From Lachnospiraceae bacterium (GTDB lineage Bacteria > Bacillota > Clostridia > Lachnospirales > Lachnospiraceae): 45,640 nucleotides of DNA. This document shows positions 1 to 45,640 of the stretch, in pieces (the first letter of the stretch is position 1; every line of letters begins with the position of its first letter). The translations under genes were made by a program, and so were the position numbers. The DNA is taken from positions 1 through 45,640 of the forward strand of contig JAFZWG010000043.1 of assembly GCA_017617395.1 (NCBI GenBank), given 5' to 3'. A model generated the notes under the pieces. That model saw only the letters and a program-made list of their open reading frames with translations, did no database searches and had not been told where the DNA came from.

Positions 1-58
1 CAGTCCCCAGTTGTCACCTCGGTCGAAGATGACAACTGGGGACTGTCCCCTTGTCATC
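1..58. repeat. REP-like hairpin element, copy 1
   Basis: Bases 1-16 and 30-45 form a perfect 16-bp inverted repeat around a 13-base loop. The hairpin is followed by the 14-mer CTGTCCCCTTGTCA (43-56), which recurs exactly at 1030-1043. The element lies 3' of the RsmJ-like gene, whose stop is at 72-74. Hairpins carrying GGGGACAG/TTGTCAC words are known as scattered REP-type repeats in clostridial genomes, sometimes mobilised by RAYT transposases; that link is an inference, and no transposase is in the window. The element may extend beyond the left edge. Confidence 0.7.
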
Positions 59-71
59 TCACCAACCGCGA

Positions 72-932
72 TTATACCATATCCGCAGCAGGATTGCCAC
101 CTCCGAACGAAATCGGATCGATTCCGTCGTAGCGGACGGCCTTCCCGCTGATGGAGAAGGACGGCTTGACGCCGGCAAGCCGGTCGCCCTTTAAGGGGCG
201 TTTGATCACGATGCGGCGCGGGTGTGCCGCCATCGCCGCCGCGAGGAGCTCCTCCTCGTTCGGACAGGGCGCCTCGAGCCGGTGCAGAAGCTGAAACTTC
301 TTGCCGACCGCCGCGCTCTTCGTGCGCTCCGGAAACATCGGGTCGAGGTACACGACCTCGGGGGAGGGCTGCATTTGCCGAAGGGCCGGAATGCTGTCGC
401 CGCACGTCAGTTCCATGCGCGCCAGAACCGGCGCCAGCGCAGGAATCTCCCGCGCGCGCTTCATCGCATCCTCCAACAGCGCCGCGATGTACGGATTGCA
501 CTCGTACATGCGAACGTGAAAGCCCGCTGCCGCCAGAAGCATTGAATCCTCGCCGAAGCCTGCCGTGGCATCGACCGCGACCATCGCCTTATGATCGCCC
601 TTGACGTTGGCTGCGCGAACCAAAAGTTCGTCGACCAGCCTGCGCTTTCCGAGCCGCGAACCCATCGTGGTCAGGTCCGCGCGCAGCGACGCCGTGATCT
701 CAAAGAGCGTCATTTTCCCGTCCGAAAATGAGGCGGCCGCGGAGCACAGCGACAGTCCGTCGTCCCCGAGACGCAACAGCGTCACATCCTCCGCATCCGC
801 AGGGATTCCGCGGGACGATGCCTCTTCCGGCACGCCGTAAAATGCAATCCCGAGCCGTCCGGCAAGCGCTTTCGCCTCTTCCCCGAACCGCTCCGACTGC
901 GCAATCACAACCGGTTGACGTCGCTCCTCCAT
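72..932 (-). CDS. RsmJ-like class I SAM-dependent methyltransferase (DUF548)
   Basis: About 286 residues when started at the ATG at 932-930 (M-E-E-R-R), which has AGAGG nine bases upstream; an in-frame start further upstream at 1013 would run into the repeat element and has no better ribosome site. A Rossmann SAM-binding segment (AVDATAGFGEDS) is followed by an acidic strand end (YECNP) and the catalytic-type motif DPMFP, then K-S-A, all typical of the RsmJ family that makes m2G1516 in 16S rRNA of gammaproteobacteria. The same reaction here is inferred; RsmJ-like proteins in Gram-positives are less studied. The gene seems monocistronic: a TATAAT-like -10 (complement of 970-975) lies just upstream with no good -35, and repeat elements sit on both sides. 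Confidence 0.8.
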   Translation of the reverse strand: MEERRQPVVIAQSERFGEEAKALAGRLGIAFYGVPEEASSRGIPADAEDVTLLRLGDDGLSLCSAAASFSDGKMTLFEITASLRADLTTMGSRLGKRRLVDELLVRAANVKGDHKAMVAVDATAGFGEDSMLLAAAGFHVRMYECNPYIAALLEDAMKRAREIPALAPVLARMELTCGDSIPALRQMQPSPEVVYLDPMFPERTKSAAVGKKFQLLHRLEAPCPNEEELLAAAMAAHPRRIVIKRPLKGDRLAGVKPSFSISGKAVRYDGIDPISFGGGNPAADMV

Positions 933-992
933 GAATTCACACCTCTCTTTTCGTGTTCCGTCTCGCTTGATTATACACCAAAAGATGGTAAA

Positions 993-1044
993 GGGACAGC
1001 CCCCGGTTGTCACAACCGTGACAAAAGAACTGTCCCCTTGTCAC
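993..1044. repeat. REP-like hairpin element, copy 2
   Basis: GGGACAG at 993-999 and CTGTCCC at 1030-1036 are the outer arms, and TTGTCAC/GTGACAA (1008-1024) the inner arms, of an imperfect hairpin, followed by CCTTGTCAC. The word CTGTCCCCTTGTCA is identical to that of copy 1. The element ends exactly at the stop codon (1045-1047) of the neighbouring ABC transporter gene and lies in the short gap before the RsmJ-like gene. It could act as an mRNA 3' stabiliser or terminator; no strong T-tract follows. Confidence 0.65.
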
Positions 1045-2841
1045 CTACGACACTTCGTAGCGGCCGGCCTGGACGCGCCACATCTGGGCGTATTTGCCGC
1101 CGAGGGCGAGGAGCTTTTCGTGCGTTCCCTCCTCGACGATCTGTCCGTTCTCGAGCATCAGGATGCGGTCCGCGTCGCGGGTGGTCGAGAGCCGGTGGGA
1201 AATGTAGAACACGGTCTTGCCTTTGGCCGCGGATTTCATCGCGCGGTTGAGCTCGTACTCGGCGATCGGGTCGAGGGCGCTCGAAGGCTCGTCCATGATC
1301 AGGATGTCCGCGTTCATGTAGAAGGCGCGGGAGATCGCGACCTTCTGGCTCTCGCCGCCGGAGAAGTTGACACCCTCGCGGTCGAACTCGGTCGTGACCT
1401 GCGTCTCCAGACCTTTCGGAAGCGTCGCAAGCCTCTCACCGAAACCGGCCCGGACAAGGGCGTCGGTGATGGCGGCATCACTCTCCGGAGTGGCCGAATC
1501 GCGGTAGTTCATGATGACATTTTCCGCGAGGGAGGCGCCGTACATCTGGTAGTCCTGGAAAACTACGCCGATGTGTCTGCGGTAATCGCGCGCCGCGAAC
1601 TCGCGAATGTCGGTATCGTTGTAGCGGATGACGCCCTCGGTCGGGTCGTAGAGGCGCATCAACAGCTTGATCAAAGTCGTCTTGCCCGCGCCGTTGTAAC
1701 CGACGATGGCGATCTTCTCGCCCGGCTTGACGCTCAAGGAAATATGCTTGAGAGTCTCGGGCAGGTCGGCGCGGTAGCTGAAGCTCACGTCGTCAAGTTC
1801 AAGGGCTGCATTGTCCGTGGGAACCGGGAAGCCCTCATCCTGCTTGAGGCGCGGCTCGTAATCAAGGAACGCGCGAATCTTGTCGACGTAAAGGCTGTTC
1901 TCCTGCGCCTGCGGAATGACGTCCGCGAGGTTCATCATGCCCCTGCGAAGACTGCCGGTGCGGTTGAACAACACAACCGCGTTGCTGTAATCGATCGTGT
2001 GAAGCACCGCCGCCTGAAACGCAAGGTACGTGATGTACAGTCCGTCCAGGATGAAGTCGCCGACGATGTAACCGTTTAGGAAGCCAAGCGCGGCTCGTTT
2101 TCCGCCGACCGCCTTCTGTTCCCGGATAATCTCATCGTTGGCCTCGGCAAATTCTTTCTCCAGGCTGTCGCCGACCTCCGGATGAAGCCTGAGCTCCTTC
2201 GCGTAGTCGTTTAAGTAGAACACGCGGCTTACGTAGTTGCGCTTGCGCTCGAGCGGGTTGACGCGAAGGCGAACCCGGTAGTTGAGCTTGTTTAAAACGC
2301 GCGATATGAAGAAGCGAAGCACGAACGAGGCAAGGACGAACACGATGCCCATCGCGTTGGTCAGCAGGTAGAACACGCCGGTCGTGAACAGAATCGTGAT
2401 GCCCTGCACCAAAAGGTTCGTCATCGAGAGGAACCGATCGATCGAGCTCTCCGCCTCCGCGACCGCGAGCACGAAATCGTTGTAGTACGCGGGGTCGTCG
2501 TAGCACGAAAGGTCGATCTCCGCGGCCTTCGCGAACATCTGCTCCTTGAGCGCGCGGTACAGCTTCGGCTTGCAGCGGTACGACCAGCCGTGGATGAAGA
2601 AACCGTCCGGAATGATCTGGATGATGTTGATGAGGAAGATGATCCCGATCACCAGGAACGCCTTCCAGAACGGCTCATGGTACTCCGCGCAGTGCAGCAC
2701 GTAGCGGATTCCCAGCACGTGCTCGAGGAAAATGATTCCCTGGTAGCGGAAACCGTCGTACAAATGATACAACATATATCCCGGGCAGGTCTTAAAGCAC
2801 AGCCGCCACAAAAAGAGCTGGTTGGAAAGTACGTGTCTCAT
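1045..2841 (-). CDS. ABC exporter, fused membrane and ATPase domains (second gene of pair)
   Basis: 598 residues. The ATG at 2841 overlaps the TGA of the upstream ABC gene as ATGA, with GGAAGGGGG as ribosome site, so the two are translationally coupled. The N-terminal half is a transmembrane export domain with hydrophobic segments; the C-terminal half is a complete nucleotide-binding domain: Walker A GYNGAGKTT, signature SGGES (variant of LSGGQ), Walker B ILIMDEPSSALD with the catalytic Glu, and an H-loop His in YISHRLS. The half-transporter probably pairs with the product of the upstream gene. The substrate is unknown; no C39 peptidase domain is present, so peptide maturation is not indicated. 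Confidence 0.85.
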   Translation of the reverse strand: MRHVLSNQLFLWRLCFKTCPGYMLYHLYDGFRYQGIIFLEHVLGIRYVLHCAEYHEPFWKAFLVIGIIFLINIIQIIPDGFFIHGWSYRCKPKLYRALKEQMFAKAAEIDLSCYDDPAYYNDFVLAVAEAESSIDRFLSMTNLLVQGITILFTTGVFYLLTNAMGIVFVLASFVLRFFISRVLNKLNYRVRLRVNPLERKRNYVSRVFYLNDYAKELRLHPEVGDSLEKEFAEANDEIIREQKAVGGKRAALGFLNGYIVGDFILDGLYITYLAFQAAVLHTIDYSNAVVLFNRTGSLRRGMMNLADVIPQAQENSLYVDKIRAFLDYEPRLKQDEGFPVPTDNAALELDDVSFSYRADLPETLKHISLSVKPGEKIAIVGYNGAGKTTLIKLLMRLYDPTEGVIRYNDTDIREFAARDYRRHIGVVFQDYQMYGASLAENVIMNYRDSATPESDAAITDALVRAGFGERLATLPKGLETQVTTEFDREGVNFSGGESQKVAISRAFYMNADILIMDEPSSALDPIAEYELNRAMKSAAKGKTVFYISHRLSTTRDADRILMLENGQIVEEGTHEKLLALGGKYAQMWRVQAGRYEVS

Positions 2842-4688
2842 GCGATCGCACCCCCTTCCGTCGAAACAGCCAGGTAATTTTTCGCCTGTTTGGAGTACAT
2901 ATCGGCGTACAGCCCCTTCTGCTCCATGAGCATGCGGTGCGTGCCGGCCTCCTTCACGGTGCCGTCCGAAAGAAGGTATACCCAGTCGGCATTTTGCACG
3001 GACGACAGGCGGTGCGAGATGAACACGAGCGTGTTGTCGCGGCACGAGTCGTAGATGTTGTCGAACAGCGTCGCCTCCGCAATCGGGTCGAGCGCGGACG
3101 AGGGCTCGTCGAACACCTTAAACGGGCACTCGCGGACAAATGCTCTCGCCACAACGATCTTCTGGAACTCGCCGCCCGAGAGCATCGCACCCTCGTCGTC
3201 GAACTCGCGCGTCAGGATCGTGGACATGCCCTGCGGCAGCGACATAACCTTGTCGTATGCGCCGGAGAGCCGAAGCGCCTGCGTCACGCGCTCCTCACGC
3301 TCATCCTCGGGCACATTTGCGCCCATGATGACATTGTCCGTGACCGACATCGAGAACATGCGGTGGTCCTGAAACGCCGTCGCAAAGAGCGCGCGGTATT
3401 TGCGGAGGTTGTACTCGCGGATGTCGCGGCCGTTTAAGAGAATCTGCCCTTCCGTCGGATCGTAGAACCGGAGCAGAAGCTTGATCAGAGTCGTCTTGCC
3501 GGCGCCGTTGTGGCCGACCAGCGCGTACGTCTTGCCGCCGCGGAACTCCATCGAGAGGTTGCTGATGACCTCCTTGTCCTTGTAGGAAAATGAAACGTTT
3601 CGAAACTCGAGTGTCCTGATCTCTGTCCCCGGATCCTCGCCGTCCCAATCCTCCGGGATGCGCTCCTTATAATCCAGGAAGGTCCGCAGGTACTCGATGA
3701 ACAGACCGTTCTTGAAGAGGTCTGTGAGCGCCTCGGTGAAGCCGATCAGGATCCACGTCGTCGACACCATCATGGTCGTGATGACCGAGAGCTGCGCAAG
3801 GCTCAGCGTACGGCTCACAAGCGCGCGGTACGAGCCGTAGATCAGCAGGCCCTCGAAGATGAACGTGAATGTGAACATGACGTAAAGCCAGTGCAGGATC
3901 GCCGCCTTCACGGTGTACTTCTTGGTCACGTCCGCAACGCCCGTGATCGCCTCGCGGTACTGCTTGCGCATCAGCGAGAACACGCCCGTAAGGCGTATCT
4001 CCTTCGCGTACTCGGGCAGATACATGACGCGGTTGATGTACGCGATGCGGCGGTTGTGCGGCGCCATGTCCTTGTTTCTCTTGTAATCGAGACGGCTGAT
4101 CATGCGGTTAAAGACAAAGTTGCCGATGACCGGCAGCAGCACGAACAGCACCGAGATCTTGTCCGCCTGATACATAAACGCGAACGCGCACACGCTGGCG
4201 ATCGCGCCGAAGATGACCTTGAACGTCGCCTCGACGGACACGATCAAACGGTCATCCGCCTTCTCCATTGCAAGCGTGTAGCGGTCGTAGAAATCGCTGT
4301 CCTCAAAGCACGACAGTTCCACGTTGCGGGATTTGCGAAACAGCTTTTGATACAAGCCCTTGTTGACCACGGCCTGCGCGACCGGATTGATCCTGCCGAC
4401 TAAGATCTTGTCGTACAAAGACATCGCGGCCTCCACGCCCACAACGATCCCGACGAAGACCATGATCTTCCGAAACGAGTCTCCCCGCTGCAGCGAGTTG
4501 ATCATAAAGCGCATGAAAAATGCACTGAAGAACAACCACTCGAAGTACCCCAGGAACCGGCTGATTCCCTTGTGAACCACAAGCCACGGGCAGATGCGCC
4601 ACAGAAGCTTCATGGCGAAGAGGTTGTTCCGCACGGCACGTCCGCGCCCGATCTCCCGCTTCTTCGGTTTTTTACTTACTTCACTCAT
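2838..4688 (-). CDS. ABC exporter, fused membrane and ATPase domains (first gene of pair)
   Basis: 616 residues with a basic N-terminus (SKKPKKREIGRGR), a transmembrane domain, and a C-terminal ATPase: Walker A GHNGAGKTT, signature LSGGEFQK, Walker B-type FKVFDEPSSALD and H-loop His in FISHRLS. GGAAGGGGGG lies 6 bases before the ATG at 4688. This is the promoter-proximal gene of a two-gene operon transcribed from the consensus promoter at 4725-4753. Both partners keep the catalytic Glu and the H-loop His, so unlike many heterodimeric exporters neither site looks degenerate. Both share the LSGGE variant signature and DEPSSALDP, suggesting recent common descent. Cargo unknown. Confidence 0.85.
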   Translation of the reverse strand: MSEVSKKPKKREIGRGRAVRNNLFAMKLLWRICPWLVVHKGISRFLGYFEWLFFSAFFMRFMINSLQRGDSFRKIMVFVGIVVGVEAAMSLYDKILVGRINPVAQAVVNKGLYQKLFRKSRNVELSCFEDSDFYDRYTLAMEKADDRLIVSVEATFKVIFGAIASVCAFAFMYQADKISVLFVLLPVIGNFVFNRMISRLDYKRNKDMAPHNRRIAYINRVMYLPEYAKEIRLTGVFSLMRKQYREAITGVADVTKKYTVKAAILHWLYVMFTFTFIFEGLLIYGSYRALVSRTLSLAQLSVITTMMVSTTWILIGFTEALTDLFKNGLFIEYLRTFLDYKERIPEDWDGEDPGTEIRTLEFRNVSFSYKDKEVISNLSMEFRGGKTYALVGHNGAGKTTLIKLLLRFYDPTEGQILLNGRDIREYNLRKYRALFATAFQDHRMFSMSVTDNVIMGANVPEDEREERVTQALRLSGAYDKVMSLPQGMSTILTREFDDEGAMLSGGEFQKIVVARAFVRECPFKVFDEPSSALDPIAEATLFDNIYDSCRDNTLVFISHRLSSVQNADWVYLLSDGTVKEAGTHRMLMEQKGLYADMYSKQAKNYLAVSTEGGAIA

Positions 4689-4724
4689 TCGTTACCCCCC
4701 TTCCGATAAGAAAAAATTAGGCCT

Positions 4725-4753
4725 ATTATATGCCCGTGCCCCGCGGTTGTCAA
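4725..4753 (-). promoter_or_regulatory. Sigma-A promoter of the ABC exporter pair
   Basis: On the minus strand TTGACA (complement of 4748-4753) and TATAAT (complement of 4725-4730) are separated by exactly 17 bases: a full consensus vegetative promoter. It fires leftward into the gene at 4688 with a leader of about 30 bases. Confidence 0.85.
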
Positions 4754-4785
4754 CAACATTTTTCGACGGCTTTTCGCGGTAGTAA

Positions 4786-4814
4786 TTGACGGCAGACTCC
4801 GAAGCGATTATACT
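4786..4814 (+). promoter_or_regulatory. Sigma-A promoter of the yccF-moxR operon
   Basis: TTGACG (4786-4791), 17-base spacer, TATACT (4809-4814). It is divergent from the ABC promoter with about 33 bases between the two -35 boxes. The leader to the yccF start is about 105 bases and contains the dyad CAACCCGGGGTTG (4860-4872). Confidence 0.75.
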
Positions 4815-4926
4815 GTATCTAATCGGGTTTCGACGCTCACAAAGCACAGTTTACGGGCTCAACCCGGGGTTGCAAATGGGGTCGCACTTCGCGGCATCGG
4901 TTTCATTTTTGGGGGGACAATTACAT

Positions 4927-5298
4927 ATGAGTCTACTGGGTTACATCGTCTGGCTTGTCTTCGGCGGTCTGGTGGCCGCCATCGGTTACTTTTTTCTCGG
5001 GTGCGTCTGGTGTTTGAGCATCATCGGCATTCCGATCGGGCTGCAGTGCTTCAAGTTCGCGGAGCTTGCGTTTTGCCCGTTCGACAAGGAGGTCCGCTAC
5101 GGCGGCGGTACGGGCAGCTTTTTGCTCAACATCGTCTGGCTGTTCCTGGGTGGTCTGGAGATGGCTCTGGGCCTTGCCGGCATCGGTCTGGTGCTGTGCA
5201 TCACCGTCATCGGCATCCCGTTCGGACTTCAGTTCTTTAAGCTCGCCAAGCTCGCATTGATGCCGCTCGGCGCCGAGATCATCGAAGTCGAAGACTGA
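4927..5298 (+). CDS. yccF: YccF-family inner membrane protein (DUF307)
   Basis: 123 residues with two internally similar DUF307 modules: each holds a hydrophobic helix (LGYIVWLVFGG and LLNIVWLFLGG) and then an IGIP[IF]GLQ-x-FK motif (about residues 35-45 and 95-105). The duplicated IGIPxGLQ signature is diagnostic of YccF. The start at 4927 is chosen because GGGGGG lies about 8-14 bases upstream; a longer in-frame reading from 4786 would begin inside the promoter. First gene of an operon, 30 bases before moxR. The function of YccF is not established; a partner role in envelope maintenance is only suggested by its neighbours. Confidence 0.85.
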   Translation: MSLLGYIVWLVFGGLVAAIGYFFLGCVWCLSIIGIPIGLQCFKFAELAFCPFDKEVRYGGGTGSFLLNIVWLFLGGLEMALGLAGIGLVLCITVIGIPFGLQFFKLAKLALMPLGAEIIEVED

Positions 5299-5328
5299 AT
5301 TTAACAGTTGATCTGCAGGAGGTTTCAC

Positions 5329-6276
5329 ATGGAAAACACTAAGACGGAAAATGCAATGCTGCAGGGCTTGCGTGACCGTATCAACAAGATCTTTGTCGGA
5401 AAGGAAGAGGTCGTCGACCTCGTTTTGTGCTGCCTGCTGGGCGGCGGACATGTTCTTCTGGAGGACGTGCCCGGCGTAGGCAAGACCACGCTTGCGAGGA
5501 CGCTCGCGGACTCGATCCGCTGCAGCTTCGGCCGCATCCAGTTCACGCCCGACACGCTTCCGTCCGATGTGACCGGCGCGACGGTGTACAACATGAAGAC
5601 GTCGGAATTTGATTACCGCGAGGGCGCCGTCATGCGCCAGGTTCTTCTCGCGGACGAGATCAACCGCACGTCGCCGAAGACGCAGGCCAGCCTTCTGGAG
5701 GCGATGGCCGAGGGTCAGGTGACCGTCGAGGGCACCTGCTATCCGCTGCCGACACCGTTCTTTGTCATCGCGACGCAGAACCCGATCGAGTACATCGGCA
5801 CGTACCCGCTGCCGGAGGCACAGCTCGACCGCTTCATGATGCGCCTTGCCGTGGGCTACCCGGCGAAGGAGCAGGAGCTATTGATGGCAAGAAACTTCCT
5901 TGCAAACGCCAACGAGTCCGTCCCGGACGGCGTGTGCACCGCCGAGGACATTCTCCGCATGAAGGACGAGGTCGCGAAGGTGTTCGTGAGCGAAGGCGTG
6001 CTCGGATACCTTCAGGAGATGATCGACTTAACCCGCAGCGAGTCCAAATTCTCGCTCGGCGCAAGCCCCCGCGCGCTTTTGGCGCTCGTGCGCGCATCGC
6101 AGGCGTACGCGTACATTAACGGAAGAGACTTCGTCAAGCCCGACGACGTCAAGGCGGTTGCCGTTCCGGTTCTCCACCACCGCGTGGTTCTGGCGCCGGA
6201 AGCCCGCATCACCAAGGAAAATGCTGACGACATCCTCGCGGCACTGGTCCGCAAGGCCCGCATTCCGAAAGAGTAG
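5329..6276 (+). CDS. MoxR-type AAA+ ATPase
   Basis: 315 residues. ATG at 5329 is preceded by AGGAGG (5317-5322). Walker A GVGKTT at residues 49-54, Walker B LLADEINRT around 106-114, sensor-1-like ATQNP, and the typical PLPEAQLDRF arginine-finger region; the C-terminal lid holds SPRALLAL. MoxR ATPases act as chaperones that help assemble or insert metal or cofactor into VWA or DUF58 partners. Here the partner is evident, since the DUF58 gene starts 8 bases after this stop and the transglutaminase-domain membrane protein follows. This order is a conserved, incompletely understood bacterial gene set. Cytoplasmic. Confidence 0.92.
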   Translation: MENTKTENAMLQGLRDRINKIFVGKEEVVDLVLCCLLGGGHVLLEDVPGVGKTTLARTLADSIRCSFGRIQFTPDTLPSDVTGATVYNMKTSEFDYREGAVMRQVLLADEINRTSPKTQASLLEAMAEGQVTVEGTCYPLPTPFFVIATQNPIEYIGTYPLPEAQLDRFMMRLAVGYPAKEQELLMARNFLANANESVPDGVCTAEDILRMKDEVAKVFVSEGVLGYLQEMIDLTRSESKFSLGASPRALLALVRASQAYAYINGRDFVKPDDVKAVAVPVLHHRVVLAPEARITKENADDILAALVRKARIPKE

Positions 6277-6284
6277 GTAGTGCT

Positions 6285-7451
6285 TTGAAACGTAACCGAA
6301 TCTGCATTTTCCTCCTCTGGATTCTGTCGCTGGTCGGAATCTCGTGCTACGGCGGGTCGGTCTCCTACGGCTTCTTCATCATGGTGACGTTAATTCCCGC
6401 GATGTCGTTTCTCTACCTTCTGTGCGTGAAGCTTCGCTTCTCGATCTATCAGAAGCTCGAGGGAAAGACATTTGTGAGCAACCATGCGATCCCGTACTTC
6501 TTCACGCTGCAGAACGAGGAATGGTTCGCCTTCGCGAGCGTGAAGGTGTTCTTCTACTCCGATTTCTCGACCGTGGTGGACTTAACGGACGGGGAGGAAT
6601 TTGAACTTCTTCCGGGAACCGGAATCTCCCGGGATACATCTTTGATCTGCCGCTATCGCGGCACGTACCGGGTCGGAATCAAGACCGTGGAGATCACGGA
6701 CTTTCTCCGGCTGTTTCGTCTGCGCTATAAAAACCCGGAGCCGCTCGAGGTGACGATCCTTCCGTACGTCGCCACCCCGTCGGACCTTGCGGGTGCGCAG
6801 CTCTCGCGCATTCTTCAGCGCGAAATTCCCATGGGCAGCACCGTTCCCGACGTCTCGGTCCGCGAGTATGCGGCCGGCGACCCGAGGAACCGCATTCACT
6901 GGACCGCCTCCGCGAGGGAGCGGCGTCTTTTGGTGCGCCGCAGAGCCGGCGAGGAACAGCCGAACATCAGCGTTTTCTTGGACACACGCCGGATTTCCGA
7001 CGATCCGATGGTCCATCTTCCGGTGGAAAACCGCATGCTGGAGCTCGCGCTTGCGCTCTCCCGCTTCTTTTTGCTGCAGCGGATCCCGGTCAATGCGTAC
7101 CACATTGAGGGCACGCTTCAGACCTGCTCCGTGACCGGCTCCGAGTCCTTTGATCTGTATTACCGGCGCTGCTCCGAGCTTGCATTTGACGCAGCGTACC
7201 TCGACCGGCTTTTGTTCGCCGCGGCGAAGAAACGGCCGGAGGTTCTCGGCACGAGGGCGGCATTTTTCGTGCTCCACGAATGGTCCGGCGAGGCGGAGGA
7301 GTTTGCCCGTACGCTAAATGCGGGCGGTGTTCCCGTCGTCGTCTACCTCGTCACCGACAAGGCTGACATACACGCCGACGCGCGGTCGCTGCCGCGCACG
7401 GAAATTCTCGTCGTCCCTCCGGATGCGAACCTGGCGGAGGTGTTGGGATGA
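6285..7451 (+). CDS. DUF58 membrane protein (MoxR partner)
   Basis: 388 residues beginning at a TTG (6285-6287, M-K-R-N-R), 8 bases after moxR with only a weak ribosome site, which suggests coupling. Two hydrophobic helices lie in the first 50 residues. A beta-rich section follows, then the DUF58 signature REYAAGDPRN-x-IHWTASAR around residues 188-210, leading into a von Willebrand-A-like fold (VFLDTRRI). DUF58 proteins are thought to be clients of MoxR ATPases. The last bases overlap the next gene as ATGA. The exact biochemical role of the family is unknown. Confidence 0.88.
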   Translation: MKRNRICIFLLWILSLVGISCYGGSVSYGFFIMVTLIPAMSFLYLLCVKLRFSIYQKLEGKTFVSNHAIPYFFTLQNEEWFAFASVKVFFYSDFSTVVDLTDGEEFELLPGTGISRDTSLICRYRGTYRVGIKTVEITDFLRLFRLRYKNPEPLEVTILPYVATPSDLAGAQLSRILQREIPMGSTVPDVSVREYAAGDPRNRIHWTASARERRLLVRRRAGEEQPNISVFLDTRRISDDPMVHLPVENRMLELALALSRFFLLQRIPVNAYHIEGTLQTCSVTGSESFDLYYRRCSELAFDAAYLDRLLFAAAKKRPEVLGTRAAFFVLHEWSGEAEEFARTLNAGGVPVVVYLVTDKADIHADARSLPRTEILVVPPDANLAEVLG

Positions 7452-9664
7452 GAAATTACGGACGTTTCGGTTATGAATTTATCCTCGCCTTCCCGCTGAC
7501 GATCGCGTTTCTTTTGATCTCGCCGACGGACATCGGCTTTGCGCGCATCGGCTTCGGGACGGTGTTCTACGCCGCGCTCTGCTGCGTGGCCGCCGCCTGC
7601 ATTCGATACTTAAAGGGCCGCGACCGGCTGATCGCTCTGGGTGCGGTTGCCGCATTTTTAGGGCTTCCGATCCTCTCGGGAGTTCTCGGCGAGGGCTTTG
7701 AATACTTCTTCACGCACCTCTCCTTCTGGATCGTTCCCGCGATCACCGCGGGGTGCTTCCTTGCGGCCATGCTGTGCAAGCGCTTCCGCGCCGCGCGCAT
7801 CCTCGTGATGCTGATCATCGCGGCCGTCTTGATTGCGCTGCTCATCTTCGAGATCGTCGTGCCCAAGATCTGCGTCATGCTCTTTTTGTCCGTCCTTTTA
7901 TTGCTGTTCGCGGACGGCACGCAGCTTCGCTGGCACAAGAGCGGCCATACGGAGCATTCGCTTCACATCGCTTACATCACGCCCTTCGTCATTTTGTGGC
8001 TTTTCATCTGCCTGATCTTTCCGGTCGGCAAGGAGCCCTACGACTGGCGTCTGTTCCGCAACCTCTGGAAGGGACTCTCGGACTTCGCCATCTCGCTCAC
8101 GCAGCGCTCGGGCGGCCCTTCGGACGACTTTGATTCGTTCCGTCCCGGCTTCACGGCGAACCCGCACGTGCACGGCGGCGAGACCGGTGACGATGACCGC
8201 GTTCTGCTTCACGTCGAACCGCTCTACGGCACGGTTCCGTACCTGAGGCTGGCCGGCCAGTACTGTGATACCTTCGAGAATCTGACGTGGAAGAGCACGA
8301 TCACCGAGGACAACGACGAGATCTCGTTCGACACGCTGGAAACGCGGTGTGCCTTCTACAAGGCCGAAGTTCTCTCCGACTACATGCAGTCCTCCGAGAT
8401 CCGCATCACCTACCGCAAATTCAACACACGACACCTCTTCGTCCCCGACAAGATCAACCTCGATTCCGAGATGGACATCGCCAAGCTCGACGTGAAGGAA
8501 AACGGCCGCAATCTCGTGTACGGCAAGAAGCACGGTGTGAACAACTCCTACGTCGTCTCCGGCTACCGCATGAATGTGATGCACTCGGCCTTCGCCGAGT
8601 TTGTCTCCGACTACGAAGACTTCACGGAGGAGGACTGGCAGCGGACCATGAACCGGACGGACCGCGGCTCCGACGTCCTCACCTTCCGCAGTCTCCAGGC
8701 GTACCGCAGACTCATGCGTGAGGAATACCTTCTCCCGGTGACGCTCCCCGACTCCGCCGTCTCGTTCGTCGAGCAGGTGACCGCGGGCGAAACGAGACCG
8801 TTCCAACGCATGGTGCTCATCACGAGAGCTCTGTCGCAGTTCGCCTACACGACCGCGCCCGACGTCTTCCCCGAATACGTGAAGGACGCCACGTCCTTCC
8901 TCGATTACTTCCTGTCGACGCAGCGCGGTTACTGCACGCATTTTGCGACGACGATGGTACTGCTCGCGCGCTCGGAGGGCCTGCCGGCGCGGTATGTGCA
9001 CGGCTTCTGCGTTTCGATGAACGGCATGGAGCCGGTGGATGTGACCGCCGACATGGCGCACGCATGGTGCGAGATTTACTTTGAGGGCATCGGCTGGATT
9101 CCGTTCGACGCGACGCCCGGCTACGGAGGTGCCGAGGCCTGGCTGACACGCGACGAATACATCAACAGCCCCGGCGGACAGCCCGCCCAGATTCCGACCG
9201 TCAAGCCGCCGCAGCCCGTCACTCCTTCCGTACCGCAGGAGGAAGGCGGGATCCCGCGGAGCGTGATCATGGTCGGCATGGGCCTCGGCGCATTGCTTCT
9301 CTTCACGGCGTTCGTTCTTCTGACCGACCGGGTCATCACGCTGCGCCGCTTCCGAAGGCTTCCCGTTCGGGACCGCGTGGCCGTTTTGTACCGCAGAAAC
9401 CTTCGCGTTCTCTCCTACCTGCGGCTTCCGCAGGAGAAGGACGAGACGCTCTCGGAGTACCGCGCACGCATTGCGGCGGACCTGCCCGAGGGCGCCGCGG
9501 ACTGGATCGGCGACTACGAGACGCTTCTCTACGGCACCGGCGCGGAGGCGTCCGAAATCGCGGAGCGAATGGCGTCGGGAAATGCCCGTCTCGTCGCCGA
9601 GTTTAAGCGCCGCAGGCCGCGGTTCTACCGTCTGTGCAGCATCGGAAACCGTCTGATTCACTGA
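7448..9664 (+). CDS. Membrane protein with extracytoplasmic transglutaminase-like domain
   Basis: 738 residues; the ATG overlaps the DUF58 stop by 4 bases, with GGAGGTG upstream. About six N-terminal hydrophobic helices (to about residue 195), an extracytoplasmic region, then a transglutaminase core with an intact Cys-His-Asp triad: C496 in RGYCTHFA, H538 in MAHAWCEI, D554 in PFDATPGYG. A Pro-rich linker and one more helix (about 600-622) precede a cytosolic tail with a DUF4129-like charged helix. It is the usual third member of MoxR/DUF58 clusters. Whether it hydrolyses or cross-links peptides is unknown; the intact triad supports catalysis outside the membrane. Confidence 0.88.
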   Translation: MRNYGRFGYEFILAFPLTIAFLLISPTDIGFARIGFGTVFYAALCCVAAACIRYLKGRDRLIALGAVAAFLGLPILSGVLGEGFEYFFTHLSFWIVPAITAGCFLAAMLCKRFRAARILVMLIIAAVLIALLIFEIVVPKICVMLFLSVLLLLFADGTQLRWHKSGHTEHSLHIAYITPFVILWLFICLIFPVGKEPYDWRLFRNLWKGLSDFAISLTQRSGGPSDDFDSFRPGFTANPHVHGGETGDDDRVLLHVEPLYGTVPYLRLAGQYCDTFENLTWKSTITEDNDEISFDTLETRCAFYKAEVLSDYMQSSEIRITYRKFNTRHLFVPDKINLDSEMDIAKLDVKENGRNLVYGKKHGVNNSYVVSGYRMNVMHSAFAEFVSDYEDFTEEDWQRTMNRTDRGSDVLTFRSLQAYRRLMREEYLLPVTLPDSAVSFVEQVTAGETRPFQRMVLITRALSQFAYTTAPDVFPEYVKDATSFLDYFLSTQRGYCTHFATTMVLLARSEGLPARYVHGFCVSMNGMEPVDVTADMAHAWCEIYFEGIGWIPFDATPGYGGAEAWLTRDEYINSPGGQPAQIPTVKPPQPVTPSVPQEEGGIPRSVIMVGMGLGALLLFTAFVLLTDRVITLRRFRRLPVRDRVAVLYRRNLRVLSYLRLPQEKDETLSEYRARIAADLPEGAADWIGDYETLLYGTGAEASEIAERMASGNARLVAEFKRRRPRFYRLCSIGNRLIH

Positions 9665-9717
9665 GAACAGGCCTCGTGAAAATAGCACGATTTGTAATGT
9701 TCTTCGCAATATTTCTC

Positions 9718-9746
9718 TTGTTTTGCATCGCGAAACGCCGTATTCT
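9718..9746 (+). promoter_or_regulatory. Candidate promoter of the GH43 gene
   Basis: TTGTTT (9718-9723), 17-base spacer, TATTCT (9741-9746) in the 166-base gap before the glycosidase. A perfect 10-bp palindrome ATCGGCCGAT at 9782-9791 lies between this promoter and the start codon and could bind a sugar regulator. The promoter boxes are imperfect. Confidence 0.35.
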
Positions 9747-9830
9747 GTAGGCAGGACCGAAATCGCATTTTTTGACGAATAATCGGCCGATACACGCTCG
9801 GATACACCCTTTTAGAGGAGGAAGAAAGAG

Positions 9831-10832
9831 ATGAAGAAAGTCAAGCTGGCACGCGCGAACGAGAGAACCCCTCTGGTCCGCAACATCTACACCGCGGATC
9901 CTTCCGCACATGTTTTTGACGGCAAGATCTACATCTATCCGTCGCACGATTTCGAGCATGATTGCCCGGACGACGACAACGGCGATCAGTACATCATGCA
10001 GGACTATCACGTTCTTTCGATGGACAGTCTGGATTCGGAGTGCGTTGACAACGGTCTCGCGCTTTCCCAGGACGATGTTCCGTGGGTAAAGAACCAGATG
10101 TGGGCGCCGGATTGCGTCTGCAAGAATGGCAAATACTACCTTGTCTTCCCTGCGAAGGACTACGAGGGTCAGTTCCATATCGGCGTTGCCGTTTCGGACT
10201 CCCCCGTCGGCCCGTTCAAGCCGCAGGAGAAGTGCATCGAGGGCAGCTACAGCATCGACCCCGCCGTGCTGGTGGACGATGACGGACGCACCTACTGCTA
10301 CTACGGCGGTCTGTGGGGCGGCCAGCTCGAGATGTGGCAGTCCGGAAAGTTCGACCCGGATGCGCACCGTCCGGAGGGCGACGAGCCCGCACTCGGACCG
10401 ATGTTCGCCGAGTTCAACGACGATCTGACCGCATTTATCACCGAGCCGAAGCACCTCGTAATTCTCGACGAGAACGGTGAGCCGATCAAGGCCGGCGACG
10501 AGGACCGCAGATACTTCGAGGGTCCCTGGATGCACAAGTTTAACGGCAAATACTACCTCTCCTACTCGACCGGCACCACGCACTATCTGTGCTACGCCGA
10601 GGGCGAGAAGCCGGACGGCCCCTTCACCTACAAGGGCCGCATCATGGAGCCGGTGCTCGGCTGGACGACGCACCACTCTGTAGTGAAGATCGGTGACGAG
10701 TGGTTTTTATTCTACCACGACTGCGAGCTTTCGGGCGGCGTAACGCACGAGCGCTGCGTCAAGTACACCAAGCTCAACATCCACGAGGACGGCACGATCG
10801 ACACGATTTATCCTTACGAGTTCGAGCGCTGA
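9831..10832 (+). CDS. Glycoside hydrolase family 43 (arabinosidase/xylosidase type)
   Basis: 333 residues with GAGGAGG ending about 9 bases before the ATG. Five-bladed beta-propeller GH43 features: general-base Asp in TADPSAHVFDGKIY (about residue 24), the pKa-modulating Asp in SIDPAVLVDDDG (about 143), and a likely acid Glu in EGPWMHKFNGKYYL (about 234). No signal peptide, so it acts on imported arabino- or xylo-oligosaccharides in the cytoplasm. It is a single-domain form of about the expected length, followed directly by a strong terminator, so it appears monocistronic. The exact specificity cannot be read from sequence. Confidence 0.88.
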   Translation: MKKVKLARANERTPLVRNIYTADPSAHVFDGKIYIYPSHDFEHDCPDDDNGDQYIMQDYHVLSMDSLDSECVDNGLALSQDDVPWVKNQMWAPDCVCKNGKYYLVFPAKDYEGQFHIGVAVSDSPVGPFKPQEKCIEGSYSIDPAVLVDDDGRTYCYYGGLWGGQLEMWQSGKFDPDAHRPEGDEPALGPMFAEFNDDLTAFITEPKHLVILDENGEPIKAGDEDRRYFEGPWMHKFNGKYYLSYSTGTTHYLCYAEGEKPDGPFTYKGRIMEPVLGWTTHHSVVKIGDEWFLFYHDCELSGGVTHERCVKYTKLNIHEDGTIDTIYPYEFER

Positions 10833-10861
10833 TCGCTGCATTTTTCATAGTGATTTTTCGG

Positions 10862-10892
10862 GGCTCCCGCGGTTTGCTGCGGGAGCCTTTTT
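10862..10892 (+). terminator. Rho-independent terminator after GH43
   Basis: GGCTCCCGC (10862-10870) pairs with GCGGGAGCC (10879-10887) around an 8-base loop, followed by TTTTT (10888-10892), 30 bases after the GH43 stop. Confidence 0.92.
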
Positions 10893-10934
10893 GTATCGAC
10901 GGTTTTGAAATGTGCTCTTATGTCGGCATTTACT

Positions 10935-11033
10935 GCATTTTCCGTTTTATAATCGCGGAATATGAGCCCGTTTCGAAAAATGCGGGTTCTTTTGGCATTG
11001 GCGGTAGCATTTTCCGTCGGAAGGTCGTATAAT
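10935..11033 (+). promoter_or_regulatory. Promoter and repeated GCATTTTCCG motifs before the diguanylate cyclase
   Basis: A perfect TATAAT sits at 11028-11033; no good -35 is seen at the right distance. The 10-mer GCATTTTCCG occurs twice (10935-10944 and 11007-11016), and an inverted near-copy CGAAAAATGC lies between them (10974-10983). The second copy overlaps where a -35 box would be. The arrangement suggests a regulator site; this is an inference. The -10 box overlaps the ATG at 11032, so translation must start further down, at 11059. Confidence 0.5.
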
Positions 11034-11058
11034 GACTAATACGAAGGGGGGTGCGATT

Positions 11059-12987
11059 ATGGGGTTTCAGAGCAAGAAGAAAGTCGCCGTGTTCGTTAAC
11101 GGCTGGAATGCCGAGAATGTGTTCCGCTATCTGACCGGGCTTAACAACAATACGCCCGAGACGTCCATCGACTACTATGTGTTCATGTGTCATGCCGTCT
11201 ATTCCTCGTCCGAGGTTGAGCTTAAGAGCATGAGCACGATTTTCGATCTGCCCGATCTCAAGACTTTTGACGCGGCGATAATGTTCACGCCGGGTCTTAA
11301 TTTCACGGAAGTCATCAACCACCTCGTCGAACGCCTCGAAGCCTCCGGCATCCCGATCATCAGCATCGGCATGCAGCATCCCGGCTTTTATCACATCGGC
11401 ATCAACAATTACACGGGCATGCGTCAGTTGTGCGACCACCTGATCGAGCAGCACAATGTGCGCGACATCGTCTTCATTGCGGGTTCGCGGGAAAATGAGG
11501 ACTCCAACGCCCGTCTGATCGCTGTGCGCGATTCCATGCGCGCCCACGATGTCCCCTTCAACGAATCGAACATTTACTTCTCCAACTGGGAAGTCGGCAT
11601 GGTCATGAACGAGTTCACCGCTCGCATCCGCAACGGCACACCGCTGCCGGACGCCTTCATCTGCGCGAACGACCAGCTCGCGGAGACAATCAGTTACGTG
11701 ATCACCGACTGCGGTCTTCCGGTCGACAGCGCGATCGTCACCGGCTTTGACTTCCTCGAGGAGGGTCAGAATTTTTATCCTTCCATCGCCTCGGTCGACC
11801 AGAAGTACGACACCATCGGCGAGATGACGGTCAACCTGCTTTTAAAGATCTTTGGCGGCGAGGAAGTTCCGACCGACAACTCGGTCGACTGCGTCTTCCA
11901 TCCCGGCGAGAGCTGCGGCTGCCGCGACTGCCGCGAGGATGACATCCGGCGCCGCACCGTGGCCCGCGGAATCCCCCGTCACTTCATGTCGTCCGACATG
12001 ATGGAGGGCCGCTTCCACGCGATGGAGAAGGAGATCATCCAGTCCATCGATTACGACGACCTCAAGGACAAGCTGAGCAAGCTCTTCTGCTTCACCACCG
12101 GCCTTGAAGGCCAGACCTTCTACATCATGATGGACCCGCATATCGTGGACTTCTCGCTCTCCGATATCGAGACCTATCCGAAGTACCATTACGCCGAGAT
12201 GATGGACACATTTGTCGCAAAGCGCGACGGACGCCAGATCCCCGGCGGTGTGATTCCGACCTCACAACTGCTTCCCGACGAAGACCTCACCGGAAAGAAT
12301 CACGTCTACTTCTTCGTGCCGATCTACTACGAGAGCTACGTCTGCGGCTACATTGTCATGACCGACCAGATCGCATGGCTCCCCGACAAATTCTTCCACA
12401 TGTGCGAGAACCGCTTCAACCGCGCGCTCGTCTCCTACCGCCGCAACATGCAGCTGACGGCGCTGAACTCGAAGCTCTCGATGCTGATGGAGAAGGACTC
12501 GCTCACCTTCGTAAAGAACCGCACGGCCTACGACCGCTACATCAAGCGGCTCGAGGCTTCGATGGTCAGCGGTGATTTCGAGCCGTTCTCGGTGGTGTGC
12601 TTTGATATCAATTACCTTAAAGACATCAACGACGAGCTCGGTCACGAGGCCGGCGACGAGTACATCAAGAAGTGCTGCAAGCTGATCTGTAACACCTTCA
12701 AGCACAGTCCGGTATTCCGCATCGGCGGCGATGAATTTGTCGCAATCGCGGTCCACGACGACTACCTGCAGCGCTACGAATACTTAAACGCCATGCGTGC
12801 GCACATGGAAACCCTCCAGGGCGACACGACCATCTCGCCGATCGACCGCATCTCCGTTGCCTCCGGCTTGTCCGACAGCAACGAGCACACCGGCGACGAC
12901 TACAGCGCGATCTTCCGACGCGCCGACACCCGCATGTACGAGAACAAGCGGAAGATGAAGGGCGGCCGTTCGAGGTTCCAGATTTAG
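11059..12987 (+). CDS. Diguanylate cyclase with LacI-type sugar-binding sensor
   Basis: 642 residues, ATG at 11059 preceded by AAGGGGGG. Residues 1-270 form a periplasmic-binding-protein/LacI-type sensor (VAVFVNGWNAENVF at the start; DAFICANDQLAE; VTGFDFLEEG) but with no HTH and no signal peptide, so it senses a ligand in the cytoplasm. A Cys cluster CGCRDC follows, then a GAF-like region (about 310-465), and a C-terminal GGDEF domain with intact GGDEF at 556-560 (RIGGDEF). No RxxD inhibitory site lies five residues upstream, so product feedback inhibition is unlikely. Predicted to make cyclic di-GMP in response to a sugar or similar ligand. It sits between hemicellulase genes and is the last gene before a terminator. 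Confidence 0.88.
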   Translation: MGFQSKKKVAVFVNGWNAENVFRYLTGLNNNTPETSIDYYVFMCHAVYSSSEVELKSMSTIFDLPDLKTFDAAIMFTPGLNFTEVINHLVERLEASGIPIISIGMQHPGFYHIGINNYTGMRQLCDHLIEQHNVRDIVFIAGSRENEDSNARLIAVRDSMRAHDVPFNESNIYFSNWEVGMVMNEFTARIRNGTPLPDAFICANDQLAETISYVITDCGLPVDSAIVTGFDFLEEGQNFYPSIASVDQKYDTIGEMTVNLLLKIFGGEEVPTDNSVDCVFHPGESCGCRDCREDDIRRRTVARGIPRHFMSSDMMEGRFHAMEKEIIQSIDYDDLKDKLSKLFCFTTGLEGQTFYIMMDPHIVDFSLSDIETYPKYHYAEMMDTFVAKRDGRQIPGGVIPTSQLLPDEDLTGKNHVYFFVPIYYESYVCGYIVMTDQIAWLPDKFFHMCENRFNRALVSYRRNMQLTALNSKLSMLMEKDSLTFVKNRTAYDRYIKRLEASMVSGDFEPFSVVCFDINYLKDINDELGHEAGDEYIKKCCKLICNTFKHSPVFRIGGDEFVAIAVHDDYLQRYEYLNAMRAHMETLQGDTTISPIDRISVASGLSDSNEHTGDDYSAIFRRADTRMYENKRKMKGGRSRFQI

Positions 12988-13023
12988 GAGCAAGCGCACA
13001 AAAAGCAACAACAAAAAAGCAAA

Positions 13024-13053
13024 CAAAAAAGCGGGCACCGGAAACGGTGCCCG
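13024..13053. terminator. Terminator hairpin between convergent genes
   Basis: CGGGCACCG (13032-13040), loop GAAA, CGGTGCCCG (13045-13053). On the minus strand it is followed by TTTTTT, making a strong terminator for the membrane-protein gene ending at 13075. On the plus strand the following TTATTCTTT is poorer but may serve the diguanylate cyclase gene. Confidence 0.88.
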
Positions 13054-13074
13054 TTATTCTTTGCAATGCAATTG

Positions 13075-13584
13075 TTATTCGTCCGCAAGCTCCTTGCAGA
13101 AGAACACGGTTCCTGCCACGAAGATGACCACGCTCACAATGTAGACGTAGAAACCGATGCCCATCGAGTAGCGGAATACGCTCGTGTTCTCGGTCATCGC
13201 CGGATGCGAGCCCGCGAACAAAGCCTCCGCGCCGTGAGCGTTCGTGACGCAGAACAGGAAGTTGATAATCCAGTAGACGCAGCAGGCGACCAGCAGACCG
13301 CCGTACTGCTTCCAGATGCCGGCCACCGCAAGCAGGGCAAACACCAGGAACAGATATTTGTTTAAAAATCCAACCTGAGACACCTCACAGACATCCCAGG
13401 AAGTGAACACGGAGCTGGCGGCTCCGCCTTCGCCCGGTCTCGTCGTCACATACGGCAGGAACACGGACGCGACAATTCCGGCGATTCCGGCAACCGTAAG
13501 CGGCACGCCGAGCGCCTTCACTGTCTCGTTTCCCTTCGGAATATTCACATTACGTATGACGATCGGTTCTTCGTTGTAATCCAT
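13075..13584 (-). CDS. Small four-helix membrane protein, unrecognised
   Basis: 169 residues, GAGGAGG about 8 bases before the ATG. A short polar N-terminus precedes four hydrophobic segments, around residues 27-45, 75-92, 95-115 and 140-160. Extracytoplasmic loops are modest and contain no conserved catalytic pattern that I recognise. Monocistronic: own promoter at 13680-13708 and own terminator at 13024-13053. No family assignment is made. Confidence 0.75.
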   Translation of the reverse strand: MDYNEEPIVIRNVNIPKGNETVKALGVPLTVAGIAGIVASVFLPYVTTRPGEGGAASSVFTSWDVCEVSQVGFLNKYLFLVFALLAVAGIWKQYGGLLVACCVYWIINFLFCVTNAHGAEALFAGSHPAMTENTSVFRYSMGIGFYVYIVSVVIFVAGTVFFCKELADE

Positions 13585-13679
13585 AGTCTCTCCTCCTCAA
13601 GGTTAATGCCAACCTCGAATACCCTCTCAACTCAGCAAAACAACCGTATCGTGTGTAGCGTAAGCAACACTTACCACAA

Positions 13680-13708
13680 CATATAGCATTTTTTCGTGAT
13701 AAAGTCAA
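13680..13708 (-). promoter_or_regulatory. Promoter of the small membrane protein gene
   Basis: Minus strand TTGACT (complement of 13703-13708), 17-base spacer, TATATG (complement of 13680-13685). Leader of about 90 bases to the start at 13584. The 184-base gap 13585-13768 holds this promoter and leader; no terminator for the GH127 gene was evident in it. Confidence 0.6.
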
Positions 13709-13768
13709 GAAAATTCTGAAATGTCGTATTATTTTCCTTTCTGTCGCGGTTTTTCCTTCTAAATCTCA

Positions 13769-15682
13769 TCACTCCGGAATCTGCATGCCACCCGGCAGCA
13801 GCGGAAAATACACCTGATACCGCTCGTATCCCACCTGCCAGAGCGGAATCAGCCGCAGCCCGTGGATCTGACCGACGGTCTTGAACTCATCGTTCCACGT
13901 ACCCCACTCGCGCTCGTTGTCATGCACAAGAAGCTTCCCCGGCTCCTCCCATGCGGCGCCGGTGCACACCAGTGCACGCTCCTCGCAGGAAAGACCGGCC
14001 AGCACGCACGGTCCGTAGGCAAATGCAACCGTGCTACGGTTCTCCTTCTCAAACAGCGGAAACGAACTCGTCGGGGCGTCCTCCAAAGGAATCGTGTAGA
14101 CTCCGAGCGGAATCTCCATGCGGACCTCATCGCCGTCGCTCCATGTCCTCGAGACGATGATGTAACCGTCCTGGCGGTCGACATCCGCCGCGCTCTCCGA
14201 CTCGATCCGGATGTTGCCCTGCGCCCACTCCGGAATGCGCAGGAAGAGGCGCATCCGAACCGGCACATCGGCGTGCACGGTGAACACCAGCACTCTCCGG
14301 TCGGGGTGGGTTCCGTAGCGGCGTGCGTCCTCGGACAGCGCCTGGTTGGACGCCGCATCGCCCGCAGCCTGAATGCTTCCGCTCAGCGTGTCGCGGCGCT
14401 GCGTAACAGTCACCTTCGTGCCGTCCACCTCCGTCGTCATCTCGGAGTCCGCATACACGCCAGCGTAGATGTCATTCTCTTCCTGGTACCAGAGGTAGCG
14501 GTTGTGAACCGCGTTGGCCTGTACCAGCGTGCCGTGGCAGCAGAAGAAGTCGTCAAACTTGCTTGCCCAGCCCTTCTTCGCACCGGCGCGAAGCGGCAGG
14601 TAGTACGTAATCAGCCCCTCGCCCGGCGTGTCGTCGCCGTTTTTATTTCCTCCCTGGTAGTAGCCCTGTGCCAGGATACCGTTCCAGAGGTTTTTCTCGA
14701 TGTAGTTAAGGCAGCTCGCATCGGCAGTCTGCCGGAACACAAAGTCCGCCAGCCGCATCATGTTATAGACCGTGCAGTGCTCCTGGTTCCGGTCCCCGAG
14801 GCGCGAAGCCATGCGATGCGGCGGCGTCCAGATCTCTCCGAGCGTCTGCCCGCCGGTCGCGAACGTCCCGCGCGCAACCACCGCAAGCCTCCAGTAAGCA
14901 AGCGCGATGTCGCAATACTTCTCCTCGCCCGTCACCTCGTAGACGCGGGCACACCCCAGAACCTCCGGGATCGTCGTGTTCGCGTGCATGTTCGTGAGCA
15001 CATCCTCGCCCGCCAGCAGCGCATCGAACAGGCGCCCACGGTAGTAGCGGTCGATCAGAATGCGGTATTTGCCGTCGCCCGTCGCCTCGAGAAGATCCGC
15101 CCAGACCTCCAGCATGCCGCCGGTCTCAAAATCAAGAATGTCGTCGAGCTCCTCGCGGGTCTTACCGTCCGTGTACGCGACGAACCAGTCCGCAAAGCGA
15201 TCCGCAACCGCAAGCGCCTCCCGGTTGCCCGCAAGGCGGTACAGATCGATCAGACCCATGAACGTCTTGTGCACCGTGTAGTGCGGCGCCCAGACCTGCT
15301 TGCCCCTCGCGATCCACGCAAAATACTTCTCCGGAATCGACGCGGCCCACTGCCCGCCGTTCTCCTCCTGGCAGCGCGCCAGCTCATGCACGATCGCCCC
15401 GGCCTTCGCCGCAAGCTCCGCATCCCCTGTAGCCGCGATGCGCATCGCGCACGCGCTTAAGTAGTGCCCCAGAAAATGCCCCCGCAGCTGACAGGAAGGG
15501 TCCTCCCAGCCGTGGTGCGCCATCGCCTTCGCGCCGAAATTCTGCGCCAGCCCGGCCTCCTGATAGAAGTTTTGCAAAAGTCCCGCGTTCGTAAGCTCCA
15601 TCAGATACGCGCGGTTTCGAAGCTCCCTCGCAAGGAGCGTTCCGTCCGTAAGTTTACAACTTGTCCCGTTGATTGCCTTCAT
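13769..15682 (-). CDS. Glycoside hydrolase family 127, beta-L-arabinofuranosidase type
   Basis: 637 residues, TAGGAG 5 bases before the ATG. The alpha/alpha-barrel catalytic domain carries the residues that ligate zinc and the cysteine nucleophile in characterised GH127 (HypBA1: E338, C340, C417, C418): here E301 and C303 in NQEHCTVYNM and C381-C382 in FFCCHGT, with the same spacing. The N-terminal motif LRGHFLGHYLSA is typical. The C-terminus is beta-rich. No signal peptide, so it probably removes L-arabinofuranose from intracellular oligosaccharides. Last gene of a long leftward cluster with GH43 and GH10; 45 bases after the preceding Nudix gene. Confidence 0.9.
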   Translation of the reverse strand: MKAINGTSCKLTDGTLLARELRNRAYLMELTNAGLLQNFYQEAGLAQNFGAKAMAHHGWEDPSCQLRGHFLGHYLSACAMRIAATGDAELAAKAGAIVHELARCQEENGGQWAASIPEKYFAWIARGKQVWAPHYTVHKTFMGLIDLYRLAGNREALAVADRFADWFVAYTDGKTREELDDILDFETGGMLEVWADLLEATGDGKYRILIDRYYRGRLFDALLAGEDVLTNMHANTTIPEVLGCARVYEVTGEEKYCDIALAYWRLAVVARGTFATGGQTLGEIWTPPHRMASRLGDRNQEHCTVYNMMRLADFVFRQTADASCLNYIEKNLWNGILAQGYYQGGNKNGDDTPGEGLITYYLPLRAGAKKGWASKFDDFFCCHGTLVQANAVHNRYLWYQEENDIYAGVYADSEMTTEVDGTKVTVTQRRDTLSGSIQAAGDAASNQALSEDARRYGTHPDRRVLVFTVHADVPVRMRLFLRIPEWAQGNIRIESESAADVDRQDGYIIVSRTWSDGDEVRMEIPLGVYTIPLEDAPTSSFPLFEKENRSTVAFAYGPCVLAGLSCEERALVCTGAAWEEPGKLLVHDNEREWGTWNDEFKTVGQIHGLRLIPLWQVGYERYQVYFPLLPGGMQIPE

Positions 15683-15727
15683 ACCGACTCCTAATTTTCC
15701 GGCGGAAATCGCCGCCCAAACTTATAC

Positions 15728-16405
15728 TTACCGGCGATACGCCGTCAGGAAATACCCCAGAACCGCCCACGTCGCGAGCGAGAAAAAATTGCCGTAGCGG
15801 TCGCGCCCGGTCGCAAAGAGCCGCTCCGCCTCCGCGATGTCCGCAAGCTCAAAGCCAGCGAACAGCTCTGTTCCTTCTGCGCCGTCCTGCGACACCTCGG
15901 AGATGTCCGAAACCGAGATTTCCGCGCACAGAAACGCGTTGCTCTCGTCCGTCATTCCGGGCGAGGAAAATGCACACGGATTAAGCACCGTCACCTTGTC
16001 CGTCTCCTTGACGACAAGGCCGCACTCCTCGTGAATCTCGCGGATCGCCGCGGTCACCAGCGGGTTGTCGCCGTCGCGGTCCGCAGGATCGATCAACCCC
16101 GCAATCGGGCTTAACAGATACTGCCCGACCGGATAGCGGTACTCGTAGTTCAACAGAAGCTTCGGCCCCTCGCCCGGCAGGTTCACCACCACCGCGATGG
16201 TCACCGCATCGGGGAGCATCGTCTGAAAATCCTCGTCGGACTTGAGCGCGACAAGCTCCTCCTTCACTCTTCTGGAGGCGTCGCAATAGTGCTTTCCCTC
16301 CCGGTACTGCAGATCGTACAGGCGCACAAACTTCGCGTCGCACAGCGTCTTAACATTTTCCTTCGTGTACTGCGGCCGGTCGCCGCGCAAATCTTTTTTG
16401 CTCAT
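15728..16405 (-). CDS. Nudix hydrolase with expanded Nudix box
   Basis: 225 residues, GAGAGGATTTC before the ATG. The C-terminal part of the Nudix box is clear (AAIREIHEECGLVV), but the stretch between the first Gly (GLIDPADRDGD) and REIHEE is longer than the canonical GX5EX7REUXEE spacing and lacks the usual first Glu. That may mean altered metal binding or a variant subfamily. An N-terminal extension of about 70 residues (KFVRLYDLQYREGKHYCDAS) precedes the fold. Twenty bases downstream of another Nudix gene with a canonical box. The substrate is unknown; an ADP-sugar-like nucleotide would fit the family. Confidence 0.8.
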   Translation of the reverse strand: MSKKDLRGDRPQYTKENVKTLCDAKFVRLYDLQYREGKHYCDASRRVKEELVALKSDEDFQTMLPDAVTIAVVVNLPGEGPKLLLNYEYRYPVGQYLLSPIAGLIDPADRDGDNPLVTAAIREIHEECGLVVKETDKVTVLNPCAFSSPGMTDESNAFLCAEISVSDISEVSQDGAEGTELFAGFELADIAEAERLFATGRDRYGNFFSLATWAVLGYFLTAYRR

Positions 16406-16425
16406 GAAATCCTCTCCGATACTAC

Positions 16426-16992
16426 TTATTCACCGGCATGACTGCCGATGTGGCGCATGTATAAGGCGAGCGCCGAGCCGACAAATGCATTGCAGAACTC
16501 TCCGCTGCCGAACCGCTCCAGCACTTCCGAAACCGGTATCTCCACCGGCTCCACGAACTCGTCCTCGTCCGTGTGCAGCTCGTTCGTCGCCGTGAGGTCC
16601 TCCGCCAGAACGAACGTGATCGTGTTGGCGTAGATCGCAGGATTCGGATTGCAGCAGCCGAGCACCGTGACCTTGCCGGCGCGGTATCCGGTCTCCTCGT
16701 ACAGCTCGCGGATTGCTCCGTCCTCCGCCGCCTCGTCGTCCTCCTTCACGCCGCCCGGAAACTCCACGGTGATGCCTTCCATGCCGTGGCGCCACTGGCG
16801 AACCATCACGAATTTGCCGTCCTTCACGGGGACCGCGATCACCCAGTTTCGGGTGCGGATCGACACATAACGGCCGGCGTAACCGCTCGCCGCACGCTCC
16901 TCCTTCTCGATCAATTCCATGATCGGATGCTTCAAAAGCGGATGCGACGAGAGCGTCTCCCAGCGGAGTGACGCGTCCTTCTCATTGTCCAT
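16426..16992 (-). CDS. Nudix hydrolase, ADP-ribose pyrophosphatase-like
   Basis: 188 residues from the ATG at 16992 (M-D-N-E-K), with GGAGGGAG upstream; a longer in-frame reading to 17295 would run through the GH10 gene and is rejected. A perfect Nudix box GX5EX7REUXEEXGU occupies about residues 98-120 (GGVKEDDE...REL-x-EETGY), preceded by VRQWRHGMEGITVEFPGG, an arrangement typical of ADP-sugar pyrophosphatases of the NudF type. It probably splits a nucleotide diphosphate sugar into NMP and sugar phosphate. Sits between GH10 and a second Nudix gene in a hemicellulose cluster, so a link to pentose metabolism is possible but inferred. Confidence 0.87.
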   Translation of the reverse strand: MDNEKDASLRWETLSSHPLLKHPIMELIEKEERAASGYAGRYVSIRTRNWVIAVPVKDGKFVMVRQWRHGMEGITVEFPGGVKEDDEAAEDGAIRELYEETGYRAGKVTVLGCCNPNPAIYANTITFVLAEDLTATNELHTDEDEFVEPVEIPVSEVLERFGSGEFCNAFVGSALALYMRHIGSHAGE

Positions 16993-17036
16993 AGAATCAT
17001 CTCCCTCCGGCCTGCGCTTTTGCGGCAAAGCCATCC

Positions 17037-18287
17037 TTACAGTACGATCGTCTCGTCCCCGACGCCGTCCTCGCGGAGCACAACCGCCGCCGTCTTCGCG
17101 CCGTCCGAGAGCTCGTAGTCGCCCTTGAAGCCCGTGAGCGTCACAAAGCCCGCCTCGTCCGTCGTGACCTCGCAATCGGTCCACCACTCGCCGCGGATGA
17201 GGTCCTTGAGCATCTCGTACGAAGGCTTCGGCGAGCCGTCCTTGCGGAGCACGCCGCTCGGTGCGCCGAGCCATGCGCCGTCCGTAAAATCCCATCCCGT
17301 GATCGCCTGCACCTGCGGATGGTCGAACAGCAGGCGATACATCTCCTCCATCTCGCGGCGCTGCCGCTCCTCGCCCTCGGGCGTTGTCGGCCAGGACTCC
17401 ACCTGCCAGTCGTTGAGGTCCACAATATGCGCGGGCATCAGATCTCCCGAGATCAAAGTATTTTCCGTAAAATGAATCGGCAGTCCGAAGTGCTCGAAAC
17501 GGCGGAGCACCTCCTCCACCTTCTTCGCGCCCCAGTAGCCCTGGTGCTGGTGCGACTGAATGCCGATCGCGTCGATCGGAACGCCCGCGTTCAAGCAGCC
17601 GTCGATCAGAATCTCGTACGAGATCGAAGTGTTAAAGTCGTTGATCAGCAAGGTCGCGCCGGGGTTGGCCTCCTTCGCCTGCGCGAACACGCGCTTAATC
17701 AGGCCGACGCGGCCGAAGTCGTTGCAGATGCGCGTGATGGCGTTGTCGTATTTGTCGAAGATCGGCATGATGACAACCTCGTTGATCGCATCCCACATGT
17801 CGATCACACCGCGGAAGCCCGTGACCTCGCGCGTGATGCGCTCCATCTGCTTGCGGTAGATCGTATCGTTATCGTACTTTAAAAGCCAGTCCGCGCACGC
17901 CGTGTGCCAGCACAGCGGATGGCCCTTGACGGTCACGCCCTTGCTCTGCATGAATTTTGCGGTCGCGAGCGTCGCCTCCGTGTTCGGCTTGCCCTCCTCG
18001 CGCTCGTACATGCCCCAGTAGAACGGGAGCGTACCGTAGTTGTAAACGGCGAGCCACTGCTCGATCTTCTTCTGAAGCGTCTCGGGATTCGGCCGGAATC
18101 GCGGCGGCATGTTCGCCACGGCCTCCGGATTCTGGCTCATCACGTACGAAAGGAAGTCAAATGCTCCGCAGCCGAACAAAAACGCGTGGTTCGTCTGGCG
18201 AAGCGTAAGTTTCGTGTTCGCCATCGCCCTGCCCTGCGCGTCCGTAACCTTCACTCTTTTCGTTGCTTTTCTGTGATCAATTCCCAT
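17037..18287 (-). CDS. Glycoside hydrolase family 10 endo-beta-1,4-xylanase, cytoplasmic
   Basis: 416 residues from the ATG at 18287 (MGIDHRK), chosen because GAGAGGG lies 8 bases upstream; an ATG at 18314 has a cramped ribosome site. TIM barrel with acid/base E170 in WDAINEV and nucleophile E275 in HFTENT; the substrate-binding motif GHPLCWHT is present. An N-terminal beta-strand section precedes the barrel and a short C-terminal beta domain follows. No signal peptide, as in the intracellular GH10 enzymes that cut short xylo-oligosaccharides or aryl-xylosides after import. In a leftward cluster, 62 bases after GH43 and 44 before a Nudix gene. Confidence 0.9.
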   Translation of the reverse strand: MGIDHRKATKRVKVTDAQGRAMANTKLTLRQTNHAFLFGCGAFDFLSYVMSQNPEAVANMPPRFRPNPETLQKKIEQWLAVYNYGTLPFYWGMYEREEGKPNTEATLATAKFMQSKGVTVKGHPLCWHTACADWLLKYDNDTIYRKQMERITREVTGFRGVIDMWDAINEVVIMPIFDKYDNAITRICNDFGRVGLIKRVFAQAKEANPGATLLINDFNTSISYEILIDGCLNAGVPIDAIGIQSHQHQGYWGAKKVEEVLRRFEHFGLPIHFTENTLISGDLMPAHIVDLNDWQVESWPTTPEGEERQRREMEEMYRLLFDHPQVQAITGWDFTDGAWLGAPSGVLRKDGSPKPSYEMLKDLIRGEWWTDCEVTTDEAGFVTLTGFKGDYELSDGAKTAAVVLREDGVGDETIVL

Positions 18288-18349
18288 GTCGTAACCCTCT
18301 CTGTCCCAATGCATTTCCCTTGTTTTTTCTATATTCTACTGCTGTAGTC

Positions 18350-19876
18350 TCAGCTTCTGTACACAAAATCGCGGAACACCGCGGTTCCTCCCGCCATCGC
18401 GGTCGACAGAACGCACAACCCGAACCGCGCGCCCGTAAAATGATCAAGCCTAAAGAACATCTTATGCGGCTCTCCGACGGTCTCCGTCGCATCCCCGCGG
18501 CGCACATACGCCTGCACGGTGTCCTTCATGTTCGTAAAATCCGCCCGGATTCCCACTGTAAGCGTGTCCTCAGAAATCTCCTCGCGGTACGTAATCTCGC
18601 CGGGCTCCGTGTCGTTTCCGCCTATGGCGAAGCCCTTCGTCGGCTCCTTTCGCTCGATGACGACGAGATACTTCTTGCCGTTCTCCTCGAGGATTCCGAC
18701 CGCCAGGTACGCGCCCTGCAGCGCGCACAGTCCGGCGAAATCTCCGCCCGAGAGTCCCGCGGTGTCCACCGTCACCTCGGCCTCGCACGTCGGGTAGCAC
18801 ATCCGCTGCGTGAGCGTGTTGCGTGCCTGCGTGATATTCGCGCACTCCTCGCCGGTCGTGACGGCCAGGCCGCCCTCCGGCAGGATCGTCCAGCGCTCCT
18901 CATCCGGCACATGGTTCCACTGCCACTGCGGCGCGAGCTCGCGGTCCTTCCCTGCGCAAAAGTCATCCGACACAAACAGCGGTTGGTACTCATGCCCCGG
19001 TCTTGTGCTCACGATCGGCAGATCCTCCGGAAGCCGCCCGTTGTCGCCGAACACCGGCCGCTCGCCGTTCCACGTGACCGGCACCAGCACCGGAATGCGA
19101 CCGATGGCGCCCGAGTCGCGGAACAATACTGCGAACCATCGTCCGTCCGGTGTGTCCACCAGGCCGCCCTGCGCGATGCCCTGCCCGCAGTAGCCGCCGT
19201 CGTCCCAGAACACGTCGCCTCCGTCGTACGGGCCCTCGATTGCCGCTGCCGTGAACACCGCCTCCGTGCGGCGGCTCTTGTCCTTCGGCCAGTGGATGAG
19301 CGTGAGCACGTATCGCCCGTCAATCTTGTAAAAATGCGACCCCTCATACCCTAAGAAAACGTTCTCGCGGTCGTCCCGCAGGATGATGCAGTCGATACCG
19401 CCCTCCGCCGGTCCCGTGAGGTCCGCCGAGAGCTCGGTCAGATGAATCTCGGCGTTGCCGTAGACGATGAACACGCGCCCGTCGTCATCCCACAACAGTG
19501 AGCAGTCGTGGTAGTAGCCGCGGATCTTGCGGTGCTCCCACGGTCCGTCGATGCGGTCCGCGATGAAGAGGTGCGTGTCCTCCTGCCCGTGGCTCACAAA
19601 CGCCGCATAGAAGCGCCCGTCGTGGCAGCGAAGGCTCGCCGCCCACATGCCCTTGCCGTAGAGGTTCTGCCCGTCCTCAAGCCGCTCCGCAGGCGTGTCG
19701 TCGAGCCGGTCGAAGAGGTACGCCGCGATCTCCCAGTTCGCGAGATCATATGAGCGCAGGATCACACCGCCCGGCATAAAATACATCGTCGTGCTGATCA
19801 TGTAATACGTGTCGTCAACGCGGATCACATCCGGATCCGGATAGTCCATCCTCGTGAGCGGATTGACGTTGGTCAT
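18350..19876 (-). CDS. Glycoside hydrolase family 43 with C-terminal beta-sandwich (xylosidase/arabinofuranosidase)
   Basis: 508 residues, GGAGG 8 bases before the ATG. Residues 1-300 are a five-bladed propeller: catalytic base Asp in YPDPDVIRVDDTYY (about residue 14), modulator Asp in HDCSLLWDDDG, acid Glu in GYEGSHFYKIDGRYV. Residues 310-508 form a concanavalin-like domain often found in GH43 subfamilies 11 and 12. No signal peptide, so a cytoplasmic oligosaccharide hydrolase. Immediately upstream of the GH10 gene and 23 bases downstream of the spermidine-synthase-like gene, hence probably co-transcribed. Confidence 0.9.
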   Translation of the reverse strand: MTNVNPLTRMDYPDPDVIRVDDTYYMISTTMYFMPGGVILRSYDLANWEIAAYLFDRLDDTPAERLEDGQNLYGKGMWAASLRCHDGRFYAAFVSHGQEDTHLFIADRIDGPWEHRKIRGYYHDCSLLWDDDGRVFIVYGNAEIHLTELSADLTGPAEGGIDCIILRDDRENVFLGYEGSHFYKIDGRYVLTLIHWPKDKSRRTEAVFTAAAIEGPYDGGDVFWDDGGYCGQGIAQGGLVDTPDGRWFAVLFRDSGAIGRIPVLVPVTWNGERPVFGDNGRLPEDLPIVSTRPGHEYQPLFVSDDFCAGKDRELAPQWQWNHVPDEERWTILPEGGLAVTTGEECANITQARNTLTQRMCYPTCEAEVTVDTAGLSGGDFAGLCALQGAYLAVGILEENGKKYLVVIERKEPTKGFAIGGNDTEPGEITYREEISEDTLTVGIRADFTNMKDTVQAYVRRGDATETVGEPHKMFFRLDHFTGARFGLCVLSTAMAGGTAVFRDFVYRS

Positions 19877-19899
19877 AGCATTTTCCTCCGAATCAGCGC

Positions 19900-21576
19900 C
19901 TAGAAGGCTTCCAGCAAAGCGGCCAGGCCGCCCTCGCGGTAAATCTCGCGGTAATAGTCGACCTCATCGCGGATTCTGTCATCAATCATGCGCATGCCCA
20001 GAAGTTCCACGGGTGCGCAGTCGTCCGTCAGAATGCGGTCGCCGCCCTCGTAAGATTTCATCAACATCTCCGCTCTCACCATCATGTCCCGGAGATCCTC
20101 GTCGTCCTCGAGTTCCGTCTGGCGCCGGAAGGTCTCCATCATCGCAGGGTTGGCGGACGCATAGAGCTCCATGTTGGTGGCGCCGGGCACGCTGACCGTC
20201 CACACCTGCGGGAACACCTTCGCCACGGTGTCCGAGAGGTAGAAGTTGATTCCGTCCTCATCCTCGCCGGACATGACCATGTTGACCACCATCACGCCGT
20301 TGTCCGTCAGATGGTCCCGAACAAGCGTAAAAAACTCCACGGACGACATCTGAAACGGGATGGTGATGTCCTGGTAGGCATCGACCATGATGACGTCGTA
20401 GCGCGTGTCCACGGCGTTCAGAAACGCCCGACCGTCGTACGTTGTCACCTTCACATCGTCGGGCAGTTCAAAATATTGCTTCGCGAGCTCCGTGATCTTC
20501 TCGTCGATCTCGACGCCCTCGATCGTCATATTCGAAAAATACCGCCTGCACTGCGTCGCGAACGTCCCCGAGCCGTTGCCGAGCACAAGAACCGACAGCG
20601 GTTTCTCGTTCGCGCCCGCCATCAAAGGCGCCGCCATCGCGTAGTCGTAATACATCCCCGTCAGCCCGCGCTCCTTGCGGTAGACGGACTGCACGCCGAA
20701 CAACACGTTGGTCGCGAGCACGATGTCGCGGTCGTCCTCAAACACCTGCAGATAGTTGTAAACCGACTCTCCCTCGTAGATGAGGTCCTTCTGCCAGAAG
20801 GCGAAGCTTCTGTTGTGCCCGAAGATGCAGCACACAAGGAAAATGACCATCACCACCGGAAGTTTTTTCACCTTCCGAACCGCCACTCCCGAGGAGATAA
20901 AGTACGTCGCCGCCAGCGCGATCAGAATGCCGGCGAAAATCAGAAACGTGATCGCCGTGCCGACCGCGGGGATGCTCACAAACGTCGGAACGAACGTTCC
21001 GATGATGCTTCCGACGGTGTTCGCCGCATTCAGGTTGCCGACGAGACGGCCGTTGTCCTCGAGGTTGTCCGTCGCGAATTTGGCGAGGGACGGCGTGACC
21101 GTGCCAAGCAAAAACAGCGGGAACACGAAGATCACCATGCACGCCGCGAACCCGGCGATGATCAGATAATTGCTGCTCACCGAGAAGATCAGCAGCGCCG
21201 AGATGCCGAGGATGATGTATTTGCCGACGACCGGGATCAGAGCGATCCAAACCGCCGCGATCAGCACGCGCGCATACAGTCTGTCCGGATCGGGCTTTTT
21301 GTCCGCGCTTCTGCCGCCGTAGATGTTGCCGAGCGCCATCGCGATCATGATGGTGCCGATGATGATCGTCCACACGATCTGGGACGAGCTGAAATACGGC
21401 GCCAGCAGACGGCTCGCACCGAGCTCGACCGCCATCACGGACATTCCCGCGAAAAATTCGGTCAGATACAAAAAGATTCTCCGCTTGAGGATCGGCCGCC
21501 GCTCCGCGAGCTTTCCGACCTCTGCGTTCACTGCCGCTTCACCCGCGATCGCCTCCGTTGTCTTCACCTTCTCCAC
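19900..21576 (-). CDS. Membrane-fused spermidine-synthase-like methyltransferase-fold protein
   Basis: About 558 residues from a GTG at 21576 with AGGTGG eight bases upstream; an ATG at 21657 would overlap the HAD gene by 59 bases and lacks support. Residues about 30-270 contain eight or so transmembrane helices of the kind fused to SpeE in many bacteria (RRIFLYLTEFFAGMSVMAVE; TPSLAKFA). Residues about 310-500 are a spermidine-synthase-type Rossmann domain: VLGNGSGTFA, VEIDEKI, and VDAYQDITIPFQM. Whether it makes a polyamine is unproven: many such fusions have no assigned substrate, and no SpeD or decarboxylase gene is near. Odd to find between a HAD phosphatase and hemicellulases. Confidence 0.82.
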   Translation of the reverse strand: MEKVKTTEAIAGEAAVNAEVGKLAERRPILKRRIFLYLTEFFAGMSVMAVELGASRLLAPYFSSSQIVWTIIIGTIMIAMALGNIYGGRSADKKPDPDRLYARVLIAAVWIALIPVVGKYIILGISALLIFSVSSNYLIIAGFAACMVIFVFPLFLLGTVTPSLAKFATDNLEDNGRLVGNLNAANTVGSIIGTFVPTFVSIPAVGTAITFLIFAGILIALAATYFISSGVAVRKVKKLPVVMVIFLVCCIFGHNRSFAFWQKDLIYEGESVYNYLQVFEDDRDIVLATNVLFGVQSVYRKERGLTGMYYDYAMAAPLMAGANEKPLSVLVLGNGSGTFATQCRRYFSNMTIEGVEIDEKITELAKQYFELPDDVKVTTYDGRAFLNAVDTRYDVIMVDAYQDITIPFQMSSVEFFTLVRDHLTDNGVMVVNMVMSGEDEDGINFYLSDTVAKVFPQVWTVSVPGATNMELYASANPAMMETFRRQTELEDDEDLRDMMVRAEMLMKSYEGGDRILTDDCAPVELLGMRMIDDRIRDEVDYYREIYREGGLAALLEAF

Positions 21577-21598
21577 GTTTTCTTCCACCTTTGTTTTT

Positions 21599-22258
21599 TC
21601 ATTTGCCTGCGGTGCGAAGCATCCACGCACACGCATCGTCCATGTCCTCCGCAACATACGCGCTCAACTCGCGCATCTCAGCTGTCACCGGCAGCAGGTC
21701 CGGCACCATCACCGGCAGCATCCCTGCCGCATGCGCCGCGCGGATTCCGTTGTGCGAATCCTCCACCGCGATCGCCTCCTCCGGCGCAACCGCAAGAGCT
21801 TCGCACGCCGTTAAAAAGATCTCCGGATCGGGCTTTGAGTGCTTCACCGTATCCCCGCCGACAACCGCCGTAAAATACTCCGCCAGCCCCGTCGAAGTAA
21901 GATGCGCAAGCACCTTCTCCCGCCTCGTCGAGGACGCGACCGCAAGCCGCAACCCGGTATCGCGAAGCGCCGCAAGCGCCTCCCTCACGCCGTCCTTCAC
22001 CGGCACGCCGTGCTCCGCTACAAAACGGTTATACGTTTTGCTCGTCTTCCTGCAATACTCCGGATACGGAAAATCCTTCCCGTAATGCTCGTACACGATG
22101 CTCTCCGTCACCTGCGCGTTGACGCCGATGCAGAGCGCGTACACTTCCTCCATGTTCGGAATGTTTTCTTCCTTCGCGACCTCGAGCCAGCAGTCCCGGC
22201 AGAGCCGCTCCGTGTCAAACAACACGCCGTCCATATCAAAAACCACCGCAGTAATCAT
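21599..22258 (-). CDS. HAD-superfamily phosphatase, beta-phosphoglucomutase-like
   Basis: 219 residues from the ATG at 22258 (MITAVVFD), with GGAAGGTGG upstream. All HAD motifs are visible: motif I DMDGVLFDTE with the nucleophile Asp near residue 8, a helical cap, motif II in VASSTRREKV, motif III Lys in SKPDPEIF, and motif IV VEDSHNGI. This set matches the phosphoglucomutase/phosphatase subfamily (pgmB, yniC-type). It probably acts on a small sugar phosphate in the cytoplasm. Same strand, between the RNHCP gene and the SpeE-like gene, in an apparent operon. Confidence 0.87.
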   Translation of the reverse strand: MITAVVFDMDGVLFDTERLCRDCWLEVAKEENIPNMEEVYALCIGVNAQVTESIVYEHYGKDFPYPEYCRKTSKTYNRFVAEHGVPVKDGVREALAALRDTGLRLAVASSTRREKVLAHLTSTGLAEYFTAVVGGDTVKHSKPDPEIFLTACEALAVAPEEAIAVEDSHNGIRAAHAAGMLPVMVPDLLPVTAEMRELSAYVAEDMDDACAWMLRTAGK

Positions 22259-22313
22259 ACTTTCCACCTTCCGATCATACGCACAGCGAAGCTTACTCTC
22301 CGTCACCCGCAGC

Positions 22314-22739
22314 CTACTGGATTCTTCCCTCGCCGCCCATCAGCCGCGTCATCTCCTCGATGCGCTCGATCGGGAACGGAGGGTTCGTGAGCGGCCGTAG
22401 CGCGATGGACATCAGCTTCATCGGGTTGTCGTCCGCCGCAACACGGTTCGAGCTCATCGCGCCGCACACGCGGCAGCGGTGAATGATGGCCCACTCGCCG
22501 TTCTTTCTCACCCACACCGCAATCGCGTCCATGTGGCCGCCGCAGTCGCTCTCGCGATCTCCCGGCTCGATGTCCACATGAAGGCTCGTCAGGCAGTTCG
22601 GGCAATGGTTTCTGTGGTCGCTCCCCGCGCCCGCGGGCACGACCGTTCTGCCGCACTCCTTGCACACGAACGTCTCGTCGCACGGATGCGTCTTATAATA
22701 TCCCTTCTCGTAGGATCTCTTCTTGTTTTCGCGGTTCAT
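22314..22739 (-). CDS. RNHCP-domain zinc-binding protein
   Basis: 141 residues. The eponymous RNHCP motif is present (SDHRNHCPNCLTSLHVD, about residues 40-56), with an upstream CKECG, a middle GDRESDCGGHM and a downstream HRCRVCG...SNRVAADDN, which together give four Cys pairs able to bind zinc. The family is widespread but functionally uncharacterised. GGAGATG precedes the ATG at 22739. First gene of the leftward run that ends with GH127; the gap to the HAD gene is 55 bases. Confidence 0.88.
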   Translation of the reverse strand: MNRENKKRSYEKGYYKTHPCDETFVCKECGRTVVPAGAGSDHRNHCPNCLTSLHVDIEPGDRESDCGGHMDAIAVWVRKNGEWAIIHRCRVCGAMSSNRVAADDNPMKLMSIALRPLTNPPFPIERIEEMTRLMGGEGRIQ

Positions 22740-22832
22740 ATTGCATCTCCCATCGTTTCATTTTCCGGCGAAACAGAGCCCGGGCGGTGCCGCGCAAAAA
22801 CGGCTGGCCGGGACGCTTCGCCCCACGCTGTC

Positions 22833-22861
22833 AGTTTACCACACAACGCCCCTTCGCACAA
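22833..22861 (-). promoter_or_regulatory. Candidate promoter of the RNHCP-to-GH127 gene run
   Basis: Minus strand TTGTGC (complement of 22856-22861), 17-base spacer, TAAACT (complement of 22833-22838). The match to consensus is moderate. The stretch 22740-22929 holds no gene. ACAAGG-AAAATG-CCTTGT (22858-22875) is a small dyad at the -35 position. Confidence 0.35.
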
Positions 22862-22929
22862 GGAAAATGCCTTGTCGTATCCTATCCACTTGGATGCATC
22901 GAACAAGCCATTTTCCGAAACGCACATAC

Positions 22930-22958
22930 AAAAAGCGGGCACACCGGAATGTGCCCGC
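22930..22958 (-). terminator. Terminator of the envelope operon
   Basis: GCGGGCACA (22935-22943) pairs with TGTGCCCGC (22950-22958) around six bases. On the minus strand it is followed by TTTTT, 29 bases after the stop of the 573-residue protein gene. Confidence 0.9.
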
Positions 22959-22986
22959 CATACTTTTTGTTGTTCTCTTTTCCGGA

Positions 22987-24708
22987 TTACTCCGTCTTGC
23001 TGCCGTTCGTGTTCGCGATCATCTCAAGAAGCTTCCACTGCGGGTTGTCCTTGCCGTCGTCGGTGTCGTCGTAGTAGACGAAGTAGAACGTCGAATCCAT
23101 CGGGATTGCAACATCCTCGCCGGTTCTCGTCAGCTTGATGTGCTTTACGAAGTAGACGTAAGCGGAGAAGCAATTGTCCGAGTACACGGTGTAGTCCTTC
23201 ACCGTCAGGCCCTCGATCCGGTTGTTTGCCGCATTGTGGTCGCTGATGAAGGTGATGTCGATACCGGTCGCATACTCCTTCGCCTTGTTATACAAAAGCG
23301 TGTCCTTCACGATGTAGGAGCGCATCTCGGCCAGACCGTAGTTGCTGCCCTTGAGGTCCTTCGTCGTAAAATCCATCCACTTCTTCGAGACGTTTACCGC
23401 CAGCTCCTTGCGCTCCTCCGGCATCTCAAGGCCGGTCTGCGGCGCATAGCCGATATCGATGTTGCCCTCGCTGTCCGTCTCATAGTTCGAAACGAGCTCG
23501 CCGTTCGCATCGCGGATCTCGACTACAGGCTTTAAGAGGAGTCCCTCCACCTGATACGTCACGTTCGAGGGGATGGTCACATAATCCACCAGCAGCGTCA
23601 GATCCTTCGGAAGCTCCGAGCGTTTCACGATATACTGCTCCGTAAGCTGCTTGCCGTTGACCGAAACCGTGTAGTTCGACGGCACCGTGTAGACGTAATC
23701 GGACGTCTCCACGTAGTTCGTCTCGCTGATTACCGGCGTGATCTCGTCAATCTTCCAGTCGCAGACCTCCAGGATGGCAAGAATGCGGCGGGGATTGTAG
23801 GACGTGAGCGTCATACGGGCAACAACCTTGTCATCGCCCAGAATATCGTAGACCGGATTGGTCGTGCTGTAGCTCTTCTCGTTCTTTTTGCAGGTGTATT
23901 TGCCGACGGCTGCGAGCATCTTGAGGTACTCTTCCTTGACGATATCCTCGCTCTCAAACTCGCCGGAGAGCTTCGGAATCTCCACCTGCGATGCGATGCT
24001 TCCGCTGCGCGCTTTCGTCTCAAACTCCTGCAGCAGGCGTGCGAGATGGTTCTCAACCTGCGAATTCTCGTAATCGACCAGACAGCGGTCGGTGTATCTC
24101 CACAGAAGGAATCCGCAGACCAGCAGGATCACTGCCCATACGGCAAGACCAACGAGGAAAATTCTGCGTCCGCGGCGGTTCTTCTTCTCCTGCGCACGCT
24201 GACGGTTGCGGCGTCTGCGTGCTGCCTCCGACTCTCCGTCGTCATCACCGCCGTCTCCTCCGGTTCCGTTCGGACCGTCCTTGATAACGGTCTTGCGGAC
24301 ACTGCGGTCCGGAGCTCCGCTCCGCGTCGTGTCGGTGCGGCGCGAAAGGCCGATGGTTGACTTGTCGCCTCCGGCCGATGCTCTCGTCGTACCCGAAGCA
24401 GTCCTCTTTGCGGTACTGCCGGCAGCCCCCGCAGCGGCCGCCTTGCGCGGTGCTTCGGCGGAAGCCGTCTTGCGCGGTGCCTCGGTGGAAACCGTTCTGC
24501 GCGGCGTCTCCGAAGCGGATGTGCTTCGCTGCGGCGCCGTGTGGTTTACCTTCGGCGGTACCGGTTTATCGGAATAATCGCGTCCCGTCTTCGCCGCAAG
24601 TTCCTTCCAGAAGGAATCCTCCTCGGCCGCCTCGTCCTGATATGCGTCGTACATATCGCGATAGCGCTTGCCGCTCACGGTCCGCGGTGTTTTCTTGTCC
24701 TTAGCCAT
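22987..24708 (-). CDS. Large single-pass membrane protein, unrecognised
   Basis: 573 residues. Residues 1-170 are a charged, Ala/Ser/Thr/Arg-rich cytoplasmic part with a degenerate repeat of about 8-9 residues (TEAPRKTAS, AEAPRKAAA). A basic stretch RRRRNRQRAQEKKNRRGRR precedes one transmembrane helix at about 180-203 (LVGLAVWAVILLVCGFLLW). The remaining 370 residues are predicted extracytoplasmic, rich in beta strands, without Cys clusters or recognised catalytic motifs. It is the last gene of an operon with PAP2, GT2-GtrA and phosphodiester glycosidase genes, 24 bases after the last, so a structural or binding role in the same surface-glycan pathway is inferred. No family assignment is made. 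Confidence 0.8.
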   Translation of the reverse strand: MAKDKKTPRTVSGKRYRDMYDAYQDEAAEEDSFWKELAAKTGRDYSDKPVPPKVNHTAPQRSTSASETPRRTVSTEAPRKTASAEAPRKAAAAGAAGSTAKRTASGTTRASAGGDKSTIGLSRRTDTTRSGAPDRSVRKTVIKDGPNGTGGDGGDDDGESEAARRRRNRQRAQEKKNRRGRRIFLVGLAVWAVILLVCGFLLWRYTDRCLVDYENSQVENHLARLLQEFETKARSGSIASQVEIPKLSGEFESEDIVKEEYLKMLAAVGKYTCKKNEKSYSTTNPVYDILGDDKVVARMTLTSYNPRRILAILEVCDWKIDEITPVISETNYVETSDYVYTVPSNYTVSVNGKQLTEQYIVKRSELPKDLTLLVDYVTIPSNVTYQVEGLLLKPVVEIRDANGELVSNYETDSEGNIDIGYAPQTGLEMPEERKELAVNVSKKWMDFTTKDLKGSNYGLAEMRSYIVKDTLLYNKAKEYATGIDITFISDHNAANNRIEGLTVKDYTVYSDNCFSAYVYFVKHIKLTRTGEDVAIPMDSTFYFVYYDDTDDGKDNPQWKLLEMIANTNGSKTE

Positions 24709-24732
24709 AAACTATCTGTCTCCCTGCTTTTC

Positions 24733-25830
24733 TCACTTGCTCGGCGGCAAAACCACCATGGCGTCCGGCAGACGCCAGGACGAATGAGCGTAATAGAATG
24801 TAACGCTGGTCATCTCATACTTGCCGTTGTAAACCATCGACGAGGAGCTTCCGCCGTCGAGGTTCGCCGCGTTGATCGCGCCGTACTCCAGCATGACACT
24901 GATCAGATCCGATGCCGTAGCGCCGAGATGTCCGCCCGCGCCTCGACCGTCGGTTACAAACAACAGGATCGCACCGTCCGCGCGCTGTCCGATGGCGGTA
25001 CGGGGATTGCTTCCGCTGCCCTGTCCCTTCAGCTCGCGGCCCTCGCCGTTGATGACGAGCGGAACGAAGTGGTTATTCACGTCGGAGGCTTCCTCCTGGA
25101 ACGTGACCGCGTCGCGGATGTGAGCTTCCTCGATGTAAGCCTTCACCGCTGCTGCATTCATACCCTGAAGGTCCTTGATGACCAGCAGGTTCTCCTGATC
25201 GAAGCCGATCAGATACAGACCCCTCTGCGAAGGGGAATTGTGCTGAATCTGTCCCTGTGAAACGACAACGCCGTACGGGCGGCCGCCCTTGTTGGCATCC
25301 GACTGGTACAAACCGCCGTTGACACCGCCAACCGCATTGTATTTGGAGACGATCTCATCGAGGTTCTTGCCGTACTCACCAAACGGATACGTCGTGCCGA
25401 CGATCACCTGCGACGGATCCTTGATGATCATCATTTTTCCGTAGAAGGTACGTCCGGAGACTTCCTCGATGCGGACGCCGTTCTCGTCGAAGACCTCTTC
25501 CTTCGCCGGTTTGTCCGGATTCTTCGGATCCTTCTTGGAATTCTGGTTCTTGCCGATCTGGATCAGCGTCTTGTCGATGTCGGTGTTCATCTCGCCCATC
25601 TTGTTGCTGTTGACGACCTCTTCGATCTCCTCTTTCGAGCAGACCCAGCTGGCCAGGAACTTCAACTGTCCGGTCTCGAGGATCGTCGTGATGAACGTTG
25701 CCTTGGCCGCCTTCGACGGGCCGTTGCACATCTTGTAGATCATGCCGTACACCGTTCCGACGAGGATAAATGCCGTCACGAGCAGCACCAGCAAAAACCG
25801 CAGAAAATACTTTAGAATTCTTCTGCCCAT
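24733..25830 (-). CDS. Membrane-anchored phosphodiester glycosidase (NAGPA/DUF2233 domain)
   Basis: 365 residues with an N-terminal signal anchor (about 8-30, FLRFLLVLLVTAFILVGTVY), then a linker and the NAGPA domain from about 130. Diagnostic motifs are AVGGVNGGLYQSD, NPRTAIGQRADGAILLFVTDGR, and NAANLDGGSSSSM. The family includes the mammalian uncovering enzyme, which removes GlcNAc from GlcNAc-1-phosphomannose, and bacterial enzymes acting on GlcNAc 1-phosphodiesters such as those of surface polymers. Here it probably acts outside the membrane. Start codon 3 bases after the GT2-GtrA stop, with GGGGGAG as ribosome site. Confidence 0.88.
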   Translation of the reverse strand: MGRRILKYFLRFLLVLLVTAFILVGTVYGMIYKMCNGPSKAAKATFITTILETGQLKFLASWVCSKEEIEEVVNSNKMGEMNTDIDKTLIQIGKNQNSKKDPKNPDKPAKEEVFDENGVRIEEVSGRTFYGKMMIIKDPSQVIVGTTYPFGEYGKNLDEIVSKYNAVGGVNGGLYQSDANKGGRPYGVVVSQGQIQHNSPSQRGLYLIGFDQENLLVIKDLQGMNAAAVKAYIEEAHIRDAVTFQEEASDVNNHFVPLVINGEGRELKGQGSGSNPRTAIGQRADGAILLFVTDGRGAGGHLGATASDLISVMLEYGAINAANLDGGSSSSMVYNGKYEMTSVTFYYAHSSWRLPDAMVVLPPSK

Positions 25831-25833
25831 GGA

Positions 25834-26955
25834 TTACTCCCCCTCATTTTTCTTCTTATTCGCAAAAACCCAGCGCTTCTGTACCTGGAAACTGATCACG
25901 AACAGGCACATGTCCACGCAGAATTTGACTACCGATTCCAATACGCCGGCGCTTAGACCGAGCAGCTGCTCCGCCACGGTGTGCACCAGCAGGAAAGATA
26001 CCGTCATCTGGCAGATTGCCAGGATGTAGTACCGCACAAGCGTCCCGCCCATGCCGCTGTCGCTCTTGAAGACGACCTTGCGGTTCAGGCAGAAGTTGAC
26101 GACCGTGCTCACGACGCGCGCGCCGATGGTCGCGATCGCGATGCGAAGCTTGCCGTCCTCAGAGCCCATTCCGGCCCGCTGCAGCCCGACGTTGATCAGG
26201 AAGAACAGCAGCGTGTCGATCAGGAAGCACACCAGCGAAGCGCTGATGAACTTCGCAAACACCGAGGTTCCGAAGTGTTTGAAGATGATCTTGTAAATCC
26301 GCCACGAATCGCGGAACGGATGAAAATGCGATGACGCATTGTCGTCGATATACACAGTGTCGATCACGACCTCGCGGATTCCGATGTTCTCGTCCTTCAG
26401 AATCAGCAGCTGGTTCGTCTCGTACTCGTAGCGCTCGCCGGAAATCTCGCCCATGAGCGGGAGGAATCTTGCGGGGATCGCACGGAGTCCGGTCTGCGTG
26501 TCGCTCACGCGAATGCCGCAGAAGATGCGGAACACCGCCTTCGTGATGTTGTTGCCGTTGCGGCTCTTGAAGGGCACGTTCGGCTGGCTGAAATCGCGCA
26601 CGCCGAGAACGACCTTGTCGCCCTCCTCGATCATCGCCTCCGCACACGCGCGGATATCCTTCGGCAAATGCTGCCCGTCACCGTCGACCGTCACCACGCC
26701 CTGCGAGTCCGGCCGGTTCTCGGCAACATAGGCAAATGCCGTCTTCATCGCGCGGCCCTTGCCCTTGTTCACCTCATGCGTCAACACGGTCACGCCCTCC
26801 ATGGCCGCCACCGTCGCAAAAGGTTCCTTGTATTCCGCTGCGCTGCCGTCGTCCACAACCACGACGTCGGTGAAGCCCTCCGCAAGGATTCCCTTGACGG
26901 TGTTCACCATCTTCTCGTCGGGATTGAGCGACGGAACGATAATCGTAACGTTCAC
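25834..26955 (-). CDS. GT2 glycosyltransferase fused to GtrA membrane domain
   Basis: 373 residues, beginning at a GTG with GGAGG 4 bases upstream. Residues 1-220 are a GT-A glycosyltransferase of the DPM1/polyprenyl-phosphate type: VVVDDGS, VTVDGDGQH (the DxD), KSRNGNNITK, DTQTGLRAIP. Residues about 233-365 are a GtrA-like module of four helices (KFISASLVCFLIDTLLFFL; NFCLNRKVVF). GtrA-type proteins are proposed flippases for undecaprenyl-phosphate sugars, so one polypeptide could load a sugar on a lipid carrier and flip it. Second gene of the operon, 47 bases after PAP2; a GGCGCC-ACAG-GGCGCC hairpin (26980-26995) lies in the gap. Confidence 0.9.
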   Translation of the reverse strand: MNVTIIVPSLNPDEKMVNTVKGILAEGFTDVVVVDDGSAAEYKEPFATVAAMEGVTVLTHEVNKGKGRAMKTAFAYVAENRPDSQGVVTVDGDGQHLPKDIRACAEAMIEEGDKVVLGVRDFSQPNVPFKSRNGNNITKAVFRIFCGIRVSDTQTGLRAIPARFLPLMGEISGERYEYETNQLLILKDENIGIREVVIDTVYIDDNASSHFHPFRDSWRIYKIIFKHFGTSVFAKFISASLVCFLIDTLLFFLINVGLQRAGMGSEDGKLRIAIATIGARVVSTVVNFCLNRKVVFKSDSGMGGTLVRYYILAICQMTVSFLLVHTVAEQLLGLSAGVLESVVKFCVDMCLFVISFQVQKRWVFANKKKNEGE

Positions 26956-27002
26956 GTTGCCTCCGATAGTTTAACCGCAGGCGCCACAGGGCGCCGCATT
27001 TT

Positions 27003-27599
27003 CTATTCTACAATTGTAGAAGCCTCTGCAGCCGCAGGTTTCTCGCTGCACGCCTCAACATACCAGGGCCATTTCTTGTAAAGGATGCTCTCAATCACGC
27101 ACGCGAGGATTCCCAGAAGAATTCCGTCCAGGAAGCCCGCCAGCACGTCCGTCGGAAAATGAATTCCGATGTACAGCCGCGAGAACGAGATCGCCAGTGC
27201 AAGCACCAGCAACGGGATGGACCAGCGCTTTTTGAGAAACCGGCACAGCGCCACCGCCGAAGCGATGCTCGCCGCCGTATGGCCGGACGGAAACGACGGG
27301 TCCGTCGCCTTCTTGCCGATCAGCTTAAGCCCCTCGATCACCTCGTACGGTCTCACGCGCCCCACGAGCGGTTTTAAGATCATGTTGTTAAGGATCAGCG
27401 AACCGAGCAGCGCGAGTGCCGAGCACACCGCAGCTCTTCTCGTCTTCTTAAAGCAGATCAGCACCGCCGTGAGGAGAATCCAGAAGATTCCCGCATTCCC
27501 GAGGAAGGTGATGTTCGGAAAGATCTTATCCAGAAAACTGTTCCGGATATGGTCCTGAATATACAATAAAATGTCTGCGTCCAACGACAAAAACGGCAT
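27003..27599 (-). CDS. PAP2-family membrane phosphatase (undecaprenyl-diphosphatase type)
   Basis: 198 residues from the ATG at 27599 (MPFLSL), with GAGGGAG upstream; in-frame codons further upstream lie in the leader. All three phosphatase motifs are intact: K-P-L-V-G-R-V-R-P, PSFPSGHTA, and SRLYIGIHFPTDVL, with 4-5 membrane helices. The family dephosphorylates undecaprenyl diphosphate or phosphatidate outside the membrane. First gene of the operon with GT2-GtrA, phosphodiester glycosidase and the unknown membrane protein, so lipid-carrier recycling is a reasonable role. Confidence 0.88.
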   Translation of the reverse strand: MPFLSLDADILLYIQDHIRNSFLDKIFPNITFLGNAGIFWILLTAVLICFKKTRRAAVCSALALLGSLILNNMILKPLVGRVRPYEVIEGLKLIGKKATDPSFPSGHTAASIASAVALCRFLKKRWSIPLLVLALAISFSRLYIGIHFPTDVLAGFLDGILLGILACVIESILYKKWPWYVEACSEKPAAAEASTIVE

Positions 27600-27666
27600 G
27601 GCGGTTACTCCCTCTCGTATAGCACTTACGTGCCCTGCGGACGGTACTCCGCAAAACACCTATTGT

Positions 27667-27695
27667 ATTATACTCATAGAGCGGCGAAAACGCAA
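27667..27695 (-). promoter_or_regulatory. Promoter of the envelope glycan operon
   Basis: Minus strand TTGCGT (complement of 27690-27695), 17-base spacer, TATAAT (complement of 27667-27672). Leader of about 60 bases to the PAP2 start. Confidence 0.7.
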
Positions 27696-27731
27696 GGTAA
27701 AACGCCTCAGTTAACAAAAATGTAATGCTTA

Positions 27732-27794
27732 CAAAAACGGCGCCCCCGCCCGCTCCCGGTCGCCGAAACGGCCGGGTTTGGGGCGAAAACGCCG
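27732..27794 (-). terminator. Probable terminator of the esterase gene
   Basis: A GC-rich imperfect hairpin with CGGCG (complement of 27790-27794) and CGCCG as outer arms, followed on the minus strand by TTTTTGT (complement of 27731-27737), shortly after the esterase stop at 27818. The fold is not a clean stem, so confidence is moderate. Confidence 0.4.
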
Positions 27795-27817
27795 ATGTTG
27801 TGCTGCATTTGCCGCGC

Positions 27818-28639
27818 TTACGCGCCGAACTCCTCCGCGAACTTCTCGGGCTCCAGCGCCCAGGTAAGTCCCGTCACCAGGTGCGTTCTCCAGAAGTTGA
27901 AGTCATGCACGCCGGGCGCGGTCACGAATGTCGCCGGCACGCCGATGCCGTCGAGGAACGCCTTGAAATCCCGGTTCGGCTGAATCAGAAAATCCTCCGT
28001 TCCGCACGCCATGAACACATCGGGAATCGCCGCGCCGCTCTCCTTTAGGCCGCGCACCAGAACCTCCGGGTTGATGTCGGTCTGCGCCGCCTTCTTCAGG
28101 TCGCCGAAGATCCACGTGTAGTACTCGTAGTTCGCCATGCCGTTCGGCATGTCCGGGCTCATGAACGCCAGGCCGTTCTGGATGAGCGCCGACGAGAGAG
28201 CCATCACCTTCCCGAACGTCTTCGGGAACAGAAACGCCGTGTGCAGCGCGCCGAAGCCGCCCATCGAGAGTCCGCCGATGTAAGTGTCCTCCCTCCTGTC
28301 CGAAAGTCCGAAGGTCTTTCTCGTATACTCCACAAACTCCTCGCCCACGTAGCTTGCGTACCGGCAGCCCGTCTGCGGCTGGTCCAGATAGAAGTTGTTG
28401 TCGCCGTTGGGCAGGAAGAAATTCACGTTGAAGCGGTTCGCGATCTCCCCGAGCGGGGCGTTGGTGAACCAGTCCGTGTCGCATCCGCTGTAGCCGTGCA
28501 GCAGGTACACCGACTTCGCCGGGCGGCGATAGTGCGGATTCTGCTCCGTCCCGAATGCATTGTCATTGCTTAAAACCGCCGTAAAATGCACCGGGCGGCT
28601 CAGCATTTTCGAAAAAAACGTTCCCTGAAAATGTGCCAT
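27818..28639 (-). CDS. Esterase of the EstA/FrmB-like alpha/beta-hydrolase family
   Basis: 273 residues from the ATG at 28639 (MAHFQG), with AAGGAGAGG upstream. LLHGYSG forms the oxyanion-hole region. The nucleophile Ser is in GGLSMGGFGA (about residue 128), the triad Asp probably in ACGTEDFLIQ and the His in GVHDFNFW. The FrmB/esterase D and tributyrin-esterase group includes acetyl and feruloyl esterases active on plant glycans. No signal peptide, so cytoplasmic; deacylation of imported xylo-oligosaccharides is plausible but inferred. Monocistronic, with its own promoter at 28687-28715. Confidence 0.85.
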   Translation of the reverse strand: MAHFQGTFFSKMLSRPVHFTAVLSNDNAFGTEQNPHYRRPAKSVYLLHGYSGCDTDWFTNAPLGEIANRFNVNFFLPNGDNNFYLDQPQTGCRYASYVGEEFVEYTRKTFGLSDRREDTYIGGLSMGGFGALHTAFLFPKTFGKVMALSSALIQNGLAFMSPDMPNGMANYEYYTWIFGDLKKAAQTDINPEVLVRGLKESGAAIPDVFMACGTEDFLIQPNRDFKAFLDGIGVPATFVTAPGVHDFNFWRTHLVTGLTWALEPEKFAEEFGA

Positions 28640-28686
28640 TTGCCTCTCCTTTTGCGCGGGCATTTTCGCGCGCCCGCAACAATCGT

Positions 28687-28715
28687 ATTATACCTTTTAC
28701 GGCCGGCAAATGCAA
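28687..28715 (-). promoter_or_regulatory. Promoter of the esterase gene
   Basis: Minus strand TTGCAT (complement of 28710-28715), 17-base spacer, TATAAT (complement of 28687-28692). Leader about 40 bases. Confidence 0.7.
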
Positions 28716-28725
28716 TCTGTCGACA

Positions 28726-28762
28726 CAAAAAAGCAGAGGGACCGGCATGCCGCCGGCCCCTC
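28726..28762 (-). terminator. Terminator of hsp20
   Basis: GAGGGACCGGC (28736-28746) pairs with GCCGGCCCCTC (28752-28762), one mismatch, loop of five. On the minus strand it is followed by GCTTTTTT. It lies about 70 bases past the hsp20 stop. Confidence 0.8.
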
Positions 28763-28834
28763 CTTGCTGGGGGTATCTGTTTGTTCGTTAGACGAACTGT
28801 CAAACCTGCAATGTAACATTTTTCCAAATGCCGC

Positions 28835-29278
28835 TTAGCCTTCGATCTGAATGTACTTCTTCTCTTCCACCTGCGGCTTCGGCTCCTTCTTCGGAACCGT
28901 AACGATCAGGATACCGTTCTCAAACTTCGCCTTGATATCCTCTTCGGTCACCTGCTTGCCTACAAAGAAGCTTCTGCTGCAGGAACCGTAGAAACGCTCG
29001 CGACGAATGTAGCGGCCCTTCTTGTCCTTCTCATCGTCCTCGGTCTTCTTCGTGGCGTTGATGGTCAGGTAGCCGTTCTTCAGCTCCGCCGTAACATCCT
29101 CCTTGCCGTAACCCGGAAGATCGATGTCAAGCTCAAAGCCGTCCTCCGTCTCCTTCACATCCGTCTTCATCAAACCGTTCAAAGGACGGGCACCCGCGAA
29201 ACCGGGCTTAGCCGGTGCACGGAATCCATCAAAGAAATCATCAAAAAGGTCTTCACCGAAAATGCTGGGCATAAACAT
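28835..29278 (-). CDS. hsp20: Hsp20/alpha-crystallin small heat-shock protein
   Basis: 147 residues, AAAGGAGG 8 bases before the ATG. N-terminal FGEDLFDDFFDGF is followed by an alpha-crystallin domain (about 37-140): DVKETEDGFELDIDLPG, GYLTINA, a strand with RRERFYGS-C-SRSF, and the hallmark FENGILIVTVPK with a C-terminal tail KKYIQIEG. ATP-independent holdase that binds unfolding proteins in the cytoplasm. Its promoter overlaps a perfect CIRCE operator, so HrcA repression and heat induction are expected. Confidence 0.93.
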   Translation of the reverse strand: MFMPSIFGEDLFDDFFDGFRAPAKPGFAGARPLNGLMKTDVKETEDGFELDIDLPGYGKEDVTAELKNGYLTINATKKTEDDEKDKKGRYIRRERFYGSCSRSFFVGKQVTEEDIKAKFENGILIVTVPKKEPKPQVEEKKYIQIEG

Positions 29279-29374
29279 ATGTCATTCCTCCTTTGCGTGC
29301 AATGCACGCTCCCATAAAGTAACTCGGGGAGTTCCCGTCCGGTTCTCCGGACTCTCTTCCTTCGTTCTGACTAC

Positions 29375-29403
29375 GTTATACCACTTATTAGCACTCATGT
29401 CAA
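29375..29403 (-). promoter_or_regulatory. hsp20 promoter
   Basis: Minus strand TTGACA (complement of 29398-29403), 17-base spacer, TATAAC (complement of 29375-29380). The -35 box lies inside the 9-base spacer of the CIRCE element, so HrcA bound to CIRCE would block sigma factor directly. Leader about 90 bases. Confidence 0.88.
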
Positions 29404-29414
29404 GTGAGTGCTAA
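29388..29414. promoter_or_regulatory. CIRCE operator (HrcA binding site)
   Basis: Perfect 9-bp arms TTAGCACTC (29388-29396) and GAGTGCTAA (29406-29414) separated by 9 bases, identical to the universal CIRCE consensus. CIRCE normally controls groESL and dnaK operons; its use on hsp20 is less common. Confidence 0.96.
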
Positions 29415-29455
29415 CAGTTTTTTTGTGTTTTTTTTGTGTTTCTTTTAAAAAATCG

Positions 29456-29484
29456 AAAAACGGGCCCGCAATCAGGCCCGTTTT
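29456..29484 (-). terminator. Terminator of the DUF4037-TPR operon
   Basis: AAAACGGGCC (29457-29466) pairs with GGCCCGTTTT (29475-29484), loop of eight, followed on the minus strand by a T-rich run, 20 bases past the DUF4037 stop. Confidence 0.88.
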
Positions 29485-29503
29485 CCTTGCATTTCCGTAA
29501 AAG

Positions 29504-30436
29504 CTACATCACCGGAATCGCCGCCAGCGGGCTCGCGCTGCGGAGCACGCCGTCGCGGATCTTCTCGTGAATCGCCAGCGCCGCGTGCTGCAGATCCTGC
29601 GCGCCGCCTGCCTCGGGATATTTCAGTCTGATTGCCTGCAAGACTTCGCCGCAGGCCGACGTGACCGCCGCCTGTGCGTCCGCATCGTCCCCGATGCACC
29701 CGCGAAGATACGTCTGCAGCTTCTCTCCGCCCGGATAGTCCGAGAGCGAGCGAAGGCACCATTTATAATATGGCGTCGGCCGGTCGTTAAGCCACCCGAA
29801 CGCGCTTGCCGCCGCCTTGACGAACTCCGCCGCCGCAAGCTGCGCGGTCGCCCGGTCTCCGCGTTCACGGCACCGCGGGTAGTTGTACTCGCCGGTCTGG
29901 CTCATGCGGATGACGTAGCCGCAGAGCTTCTTGCGGACGATGTCCTCCGGAGGATTGGCCCACGCTTCGCGGATGGCACAAAACTCCCCGAGCCCGTCGT
30001 AAAATACATCCCCGTTGATCGCCTCCGCCCACGCTACATCCGGCAACGCAAGATAGTCGCGCCAGTCCGCAGGTCGGTCCTCGCGGCCGGTCATCTGACG
30101 GTACACCTCCGCCGTGCGGAAGACGCCGTGCCGATTGCCGCCGGCCGGATTGAAGAGGCTTCGCCGAAGCCCCATGAACTCCTTCGGAAGCGACTCGTAC
30201 GCGCGCCCGAGCAGAAACTCCGCGCGCCGGCTCACGCGCTCCTCGTCCGGAAGATAAATGCAAAAGCCGTGCTCGAAATCATGGTCCCGCGACACCTCGT
30301 CGTCGTAGCCGTAGCACTCCGAGCCGGAGCCGACGAGCCCGACCGCCACAAGCGGCAGAAGCTCCGGAAAGCGGCTCTCCATCATCGGCTTCCCGCACTC
30401 CTCCCAGAACGCTCTCGATATCTCAAGTCCTTTCAT
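29504..30436 (-). CDS. DUF4037 protein with nucleotidyltransferase-like fold
   Basis: 310 residues from the ATG at 30436, which overlaps the end of the TPR gene by 14 bases; GAGAGGG is the ribosome site. Residues about 30-60 hold a nucleotidyltransferase-type signature: GLVGSGSECYGYDDEVSRDH followed by DFE, i.e. the G-S motif with two spaced acidic residues. The rest is helical and matches DUF4037. The active-site pattern is intact, so nucleotide transfer to a small molecule or protein is possible, but no member is assigned a clear reaction to my knowledge. The coupling to a TPR protein suggests a fixed partner. Confidence 0.8.
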   Translation of the reverse strand: MKGLEISRAFWEECGKPMMESRFPELLPLVAVGLVGSGSECYGYDDEVSRDHDFEHGFCIYLPDEERVSRRAEFLLGRAYESLPKEFMGLRRSLFNPAGGNRHGVFRTAEVYRQMTGREDRPADWRDYLALPDVAWAEAINGDVFYDGLGEFCAIREAWANPPEDIVRKKLCGYVIRMSQTGEYNYPRCRERGDRATAQLAAAEFVKAAASAFGWLNDRPTPYYKWCLRSLSDYPGGEKLQTYLRGCIGDDADAQAAVTSACGEVLQAIRLKYPEAGGAQDLQHAALAIHEKIRDGVLRSASPLAAIPVM

Positions 30437-31193
30437 CTCGTCCCTCTCCCGCGTAGATTTCCGCGACTCGCCTGCGAAGCTCGTTTGCGTACAAAAAACA
30501 GCCGTAGTACTCGAACACCGGGGCGCATTTGTCGCAGACAAATGCATAATGACCGTTTCTCGGCAGCCCCTCCGTCTCAAGCAGGTCATGCGCCTGCTGC
30601 ACGCACTCCTCGATCCTCTCGCAGGCCGCTTCCATCCCGTGCGCCGCCTCCAAAAGGTTGGCGAGATTTAACTTCGTGACCGCAAGCTCCGGCTCCGCGC
30701 CGGTCCCCCTGCCCATCACCGAGAGAGCCTTTCCATAGGCTTCCTCCGAGCGTGCATACTCGCCCGCGTCCGCCAGGCTCGCCGCCATATTGTTATACAA
30801 ACTCCCGAGCCGCGTGTCCGCCGCTCCGAGCTCCTTTTCGTAGATCGCCGCGGCCCGCTCGAACAACGGCAGCGCGTCCTTCGTCCGTCCGAACGCTGTG
30901 TAGACGGTCGCGCAGTTGACGTAGACCGTCCCCGCCGACACCGTCTCCTCGATGCCCTCCCGCTTCGAGAGCGCGAGCGCCTCGTCGACGCAGGCAAATG
31001 CCTTCTCCCTGTTTCCGTTCTTGCGGTACAGCCCCATCATCTCGTTGCAGACGGTGATCATGCCTCTGGTGTCCCCCTCGGCATGCGCCTCCGCAAGCCA
31101 GTAGCGAAGATGCCGCTCCGCCCCGGCCACGTCGTTGGTCTCATAGTAACGGTCCAGCCGCTCGATCACACGGTCAATCGCAATCTGCCCCAT
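30423..31193 (-). CDS. TPR-repeat protein coupled to DUF4037
   Basis: 256 residues from the ATG at 31193 (MGQIAID), with GGAGGTG upstream. Helical TPR-like repeats run through residues about 25-200: GMITVCNEMMGLYRKNGNRE, TVYVNCATVYTAFGRTKDAL and LGSLYNNMAASLADAGEYAR each match the pattern with conserved Gly, Ala and Tyr positions. A CDKC pair sits near the C-terminus. Cytoplasmic scaffold or regulator, probably of the DUF4037 enzyme whose gene it overlaps by 14 bases. No enzymatic motif seen. Confidence 0.8.
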   Translation of the reverse strand: MGQIAIDRVIERLDRYYETNDVAGAERHLRYWLAEAHAEGDTRGMITVCNEMMGLYRKNGNREKAFACVDEALALSKREGIEETVSAGTVYVNCATVYTAFGRTKDALPLFERAAAIYEKELGAADTRLGSLYNNMAASLADAGEYARSEEAYGKALSVMGRGTGAEPELAVTKLNLANLLEAAHGMEAACERIEECVQQAHDLLETEGLPRNGHYAFVCDKCAPVFEYYGCFLYANELRRRVAEIYAGEGRDERT

Positions 31194-31279
31194 TTTCCGC
31201 ACCTCCGCAAGATTTATTCTGCCTCTATTGTCGCACACAACCCGCGCTTCCGTCAACCTTCGTTTGCCATCCCGAGCAC

Positions 31280-31311
31280 AAAAAACCGGCACTCGCGGGG
31301 AATGCCGGTTT
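31280..31311 (-). terminator. Terminator of the PspC gene
   Basis: AAACCGGCA (31283-31291) pairs with TGCCGGTTT (31303-31311); on the minus strand it is followed by TTTTTTG, 22 bases after the pspC-like stop. Confidence 0.88.
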
Positions 31312-31333
31312 GATCTCTTTTAGTTCAATTGTT

Positions 31334-31861
31334 TTACTGAATGTTTGCGTCATCGCCCGCATCCGCCGTAGCTTCGTTCACGGGCACATTGTACGCGGGT
31401 GCCTCCGGCGCCGGATAGCCATTCGGCGCATAACCGTTCTGCGGGTAACCGTTCGGTGCATAACCGTTCTGCGGGTAACCTCCCTGCGGATAACCGTTCG
31501 GAGCATAGCCGTTCTGCGGATAGCCGCCTTGAGGGTAGCCGCCCTGCGGATAGCCATTCATGTTCTGGTAAGGCGCGCCGTAGTTCGCGTTCGGATTGTA
31601 ACCGTAAGGATTGTTCGGATACTGGTTCGGGTCATAGCCGTTGTTATTGGTATAGTAGCGATCCATATAACCGGGCTCCGGCTCCTTCGGGATCACGATC
31701 GCGAGGATGACGTATCCCCAGAAACCGAGCGTGCCCGCGAAGAACAGAATGACCGCGATAACACGGATGACTGAGGAGTCATATCCGAGGTACTTGGCAA
31801 TGCCGCCGCACACTCCTCCGAAGACCGAATCCGTTCTGCTGCGATATAATCTTTTTTCCAT
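31334..31861 (-). CDS. PspC-domain membrane protein with repetitive Gly-Tyr-Pro-Gln-Asn tail
   Basis: 175 residues from the ATG at 31861, with GGGAGG upstream. Residues 1-60 are a PspC domain: basic start KRLYRSRTD, VFGGVCGGIAKYLGYDSSVIRV and one or two hydrophobic segments (IAVILFFAGTLGFWGYVILAIVI). The remaining 115 residues are low-complexity, built from GYPQGGYPQ and NGYAPNGYPQ units plus Asn/Tyr-rich sequence. PspC proteins sense or answer envelope stress. The tail lies on the side of the membrane after the helix and resembles phase-separating sequences; its role is unknown. Single gene, own promoter and terminator. Confidence 0.87.
   Translation of the reverse strand: MEKRLYRSRTDSVFGGVCGGIAKYLGYDSSVIRVIAVILFFAGTLGFWGYVILAIVIPKEPEPGYMDRYYTNNNGYDPNQYPNNPYGYNPNANYGAPYQNMNGYPQGGYPQGGYPQNGYAPNGYPQGGYPQNGYAPNGYPQNGYAPNGYPAPEAPAYNVPVNEATADAGDDANIQ
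31413..31560 (-). repeat. In-gene tandem repeats encoding GYPQ/NGYAPNGYPQ
   Basis: Directly repeated units of 15 and 30 bases within the PspC gene, such as TAACCGTTCTGCGGGTAACC and near copies, encode about ten GYPQ or GYAP units. In-frame copy-number change by slippage would only alter tail length. Confidence 0.85.
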
Positions 31862-31956
31862 ATAAACCTCCCGTTCACACCGGATGCCGCCTCGGTTCCG
31901 CCCCACGCGGTGAGCCGCGGCCATCTCGTGCAGTAAATCTTGTTTACATCGCCGTA

Positions 31957-31985
31957 ATCTTACCACACATCATTTACCTTGTCAA
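31957..31985 (-). promoter_or_regulatory. Promoter of the PspC gene
   Basis: Minus strand TTGACA (complement of 31980-31985), 17-base spacer, TAAGAT (complement of 31957-31962). Leader of about 90 bases to the start at 31861. Confidence 0.8.
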
Positions 31986-32034
31986 TAGGGCTTCGCGAAT
32001 TCTAACGAAACCTTAATCTTGTCCCCGAAACGCC

Positions 32035-32066
32035 AAAATGCGGCAGCGCGATGTGCACTGCCGCAT
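32035..32066 (-). terminator. Probable terminator of the MarR-ABC operon
   Basis: ATGCGGCAG (32038-32046) pairs with CTGCCGCAT (32058-32066), loop of 11; on the minus strand it is followed only by TTTT. Located 26 bases after the stop of the second exporter gene. Confidence 0.65.
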
Positions 32067-32091
32067 CCGGTTTGTATCGGAGCTTATGGCA

Positions 32092-34113
32092 TCAATCAAG
32101 TTCCTTGACGCCGGTATAGAGTTCGTAGTAACGGCCCTTCTGTGCCAGAAGGTCGTCGTGGTCGCCGCGCTCGATGATCTCGCCGTGCTCGAGCACCATG
32201 ATGGCGTTCGCGTTGCGGACGGTCGAGAGACGGTGCGCGATGACAAATGTCGTGCGGTCCTTCATCAGGCGGTCCATGCCGTGCTCGATGTGGCGCTCGG
32301 TTCTGGTATCGACCGAGCTCGTCGCCTCATCGAGAACGAGAATCGGCGCCTTCGAAAGCGCTGCGCGCGCGATGTTGAGAAGCTGACGCTGGCCCTGCGA
32401 AAGGTTGGCGCCGTCGCCCTCAAGCTTCGTCTGGTAGCCGTCCGAGAGACGCATGATAAAGCTGTGCGCCGAAGCGGTCTTGGCCGCGGCGATAACCTCG
32501 TCGTCGGTCGCATCCAGGCGGCCGTAGCGGATATTTTCCATCACGGTTCCCGAGAAGAGGTGCGTATCCTGCAAAACCATCGCGATGTTCCTGCGAAGGA
32601 CGTCGCGCTGAATATCCTTGACGTTCACGCCGTCGATCGTGATCGTGCCCTCGTTGATATCATAGAAGCGATTCAGAAGGTTCGTGATCGTCGTCTTGCC
32701 GGCGCCGGTGGAACCGACGAAGGCAATCTTCTGACCGGGTTTCGCGTAGAGGTTGATGTCCTTAAGAACCGTCTTATCCGGGTTGTAACCAAACGTGACG
32801 TGCTCCAAAACAACATGGCCCTTCATCTCCGGCATCGGATCGGCATCGGCCGCATCCGGAGCCTCCGGAACCTCGTCCATCACCTCGAAGACGCGCTCCG
32901 CACCGGCGAGTGCCGAGAACATCGTAGCCATCTGCTGCGAGAGCATGTTGATCGGCATCGCGAACTGGCGCGAGTAGTTGGCGAACACCGTGAGTCCGCC
33001 GGCCGTGATCTTGCCGAAGATCATCAGCACGCCGCCGACACCGACGGTCACCGCGTACGAGATCTGCGATGTGTTGCCCATGATCGGGCCGGTCACGCCG
33101 CCCCAGAACTGTGCCTTGAACTGCTTGTCACGCATATCGTCGTTGAGCTTGGAAAATTCTTCCACGCAGCAATCCTCGTGGTTGAACACCTTGACAACCT
33201 TCTGTCCGGTGACGGTCTCTTCGATGTAGCCGTTCACGGCACCCAAAGCGCTCTGCTGCGCCACATAATACTTGCGGCTGAGCTTGCCGATCGTGAAACC
33301 GCCGAAGAGGAACAGCGGGATAAACACAACCGTGATGAGCGTCAGGATCCAGCTCGTCGTGACCATGAAGATGAACGTACCGATCAGCGTGATGCTTCCG
33401 GAGATCAGCTGCGTCAACGAGTTGTTGATCATGACATCGATGTTGTCGATATCGTTTGTAAAGCGGGACATGATCTCACCGGTCTGGTGCGAGTCGAAAT
33501 ACCGCACGGGAAGCCTCTGCAGCTTCTCGAACAGATCGTTTCGTATTCGCTCGATCATTCCCTGCGAAACGGAGAGCATCAATCTCGCCTGTATGTATGT
33601 CGTGACAACGCCGATGCAGTAGATGGAGCCGAGCAGAATGAGCGCGGTCAGCACGTACGTCATGACCTTGTCATCCTCCGGGAAGAGCGTCTCGGTGAGG
33701 TCGGTGATCCAGCCGTCGGTCATCGTCTCGAAGACGGACGGTTTCATCTCCTCCTCGTCCCCGGTCTGCTCCGTCGGCTCCTTGTATGTGCCTTCCTCCT
33801 TCTGCTTCTCGATCATCCGCTCGATCTTCGTCTGCGGGATCGCACCGGTGATCTTGTTGATGATCGGCGCCAGGAGATATCCTCCGAAGAGGCTGGTCAC
33901 GGTCGTAAGAAGCATGCACGCGAGCACGAGTCCGAAGCGAAGCCGGAAGCCCCTCATGTACGTGAGCAACCGTGCGATCGTCTTCTTTGCGCTCTTCGGC
34001 TTGCCGCCCATCATGCCGCGGCCGCGGGGGCCGCCCTGCGGGCGCTGTTTGAATGCATTTTTCTTTGCGATACTGTTATACTGCTGCTGCAGTTGTTCGA
34101 GTGATCTTGCCAT
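32092..34113 (-). CDS. Heterodimeric ABC exporter, catalytic subunit
   Basis: 673 residues, AAAGGGGGC before the ATG at 34113, 3 bases after the stop of its partner. A basic Gly/Arg-rich N-terminus precedes six membrane helices (from about residue 45), with an unusual inserted acidic loop near 110-150 (EKQKEEGTYKEPTEQTGDEE), and a full ATPase domain: Walker A GSTGAGKTT, signature LSQGQRQ, Walker B LVLDEATSSVD with catalytic Glu, and H-loop His in VIAHRLSTV. Its partner lacks these key residues, so this chain would supply the consensus site. LmrCD/TM287-288-type multidrug or lipid exporter; MarR-controlled. Confidence 0.9.
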   Translation of the reverse strand: MARSLEQLQQQYNSIAKKNAFKQRPQGGPRGRGMMGGKPKSAKKTIARLLTYMRGFRLRFGLVLACMLLTTVTSLFGGYLLAPIINKITGAIPQTKIERMIEKQKEEGTYKEPTEQTGDEEEMKPSVFETMTDGWITDLTETLFPEDDKVMTYVLTALILLGSIYCIGVVTTYIQARLMLSVSQGMIERIRNDLFEKLQRLPVRYFDSHQTGEIMSRFTNDIDNIDVMINNSLTQLISGSITLIGTFIFMVTTSWILTLITVVFIPLFLFGGFTIGKLSRKYYVAQQSALGAVNGYIEETVTGQKVVKVFNHEDCCVEEFSKLNDDMRDKQFKAQFWGGVTGPIMGNTSQISYAVTVGVGGVLMIFGKITAGGLTVFANYSRQFAMPINMLSQQMATMFSALAGAERVFEVMDEVPEAPDAADADPMPEMKGHVVLEHVTFGYNPDKTVLKDINLYAKPGQKIAFVGSTGAGKTTITNLLNRFYDINEGTITIDGVNVKDIQRDVLRRNIAMVLQDTHLFSGTVMENIRYGRLDATDDEVIAAAKTASAHSFIMRLSDGYQTKLEGDGANLSQGQRQLLNIARAALSKAPILVLDEATSSVDTRTERHIEHGMDRLMKDRTTFVIAHRLSTVRNANAIMVLEHGEIIERGDHDDLLAQKGRYYELYTGVKELD

Positions 34114-34116
34114 GTC

Positions 34117-35898
34117 TCACGCCCCCTTTCCCGTCTGCGATTCGTAAATCTCGCGGTACTCGGTGTTGTTCGCCAGGAGCTCGTCGTGCGTGCCCATGCC
34201 GGTGATCACGCCGTCGTCCATGACGATGATCGTGTCGGCATCCTGCACGGAGCTGATGCGCTGCGCGATGATCAGCTTCGTCGCCTTGCGAAGATTTTCC
34301 GTGTACGGATCCGCTGCCTCGCCGGCAACCGCCTTCTCGGAAAATGCCTTCCTGATCTGCGCCTCGGTCGCCGTATCCACGGCGCTCGTCGAGTCGTCCA
34401 AAATCAGGATCTTCGGCTTCTTTAAGAGGGCTCTGGCGATACACAGACGCTGCTTCTGACCGCCGGAGACGTTGGTTCCGCCCTGCTCGATCTGCGAGTC
34501 GTAACCGTCCTTGAAAGCGGAGACGAATTTGTCGGCCTGTGCGTACTCGGCCATGCGGCGGATCTCCTCGTCGGTGGCGTTCTCATCGCCCCACTGAAGG
34601 TTCTCACGAACCGTTCCGGAGAAGAGCGTGTTCTTCTGCAGAACCATCGAAACGCCCTCTCGGAGATTGTAAAGCGAGTAGTCGCGAACGTTCACGCCGT
34701 CCACCAGAACCTCGCCCTCGTCGCAGTCGTACAATCTCGGGATCATCGACACGAGCGTCGTCTTGCCGCAGCCCGTGGAGCCGATGATGCCGACCGTCGA
34801 GCCGGCCGCAATCTCTAAGTTAATATTGTTCAAAACCTTCTCTTCGCTGTTTTTGTAGTAGCGGAAGGAAACATTCTTAAACGTGATGTCACCGCGCTGC
34901 ACCGTAAGGTCCTTGCGCGTCGCCGCGTCGTCCGTCAGGTCGAGCGGCTCCTCCATCACCTCGCGGATACGCTTCGCGGACGCGAGCGCACGGGAGCTGA
35001 ACATCAGCATGAACGTCACCATGACGAGCGACGAAAGAATCTGCGTCACGTACGTAAGGAACGCGGAGAGATCACCGATCATGAAGTCGCTGGCCTCGTC
35101 GAGAACCATCGGTCCGCCCAGAAGGACAACCGCGATGACCGTGCCGTTCATGAACAGCGTCATCACCGGCGACATGAAGATCATGACCTTCGATGCCGAG
35201 ATGCCGGCCGCCTTTAAGTTCGCGTTCGCCTCGTGGAACTTCTCGGTCTCAAAATCCTCCCGGACAAAGCTCTTAACAACGCGGACGTTGGTTACATTTT
35301 CCTGCACTGCCGAGTTCAGGCCGTCGACCTTCTTCTGCACGCGCCCGAAACGCGGGAAGCCGGTCAGGATGATGCCGCCGACCACGATGAGCATCGCCGG
35401 CACGGAGATGGCAAATACTACCGACAACGGCGGATTCAGGATGATCGCCATGATCAGCGCACCGATCATCATGCCGGGTGCGCGCAGGGCCATGCGAAGG
35501 CCCATGTTGATCATGTTCTGCACCTGCGTGATGTCGTTCGTAAGACGCGTCACCAGGGAGCCGGTGGAGAATTTGTCGATGTTGGCAAATGAAAACTGCT
35601 GAATGCGGCGATAACCGTCCTCGCGGAGATCCGCAGCAAAGCTTACGGACGCCTTCGATGCGAAGTACGCGCCTCCGATGCCGCCCGCCATCATGATCAC
35701 GGCCGTCAGAATCATCAGGCCCATGATCCCGAGGCTGGTTCCGACCGTCAGCGTCGAGTCCTTCGCGCCGTTGATGACGATACCGAGGAGTCTCGGCATT
35801 ACCAGCTCACCGATGACCTCGACGATCATGCACAACGGTCCGAGGATGAAGAACGCCTTGTACGGTTTGATGTACTTGGACCATTTCAATCGTTCCAT
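34117..35898 (-). CDS. Heterodimeric ABC exporter, degenerate-site subunit
   Basis: 593 residues from the ATG at 35898 (MERLKWSK), with AAGGAAAGG upstream; a TTG at 35937 overlapping the marR stop is an alternative. Six membrane helices, then an ATPase domain: Walker A GSTGCGKTT and signature VSGGQKQR, but Walker B reads LILDDSTSAVD, with Asp in place of the catalytic Glu, and the H-loop reads LIIAQRISS, with Gln in place of His. This is the classic pattern of the degenerate site of heterodimeric exporters such as TM287/288 and LmrCD. Paired with the intact subunit 3 bases downstream and with marR upstream. Confidence 0.9.
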   Translation of the reverse strand: MERLKWSKYIKPYKAFFILGPLCMIVEVIGELVMPRLLGIVINGAKDSTLTVGTSLGIMGLMILTAVIMMAGGIGGAYFASKASVSFAADLREDGYRRIQQFSFANIDKFSTGSLVTRLTNDITQVQNMINMGLRMALRAPGMMIGALIMAIILNPPLSVVFAISVPAMLIVVGGIILTGFPRFGRVQKKVDGLNSAVQENVTNVRVVKSFVREDFETEKFHEANANLKAAGISASKVMIFMSPVMTLFMNGTVIAVVLLGGPMVLDEASDFMIGDLSAFLTYVTQILSSLVMVTFMLMFSSRALASAKRIREVMEEPLDLTDDAATRKDLTVQRGDITFKNVSFRYYKNSEEKVLNNINLEIAAGSTVGIIGSTGCGKTTLVSMIPRLYDCDEGEVLVDGVNVRDYSLYNLREGVSMVLQKNTLFSGTVRENLQWGDENATDEEIRRMAEYAQADKFVSAFKDGYDSQIEQGGTNVSGGQKQRLCIARALLKKPKILILDDSTSAVDTATEAQIRKAFSEKAVAGEAADPYTENLRKATKLIIAQRISSVQDADTIIVMDDGVITGMGTHDELLANNTEYREIYESQTGKGA

Positions 35899-35933
35899 GT
35901 GTTTCGTATATCCTTTCCTTCTTTGTTTCGTGT

Positions 35934-36437
35934 TCAATCAAGCGTGGCAACTTCGGGGCTGAAGCTGCGCAGATTCTCCTGCATGCGCGACAGAACTTCC
36001 GCAAACTTCCGCAGGTCCTCCTCCGAAAGGCCGGCGAGCATCGCCTCATCGAGCGCCTTGTAGATCTCCCACGACTGGCGGACGATGTTCATGCCCTCGG
36101 GCGTGATGGAGATGTATTTGGCGCGGTTGTTTCCGTCCACGGCGGCTCTCGCCACGAGGCCGGCTTTCTCCAGCTTCTGCAGCGTGACCGTGACGGCCGC
36201 GGGGCTGATCTCAAACACCTTCGCGAGCTCCGCCTGCGTCGGTGGTTCACTGCAGTGCGCAAGATGCATCAGCATCATGTGCTGGCTCCGGTGAATCCCG
36301 AGCTTCTTCACCTGCGACTCCGCCGCACACCGGTGAAAACGGTCGGTCCGAAGGAACGACATCACGATATTGAACCGGTCGATTCCGGGTGTCTTCGACT
36401 CCACGGTAACACCTGCCTTTCTCTCAGTATCGCTCAT
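35934..36437 (-). CDS. MarR-family transcriptional regulator
   Basis: 167 residues. Winged-helix DNA-binding domain with helix-turn-helix around TQAELAKVFEISPAAVTVTLQKLEKAGLV (about 67-95) and wing residues AAVDGNNRAKYISITPEG. N- and C-terminal helices form the dimer interface. No clear ribosome site precedes the ATG at 36437, so expression may be low. Its gene leads the exporter operon and sits next to tandem TTAACGCGTTAA palindromes overlapping the promoter, so it most likely represses itself and the exporter until a ligand binds. Confidence 0.9.
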   Translation of the reverse strand: MSDTERKAGVTVESKTPGIDRFNIVMSFLRTDRFHRCAAESQVKKLGIHRSQHMMLMHLAHCSEPPTQAELAKVFEISPAAVTVTLQKLEKAGLVARAAVDGNNRAKYISITPEGMNIVRQSWEIYKALDEAMLAGLSEEDLRKFAEVLSRMQENLRSFSPEVATLD

Positions 36438-36459
36438 TTTCGAGCAGTTCGCGCAAAAA

Positions 36460-36490
36460 AATTAACGCGTTAATTGTTAACGCGTTAATT
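36460..36490. promoter_or_regulatory. Tandem MarR operator palindromes
   Basis: Two perfect 12-bp palindromes TTAACGCGTTAA, at 36462-36473 and 36477-36488, with AATT flanks (36460-36475 is a 16-bp palindrome). Centres are 15 bp apart. They cover the predicted start of transcription and touch the -10 box of the marR promoter, as expected for an autorepressor. Confidence 0.88.
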
Positions 36491-36515
36491 TTACCACGAT
36501 TCCCTTTTTTGTCAA
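36488..36515 (-). promoter_or_regulatory. Promoter of the marR-ABC operon
   Basis: Minus strand TTGACA (complement of 36510-36515), 16-base spacer, TAAAAT (complement of 36488-36493). The operator palindromes begin at the -10 and run downstream. Leader about 44 bases. Confidence 0.75.
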
Positions 36516-36560
36516 CCGCATTTTCACACTTTTTCGATGTCGTATCTTCGCTTTTTCCCT

Positions 36561-36959
36561 CTAGTTACCGGAACCTTCGGGATTCGGCACAGCCCCCGCA
36601 GTTGCCGTGATGCGGAAGGAGACCCGACACTTGTCGCTCATCTCGTTTCGCGCCGCCAGCACGTCCTCCGCCGGAGCGCAATACTTTAGTGTGGTCTTTG
36701 AAACCGTCTCTCCGGTCGCCTCGTCCGTCACATTCGTAACCGTGCATTCCGGAAACGAAAGCGTAAACGTCGTGATATCCCGGAAATCCCATATTGTCTT
36801 CAATTTCTCCGGCGCCTGAGTCGGCGTCGAAGTCTGCCCCGACGGCGTGACGGGAGTTGCATTTTTCGGCGTTTTAAACTTGCCGCATGAGCATAAAAAC
36901 AGCGATGTCACAACCAAAGACACCGCCAAAACGACATAGTTACCTCTTCGTGTCTTCAT
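36561..36959 (-). CDS. Small putative lipoprotein
   Basis: 132 residues from the ATG at 36959 (MKTRRGN), with GAGGAGAGAAGG upstream; other in-frame ATGs lie further up. A basic n-region, a hydrophobic stretch (YVVLAVSLVVTSLFL) and a probable lipobox L-C-S-C at about residues 22-25 are followed by a Thr/Pro-rich linker and a compact domain of about 80 residues. No recognised family. The promoter at 37018-37046 diverges from that of pilT. Confidence 0.7.
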   Translation of the reverse strand: MKTRRGNYVVLAVSLVVTSLFLCSCGKFKTPKNATPVTPSGQTSTPTQAPEKLKTIWDFRDITTFTLSFPECTVTNVTDEATGETVSKTTLKYCAPAEDVLAARNEMSDKCRVSFRITATAGAVPNPEGSGN

Positions 36960-37017
36960 TCCTTCTCTCCTCATTCGTTTTTCTTCCCCACGGCCCGAAA
37001 TTCTCGAGCCCGCTTGA

Positions 37018-37046
37018 ATTATATCATAATTCAAAACACGCATCAA
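37018..37046 (-). promoter_or_regulatory. Promoter of the small lipoprotein gene
   Basis: Minus strand TTGATG (complement of 37041-37046), 17-base spacer, TATAAT (complement of 37018-37023). Confidence 0.75.
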
Positions 37047-37104
37047 AATAAGTATTGCTTATGATTTCCATTAGCAACTTTTATAGTTATTTTCCGAAAG
37101 TCTT

Positions 37105-37133
37105 TTCACAAGATGCACCATGTGTGATATACT
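37105..37133 (+). promoter_or_regulatory. Promoter of pilT
   Basis: TTCACA (37105-37110), 17-base spacer, TATACT (37128-37133). The leader to the start codon is about 95 bases and carries a hairpin. Confidence 0.6.
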
Positions 37134-37148
37134 TACTATATGTCTGTT

Positions 37149-37200
37149 GGAAGCCGACAATGAGAAGAGAGAACACGGTTTGTGCCGGATTCCGGCTTCC
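37149..37200 (+). other. Hairpin in the pilT leader
   Basis: GGAAGCCG (37149-37156) pairs with CGGCTTCC (37193-37200), closing a 36-base loop that contains CGGTTTGTGCCG. It lies between the promoter and the ribosome site AAGGGGGC. No consensus of a cyclic di-GMP riboswitch could be matched. Either structural or a regulatory leader. Confidence 0.45.
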
Positions 37201-37235
37201 TATGCGCAAAAACTATCATAAAGGGGGCTCTATTC

Positions 37236-38294
37236 ATGACCTTTGAAGAAATCATGAACTACGCCAGAAAGAACCAATGCTCCGATATCCACATCACTGT
37301 GGGAACGGCATTGGCAGTTCGCCGTTTCGGCGTTCTGACCATCCTGGACCCGGTACCGACCGCGGACGAGTCCAGAGAGATGATCTACTCGATTCTCAGC
37401 GAGGATCAGAAGAACTGGGTCAATTCCGGCAAGGACCTGGATGTCGGTGTCATGCTTCCCGACGGACTTCGTATCCGCGCGAACGTGTACCATCAGAGAA
37501 ACAATCTCGCTGCCAGCATTCGTATTCTGCAGCAGAACATTCCGACGTTCGAGAAGCTCGGTCTTCCCACCGCCATCCGCGCGATGGCCGAGACGCCGAG
37601 AGGTCTCGTACTTGTCACCGGTCCCACCGGTTCCGGCAAGTCAACGACCCTTGCTTCCATCGTCAACTACATCAACATGAACAGCGCTCGCCACATCCTC
37701 ACGATTGAGGACCCGATCGAGTACGTGTATCCGCACAACAAGGCGATGATCCACCAGCGTGAGGTCGGCAAGGACGTTTCCTCGTTCTCGCTCGCTCTTC
37801 GCTCCGCCCTTCGTGAGGACCCGGACGTCATCCTCGTAGGCGAGATGCGTGACTACGAGACCATCTCCGCAGCCATCACCGCTGCCGAGACCGGCCACCT
37901 CGTTCTTTCCACCCTGCACACCACGTCGGCTGCACAGACCGTCGAGCGTATCATCGACGCCAGCCCGCTGGAGGCGCAGGAGCAGATCCGTGCACAGTTC
38001 GCCAACGTTATCCGCGGCGTCTTCACGCAGCAGCTTCTTCCTCTCAAGGACGGCTCGGGCCGTGTGCTCGCTTCCGAGGTTATGCTTGCCACCCCGGCAA
38101 TCACCAATCTCATCCGTGAGAGCAAGACCATCCAGATCCCGAGCATGCTCCAGCAGAGCCGCTCGCAGGGCATGAGCACCATGAACGATGCACTTGCCGA
38201 TCTGGTTCGCCGCGACCTCGTCTCCATCATCGAGGCGAAGAAGGTATCCCCGGATGCCCAGTCGCTCGTCAAGGCGATCCACGGAAACTTCTAA
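37236..38294 (+). CDS. pilT: PilT-type retraction ATPase
   Basis: 352 residues from the ATG at 37236 (MTFEEIM), with AAGGGGGC upstream. N-terminal PAS-like domain (SDIHITVG), Walker A GPTGSGKST at 129-137, Asp box (TIEDPIEYV), Walker B ILVGEMRD, His box HLVLSTLHTTSAAQT, and the PilT-specific C-terminal AITNLIRESK close to the canonical AIRNLIRE. The hexameric ATPase retracts type IV pili at the inner membrane. No pilin, PilB, PilC or prepilin peptidase gene lies in the window, so it works in trans. Single gene with own promoter, leader hairpin and terminator. Confidence 0.93.
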   Translation: MTFEEIMNYARKNQCSDIHITVGTALAVRRFGVLTILDPVPTADESREMIYSILSEDQKNWVNSGKDLDVGVMLPDGLRIRANVYHQRNNLAASIRILQQNIPTFEKLGLPTAIRAMAETPRGLVLVTGPTGSGKSTTLASIVNYINMNSARHILTIEDPIEYVYPHNKAMIHQREVGKDVSSFSLALRSALREDPDVILVGEMRDYETISAAITAAETGHLVLSTLHTTSAAQTVERIIDASPLEAQEQIRAQFANVIRGVFTQQLLPLKDGSGRVLASEVMLATPAITNLIRESKTIQIPSMLQQSRSQGMSTMNDALADLVRRDLVSIIEAKKVSPDAQSLVKAIHGNF

Positions 38295-38311
38295 GATTCC
38301 GACAAAACAAT

Positions 38312-38346
38312 ACGGCGAGGTCGCAAACGTGGCCCCGCCGTTTTTT
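38312..38346 (+). terminator. Terminator of pilT
   Basis: ACGGCG (38312-38317) pairs with CGCCGT (38336-38341) with an inner GGTC/GGCC stem, followed by TTTTTT, 17 bases after the stop. Confidence 0.85.
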
Positions 38347-38374
38347 CATGCTCATTTTTCGAAAAATGCACCTT

Positions 38375-40081
38375 CTAATTGTTCAGTCTGTGGTGCGATG
38401 TCGGACTGTCCGGCTGCAGCGGCAGGAACGTGTAACCGTTCTCCAGACCCCAGACGATGATCTGCTCCACCGCATCCACGGAAAATCCCTTGATATCATG
38501 CTGCAGAACAATCGAGATGTTGTAGTTCTGCACGTAGCGCTTGACGTTGTTGAACACTTCCGCTGCGGTTGTCGCGCCGTCGGAGTCGCCGCTCGGGATG
38601 TTCCAGTCCTGATACTGGAAGCCCGCCTCCGTCAGGAAACTCGTGAGGTCGGACATGATACCGACACAGTACTGGCGGCTTACGGCGTTCGAGCTTCCGC
38701 CCGGGAATCGAATGATCGTCGCGCGCTTTCCGGTCTGCTCCTCAATGATATCGTTCATCATGTTGAGGTCCTCGAGATACGCTTCTCTGCTCTTGTAGAT
38801 GCGCCCGTACACATGGCTGTAGCTGTGCACGGCCACCGTGTGGCCCTCCTCGGCCTCGCGCTTGATCAGATATTGATAGTTCGGGAACTGGTTCGTCACG
38901 AAAAATGTCGCCTTGACATCGTACTTCGCCAGCACATCCAGAAGCTTCTCCGTATAAATGCACGGGCCGTCATCGAAGGTCAGGTAGATGATCTTGCCCT
39001 CCGGCTTGACCTCCGCAACCTTCTCTCTCGGCACAACTAAAACCTCGCGCGTCGCGATGCCCTCGTTGCCGTCCGTGTCCGTCACACGGTAGGTGTATGT
39101 GTATGCACCCTCCGTGAAGTTGTCGATCTCGCCCTCGACCTCCACCAGCTCGGTGAGGTCACCGTCTGTGTAATCGTACGCCTTAAAGCCGGGCTCGTGG
39201 AAGCGATCGCCCATGTACACCTTGACGCTCTCGCCGCCCGTCAGCTTGATGTAGGGCGTCTCGAGATCGCGCTTCTGCACGATTCTCGTAGCCCAGCCGA
39301 CGTTTCCGTGCTCGTCCGTGACCTCGTACGAGTAAATCGTCTCCGATTCGTTTGCACCGGGCTTGGTCGTCACGCTCACCTTCGCGGTGAGGTCTCCGTC
39401 CACATCGTCCGCTGCCGTGAAGCCGGGTTCCTCATATTCCTTTCGAAGGTCCACAAGCATCAGCGTGTCGCCCGTCAGGGTGATCACCGGTGCCGTGCGG
39501 TCGTCGTAGCGGATCTGCCGCTTGACGGTTGCGGTATTACCCGCCTTGTCGCTCACGGTGTAATATGCATAGCCGTCGTCGCCGACCTTCACCGCAACGC
39601 GGTCCGTCACATCGCCCTCGTACTCGTCGTACGCGGAGAAGCCCTCCTCCACGAACTCCGCGCCGATCGGCGTGTAGCGCCGGTCATTTTGCTCCAGCGT
39701 GATCACCGGAGGCTGCGTGTCGGCCACAATGACCGTGCGGATCTTCGTCTCGGTGCATTTTTCATTCGCGGCGCGGTACGTGATCCGATACGTTCCGGGG
39801 ACCGCGGTGTCCACCGTTCCCTCGACGGTCACCTCGACGTCCGTCCTCTCGAAAAATGCAAACCGCCGGCTCCCGTAGTAGGCTTCCGCCCCCTCTTCCG
39901 TGTAGGTCGAACCGACTTCAATCACCATGTCCTGCTCGCCGTGAAGCGTGATCTCAATGCCCCATTTGCCGAGCAGATACAATCCAAGCACCCCTAAAAC
40001 AGCCACTGACAGCAGGCTTACAAAGCCTACTGCCAGCAGTCTGCGAAGATGCTTCTTCTTTTTTCTCTTCATCTTCCTCAT
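38375..40081 (-). CDS. Membrane-anchored polysaccharide deacetylase with Ig-like repeats
   Basis: 568 residues, GGAGG 8 bases before the ATG. A basic N-terminus (KMKRKKKKHLRR) and one helix (about 15-35) anchor it. Residues about 45-350 hold four Ig-like DUF5011-type repeats, each with an EVGSTYTEEGAEAY or EYEEPGFTAADDVDGD element and a final YTYRVTD-like strand. The NodB domain starts at about 360: TFDDGP at 368-373, zinc ligands H419 and H423 with D371, RFPGGSS, and LQHD near the end. It probably removes acetyl groups from cell-wall or surface glycan. Next to a clostripain-family gene and convergent with pilT. Confidence 0.88.
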   Translation of the reverse strand: MRKMKRKKKKHLRRLLAVGFVSLLSVAVLGVLGLYLLGKWGIEITLHGEQDMVIEVGSTYTEEGAEAYYGSRRFAFFERTDVEVTVEGTVDTAVPGTYRITYRAANEKCTETKIRTVIVADTQPPVITLEQNDRRYTPIGAEFVEEGFSAYDEYEGDVTDRVAVKVGDDGYAYYTVSDKAGNTATVKRQIRYDDRTAPVITLTGDTLMLVDLRKEYEEPGFTAADDVDGDLTAKVSVTTKPGANESETIYSYEVTDEHGNVGWATRIVQKRDLETPYIKLTGGESVKVYMGDRFHEPGFKAYDYTDGDLTELVEVEGEIDNFTEGAYTYTYRVTDTDGNEGIATREVLVVPREKVAEVKPEGKIIYLTFDDGPCIYTEKLLDVLAKYDVKATFFVTNQFPNYQYLIKREAEEGHTVAVHSYSHVYGRIYKSREAYLEDLNMMNDIIEEQTGKRATIIRFPGGSSNAVSRQYCVGIMSDLTSFLTEAGFQYQDWNIPSGDSDGATTAAEVFNNVKRYVQNYNISIVLQHDIKGFSVDAVEQIIVWGLENGYTFLPLQPDSPTSHHRLNN

Positions 40082-40151
40082 TTGAATCCTCCCCCGCCGG
40101 GGAAGATCCTCCTAACTTTCTGACATTTTTCCGGGTCTGTCCCGAGACTGT

Positions 40152-42476
40152 TTACTTCACAACCGGATCGGTCCAGTACTCCTTGTTGTACATATCGGTG
40201 AAGCGGTACGTAATCGTCGCCTTCTGTCCGGTGATCTCATAGTCGGTCACCTTCAGGGTGCCGCTTACGGTAATCGGCGTTCCGATCATGTACGTATCCT
40301 GATACTCACCGCCGTAGGTGTAGTAATCGCACAGGAAATCAATCTTGTCGCCGTTCACGATCTCGGTGACATCCTTCGCAACCGTTTCGGTCTCTCCGTC
40401 GTTGTACCATGCAACCGCACCGATCACGGTGCCGACGCCGCTGTCGTCGAAGACAACGTCAAGCTTCACGCGCTCACCGTTCAAAAGCGCCGGGATGTAA
40501 CCGAAGTAGTAATACTCGCCGGTATTCGCATCCTTGAGCGTATCGGTATGGTAGTAGGCAACCAGCTGTCCGTCAATACCGAGCCACGTCTTCTCCATAT
40601 CCGCCGTGAGAATGCCGTCCTTATAGTCGAAGAGCTCGTCCAGACCGAGGTCGATAAAGCCCTCGCCGTCATCCAGGAAGATATTCTTATCGATGCTGTG
40701 GATCATCGCCCACTGGTCCTTGGCAACCGGCATCACATACTTACCGTTGTCGAGCGTCCACACGAGCTTGGAGGCATCGAGATAATTCTGCGCATAGTAC
40801 TGGGTCGCGTCAGCCGTATCCAGTTCTTTCATGAAGTCGGTGTTCGTGTCATCAAGACCCGCGATGCTTCTTCCGCCGCCCAGGAAGCCCGAAAGAAGGC
40901 TGCCGATGATATCGGCGCTGCCGCTCGAACCGCCCGTTCCGCCGCCGCCGAGCAGCGTGCCCAGCAACGAGGTCGCGGTTGTCGTACCGCCGGCAGACAC
41001 CTGACCGCCGGTCTCAAGACTTGCGAACTTGCGGATGCAGCTCGCATACTCGCTGTCCATACCGATCTGGTCGTACGTCTTGCAGGCACTGTCCACCTTG
41101 TTCGAGGACTTGTACGGGAAGTAGATCGAAATGCCGTAGCAATTGCTCATGTTCGACGAGGTAAGGTTGTATTTGACAGCGTTCTGAATCGCCGTCGACA
41201 GGGCCTTCGCCTCGGTAGTGCCGATCTTGTTGGCAAGGTCGACAAGGTCCACCTGGTCGATGCGGTTGTTCGTCGCGAACTCCCGCGTTGTCGCTCTCGC
41301 TTCCGAAATCTTTTGATAGTTGTCTTTTGCAAGCTCGTTGCTTACGGACTTCGCAAAACTCTTTAACTTATCCGGAACCGTGTGGGAAAACTCCGCGAGG
41401 TCGATCACCGACAGCGTGGTCTTCTGACCGTTGCAGCGGCGCTTGCACTCCGAAACGAAGTCGTCCACGATGATCTTGCCGACGTCCACGGTCGCCATGG
41501 ACGTGTTCTTGGCAAACTTGTTGAGCCAGTTCGTGTAGTACCAGCCGATACCGGGCTCGGTCTCCTCGGACGCGATTAGATAGTCTGCGTACGAGTCGAG
41601 CATAAGGGCCGTCTCCGCCGTTGCCATTAGGCACGCATCGAAGCCGATGAAGTCAAATTTTACGCCGGCGTCCTTGAGCGCCGTATTGATTCCCGCGAGG
41701 CTCATCGAGCCGCTCGAGACATTCTTCTCGTCATAGCCGTAGCCGCTGACCGATCCGCCGCCGTGATCCCACAGGATCAGCTCATAACGGTTCGCCGGGA
41801 ACGAAGCCACGCCGTACTTGATGAAATCCGTGAGCGTAGAAGGCTTCGTCATCGCTGCGGAGCCTGCATTTTCCTTTAAGCGCGTCAGGTTTCCATTCTT
41901 GACCTGATAGATCTGGTTCACGGAGTTGCTGATGCCGTTTGTCTTCCACTTCGAGCATCCGCCGGTGTAAACGATGATATTGATCTTATCGCCGAGGTCG
42001 GCCTTCGCCATCTCCTGAAGGTCGTTGGTCGCCATGCCGTGCTTCGACTCGAGGTCGGTACCGCACATGTACACAAGAATCGTTACCGTGTCCTTGCCGC
42101 TGCCCTGGATCTTCGTATACTTATCACGCGAACCCTTCGCAACGGAGTTGTCGACATCCTGCTGCTGCACAGCAACATGATCGCCGTCCTGCGGGGTCTG
42201 GTCGTCCGTCGTGGACGTGCCGCCCATCTTGCCGCCGATGATCATGTAGAGAACGATTCCGATGATCGCCAGAATGCTGACACCGCCCGCGCGGGTCGCA
42301 GAGCTGTGGCTGCCCGAACTCTCGGAGCCGCCGAGCGATACGGAACCTCTCCGTCTTCCGGAGTAGCCGTTCGACGAACCGACGGGACCGCCGCCCTGGC
42401 CTTCGCCTCTTCTGTGGGCTCCGTCCACGGAGCCGGTGACATTTTTCCGTCTTCCGGACTGTCTGTTATCGTCCAT
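40152..42476 (-). CDS. Membrane-anchored clostripain-family (C11) cysteine peptidase
   Basis: 774 residues, AGAGGG 4 bases before the ATG. A long basic, Gly/Ser-rich cytoplasmic N-terminus (about 1-65) precedes a helix (about 66-82, VSILAIIGIVLYMIIGG). The C11 catalytic domain (about 115-480) has H238 in LWDHGGG and C282 in FDACLMA, the conserved dyad. A Gly-rich linker (TLLGGGGTGGSSGS) leads to a C-terminal beta-rich domain of about 240 residues. Clostripain cuts after Arg; the specificity here is unknown. It probably processes surface proteins. 80 bases after pncB. Confidence 0.88.
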   Translation of the reverse strand: MDDNRQSGRRKNVTGSVDGAHRRGEGQGGGPVGSSNGYSGRRRGSVSLGGSESSGSHSSATRAGGVSILAIIGIVLYMIIGGKMGGTSTTDDQTPQDGDHVAVQQQDVDNSVAKGSRDKYTKIQGSGKDTVTILVYMCGTDLESKHGMATNDLQEMAKADLGDKINIIVYTGGCSKWKTNGISNSVNQIYQVKNGNLTRLKENAGSAAMTKPSTLTDFIKYGVASFPANRYELILWDHGGGSVSGYGYDEKNVSSGSMSLAGINTALKDAGVKFDFIGFDACLMATAETALMLDSYADYLIASEETEPGIGWYYTNWLNKFAKNTSMATVDVGKIIVDDFVSECKRRCNGQKTTLSVIDLAEFSHTVPDKLKSFAKSVSNELAKDNYQKISEARATTREFATNNRIDQVDLVDLANKIGTTEAKALSTAIQNAVKYNLTSSNMSNCYGISIYFPYKSSNKVDSACKTYDQIGMDSEYASCIRKFASLETGGQVSAGGTTTATSLLGTLLGGGGTGGSSGSADIIGSLLSGFLGGGRSIAGLDDTNTDFMKELDTADATQYYAQNYLDASKLVWTLDNGKYVMPVAKDQWAMIHSIDKNIFLDDGEGFIDLGLDELFDYKDGILTADMEKTWLGIDGQLVAYYHTDTLKDANTGEYYYFGYIPALLNGERVKLDVVFDDSGVGTVIGAVAWYNDGETETVAKDVTEIVNGDKIDFLCDYYTYGGEYQDTYMIGTPITVSGTLKVTDYEITGQKATITYRFTDMYNKEYWTDPVVK

Positions 42477-42556
42477 ATTTCCCTCTTTCTCCGGAGCGCT
42501 CGCCCCGGTCTGAACTCGCGGTTACGATCCGCACTACGTCAGTCTGTCTGACCCGA

Positions 42557-43753
42557 TCAGTGGTTCATGCGCCACTCGATGCAGCGCTCCAGATAGTGCA
42601 GGTAGTCGGGATTCTTGCAGATTCCCTTCCCCTTGACATCCGAGAGCTTCGCCACATCCATGCCGTTGCACGCCGTCGTCTTCATGACGATGTTGAGCGG
42701 CTCGGCAAATGTATCGTTCGAGATGTACGTTCCGATTCCGAACGCCACCTTCGCTTTCCCCTTAAAGTACCGAAGGATCTCCGTCGCCCGCGCAAAATCC
42801 AGACTGTCGCTGAACAGAAGCGTCTTCTGCGTCGCGTCGATGCCGAGCTCCTTGTAGTGCGCCAAAAGCTTGTCACCCCACTCGTACGGCGAGCCGCTGT
42901 CGTGGCGGACACCGCTGAAGAGTGTCGAGTACGTCAGCTGAAAATCCTTCAAAAAGCAGTCGGTCGTGATCGTGTCGGTGAGCGCGGTTCCGTTCAAAAC
43001 GCCGTACTCCTTCACCCACGCGTCGAGCGCATACCAGTTGGAATACGCCGGATTGTGCTTGTGGTTGCCCTGGCCGACGCACATGATCCACTCATGCGCC
43101 ATCGTGCCGACCGGCGTCACGCCGTATTTCTTCGCAAGGAACACATTCGAGGTACCGACGAACTTCGACCCCGGGATCTCCTCCTGCGAGAGGCGCTCGA
43201 TCGCCAAGTCCTCCGCCTCGGCGCACAGTCTTCTTCGCAGACCGAACTCGGAAAATGCACCCAGCTCGTACTCCCCGGACTTCAGCTTCGAAATCTTGTC
43301 CTCGAGGCGCTGTGTAAAGCTTGCCATGAGCTCCTCATGGTCGTAGCGCATCTGAAAATACACTTCGTTGACGATCGCCAGCAGCGGAATCTCGTACATC
43401 GAGGTGTTGAGCCACGTTCCCCTCGTCTCGATGGTCAATCCGCAGGGATCGTCCGTGCCGAACGAAAAGTCCGCGAACCGCGGCTTCCACAGCCGCAGGA
43501 AATCGACATACGAGCCCTTGATCCACTTGATGTTCTCAAGGTACGCAAGCTCGTCCTCATTGAACCGCAGGTCGCAGTACATCTGCACCTGCCGCTTGAT
43601 CTCCTCCACCATCTCCGGCGTGAAGAACACGTCCTCATTCCGGCACTTGAACGACCACGTCGTCTTATAATCGCTGAACTGATGATAGATTCCCTGTCCC
43701 ATGGAGAACTTGTACGCATCGGTCTCCAACAGGCTGTTTACGATTCGATCCAA
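42557..43753 (-). CDS. pncB: Nicotinate phosphoribosyltransferase
   Basis: 398 residues from a TTG at 43753 (L-D-R-I-V), chosen because GGAGG lies 8 bases upstream and because an ATG at 43837 would fall at the predicted transcription start; E. coli PncB is 400 residues. Family hallmarks: NSLLETDAYKFSMGQ, FRNEDV-like SFKCRNEDVFF, TRGTWLNT, GTMAHEWIM (the catalytic-histidine region), FSGVRHDSGSPYEW, and SDSLDFARATEI. Converts nicotinate and PRPP to nicotinate mononucleotide in NAD salvage; cytoplasmic. Single gene with a consensus-like promoter. Confidence 0.93.
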   Translation of the reverse strand: MDRIVNSLLETDAYKFSMGQGIYHQFSDYKTTWSFKCRNEDVFFTPEMVEEIKRQVQMYCDLRFNEDELAYLENIKWIKGSYVDFLRLWKPRFADFSFGTDDPCGLTIETRGTWLNTSMYEIPLLAIVNEVYFQMRYDHEELMASFTQRLEDKISKLKSGEYELGAFSEFGLRRRLCAEAEDLAIERLSQEEIPGSKFVGTSNVFLAKKYGVTPVGTMAHEWIMCVGQGNHKHNPAYSNWYALDAWVKEYGVLNGTALTDTITTDCFLKDFQLTYSTLFSGVRHDSGSPYEWGDKLLAHYKELGIDATQKTLLFSDSLDFARATEILRYFKGKAKVAFGIGTYISNDTFAEPLNIVMKTTACNGMDVAKLSDVKGKGICKNPDYLHYLERCIEWRMNH

Positions 43754-43839
43754 ATGTGTTACCTCCGTCACCCTTCGCAACGCGGGCTCGCTGTCCCGCG
43801 CACCGTCCGGCTCTGTCGCCGGATACCCATACCACATTT

Positions 43840-43868
43840 ATTATATCGCGATTCCGCTCCGCTTGCAA
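43840..43868 (-). promoter_or_regulatory. Promoter of pncB
   Basis: Minus strand TTGCAA (complement of 43863-43868), 17-base spacer, TATAAT (complement of 43840-43845). Leader about 80 bases. Confidence 0.75.
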
Positions 43869-43881
43869 TGCTTTTTCAACG

Positions 43882-43914
43882 AAGAAAGCGCCCGCGCATT
43901 GTCTGCACGGACGC
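43882..43914 (-). terminator. Possible terminator after the lipoprotein gene
   Basis: GCGCCCG (43888-43894) pairs with CGGACGC (43908-43914), one G-T pair; on the minus strand it is followed by TTTCTTC. Located 35 bases past the lipoprotein stop and just upstream of the pncB promoter. Confidence 0.4.
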
Positions 43915-43948
43915 TCTCCCATCTTCCCGCAACACCGCAGGAGTGTCA

Positions 43949-44539
43949 TCATTTTTCCCTTTTCAGCACAAAACCCTTATCGAATGAGCCGCTCACGGAG
44001 AACTCGTACGTCTTTCCGAACTCTATCGCAAACGTTTCGCAAGGCTCGGTAAATGCGTATTTGCCGCCGTTGTCCACGTCTCCGTCGTCGTACAGTTCAA
44101 TCCAAAACGAAAACTTCGTATAGTCGGCATCCTCCGGAAACTCCAGAGGCGACAGGGTATACGCGAGTGTCCCCGCCAAAGGCATGTGCCCGTAATCCGC
44201 CACCGTCTGCATTCCCTTGGAATCGCCGTCGATCATGTACGGCATGGTTATAACGTACACATCGTCCTTCACACCGCTTATGTCGATCTTCACCGTGAAC
44301 AGGTCGGTTTCCTTAAAGCTGATTGTTCCGCCGTCCTCCGCCTTCTCGCGAAGGTCCTTGATTCTGGCCTCCCACTCCTCTTTGGTCTCCTTCTTGTCCT
44401 CGGCTTCGATCGTAACGCTTTTCTTCTTGTCCGAACCGCTGTTCTTTGCCGAGAACCGGTCGCAGCCGATTAACAGAGCACTCAGAATTACCGCGCCCGC
44501 CACCGCGAGCACAAACTTAGCACCGTTTCCCATTTTCAT
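43949..44539 (-). CDS. Putative lipoprotein co-transcribed with BceB-like permease
   Basis: 196 residues, GGGGG 4-8 bases before the ATG. A signal peptide (FVLAVAGAVILSALLIGC) ends in a clear lipobox L-L-I-G-C with the lipidated Cys near residue 26. A Lys/Glu/Ser-rich spacer with coiled-coil character (about 35-70) is followed by a beta-rich domain of about 120 residues with many Asp/Gly. No family recognised. It begins 21 bases after the stop of the permease gene, so it may be an accessory binding protein of that transporter. Confidence 0.75.
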   Translation of the reverse strand: MKMGNGAKFVLAVAGAVILSALLIGCDRFSAKNSGSDKKKSVTIEAEDKKETKEEWEARIKDLREKAEDGGTISFKETDLFTVKIDISGVKDDVYVITMPYMIDGDSKGMQTVADYGHMPLAGTLAYTLSPLEFPEDADYTKFSFWIELYDDGDVDNGGKYAFTEPCETFAIEFGKTYEFSVSGSFDKGFVLKREK

Positions 44540-44560
44540 TTTCCCCCGTTTCTTAAACTA

Positions 44561-45640
44561 TTACCGCACAATTCGGTAATACGTGCGCGCCGTCATACGG
44601 TAGATCACCATATAGATGAGCGCGAATGCCACTACTGTGACTGCCGTGCAAAGCAGGAAGAGCTTGTCGTTCGGCATCATCAAAAGCATGAGCAGTTTAC
44701 GGATGACCGGATACGCAGCAGCCATGTGGATCACCGCCGTCACAAGCGGCAGGAAGAACACGATCACGATCTGGCGGCGGATTGTCCCCTTCGTCTCCTT
44801 CTGCGTCATTCCGACCTTCTGCAGGATCTGGAATCTGCCGCGGTCGTCGTAACCCTCGGAGATCTGCTTGTAGTAGATGATCAGCGCCGTCGCGAACAGG
44901 AACACCATACTCAGGAGGATTCCCAAAAAGAACAGCGAACCGTACATGGCAAAGAGCTCGTTGCGCATCCCCCAGGTGGACTCCCAGAAACAATGTGCGT
45001 CCGTGTAGGACCTAACATTCTCATCCCCGTTCTCATCGGTCTCCGGCTCGTCCCCGTTGTCCATCAGCTCATCCACGCGATCGCGGAAATACATGCCGAA
45101 GGTGCTTGCCATCTCCTGCTCGGTATCAACCTCCGCGAGCTTTGCCGCATCCGCAACCCGAACACAGTATGTGTAGTAGACGGATCCGTAGAGGTAATAC
45201 CGTGAGTCGCCCTGGTACTTTTCATCCTGCTCGCGGTCCAGTCCGTCGACCATCGCCTCGAGCGTCTCAAGCGACGGAACAATGATTCCGTAAGTATCCG
45301 TGGTATACGCCTCACCGGGCGTGATCGAAAGCGCCTTTACCGCTTTTGTGATGCGCATCGACTGTCCGCCGATCGAAAAATTCTCCGGCACGGTTTTGGT
45401 GATCTCCGGCGAGTTCGCGGACAAGGCAAACCAGCCAGCCTCTCCGTCCGCGAGCGTAACCGACTGACCGGTGAGACCGTTGTAATCCTCGAGCGGAATA
45501 ATAATCAGCTGAACCGTCCCCTCCGGCAGTGTGGCAAACGAACTGCGGATCTCATAGATCGAACCCTTGCCGTTTTCGAAGTGGAAGACATCCGACAGAT
45601 TTCGCATCGGCTTGAAGGAAACCACTTCCGACCCGAACTC
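44561..45640 (-). CDS. BceB-like FtsX-domain permease, C-terminal part (cut by window edge)
   Basis: The frame stays open to the right edge, so the N-terminal part lies outside. The visible 359 residues comprise a large extracytoplasmic region, then helices typical of the C-terminal FtsX-like domain: ELFAMYGSLFFLGILLSMVF, the cytosolic ISEGYDDRGRFQILQKVGMT-Q-KE motif, FFLPLVTAVIHMAAAYPV, and a final VAFALIYMVIYRMTARTYY. The QKVGM and FFLPLVTAVIHM stretches are close to BceB/VraG-type bacitracin and lantibiotic resistance permeases, normally paired with a BceA ATPase and a BceRS two-component system, probably just beyond the window. Confidence 0.87.
   Translation of the reverse strand, partial: EFGSEVVSFKPMRNLSDVFHFENGKGSIYEIRSSFATLPEGTVQLIIIPLEDYNGLTGQSVTLADGEAGWFALSANSPEITKTVPENFSIGGQSMRITKAVKALSITPGEAYTTDTYGIIVPSLETLEAMVDGLDREQDEKYQGDSRYYLYGSVYYTYCVRVADAAKLAEVDTEQEMASTFGMYFRDRVDELMDNGDEPETDENGDENVRSYTDAHCFWESTWGMRNELFAMYGSLFFLGILLSMVFLFATALIIYYKQISEGYDDRGRFQILQKVGMTQKETKGTIRRQIVIVFFLPLVTAVIHMAAAYPVIRKLLMLLMMPNDKLFLLCTAVTVVAFALIYMVIYRMTARTYYRIVR

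Follow-up and report, generated by a model that had tools for sequence, protein, structure and literature searches.

What could an operon do that encodes both the making and the breaking of sugar phosphodiesters? This question is raised by a minus-strand locus of a Lachnospiraceae bacterium (contig JAFZWG010000043.1; the window analyzed is a stretch of 45,640 nucleotides), in which a PAP2-family phosphatase is followed by a fused GT2-GtrA protein, a phosphodiester glycosidase of the NAGPA family and a 573-residue membrane protein, here U573. The original prediction was that of an envelope operon whose products add and trim a sugar phosphodiester on a surface polymer. Our analysis supports the envelope operon but suggests that the making and breaking functions may form a single relay for delivery of a sugar across the membrane. 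Within this relay, NAGPA would act on the flipped lipid-linked sugar, most likely transferring the sugar to an acceptor together with U573, a reading that we favor tentatively and rate at slightly less than an even chance.

Operon layout and protein families

The four genes form a real operon, with all open reading frames present on the minus strand and intergenic gaps of exactly 47 (PAP2/GT2-GtrA), 3 (GT2-GtrA/NAGPA) and 24 (NAGPA/U573) bases, as predicted (Table 1). The proposed boundaries held in part. The terminator is on the list produced by our scan, and visual inspection shows that U573 is also followed by a hairpin and a T-run in the relatives L003, L006 and L042; in the latter two, bases of the stem have changed yet pairing is kept, with one G-T pair in L042. 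The scan detected 6 terminator-like sites compared with 6.2 in shuffled sequences, so that the count itself is no evidence. The promoter, in contrast, is absent from the scan list, and although its -10 hexamer is perfect, only 3 of the 6 bases of the -35 hexamer agree. Comparison with the near relative L003 showed identical -35 and -10 hexamers and a spacer differing at two bases.

Table 1 Features of the operon, in the direction of transcription
Feature	Position	Strand	Basis or remark
Candidate promoter	27667..27695	-	-35 TTGCGT 27690-27695, 17-base spacer, -10 TATAAT 27667-27672; from sequence
PAP2-family lipid phosphatase, 198 aa	27003..27599	-	Pfam PF01569 1.6e-24; ATG start
Fused GT2-GtrA, putative polyprenyl-phosphate-sugar synthase and flippase	25834..26955	-	Pfam PF00535, PF04138; GTG start; alignment A5
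GT2 domain	26551-26946	-	PF00535 8.5e-16
GtrA domain, flippase type	25864-26253	-	PF04138 1e-9
NAGPA-family sugar-phosphodiester enzyme	24733..25830	-	Pfam PF09992 4e-32
NAGPA predicted N-terminal TM helix	25750-25806	-	TM prediction
NAGPA membrane-proximal stalk	25588-25698	-	Stalk model
NAGPA catalytic domain	24751-25341	-	PF09992
U573, 573 residues	22987..24708	-	Low-complexity N-terminus, single predicted TM helix, ectodomain
U573 predicted TM helix	24106-24162	-	
U573 possible NTF2-like domain, N-terminal ectodomain	23722-24063	-	
U573 beta region	23434-23721	-	
U573 C-terminal NTF2-like domain	22993-23433	-	Predicted model
Intrinsic terminator	22934..22959	-	11-pair hairpin and T-run; on scan list

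Family membership is consistent with the activities originally assigned to two of the proteins, namely loading and flipping of a polyprenyl-phosphate sugar by GT2-GtrA and cleavage of sugar-1-phosphodiesters by NAGPA. The former belongs with the GT2-type polyprenyl-phosphate-sugar synthases, an assignment to family from which the product is predicted, and carries a GtrA-type flippase domain; its NCBIfam matches, AglJ (3.5e-22) and PpgS (1.7e-17), both fall below the cut-offs. Judging from these domains, GT2-GtrA is expected to synthesize a lipid-phosphate-sugar and to flip it outward; such a compound belongs to the sugar-1-phosphodiesters, the class of bond cleaved by NAGPA enzymes. The catalytic domain of NAGPA scores 112.2 bits against a curated cut-off of 25, and the protein matches solved NAGPA structures (e.g., 6pku at 3.8e-7). 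For PAP2, the best NCBIfam match is the undecaprenyl-diphosphatase SepP (4e-28, under the family cut-off), and a GTG codon 60 bases upstream is a possible alternative start. What we take to be the family motifs are intact in all three proteins: K-x6-RP / PSGH / SR-x5-H-x3-D in PAP2, DGD and QTGLR in GT2, and NGG / NPRTAIG / DGRG / NLDGGSSS in NAGPA.

U573 reached no Pfam or NCBIfam cut-off, and a phmmer search of the PDB yielded nothing credible. Pfam searches with 28 U573 members returned only families matched by a single member each, the model of TcaA, a wall-polymer protein, being absent at E 0.05 (sequence models only), and the U573 profile produced four PDB matches, all with E >=0.087, the best of which is a designed cortisol binder. 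Hence, the match of U573 to a known unrelated family, which had been named as an argument against the predicted set, was not found by sequence searches. In the predicted model, the C-terminal domain displays the helix-beta cone of the NTF2-like fold. This call rests on a VIA alignment of that domain, given that the Foldseek match of the whole model to TcpC (3ub1), at E 3e-4, superposed poorly (TMq 0.20); the N-terminal half had no Foldseek match at E <=0.001.

Linkage and co-occurrence of the genes

Across 69 related loci, U573 adjoins NAGPA or stands one gene away in 67: the two genes are on the same strand and less than 300 bases apart in 65, and GT2-GtrA lies in between in two more. The 61 U573 regions in this comparison are the stronger matches, with several genomes giving two or three, and may overlap the 8 named contigs. 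The full four-gene order recurs in only 7 of the 69 loci, and PAP2 is present in 8, in one of these on the opposite strand. Thus, conservation across relatives, the check proposed for the original prediction, bears out U573 as a partner of the set through its association with NAGPA but does not extend to PAP2, which we rejected as a core member because of its presence in so few loci. PAP2 is a local, clade-specific accessory, probably a carrier-recycling enzyme added in the clade of the window.

For the co-occurrence counts, genomes matching U573 only weakly (E from 4.0e-6 to 8.2e-4; 9 of 42 genomes in the family of the window and 12 of 35 in the class) were omitted; going by named relatives, the family is Lachnospiraceae and the class Clostridia. 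In one omitted genome, G023, NAGPA and GT2-GtrA are separated by a short U573-like stretch. All 33 family genomes with strong U573 matches encode NAGPA, and 32 of them encode a fused GT2-GtrA. In other families, the fusion is found in 19 of 21 genomes with strong U573 compared with 20 of 260 without it; among these 20, drawn from the class sample, the match in three (G411, G538 and G644) covers only approximately the GT2 part. This co-occurrence also holds where the genes are unlinked. A loose envelope neighborhood, with common regulation and no common substrate, would account for the 34 of 68 NAGPA-U573 pairs that have no adjoining GT2-GtrA; however, the persistence of co-occurrence for unlinked genes and the shared reading frames described below argue against it, and we consider it very unlikely.

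In the 397 genomes of the family, we detected 134 GT2-GtrA matches in 127 genomes, 7 of them spanning only approximately the GT2 part as judged by query ranges. When U573 is disregarded, a NAGPA domain lies within 1.5 kb of at least 66 of the 134, including three genomes in which GT2-GtrA and NAGPA share one reading frame; this is a lower bound, the 150 NAGPA matches listed being from 110 of the 113 genomes with matches. Among the matches listed, 68 GT2-GtrA matches have no NAGPA nearby, 39 of the 127 genomes have none at all, and 83 of the 150 NAGPAs have no adjoining GT2-GtrA. Adjoining NAGPA is likewise missing from 13 of the 20 class-sample GT2-GtrA loci without strong U573 (19 from other families, 1 from that of the window) and from all 15 of the unlinked GT2-GtrA loci in genomes that encode U573; genes flanking these two kinds of loci are common mainly to close relatives. 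Titles and abstract beginnings in open-licence PubMed Central yielded no report of linkage between GtrA and NAGPA or phosphodiester glycosidases.

The membrane-proximal stalk, modeled on 22 U573-linked NAGPAs, was detected in all 68 NAGPAs adjoining U573 and in none of 44 others, which were chosen mostly for lying by GT2-GtrA, so that the linkage of 37 of these 44 to GT2-GtrA is no independent count. Because the U573-linked NAGPAs form one clade, the correspondence between stalk and U573 may represent one inherited event.

Possible fates of the predicted lipid-linked sugar

Action of NAGPA on a lipid-phosphate-sugar provides the better fit because fused GT2-GtrA is linked to NAGPA in the absence of U573 or PAP2, in three genomes within one frame. 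In the proposed relay, the GT2 domain would load a sugar onto polyprenyl phosphate on the cytoplasmic side and the GtrA domain would flip the product, roles taken from their families. At the outer face, the anchored NAGPA would break the sugar-phosphate bond, freeing polyprenyl phosphate for reuse. The sugar would most likely go to a surface acceptor, with NAGPA and U573 occupying the position held in ordinary three-component systems by a polytopic transferase of the GT-C type, e.g., YfhO, and U573, bound to NAGPA via the stalk, would recognize or present the acceptor. A review (PMC8035078) speculates that some systems require a second protein for acceptor binding, a role for which U573 is a candidate. 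That the NAGPA fold and U573 constitute an outer-face glycosyltransferase using polyprenyl-phosphate-sugar, i.e., a single-pass replacement for GT-C and a new class of third component, is possible but doubtful. Known members of the NAGPA family are hydrolases, and we know of no transferase activity among them. Furthermore, the anomers may mismatch because the mammalian enzyme is alpha-specific whereas GT2 synthases usually give beta-linked lipid-sugars.

Hydrolysis is a close rival of transfer. NAGPA, with U573, could hydrolyze flipped polyprenyl-phosphate-sugar unused by transferases, PAP2 also recycling the carrier, as an outer-face counterpart of Bacillus subtilis UshA. NAGPA is indeed a hydrolase family, PAP2 is found in the clade of the window, and UshA is reported to release UndP from UndP-sugars and to become critical when these are sequestered (PMC11898649). 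However, the same report places UshA on the cytoplasmic face and under SigM stress control, and a synthase and a flippase that are linked to a hydrolase, or share its reading frame, would run a futile cycle if there were no acceptor step; on balance, such carrier salvage appears unlikely.

The polymer-directed alternative, namely that GT2-GtrA feeds an unlinked GT-C decorating a polymer while NAGPA removes or edits the polymer sugar-1-phosphate and U573 tethers NAGPA to the wall, strikes us as decidedly unlikely. Sugar-1-phosphodiesters do occur in surface polymers, and YfhO-type genes, which could serve GT2-GtrA in trans, are present in 20 of 23 cassette genomes, but NAGPA sharing a frame with a membrane synthase and flippase is thereby placed at the lipid-linked sugar, not at the polymer. 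As originally put, adding and trimming is not supported, requiring two opposed activities and a transferase that is absent from the operon. In favor of the relay, the 23 genomes searched of the 33 contained no YfhO match within 30 kb of the cassette on the same contig, a test limited by short contigs, and in 8 of the 23 a YfhO match adjoins a separate GtrA. The genomes may nevertheless have a complete three-component system if a GT-C encoded elsewhere acts in trans. Two genomes, G039 and G285, encode NAGPA-U573 and GT2-GtrA, yet have neither YfhO nor PMT_2 matches, other GT-C types falling outside these two Pfam families. In locus L154, the gene after PAP2 and GT2-GtrA encodes a polytopic protein of 528 residues that has no Pfam match, and a relative of this protein stands after GT2-GtrA in L167; that this protein is a GT-C in the place of NAGPA is a guess.

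Finally, U573 itself could be the acceptor or client, with its ectodomain glycosylated by the relay, as its near-constant neighborhood with NAGPA might suggest. This is highly improbable, considering that its Ser/Thr/Ala-rich part is predicted to lie in the cytoplasm and is missing in L005, L007 and L009 (alignment A1), and that GT2-GtrA-NAGPA units occur without U573.

If the relay exists as proposed, lipid-linked sugars outside the cell would be consumed or recycled by an enzyme fold with no known role of this kind, which would be relevant to a sizeable share of Clostridia, as indicated by the spread of GT2-GtrA in the family; bacterial NAGPA proteins would gain a function and the unnamed U573 family its first role. 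Should NAGPA be a transferase, synthase, flippase and transferase would be united in one polypeptide in at least three proteins. The operon may represent an unrecognized route of cell-surface decoration.

Comparison with known systems

U573 resembles envelope proteins of the VirB8/TcpC and PBP2a types in having a single TM helix and an NTF2-like ectodomain, a likeness in fold only, no sequence relationship having been found. With UshA (YqjL), a proposed UndP-sugar hydrolase, the operon may share the chemistry, release of polyprenyl phosphate from a lipid-linked sugar, but UshA resembles alpha-beta hydrolases and is assigned to the cytoplasmic face (PMC11898649). The catalytic domain and motifs of the operon NAGPA are those of the NAGPA/DUF2233 glycosidases (mammalian uncovering enzyme, 6pkg and 6pku; bacterial 3ohg and 6ozd), from which it differs in its predicted membrane anchor, in the stalk, found only beside U573 among 112 NAGPAs, and in its genetic tie to a lipid-sugar synthase and flippase. 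In three-component glycosylation (CsbB/GtcA/YfhO; GtrB/GtrA/Gtr GT-C), a GT2 synthase and a GtrA flippase likewise give an outward-facing lipid-phosphate-sugar donor; here, in contrast, the two are fused and, instead of a GT-C, the operon encodes a single-pass NAGPA together with U573.

The operon and its conserved core

The original prediction of a four-gene operon with intergenic gaps of 47, 3 and 24 bases is borne out by gene positions and Pfam families. The genes lie head to tail, and the family motifs of PAP2 (a lipid phosphatase family), GT2-GtrA (a fused polyprenyl-phosphate-sugar synthase and flippase) and NAGPA (a family cutting sugar-1-phosphodiesters) are all intact; a Pfam search found no family for U573, the product of the last gene. 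The promoter is weak compared with the consensus, its hexamers being present again in locus L003, and the hairpin and T-run 3' of U573 were also recognized by eye in L003, L006 and L042. The window genome assembly comprises 97 contigs and is 85% complete; uncultured Lachnospiraceae are its closest relatives with a name, and we therefore take its family to be Lachnospiraceae. Two further genes flank the operon (table).

Features of the window and of compared loci (L numbers)
Feature	Region	Positions	Strand	Pfam
PAP2	window	27003-27599	minus	PAP2
Fused GT2-GtrA	window	25834-26955	minus	GT2, GtrA
NAGPA	window	24733-25830	minus	NAGPA
U573, 573 residues	window	22987-24708	minus	no family
RNHCP-domain protein, flank	window	22314-22739		2e-39
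Putative esterase, other flank	window	27818-28663		1.6e-13
Second NAGPA of the window genome	L112 (contig C68)	7595-8671		
Small membrane protein	L114	7565-7951		
Small membrane protein	L125	87-482		
PAP2, GT2-GtrA, 528-residue protein	L154	4363-7898		
Calcineurin-like phosphoesterase	L150	4574-5458		

We scanned 70 loci: 8 named genome contigs, 61 regions around U573 matches in the family (Lachnospiraceae) and the wider class (Clostridia), and one control, the region of the window genome's second NAGPA gene. U573 is present in 69 of the 70, as expected from the selection of loci. NAGPA lies less than 300 bases from U573 on the same strand in 65 of the 69 U573 loci, GT2-GtrA is found in 33 and PAP2 in 8; GT2-GtrA sits between NAGPA and U573 in L053 and L055, and the U573 gene of L010 is at a contig end. 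The full order PAP2, GT2-GtrA, NAGPA, U573 on one strand occurs in L003, L004, L005, L006, L041, L042 and L043 (the last with GT2-GtrA split over two frames), and the order of the latter three genes is variable in the remaining loci. Because NAGPA is near-constant, GT2-GtrA and PAP2 are less frequent and the order varies, the unit is NAGPA-U573, with GT2-GtrA a frequent neighbour and PAP2 a local addition. Of the proposed four-gene set, the adjacency of NAGPA and U573 and the frequent presence of GT2-GtrA held, and PAP2 as a core member did not. The finding stands and reaches further than first noted.

Contig ends aside, NAGPA is missing from the locus of a single U573 gene (L062, genome G300) and present in the loci of two others from the same genome (L056, L067). 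A flippase-like gene adjoins U573 in seven loci (L057, L059, L060, L061, L067, L068, L071); that of L061, the one tested, matches Polysacc_synt and MurJ in Pfam. Two more genes recur 3' of U573 in five loci (L045, L046, L047, L050, L063); by eye, one resembles that of a MoxR ATPase and the other a DUF58 gene.

Two classes of NAGPA

One branch (support 100/99) splits a tree of 112 NAGPA domains into 68 adjacent to U573 and 44 without it. Directly outside the membrane, a segment of roughly 37 residues (residues 45-81 of the window NAGPA), modelled from 22 members of the U573-adjacent class, is present in 68 of 68 U573-adjacent NAGPAs versus 0 of the 44 others. Given this distribution, we infer that the segment may be a docking element for U573; the pattern may also represent a single inherited event. 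The second NAGPA of the window genome belongs to the other class, without segment or U573 and on a long branch, and no GT2-GtrA was found near it in the 14.7-kb region.

Association of GT2-GtrA with NAGPA

Among 397 family genomes, GT2-GtrA (scored present at E 1e-60 or better) is found in 127 and NAGPA in 113; among the matches listed, 88 genomes have both, 39 GT2-GtrA only, 25 NAGPA only and 245 neither (Fisher odds ratio 22, co-occurrence p-values being inflated by the relatedness of genomes). Strong U573 matches (weak ones, E 4.0e-6 to 8.2e-4, excluded) mark 33 family genomes, all with NAGPA and 32 with GT2-GtrA, the one without it being G006 (67% complete). Of 291 genomes sampled across the class, 281 lie outside the family; among these, GT2-GtrA occurs in 19 of 21 strong-U573 genomes versus 20 of 260 others. 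These 21 genomes represent nine families, eight with GT2-GtrA. The genomes scored as lacking it are G608 (92% complete) and G638 (78%), the latter with a GT2-GtrA piece at a contig edge (L097). Neighbourhood alone is insufficient to explain the co-occurrence because the genes are unlinked in many genomes, and NAGPA is present in 0 of 15 unlinked GT2-GtrA regions of U573 genomes.

When U573 is disregarded, at least 66 of 134 GT2-GtrA matches have a NAGPA domain on their own strand no more than 1.5 kb away. Among the matches listed, GT2-GtrA precedes NAGPA in 64 of 67 pairs, and 67 of 150 NAGPAs have a GT2-GtrA neighbour and 83 do not. The pair also occurs in 7 of 19 loci outside the family without strong U573, and no widely recurring third gene was found at 20 paired loci without U573 (L113-L132). 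In three genomes, GT2-GtrA (E 4.6e-84 to 2.6e-112) and NAGPA (3.5e-25 to 6.7e-40) share a single open frame, of 817 codons in L133, 910 in L134 and 671 in L135, with L134 apart from the other two in the NAGPA tree. Such a common reading frame lends good support to a shared pathway.

Small membrane proteins 3' of NAGPA, alike by eye, occur in L114 and L125, both without U573. In L154, a polytopic protein without a Pfam match takes NAGPA's place, and a 568-residue relative follows GT2-GtrA in L167. The phosphoesterase of L150 is encoded just upstream of a fused GT2-GtrA without adjoining NAGPA.

A putative relay and known glycosylation systems

It had been proposed that a sugar phosphodiester is added to a surface polymer and then trimmed. 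Since GT2-GtrA and NAGPA are linked without U573, and also in one frame, a single relay, its chemistry inferred from sequence, appears more likely. PMC8035078 and PMC11127046 describe three-component systems in which a GT2-type synthase yields polyprenyl-phosphate-sugar, flipping is presumably done by a GtrA-type protein and, outside, a GT-C transferase takes the sugar; PMC12419801 describes NAGPA as a phosphodiester hydrolase releasing the linked sugar. Because this lipid-sugar is a sugar-1-phosphodiester, like the bond class NAGPA hydrolyses, the simplest substrate common to both proteins would be the flipped lipid-sugar, made and flipped by GT2-GtrA and then acted upon by NAGPA. A close rival is carrier salvage, whereby NAGPA would hydrolyse the flipped lipid-sugar and so recycle the lipid carrier, in parallel with UshA, which is reported to act on the other membrane face (PMC11898649); however, synthase, flippase and hydrolase alone would make a futile cycle, and for this reason we favour sugar transfer to an acceptor. 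The bolder reading of such transfer, with NAGPA as a non-GT-C transferase, is tentative and in our estimate rather unlikely. The main objection to the lipid-sugar as NAGPA substrate is a likely anomer mismatch, the mammalian NAGPA enzyme being alpha-specific and GT2 products usually beta.

Our search for GT-C genes covered 23 of the 33 strong-U573 family genomes. The transferase-type family YfhO is matched in 20 of the 23, with no match within 30 kb of the NAGPA-U573 locus on the same contig in the 23 genomes, a reach limited by short contigs; a YfhO match adjoins a separate GtrA in eight genomes and in G061 is apparently in one frame with it. G290 has PMT_2, another such family, and no YfhO; G039 and G285 carry NAGPA-U573 and GT2-GtrA, and matches to both YfhO and PMT_2 are absent. 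It is possible that an unlinked GT-C transferase, acting in trans, serves GT2-GtrA. With the single relay as the preferred reading, we rate the operon as a putative variant of three-component glycosylation.
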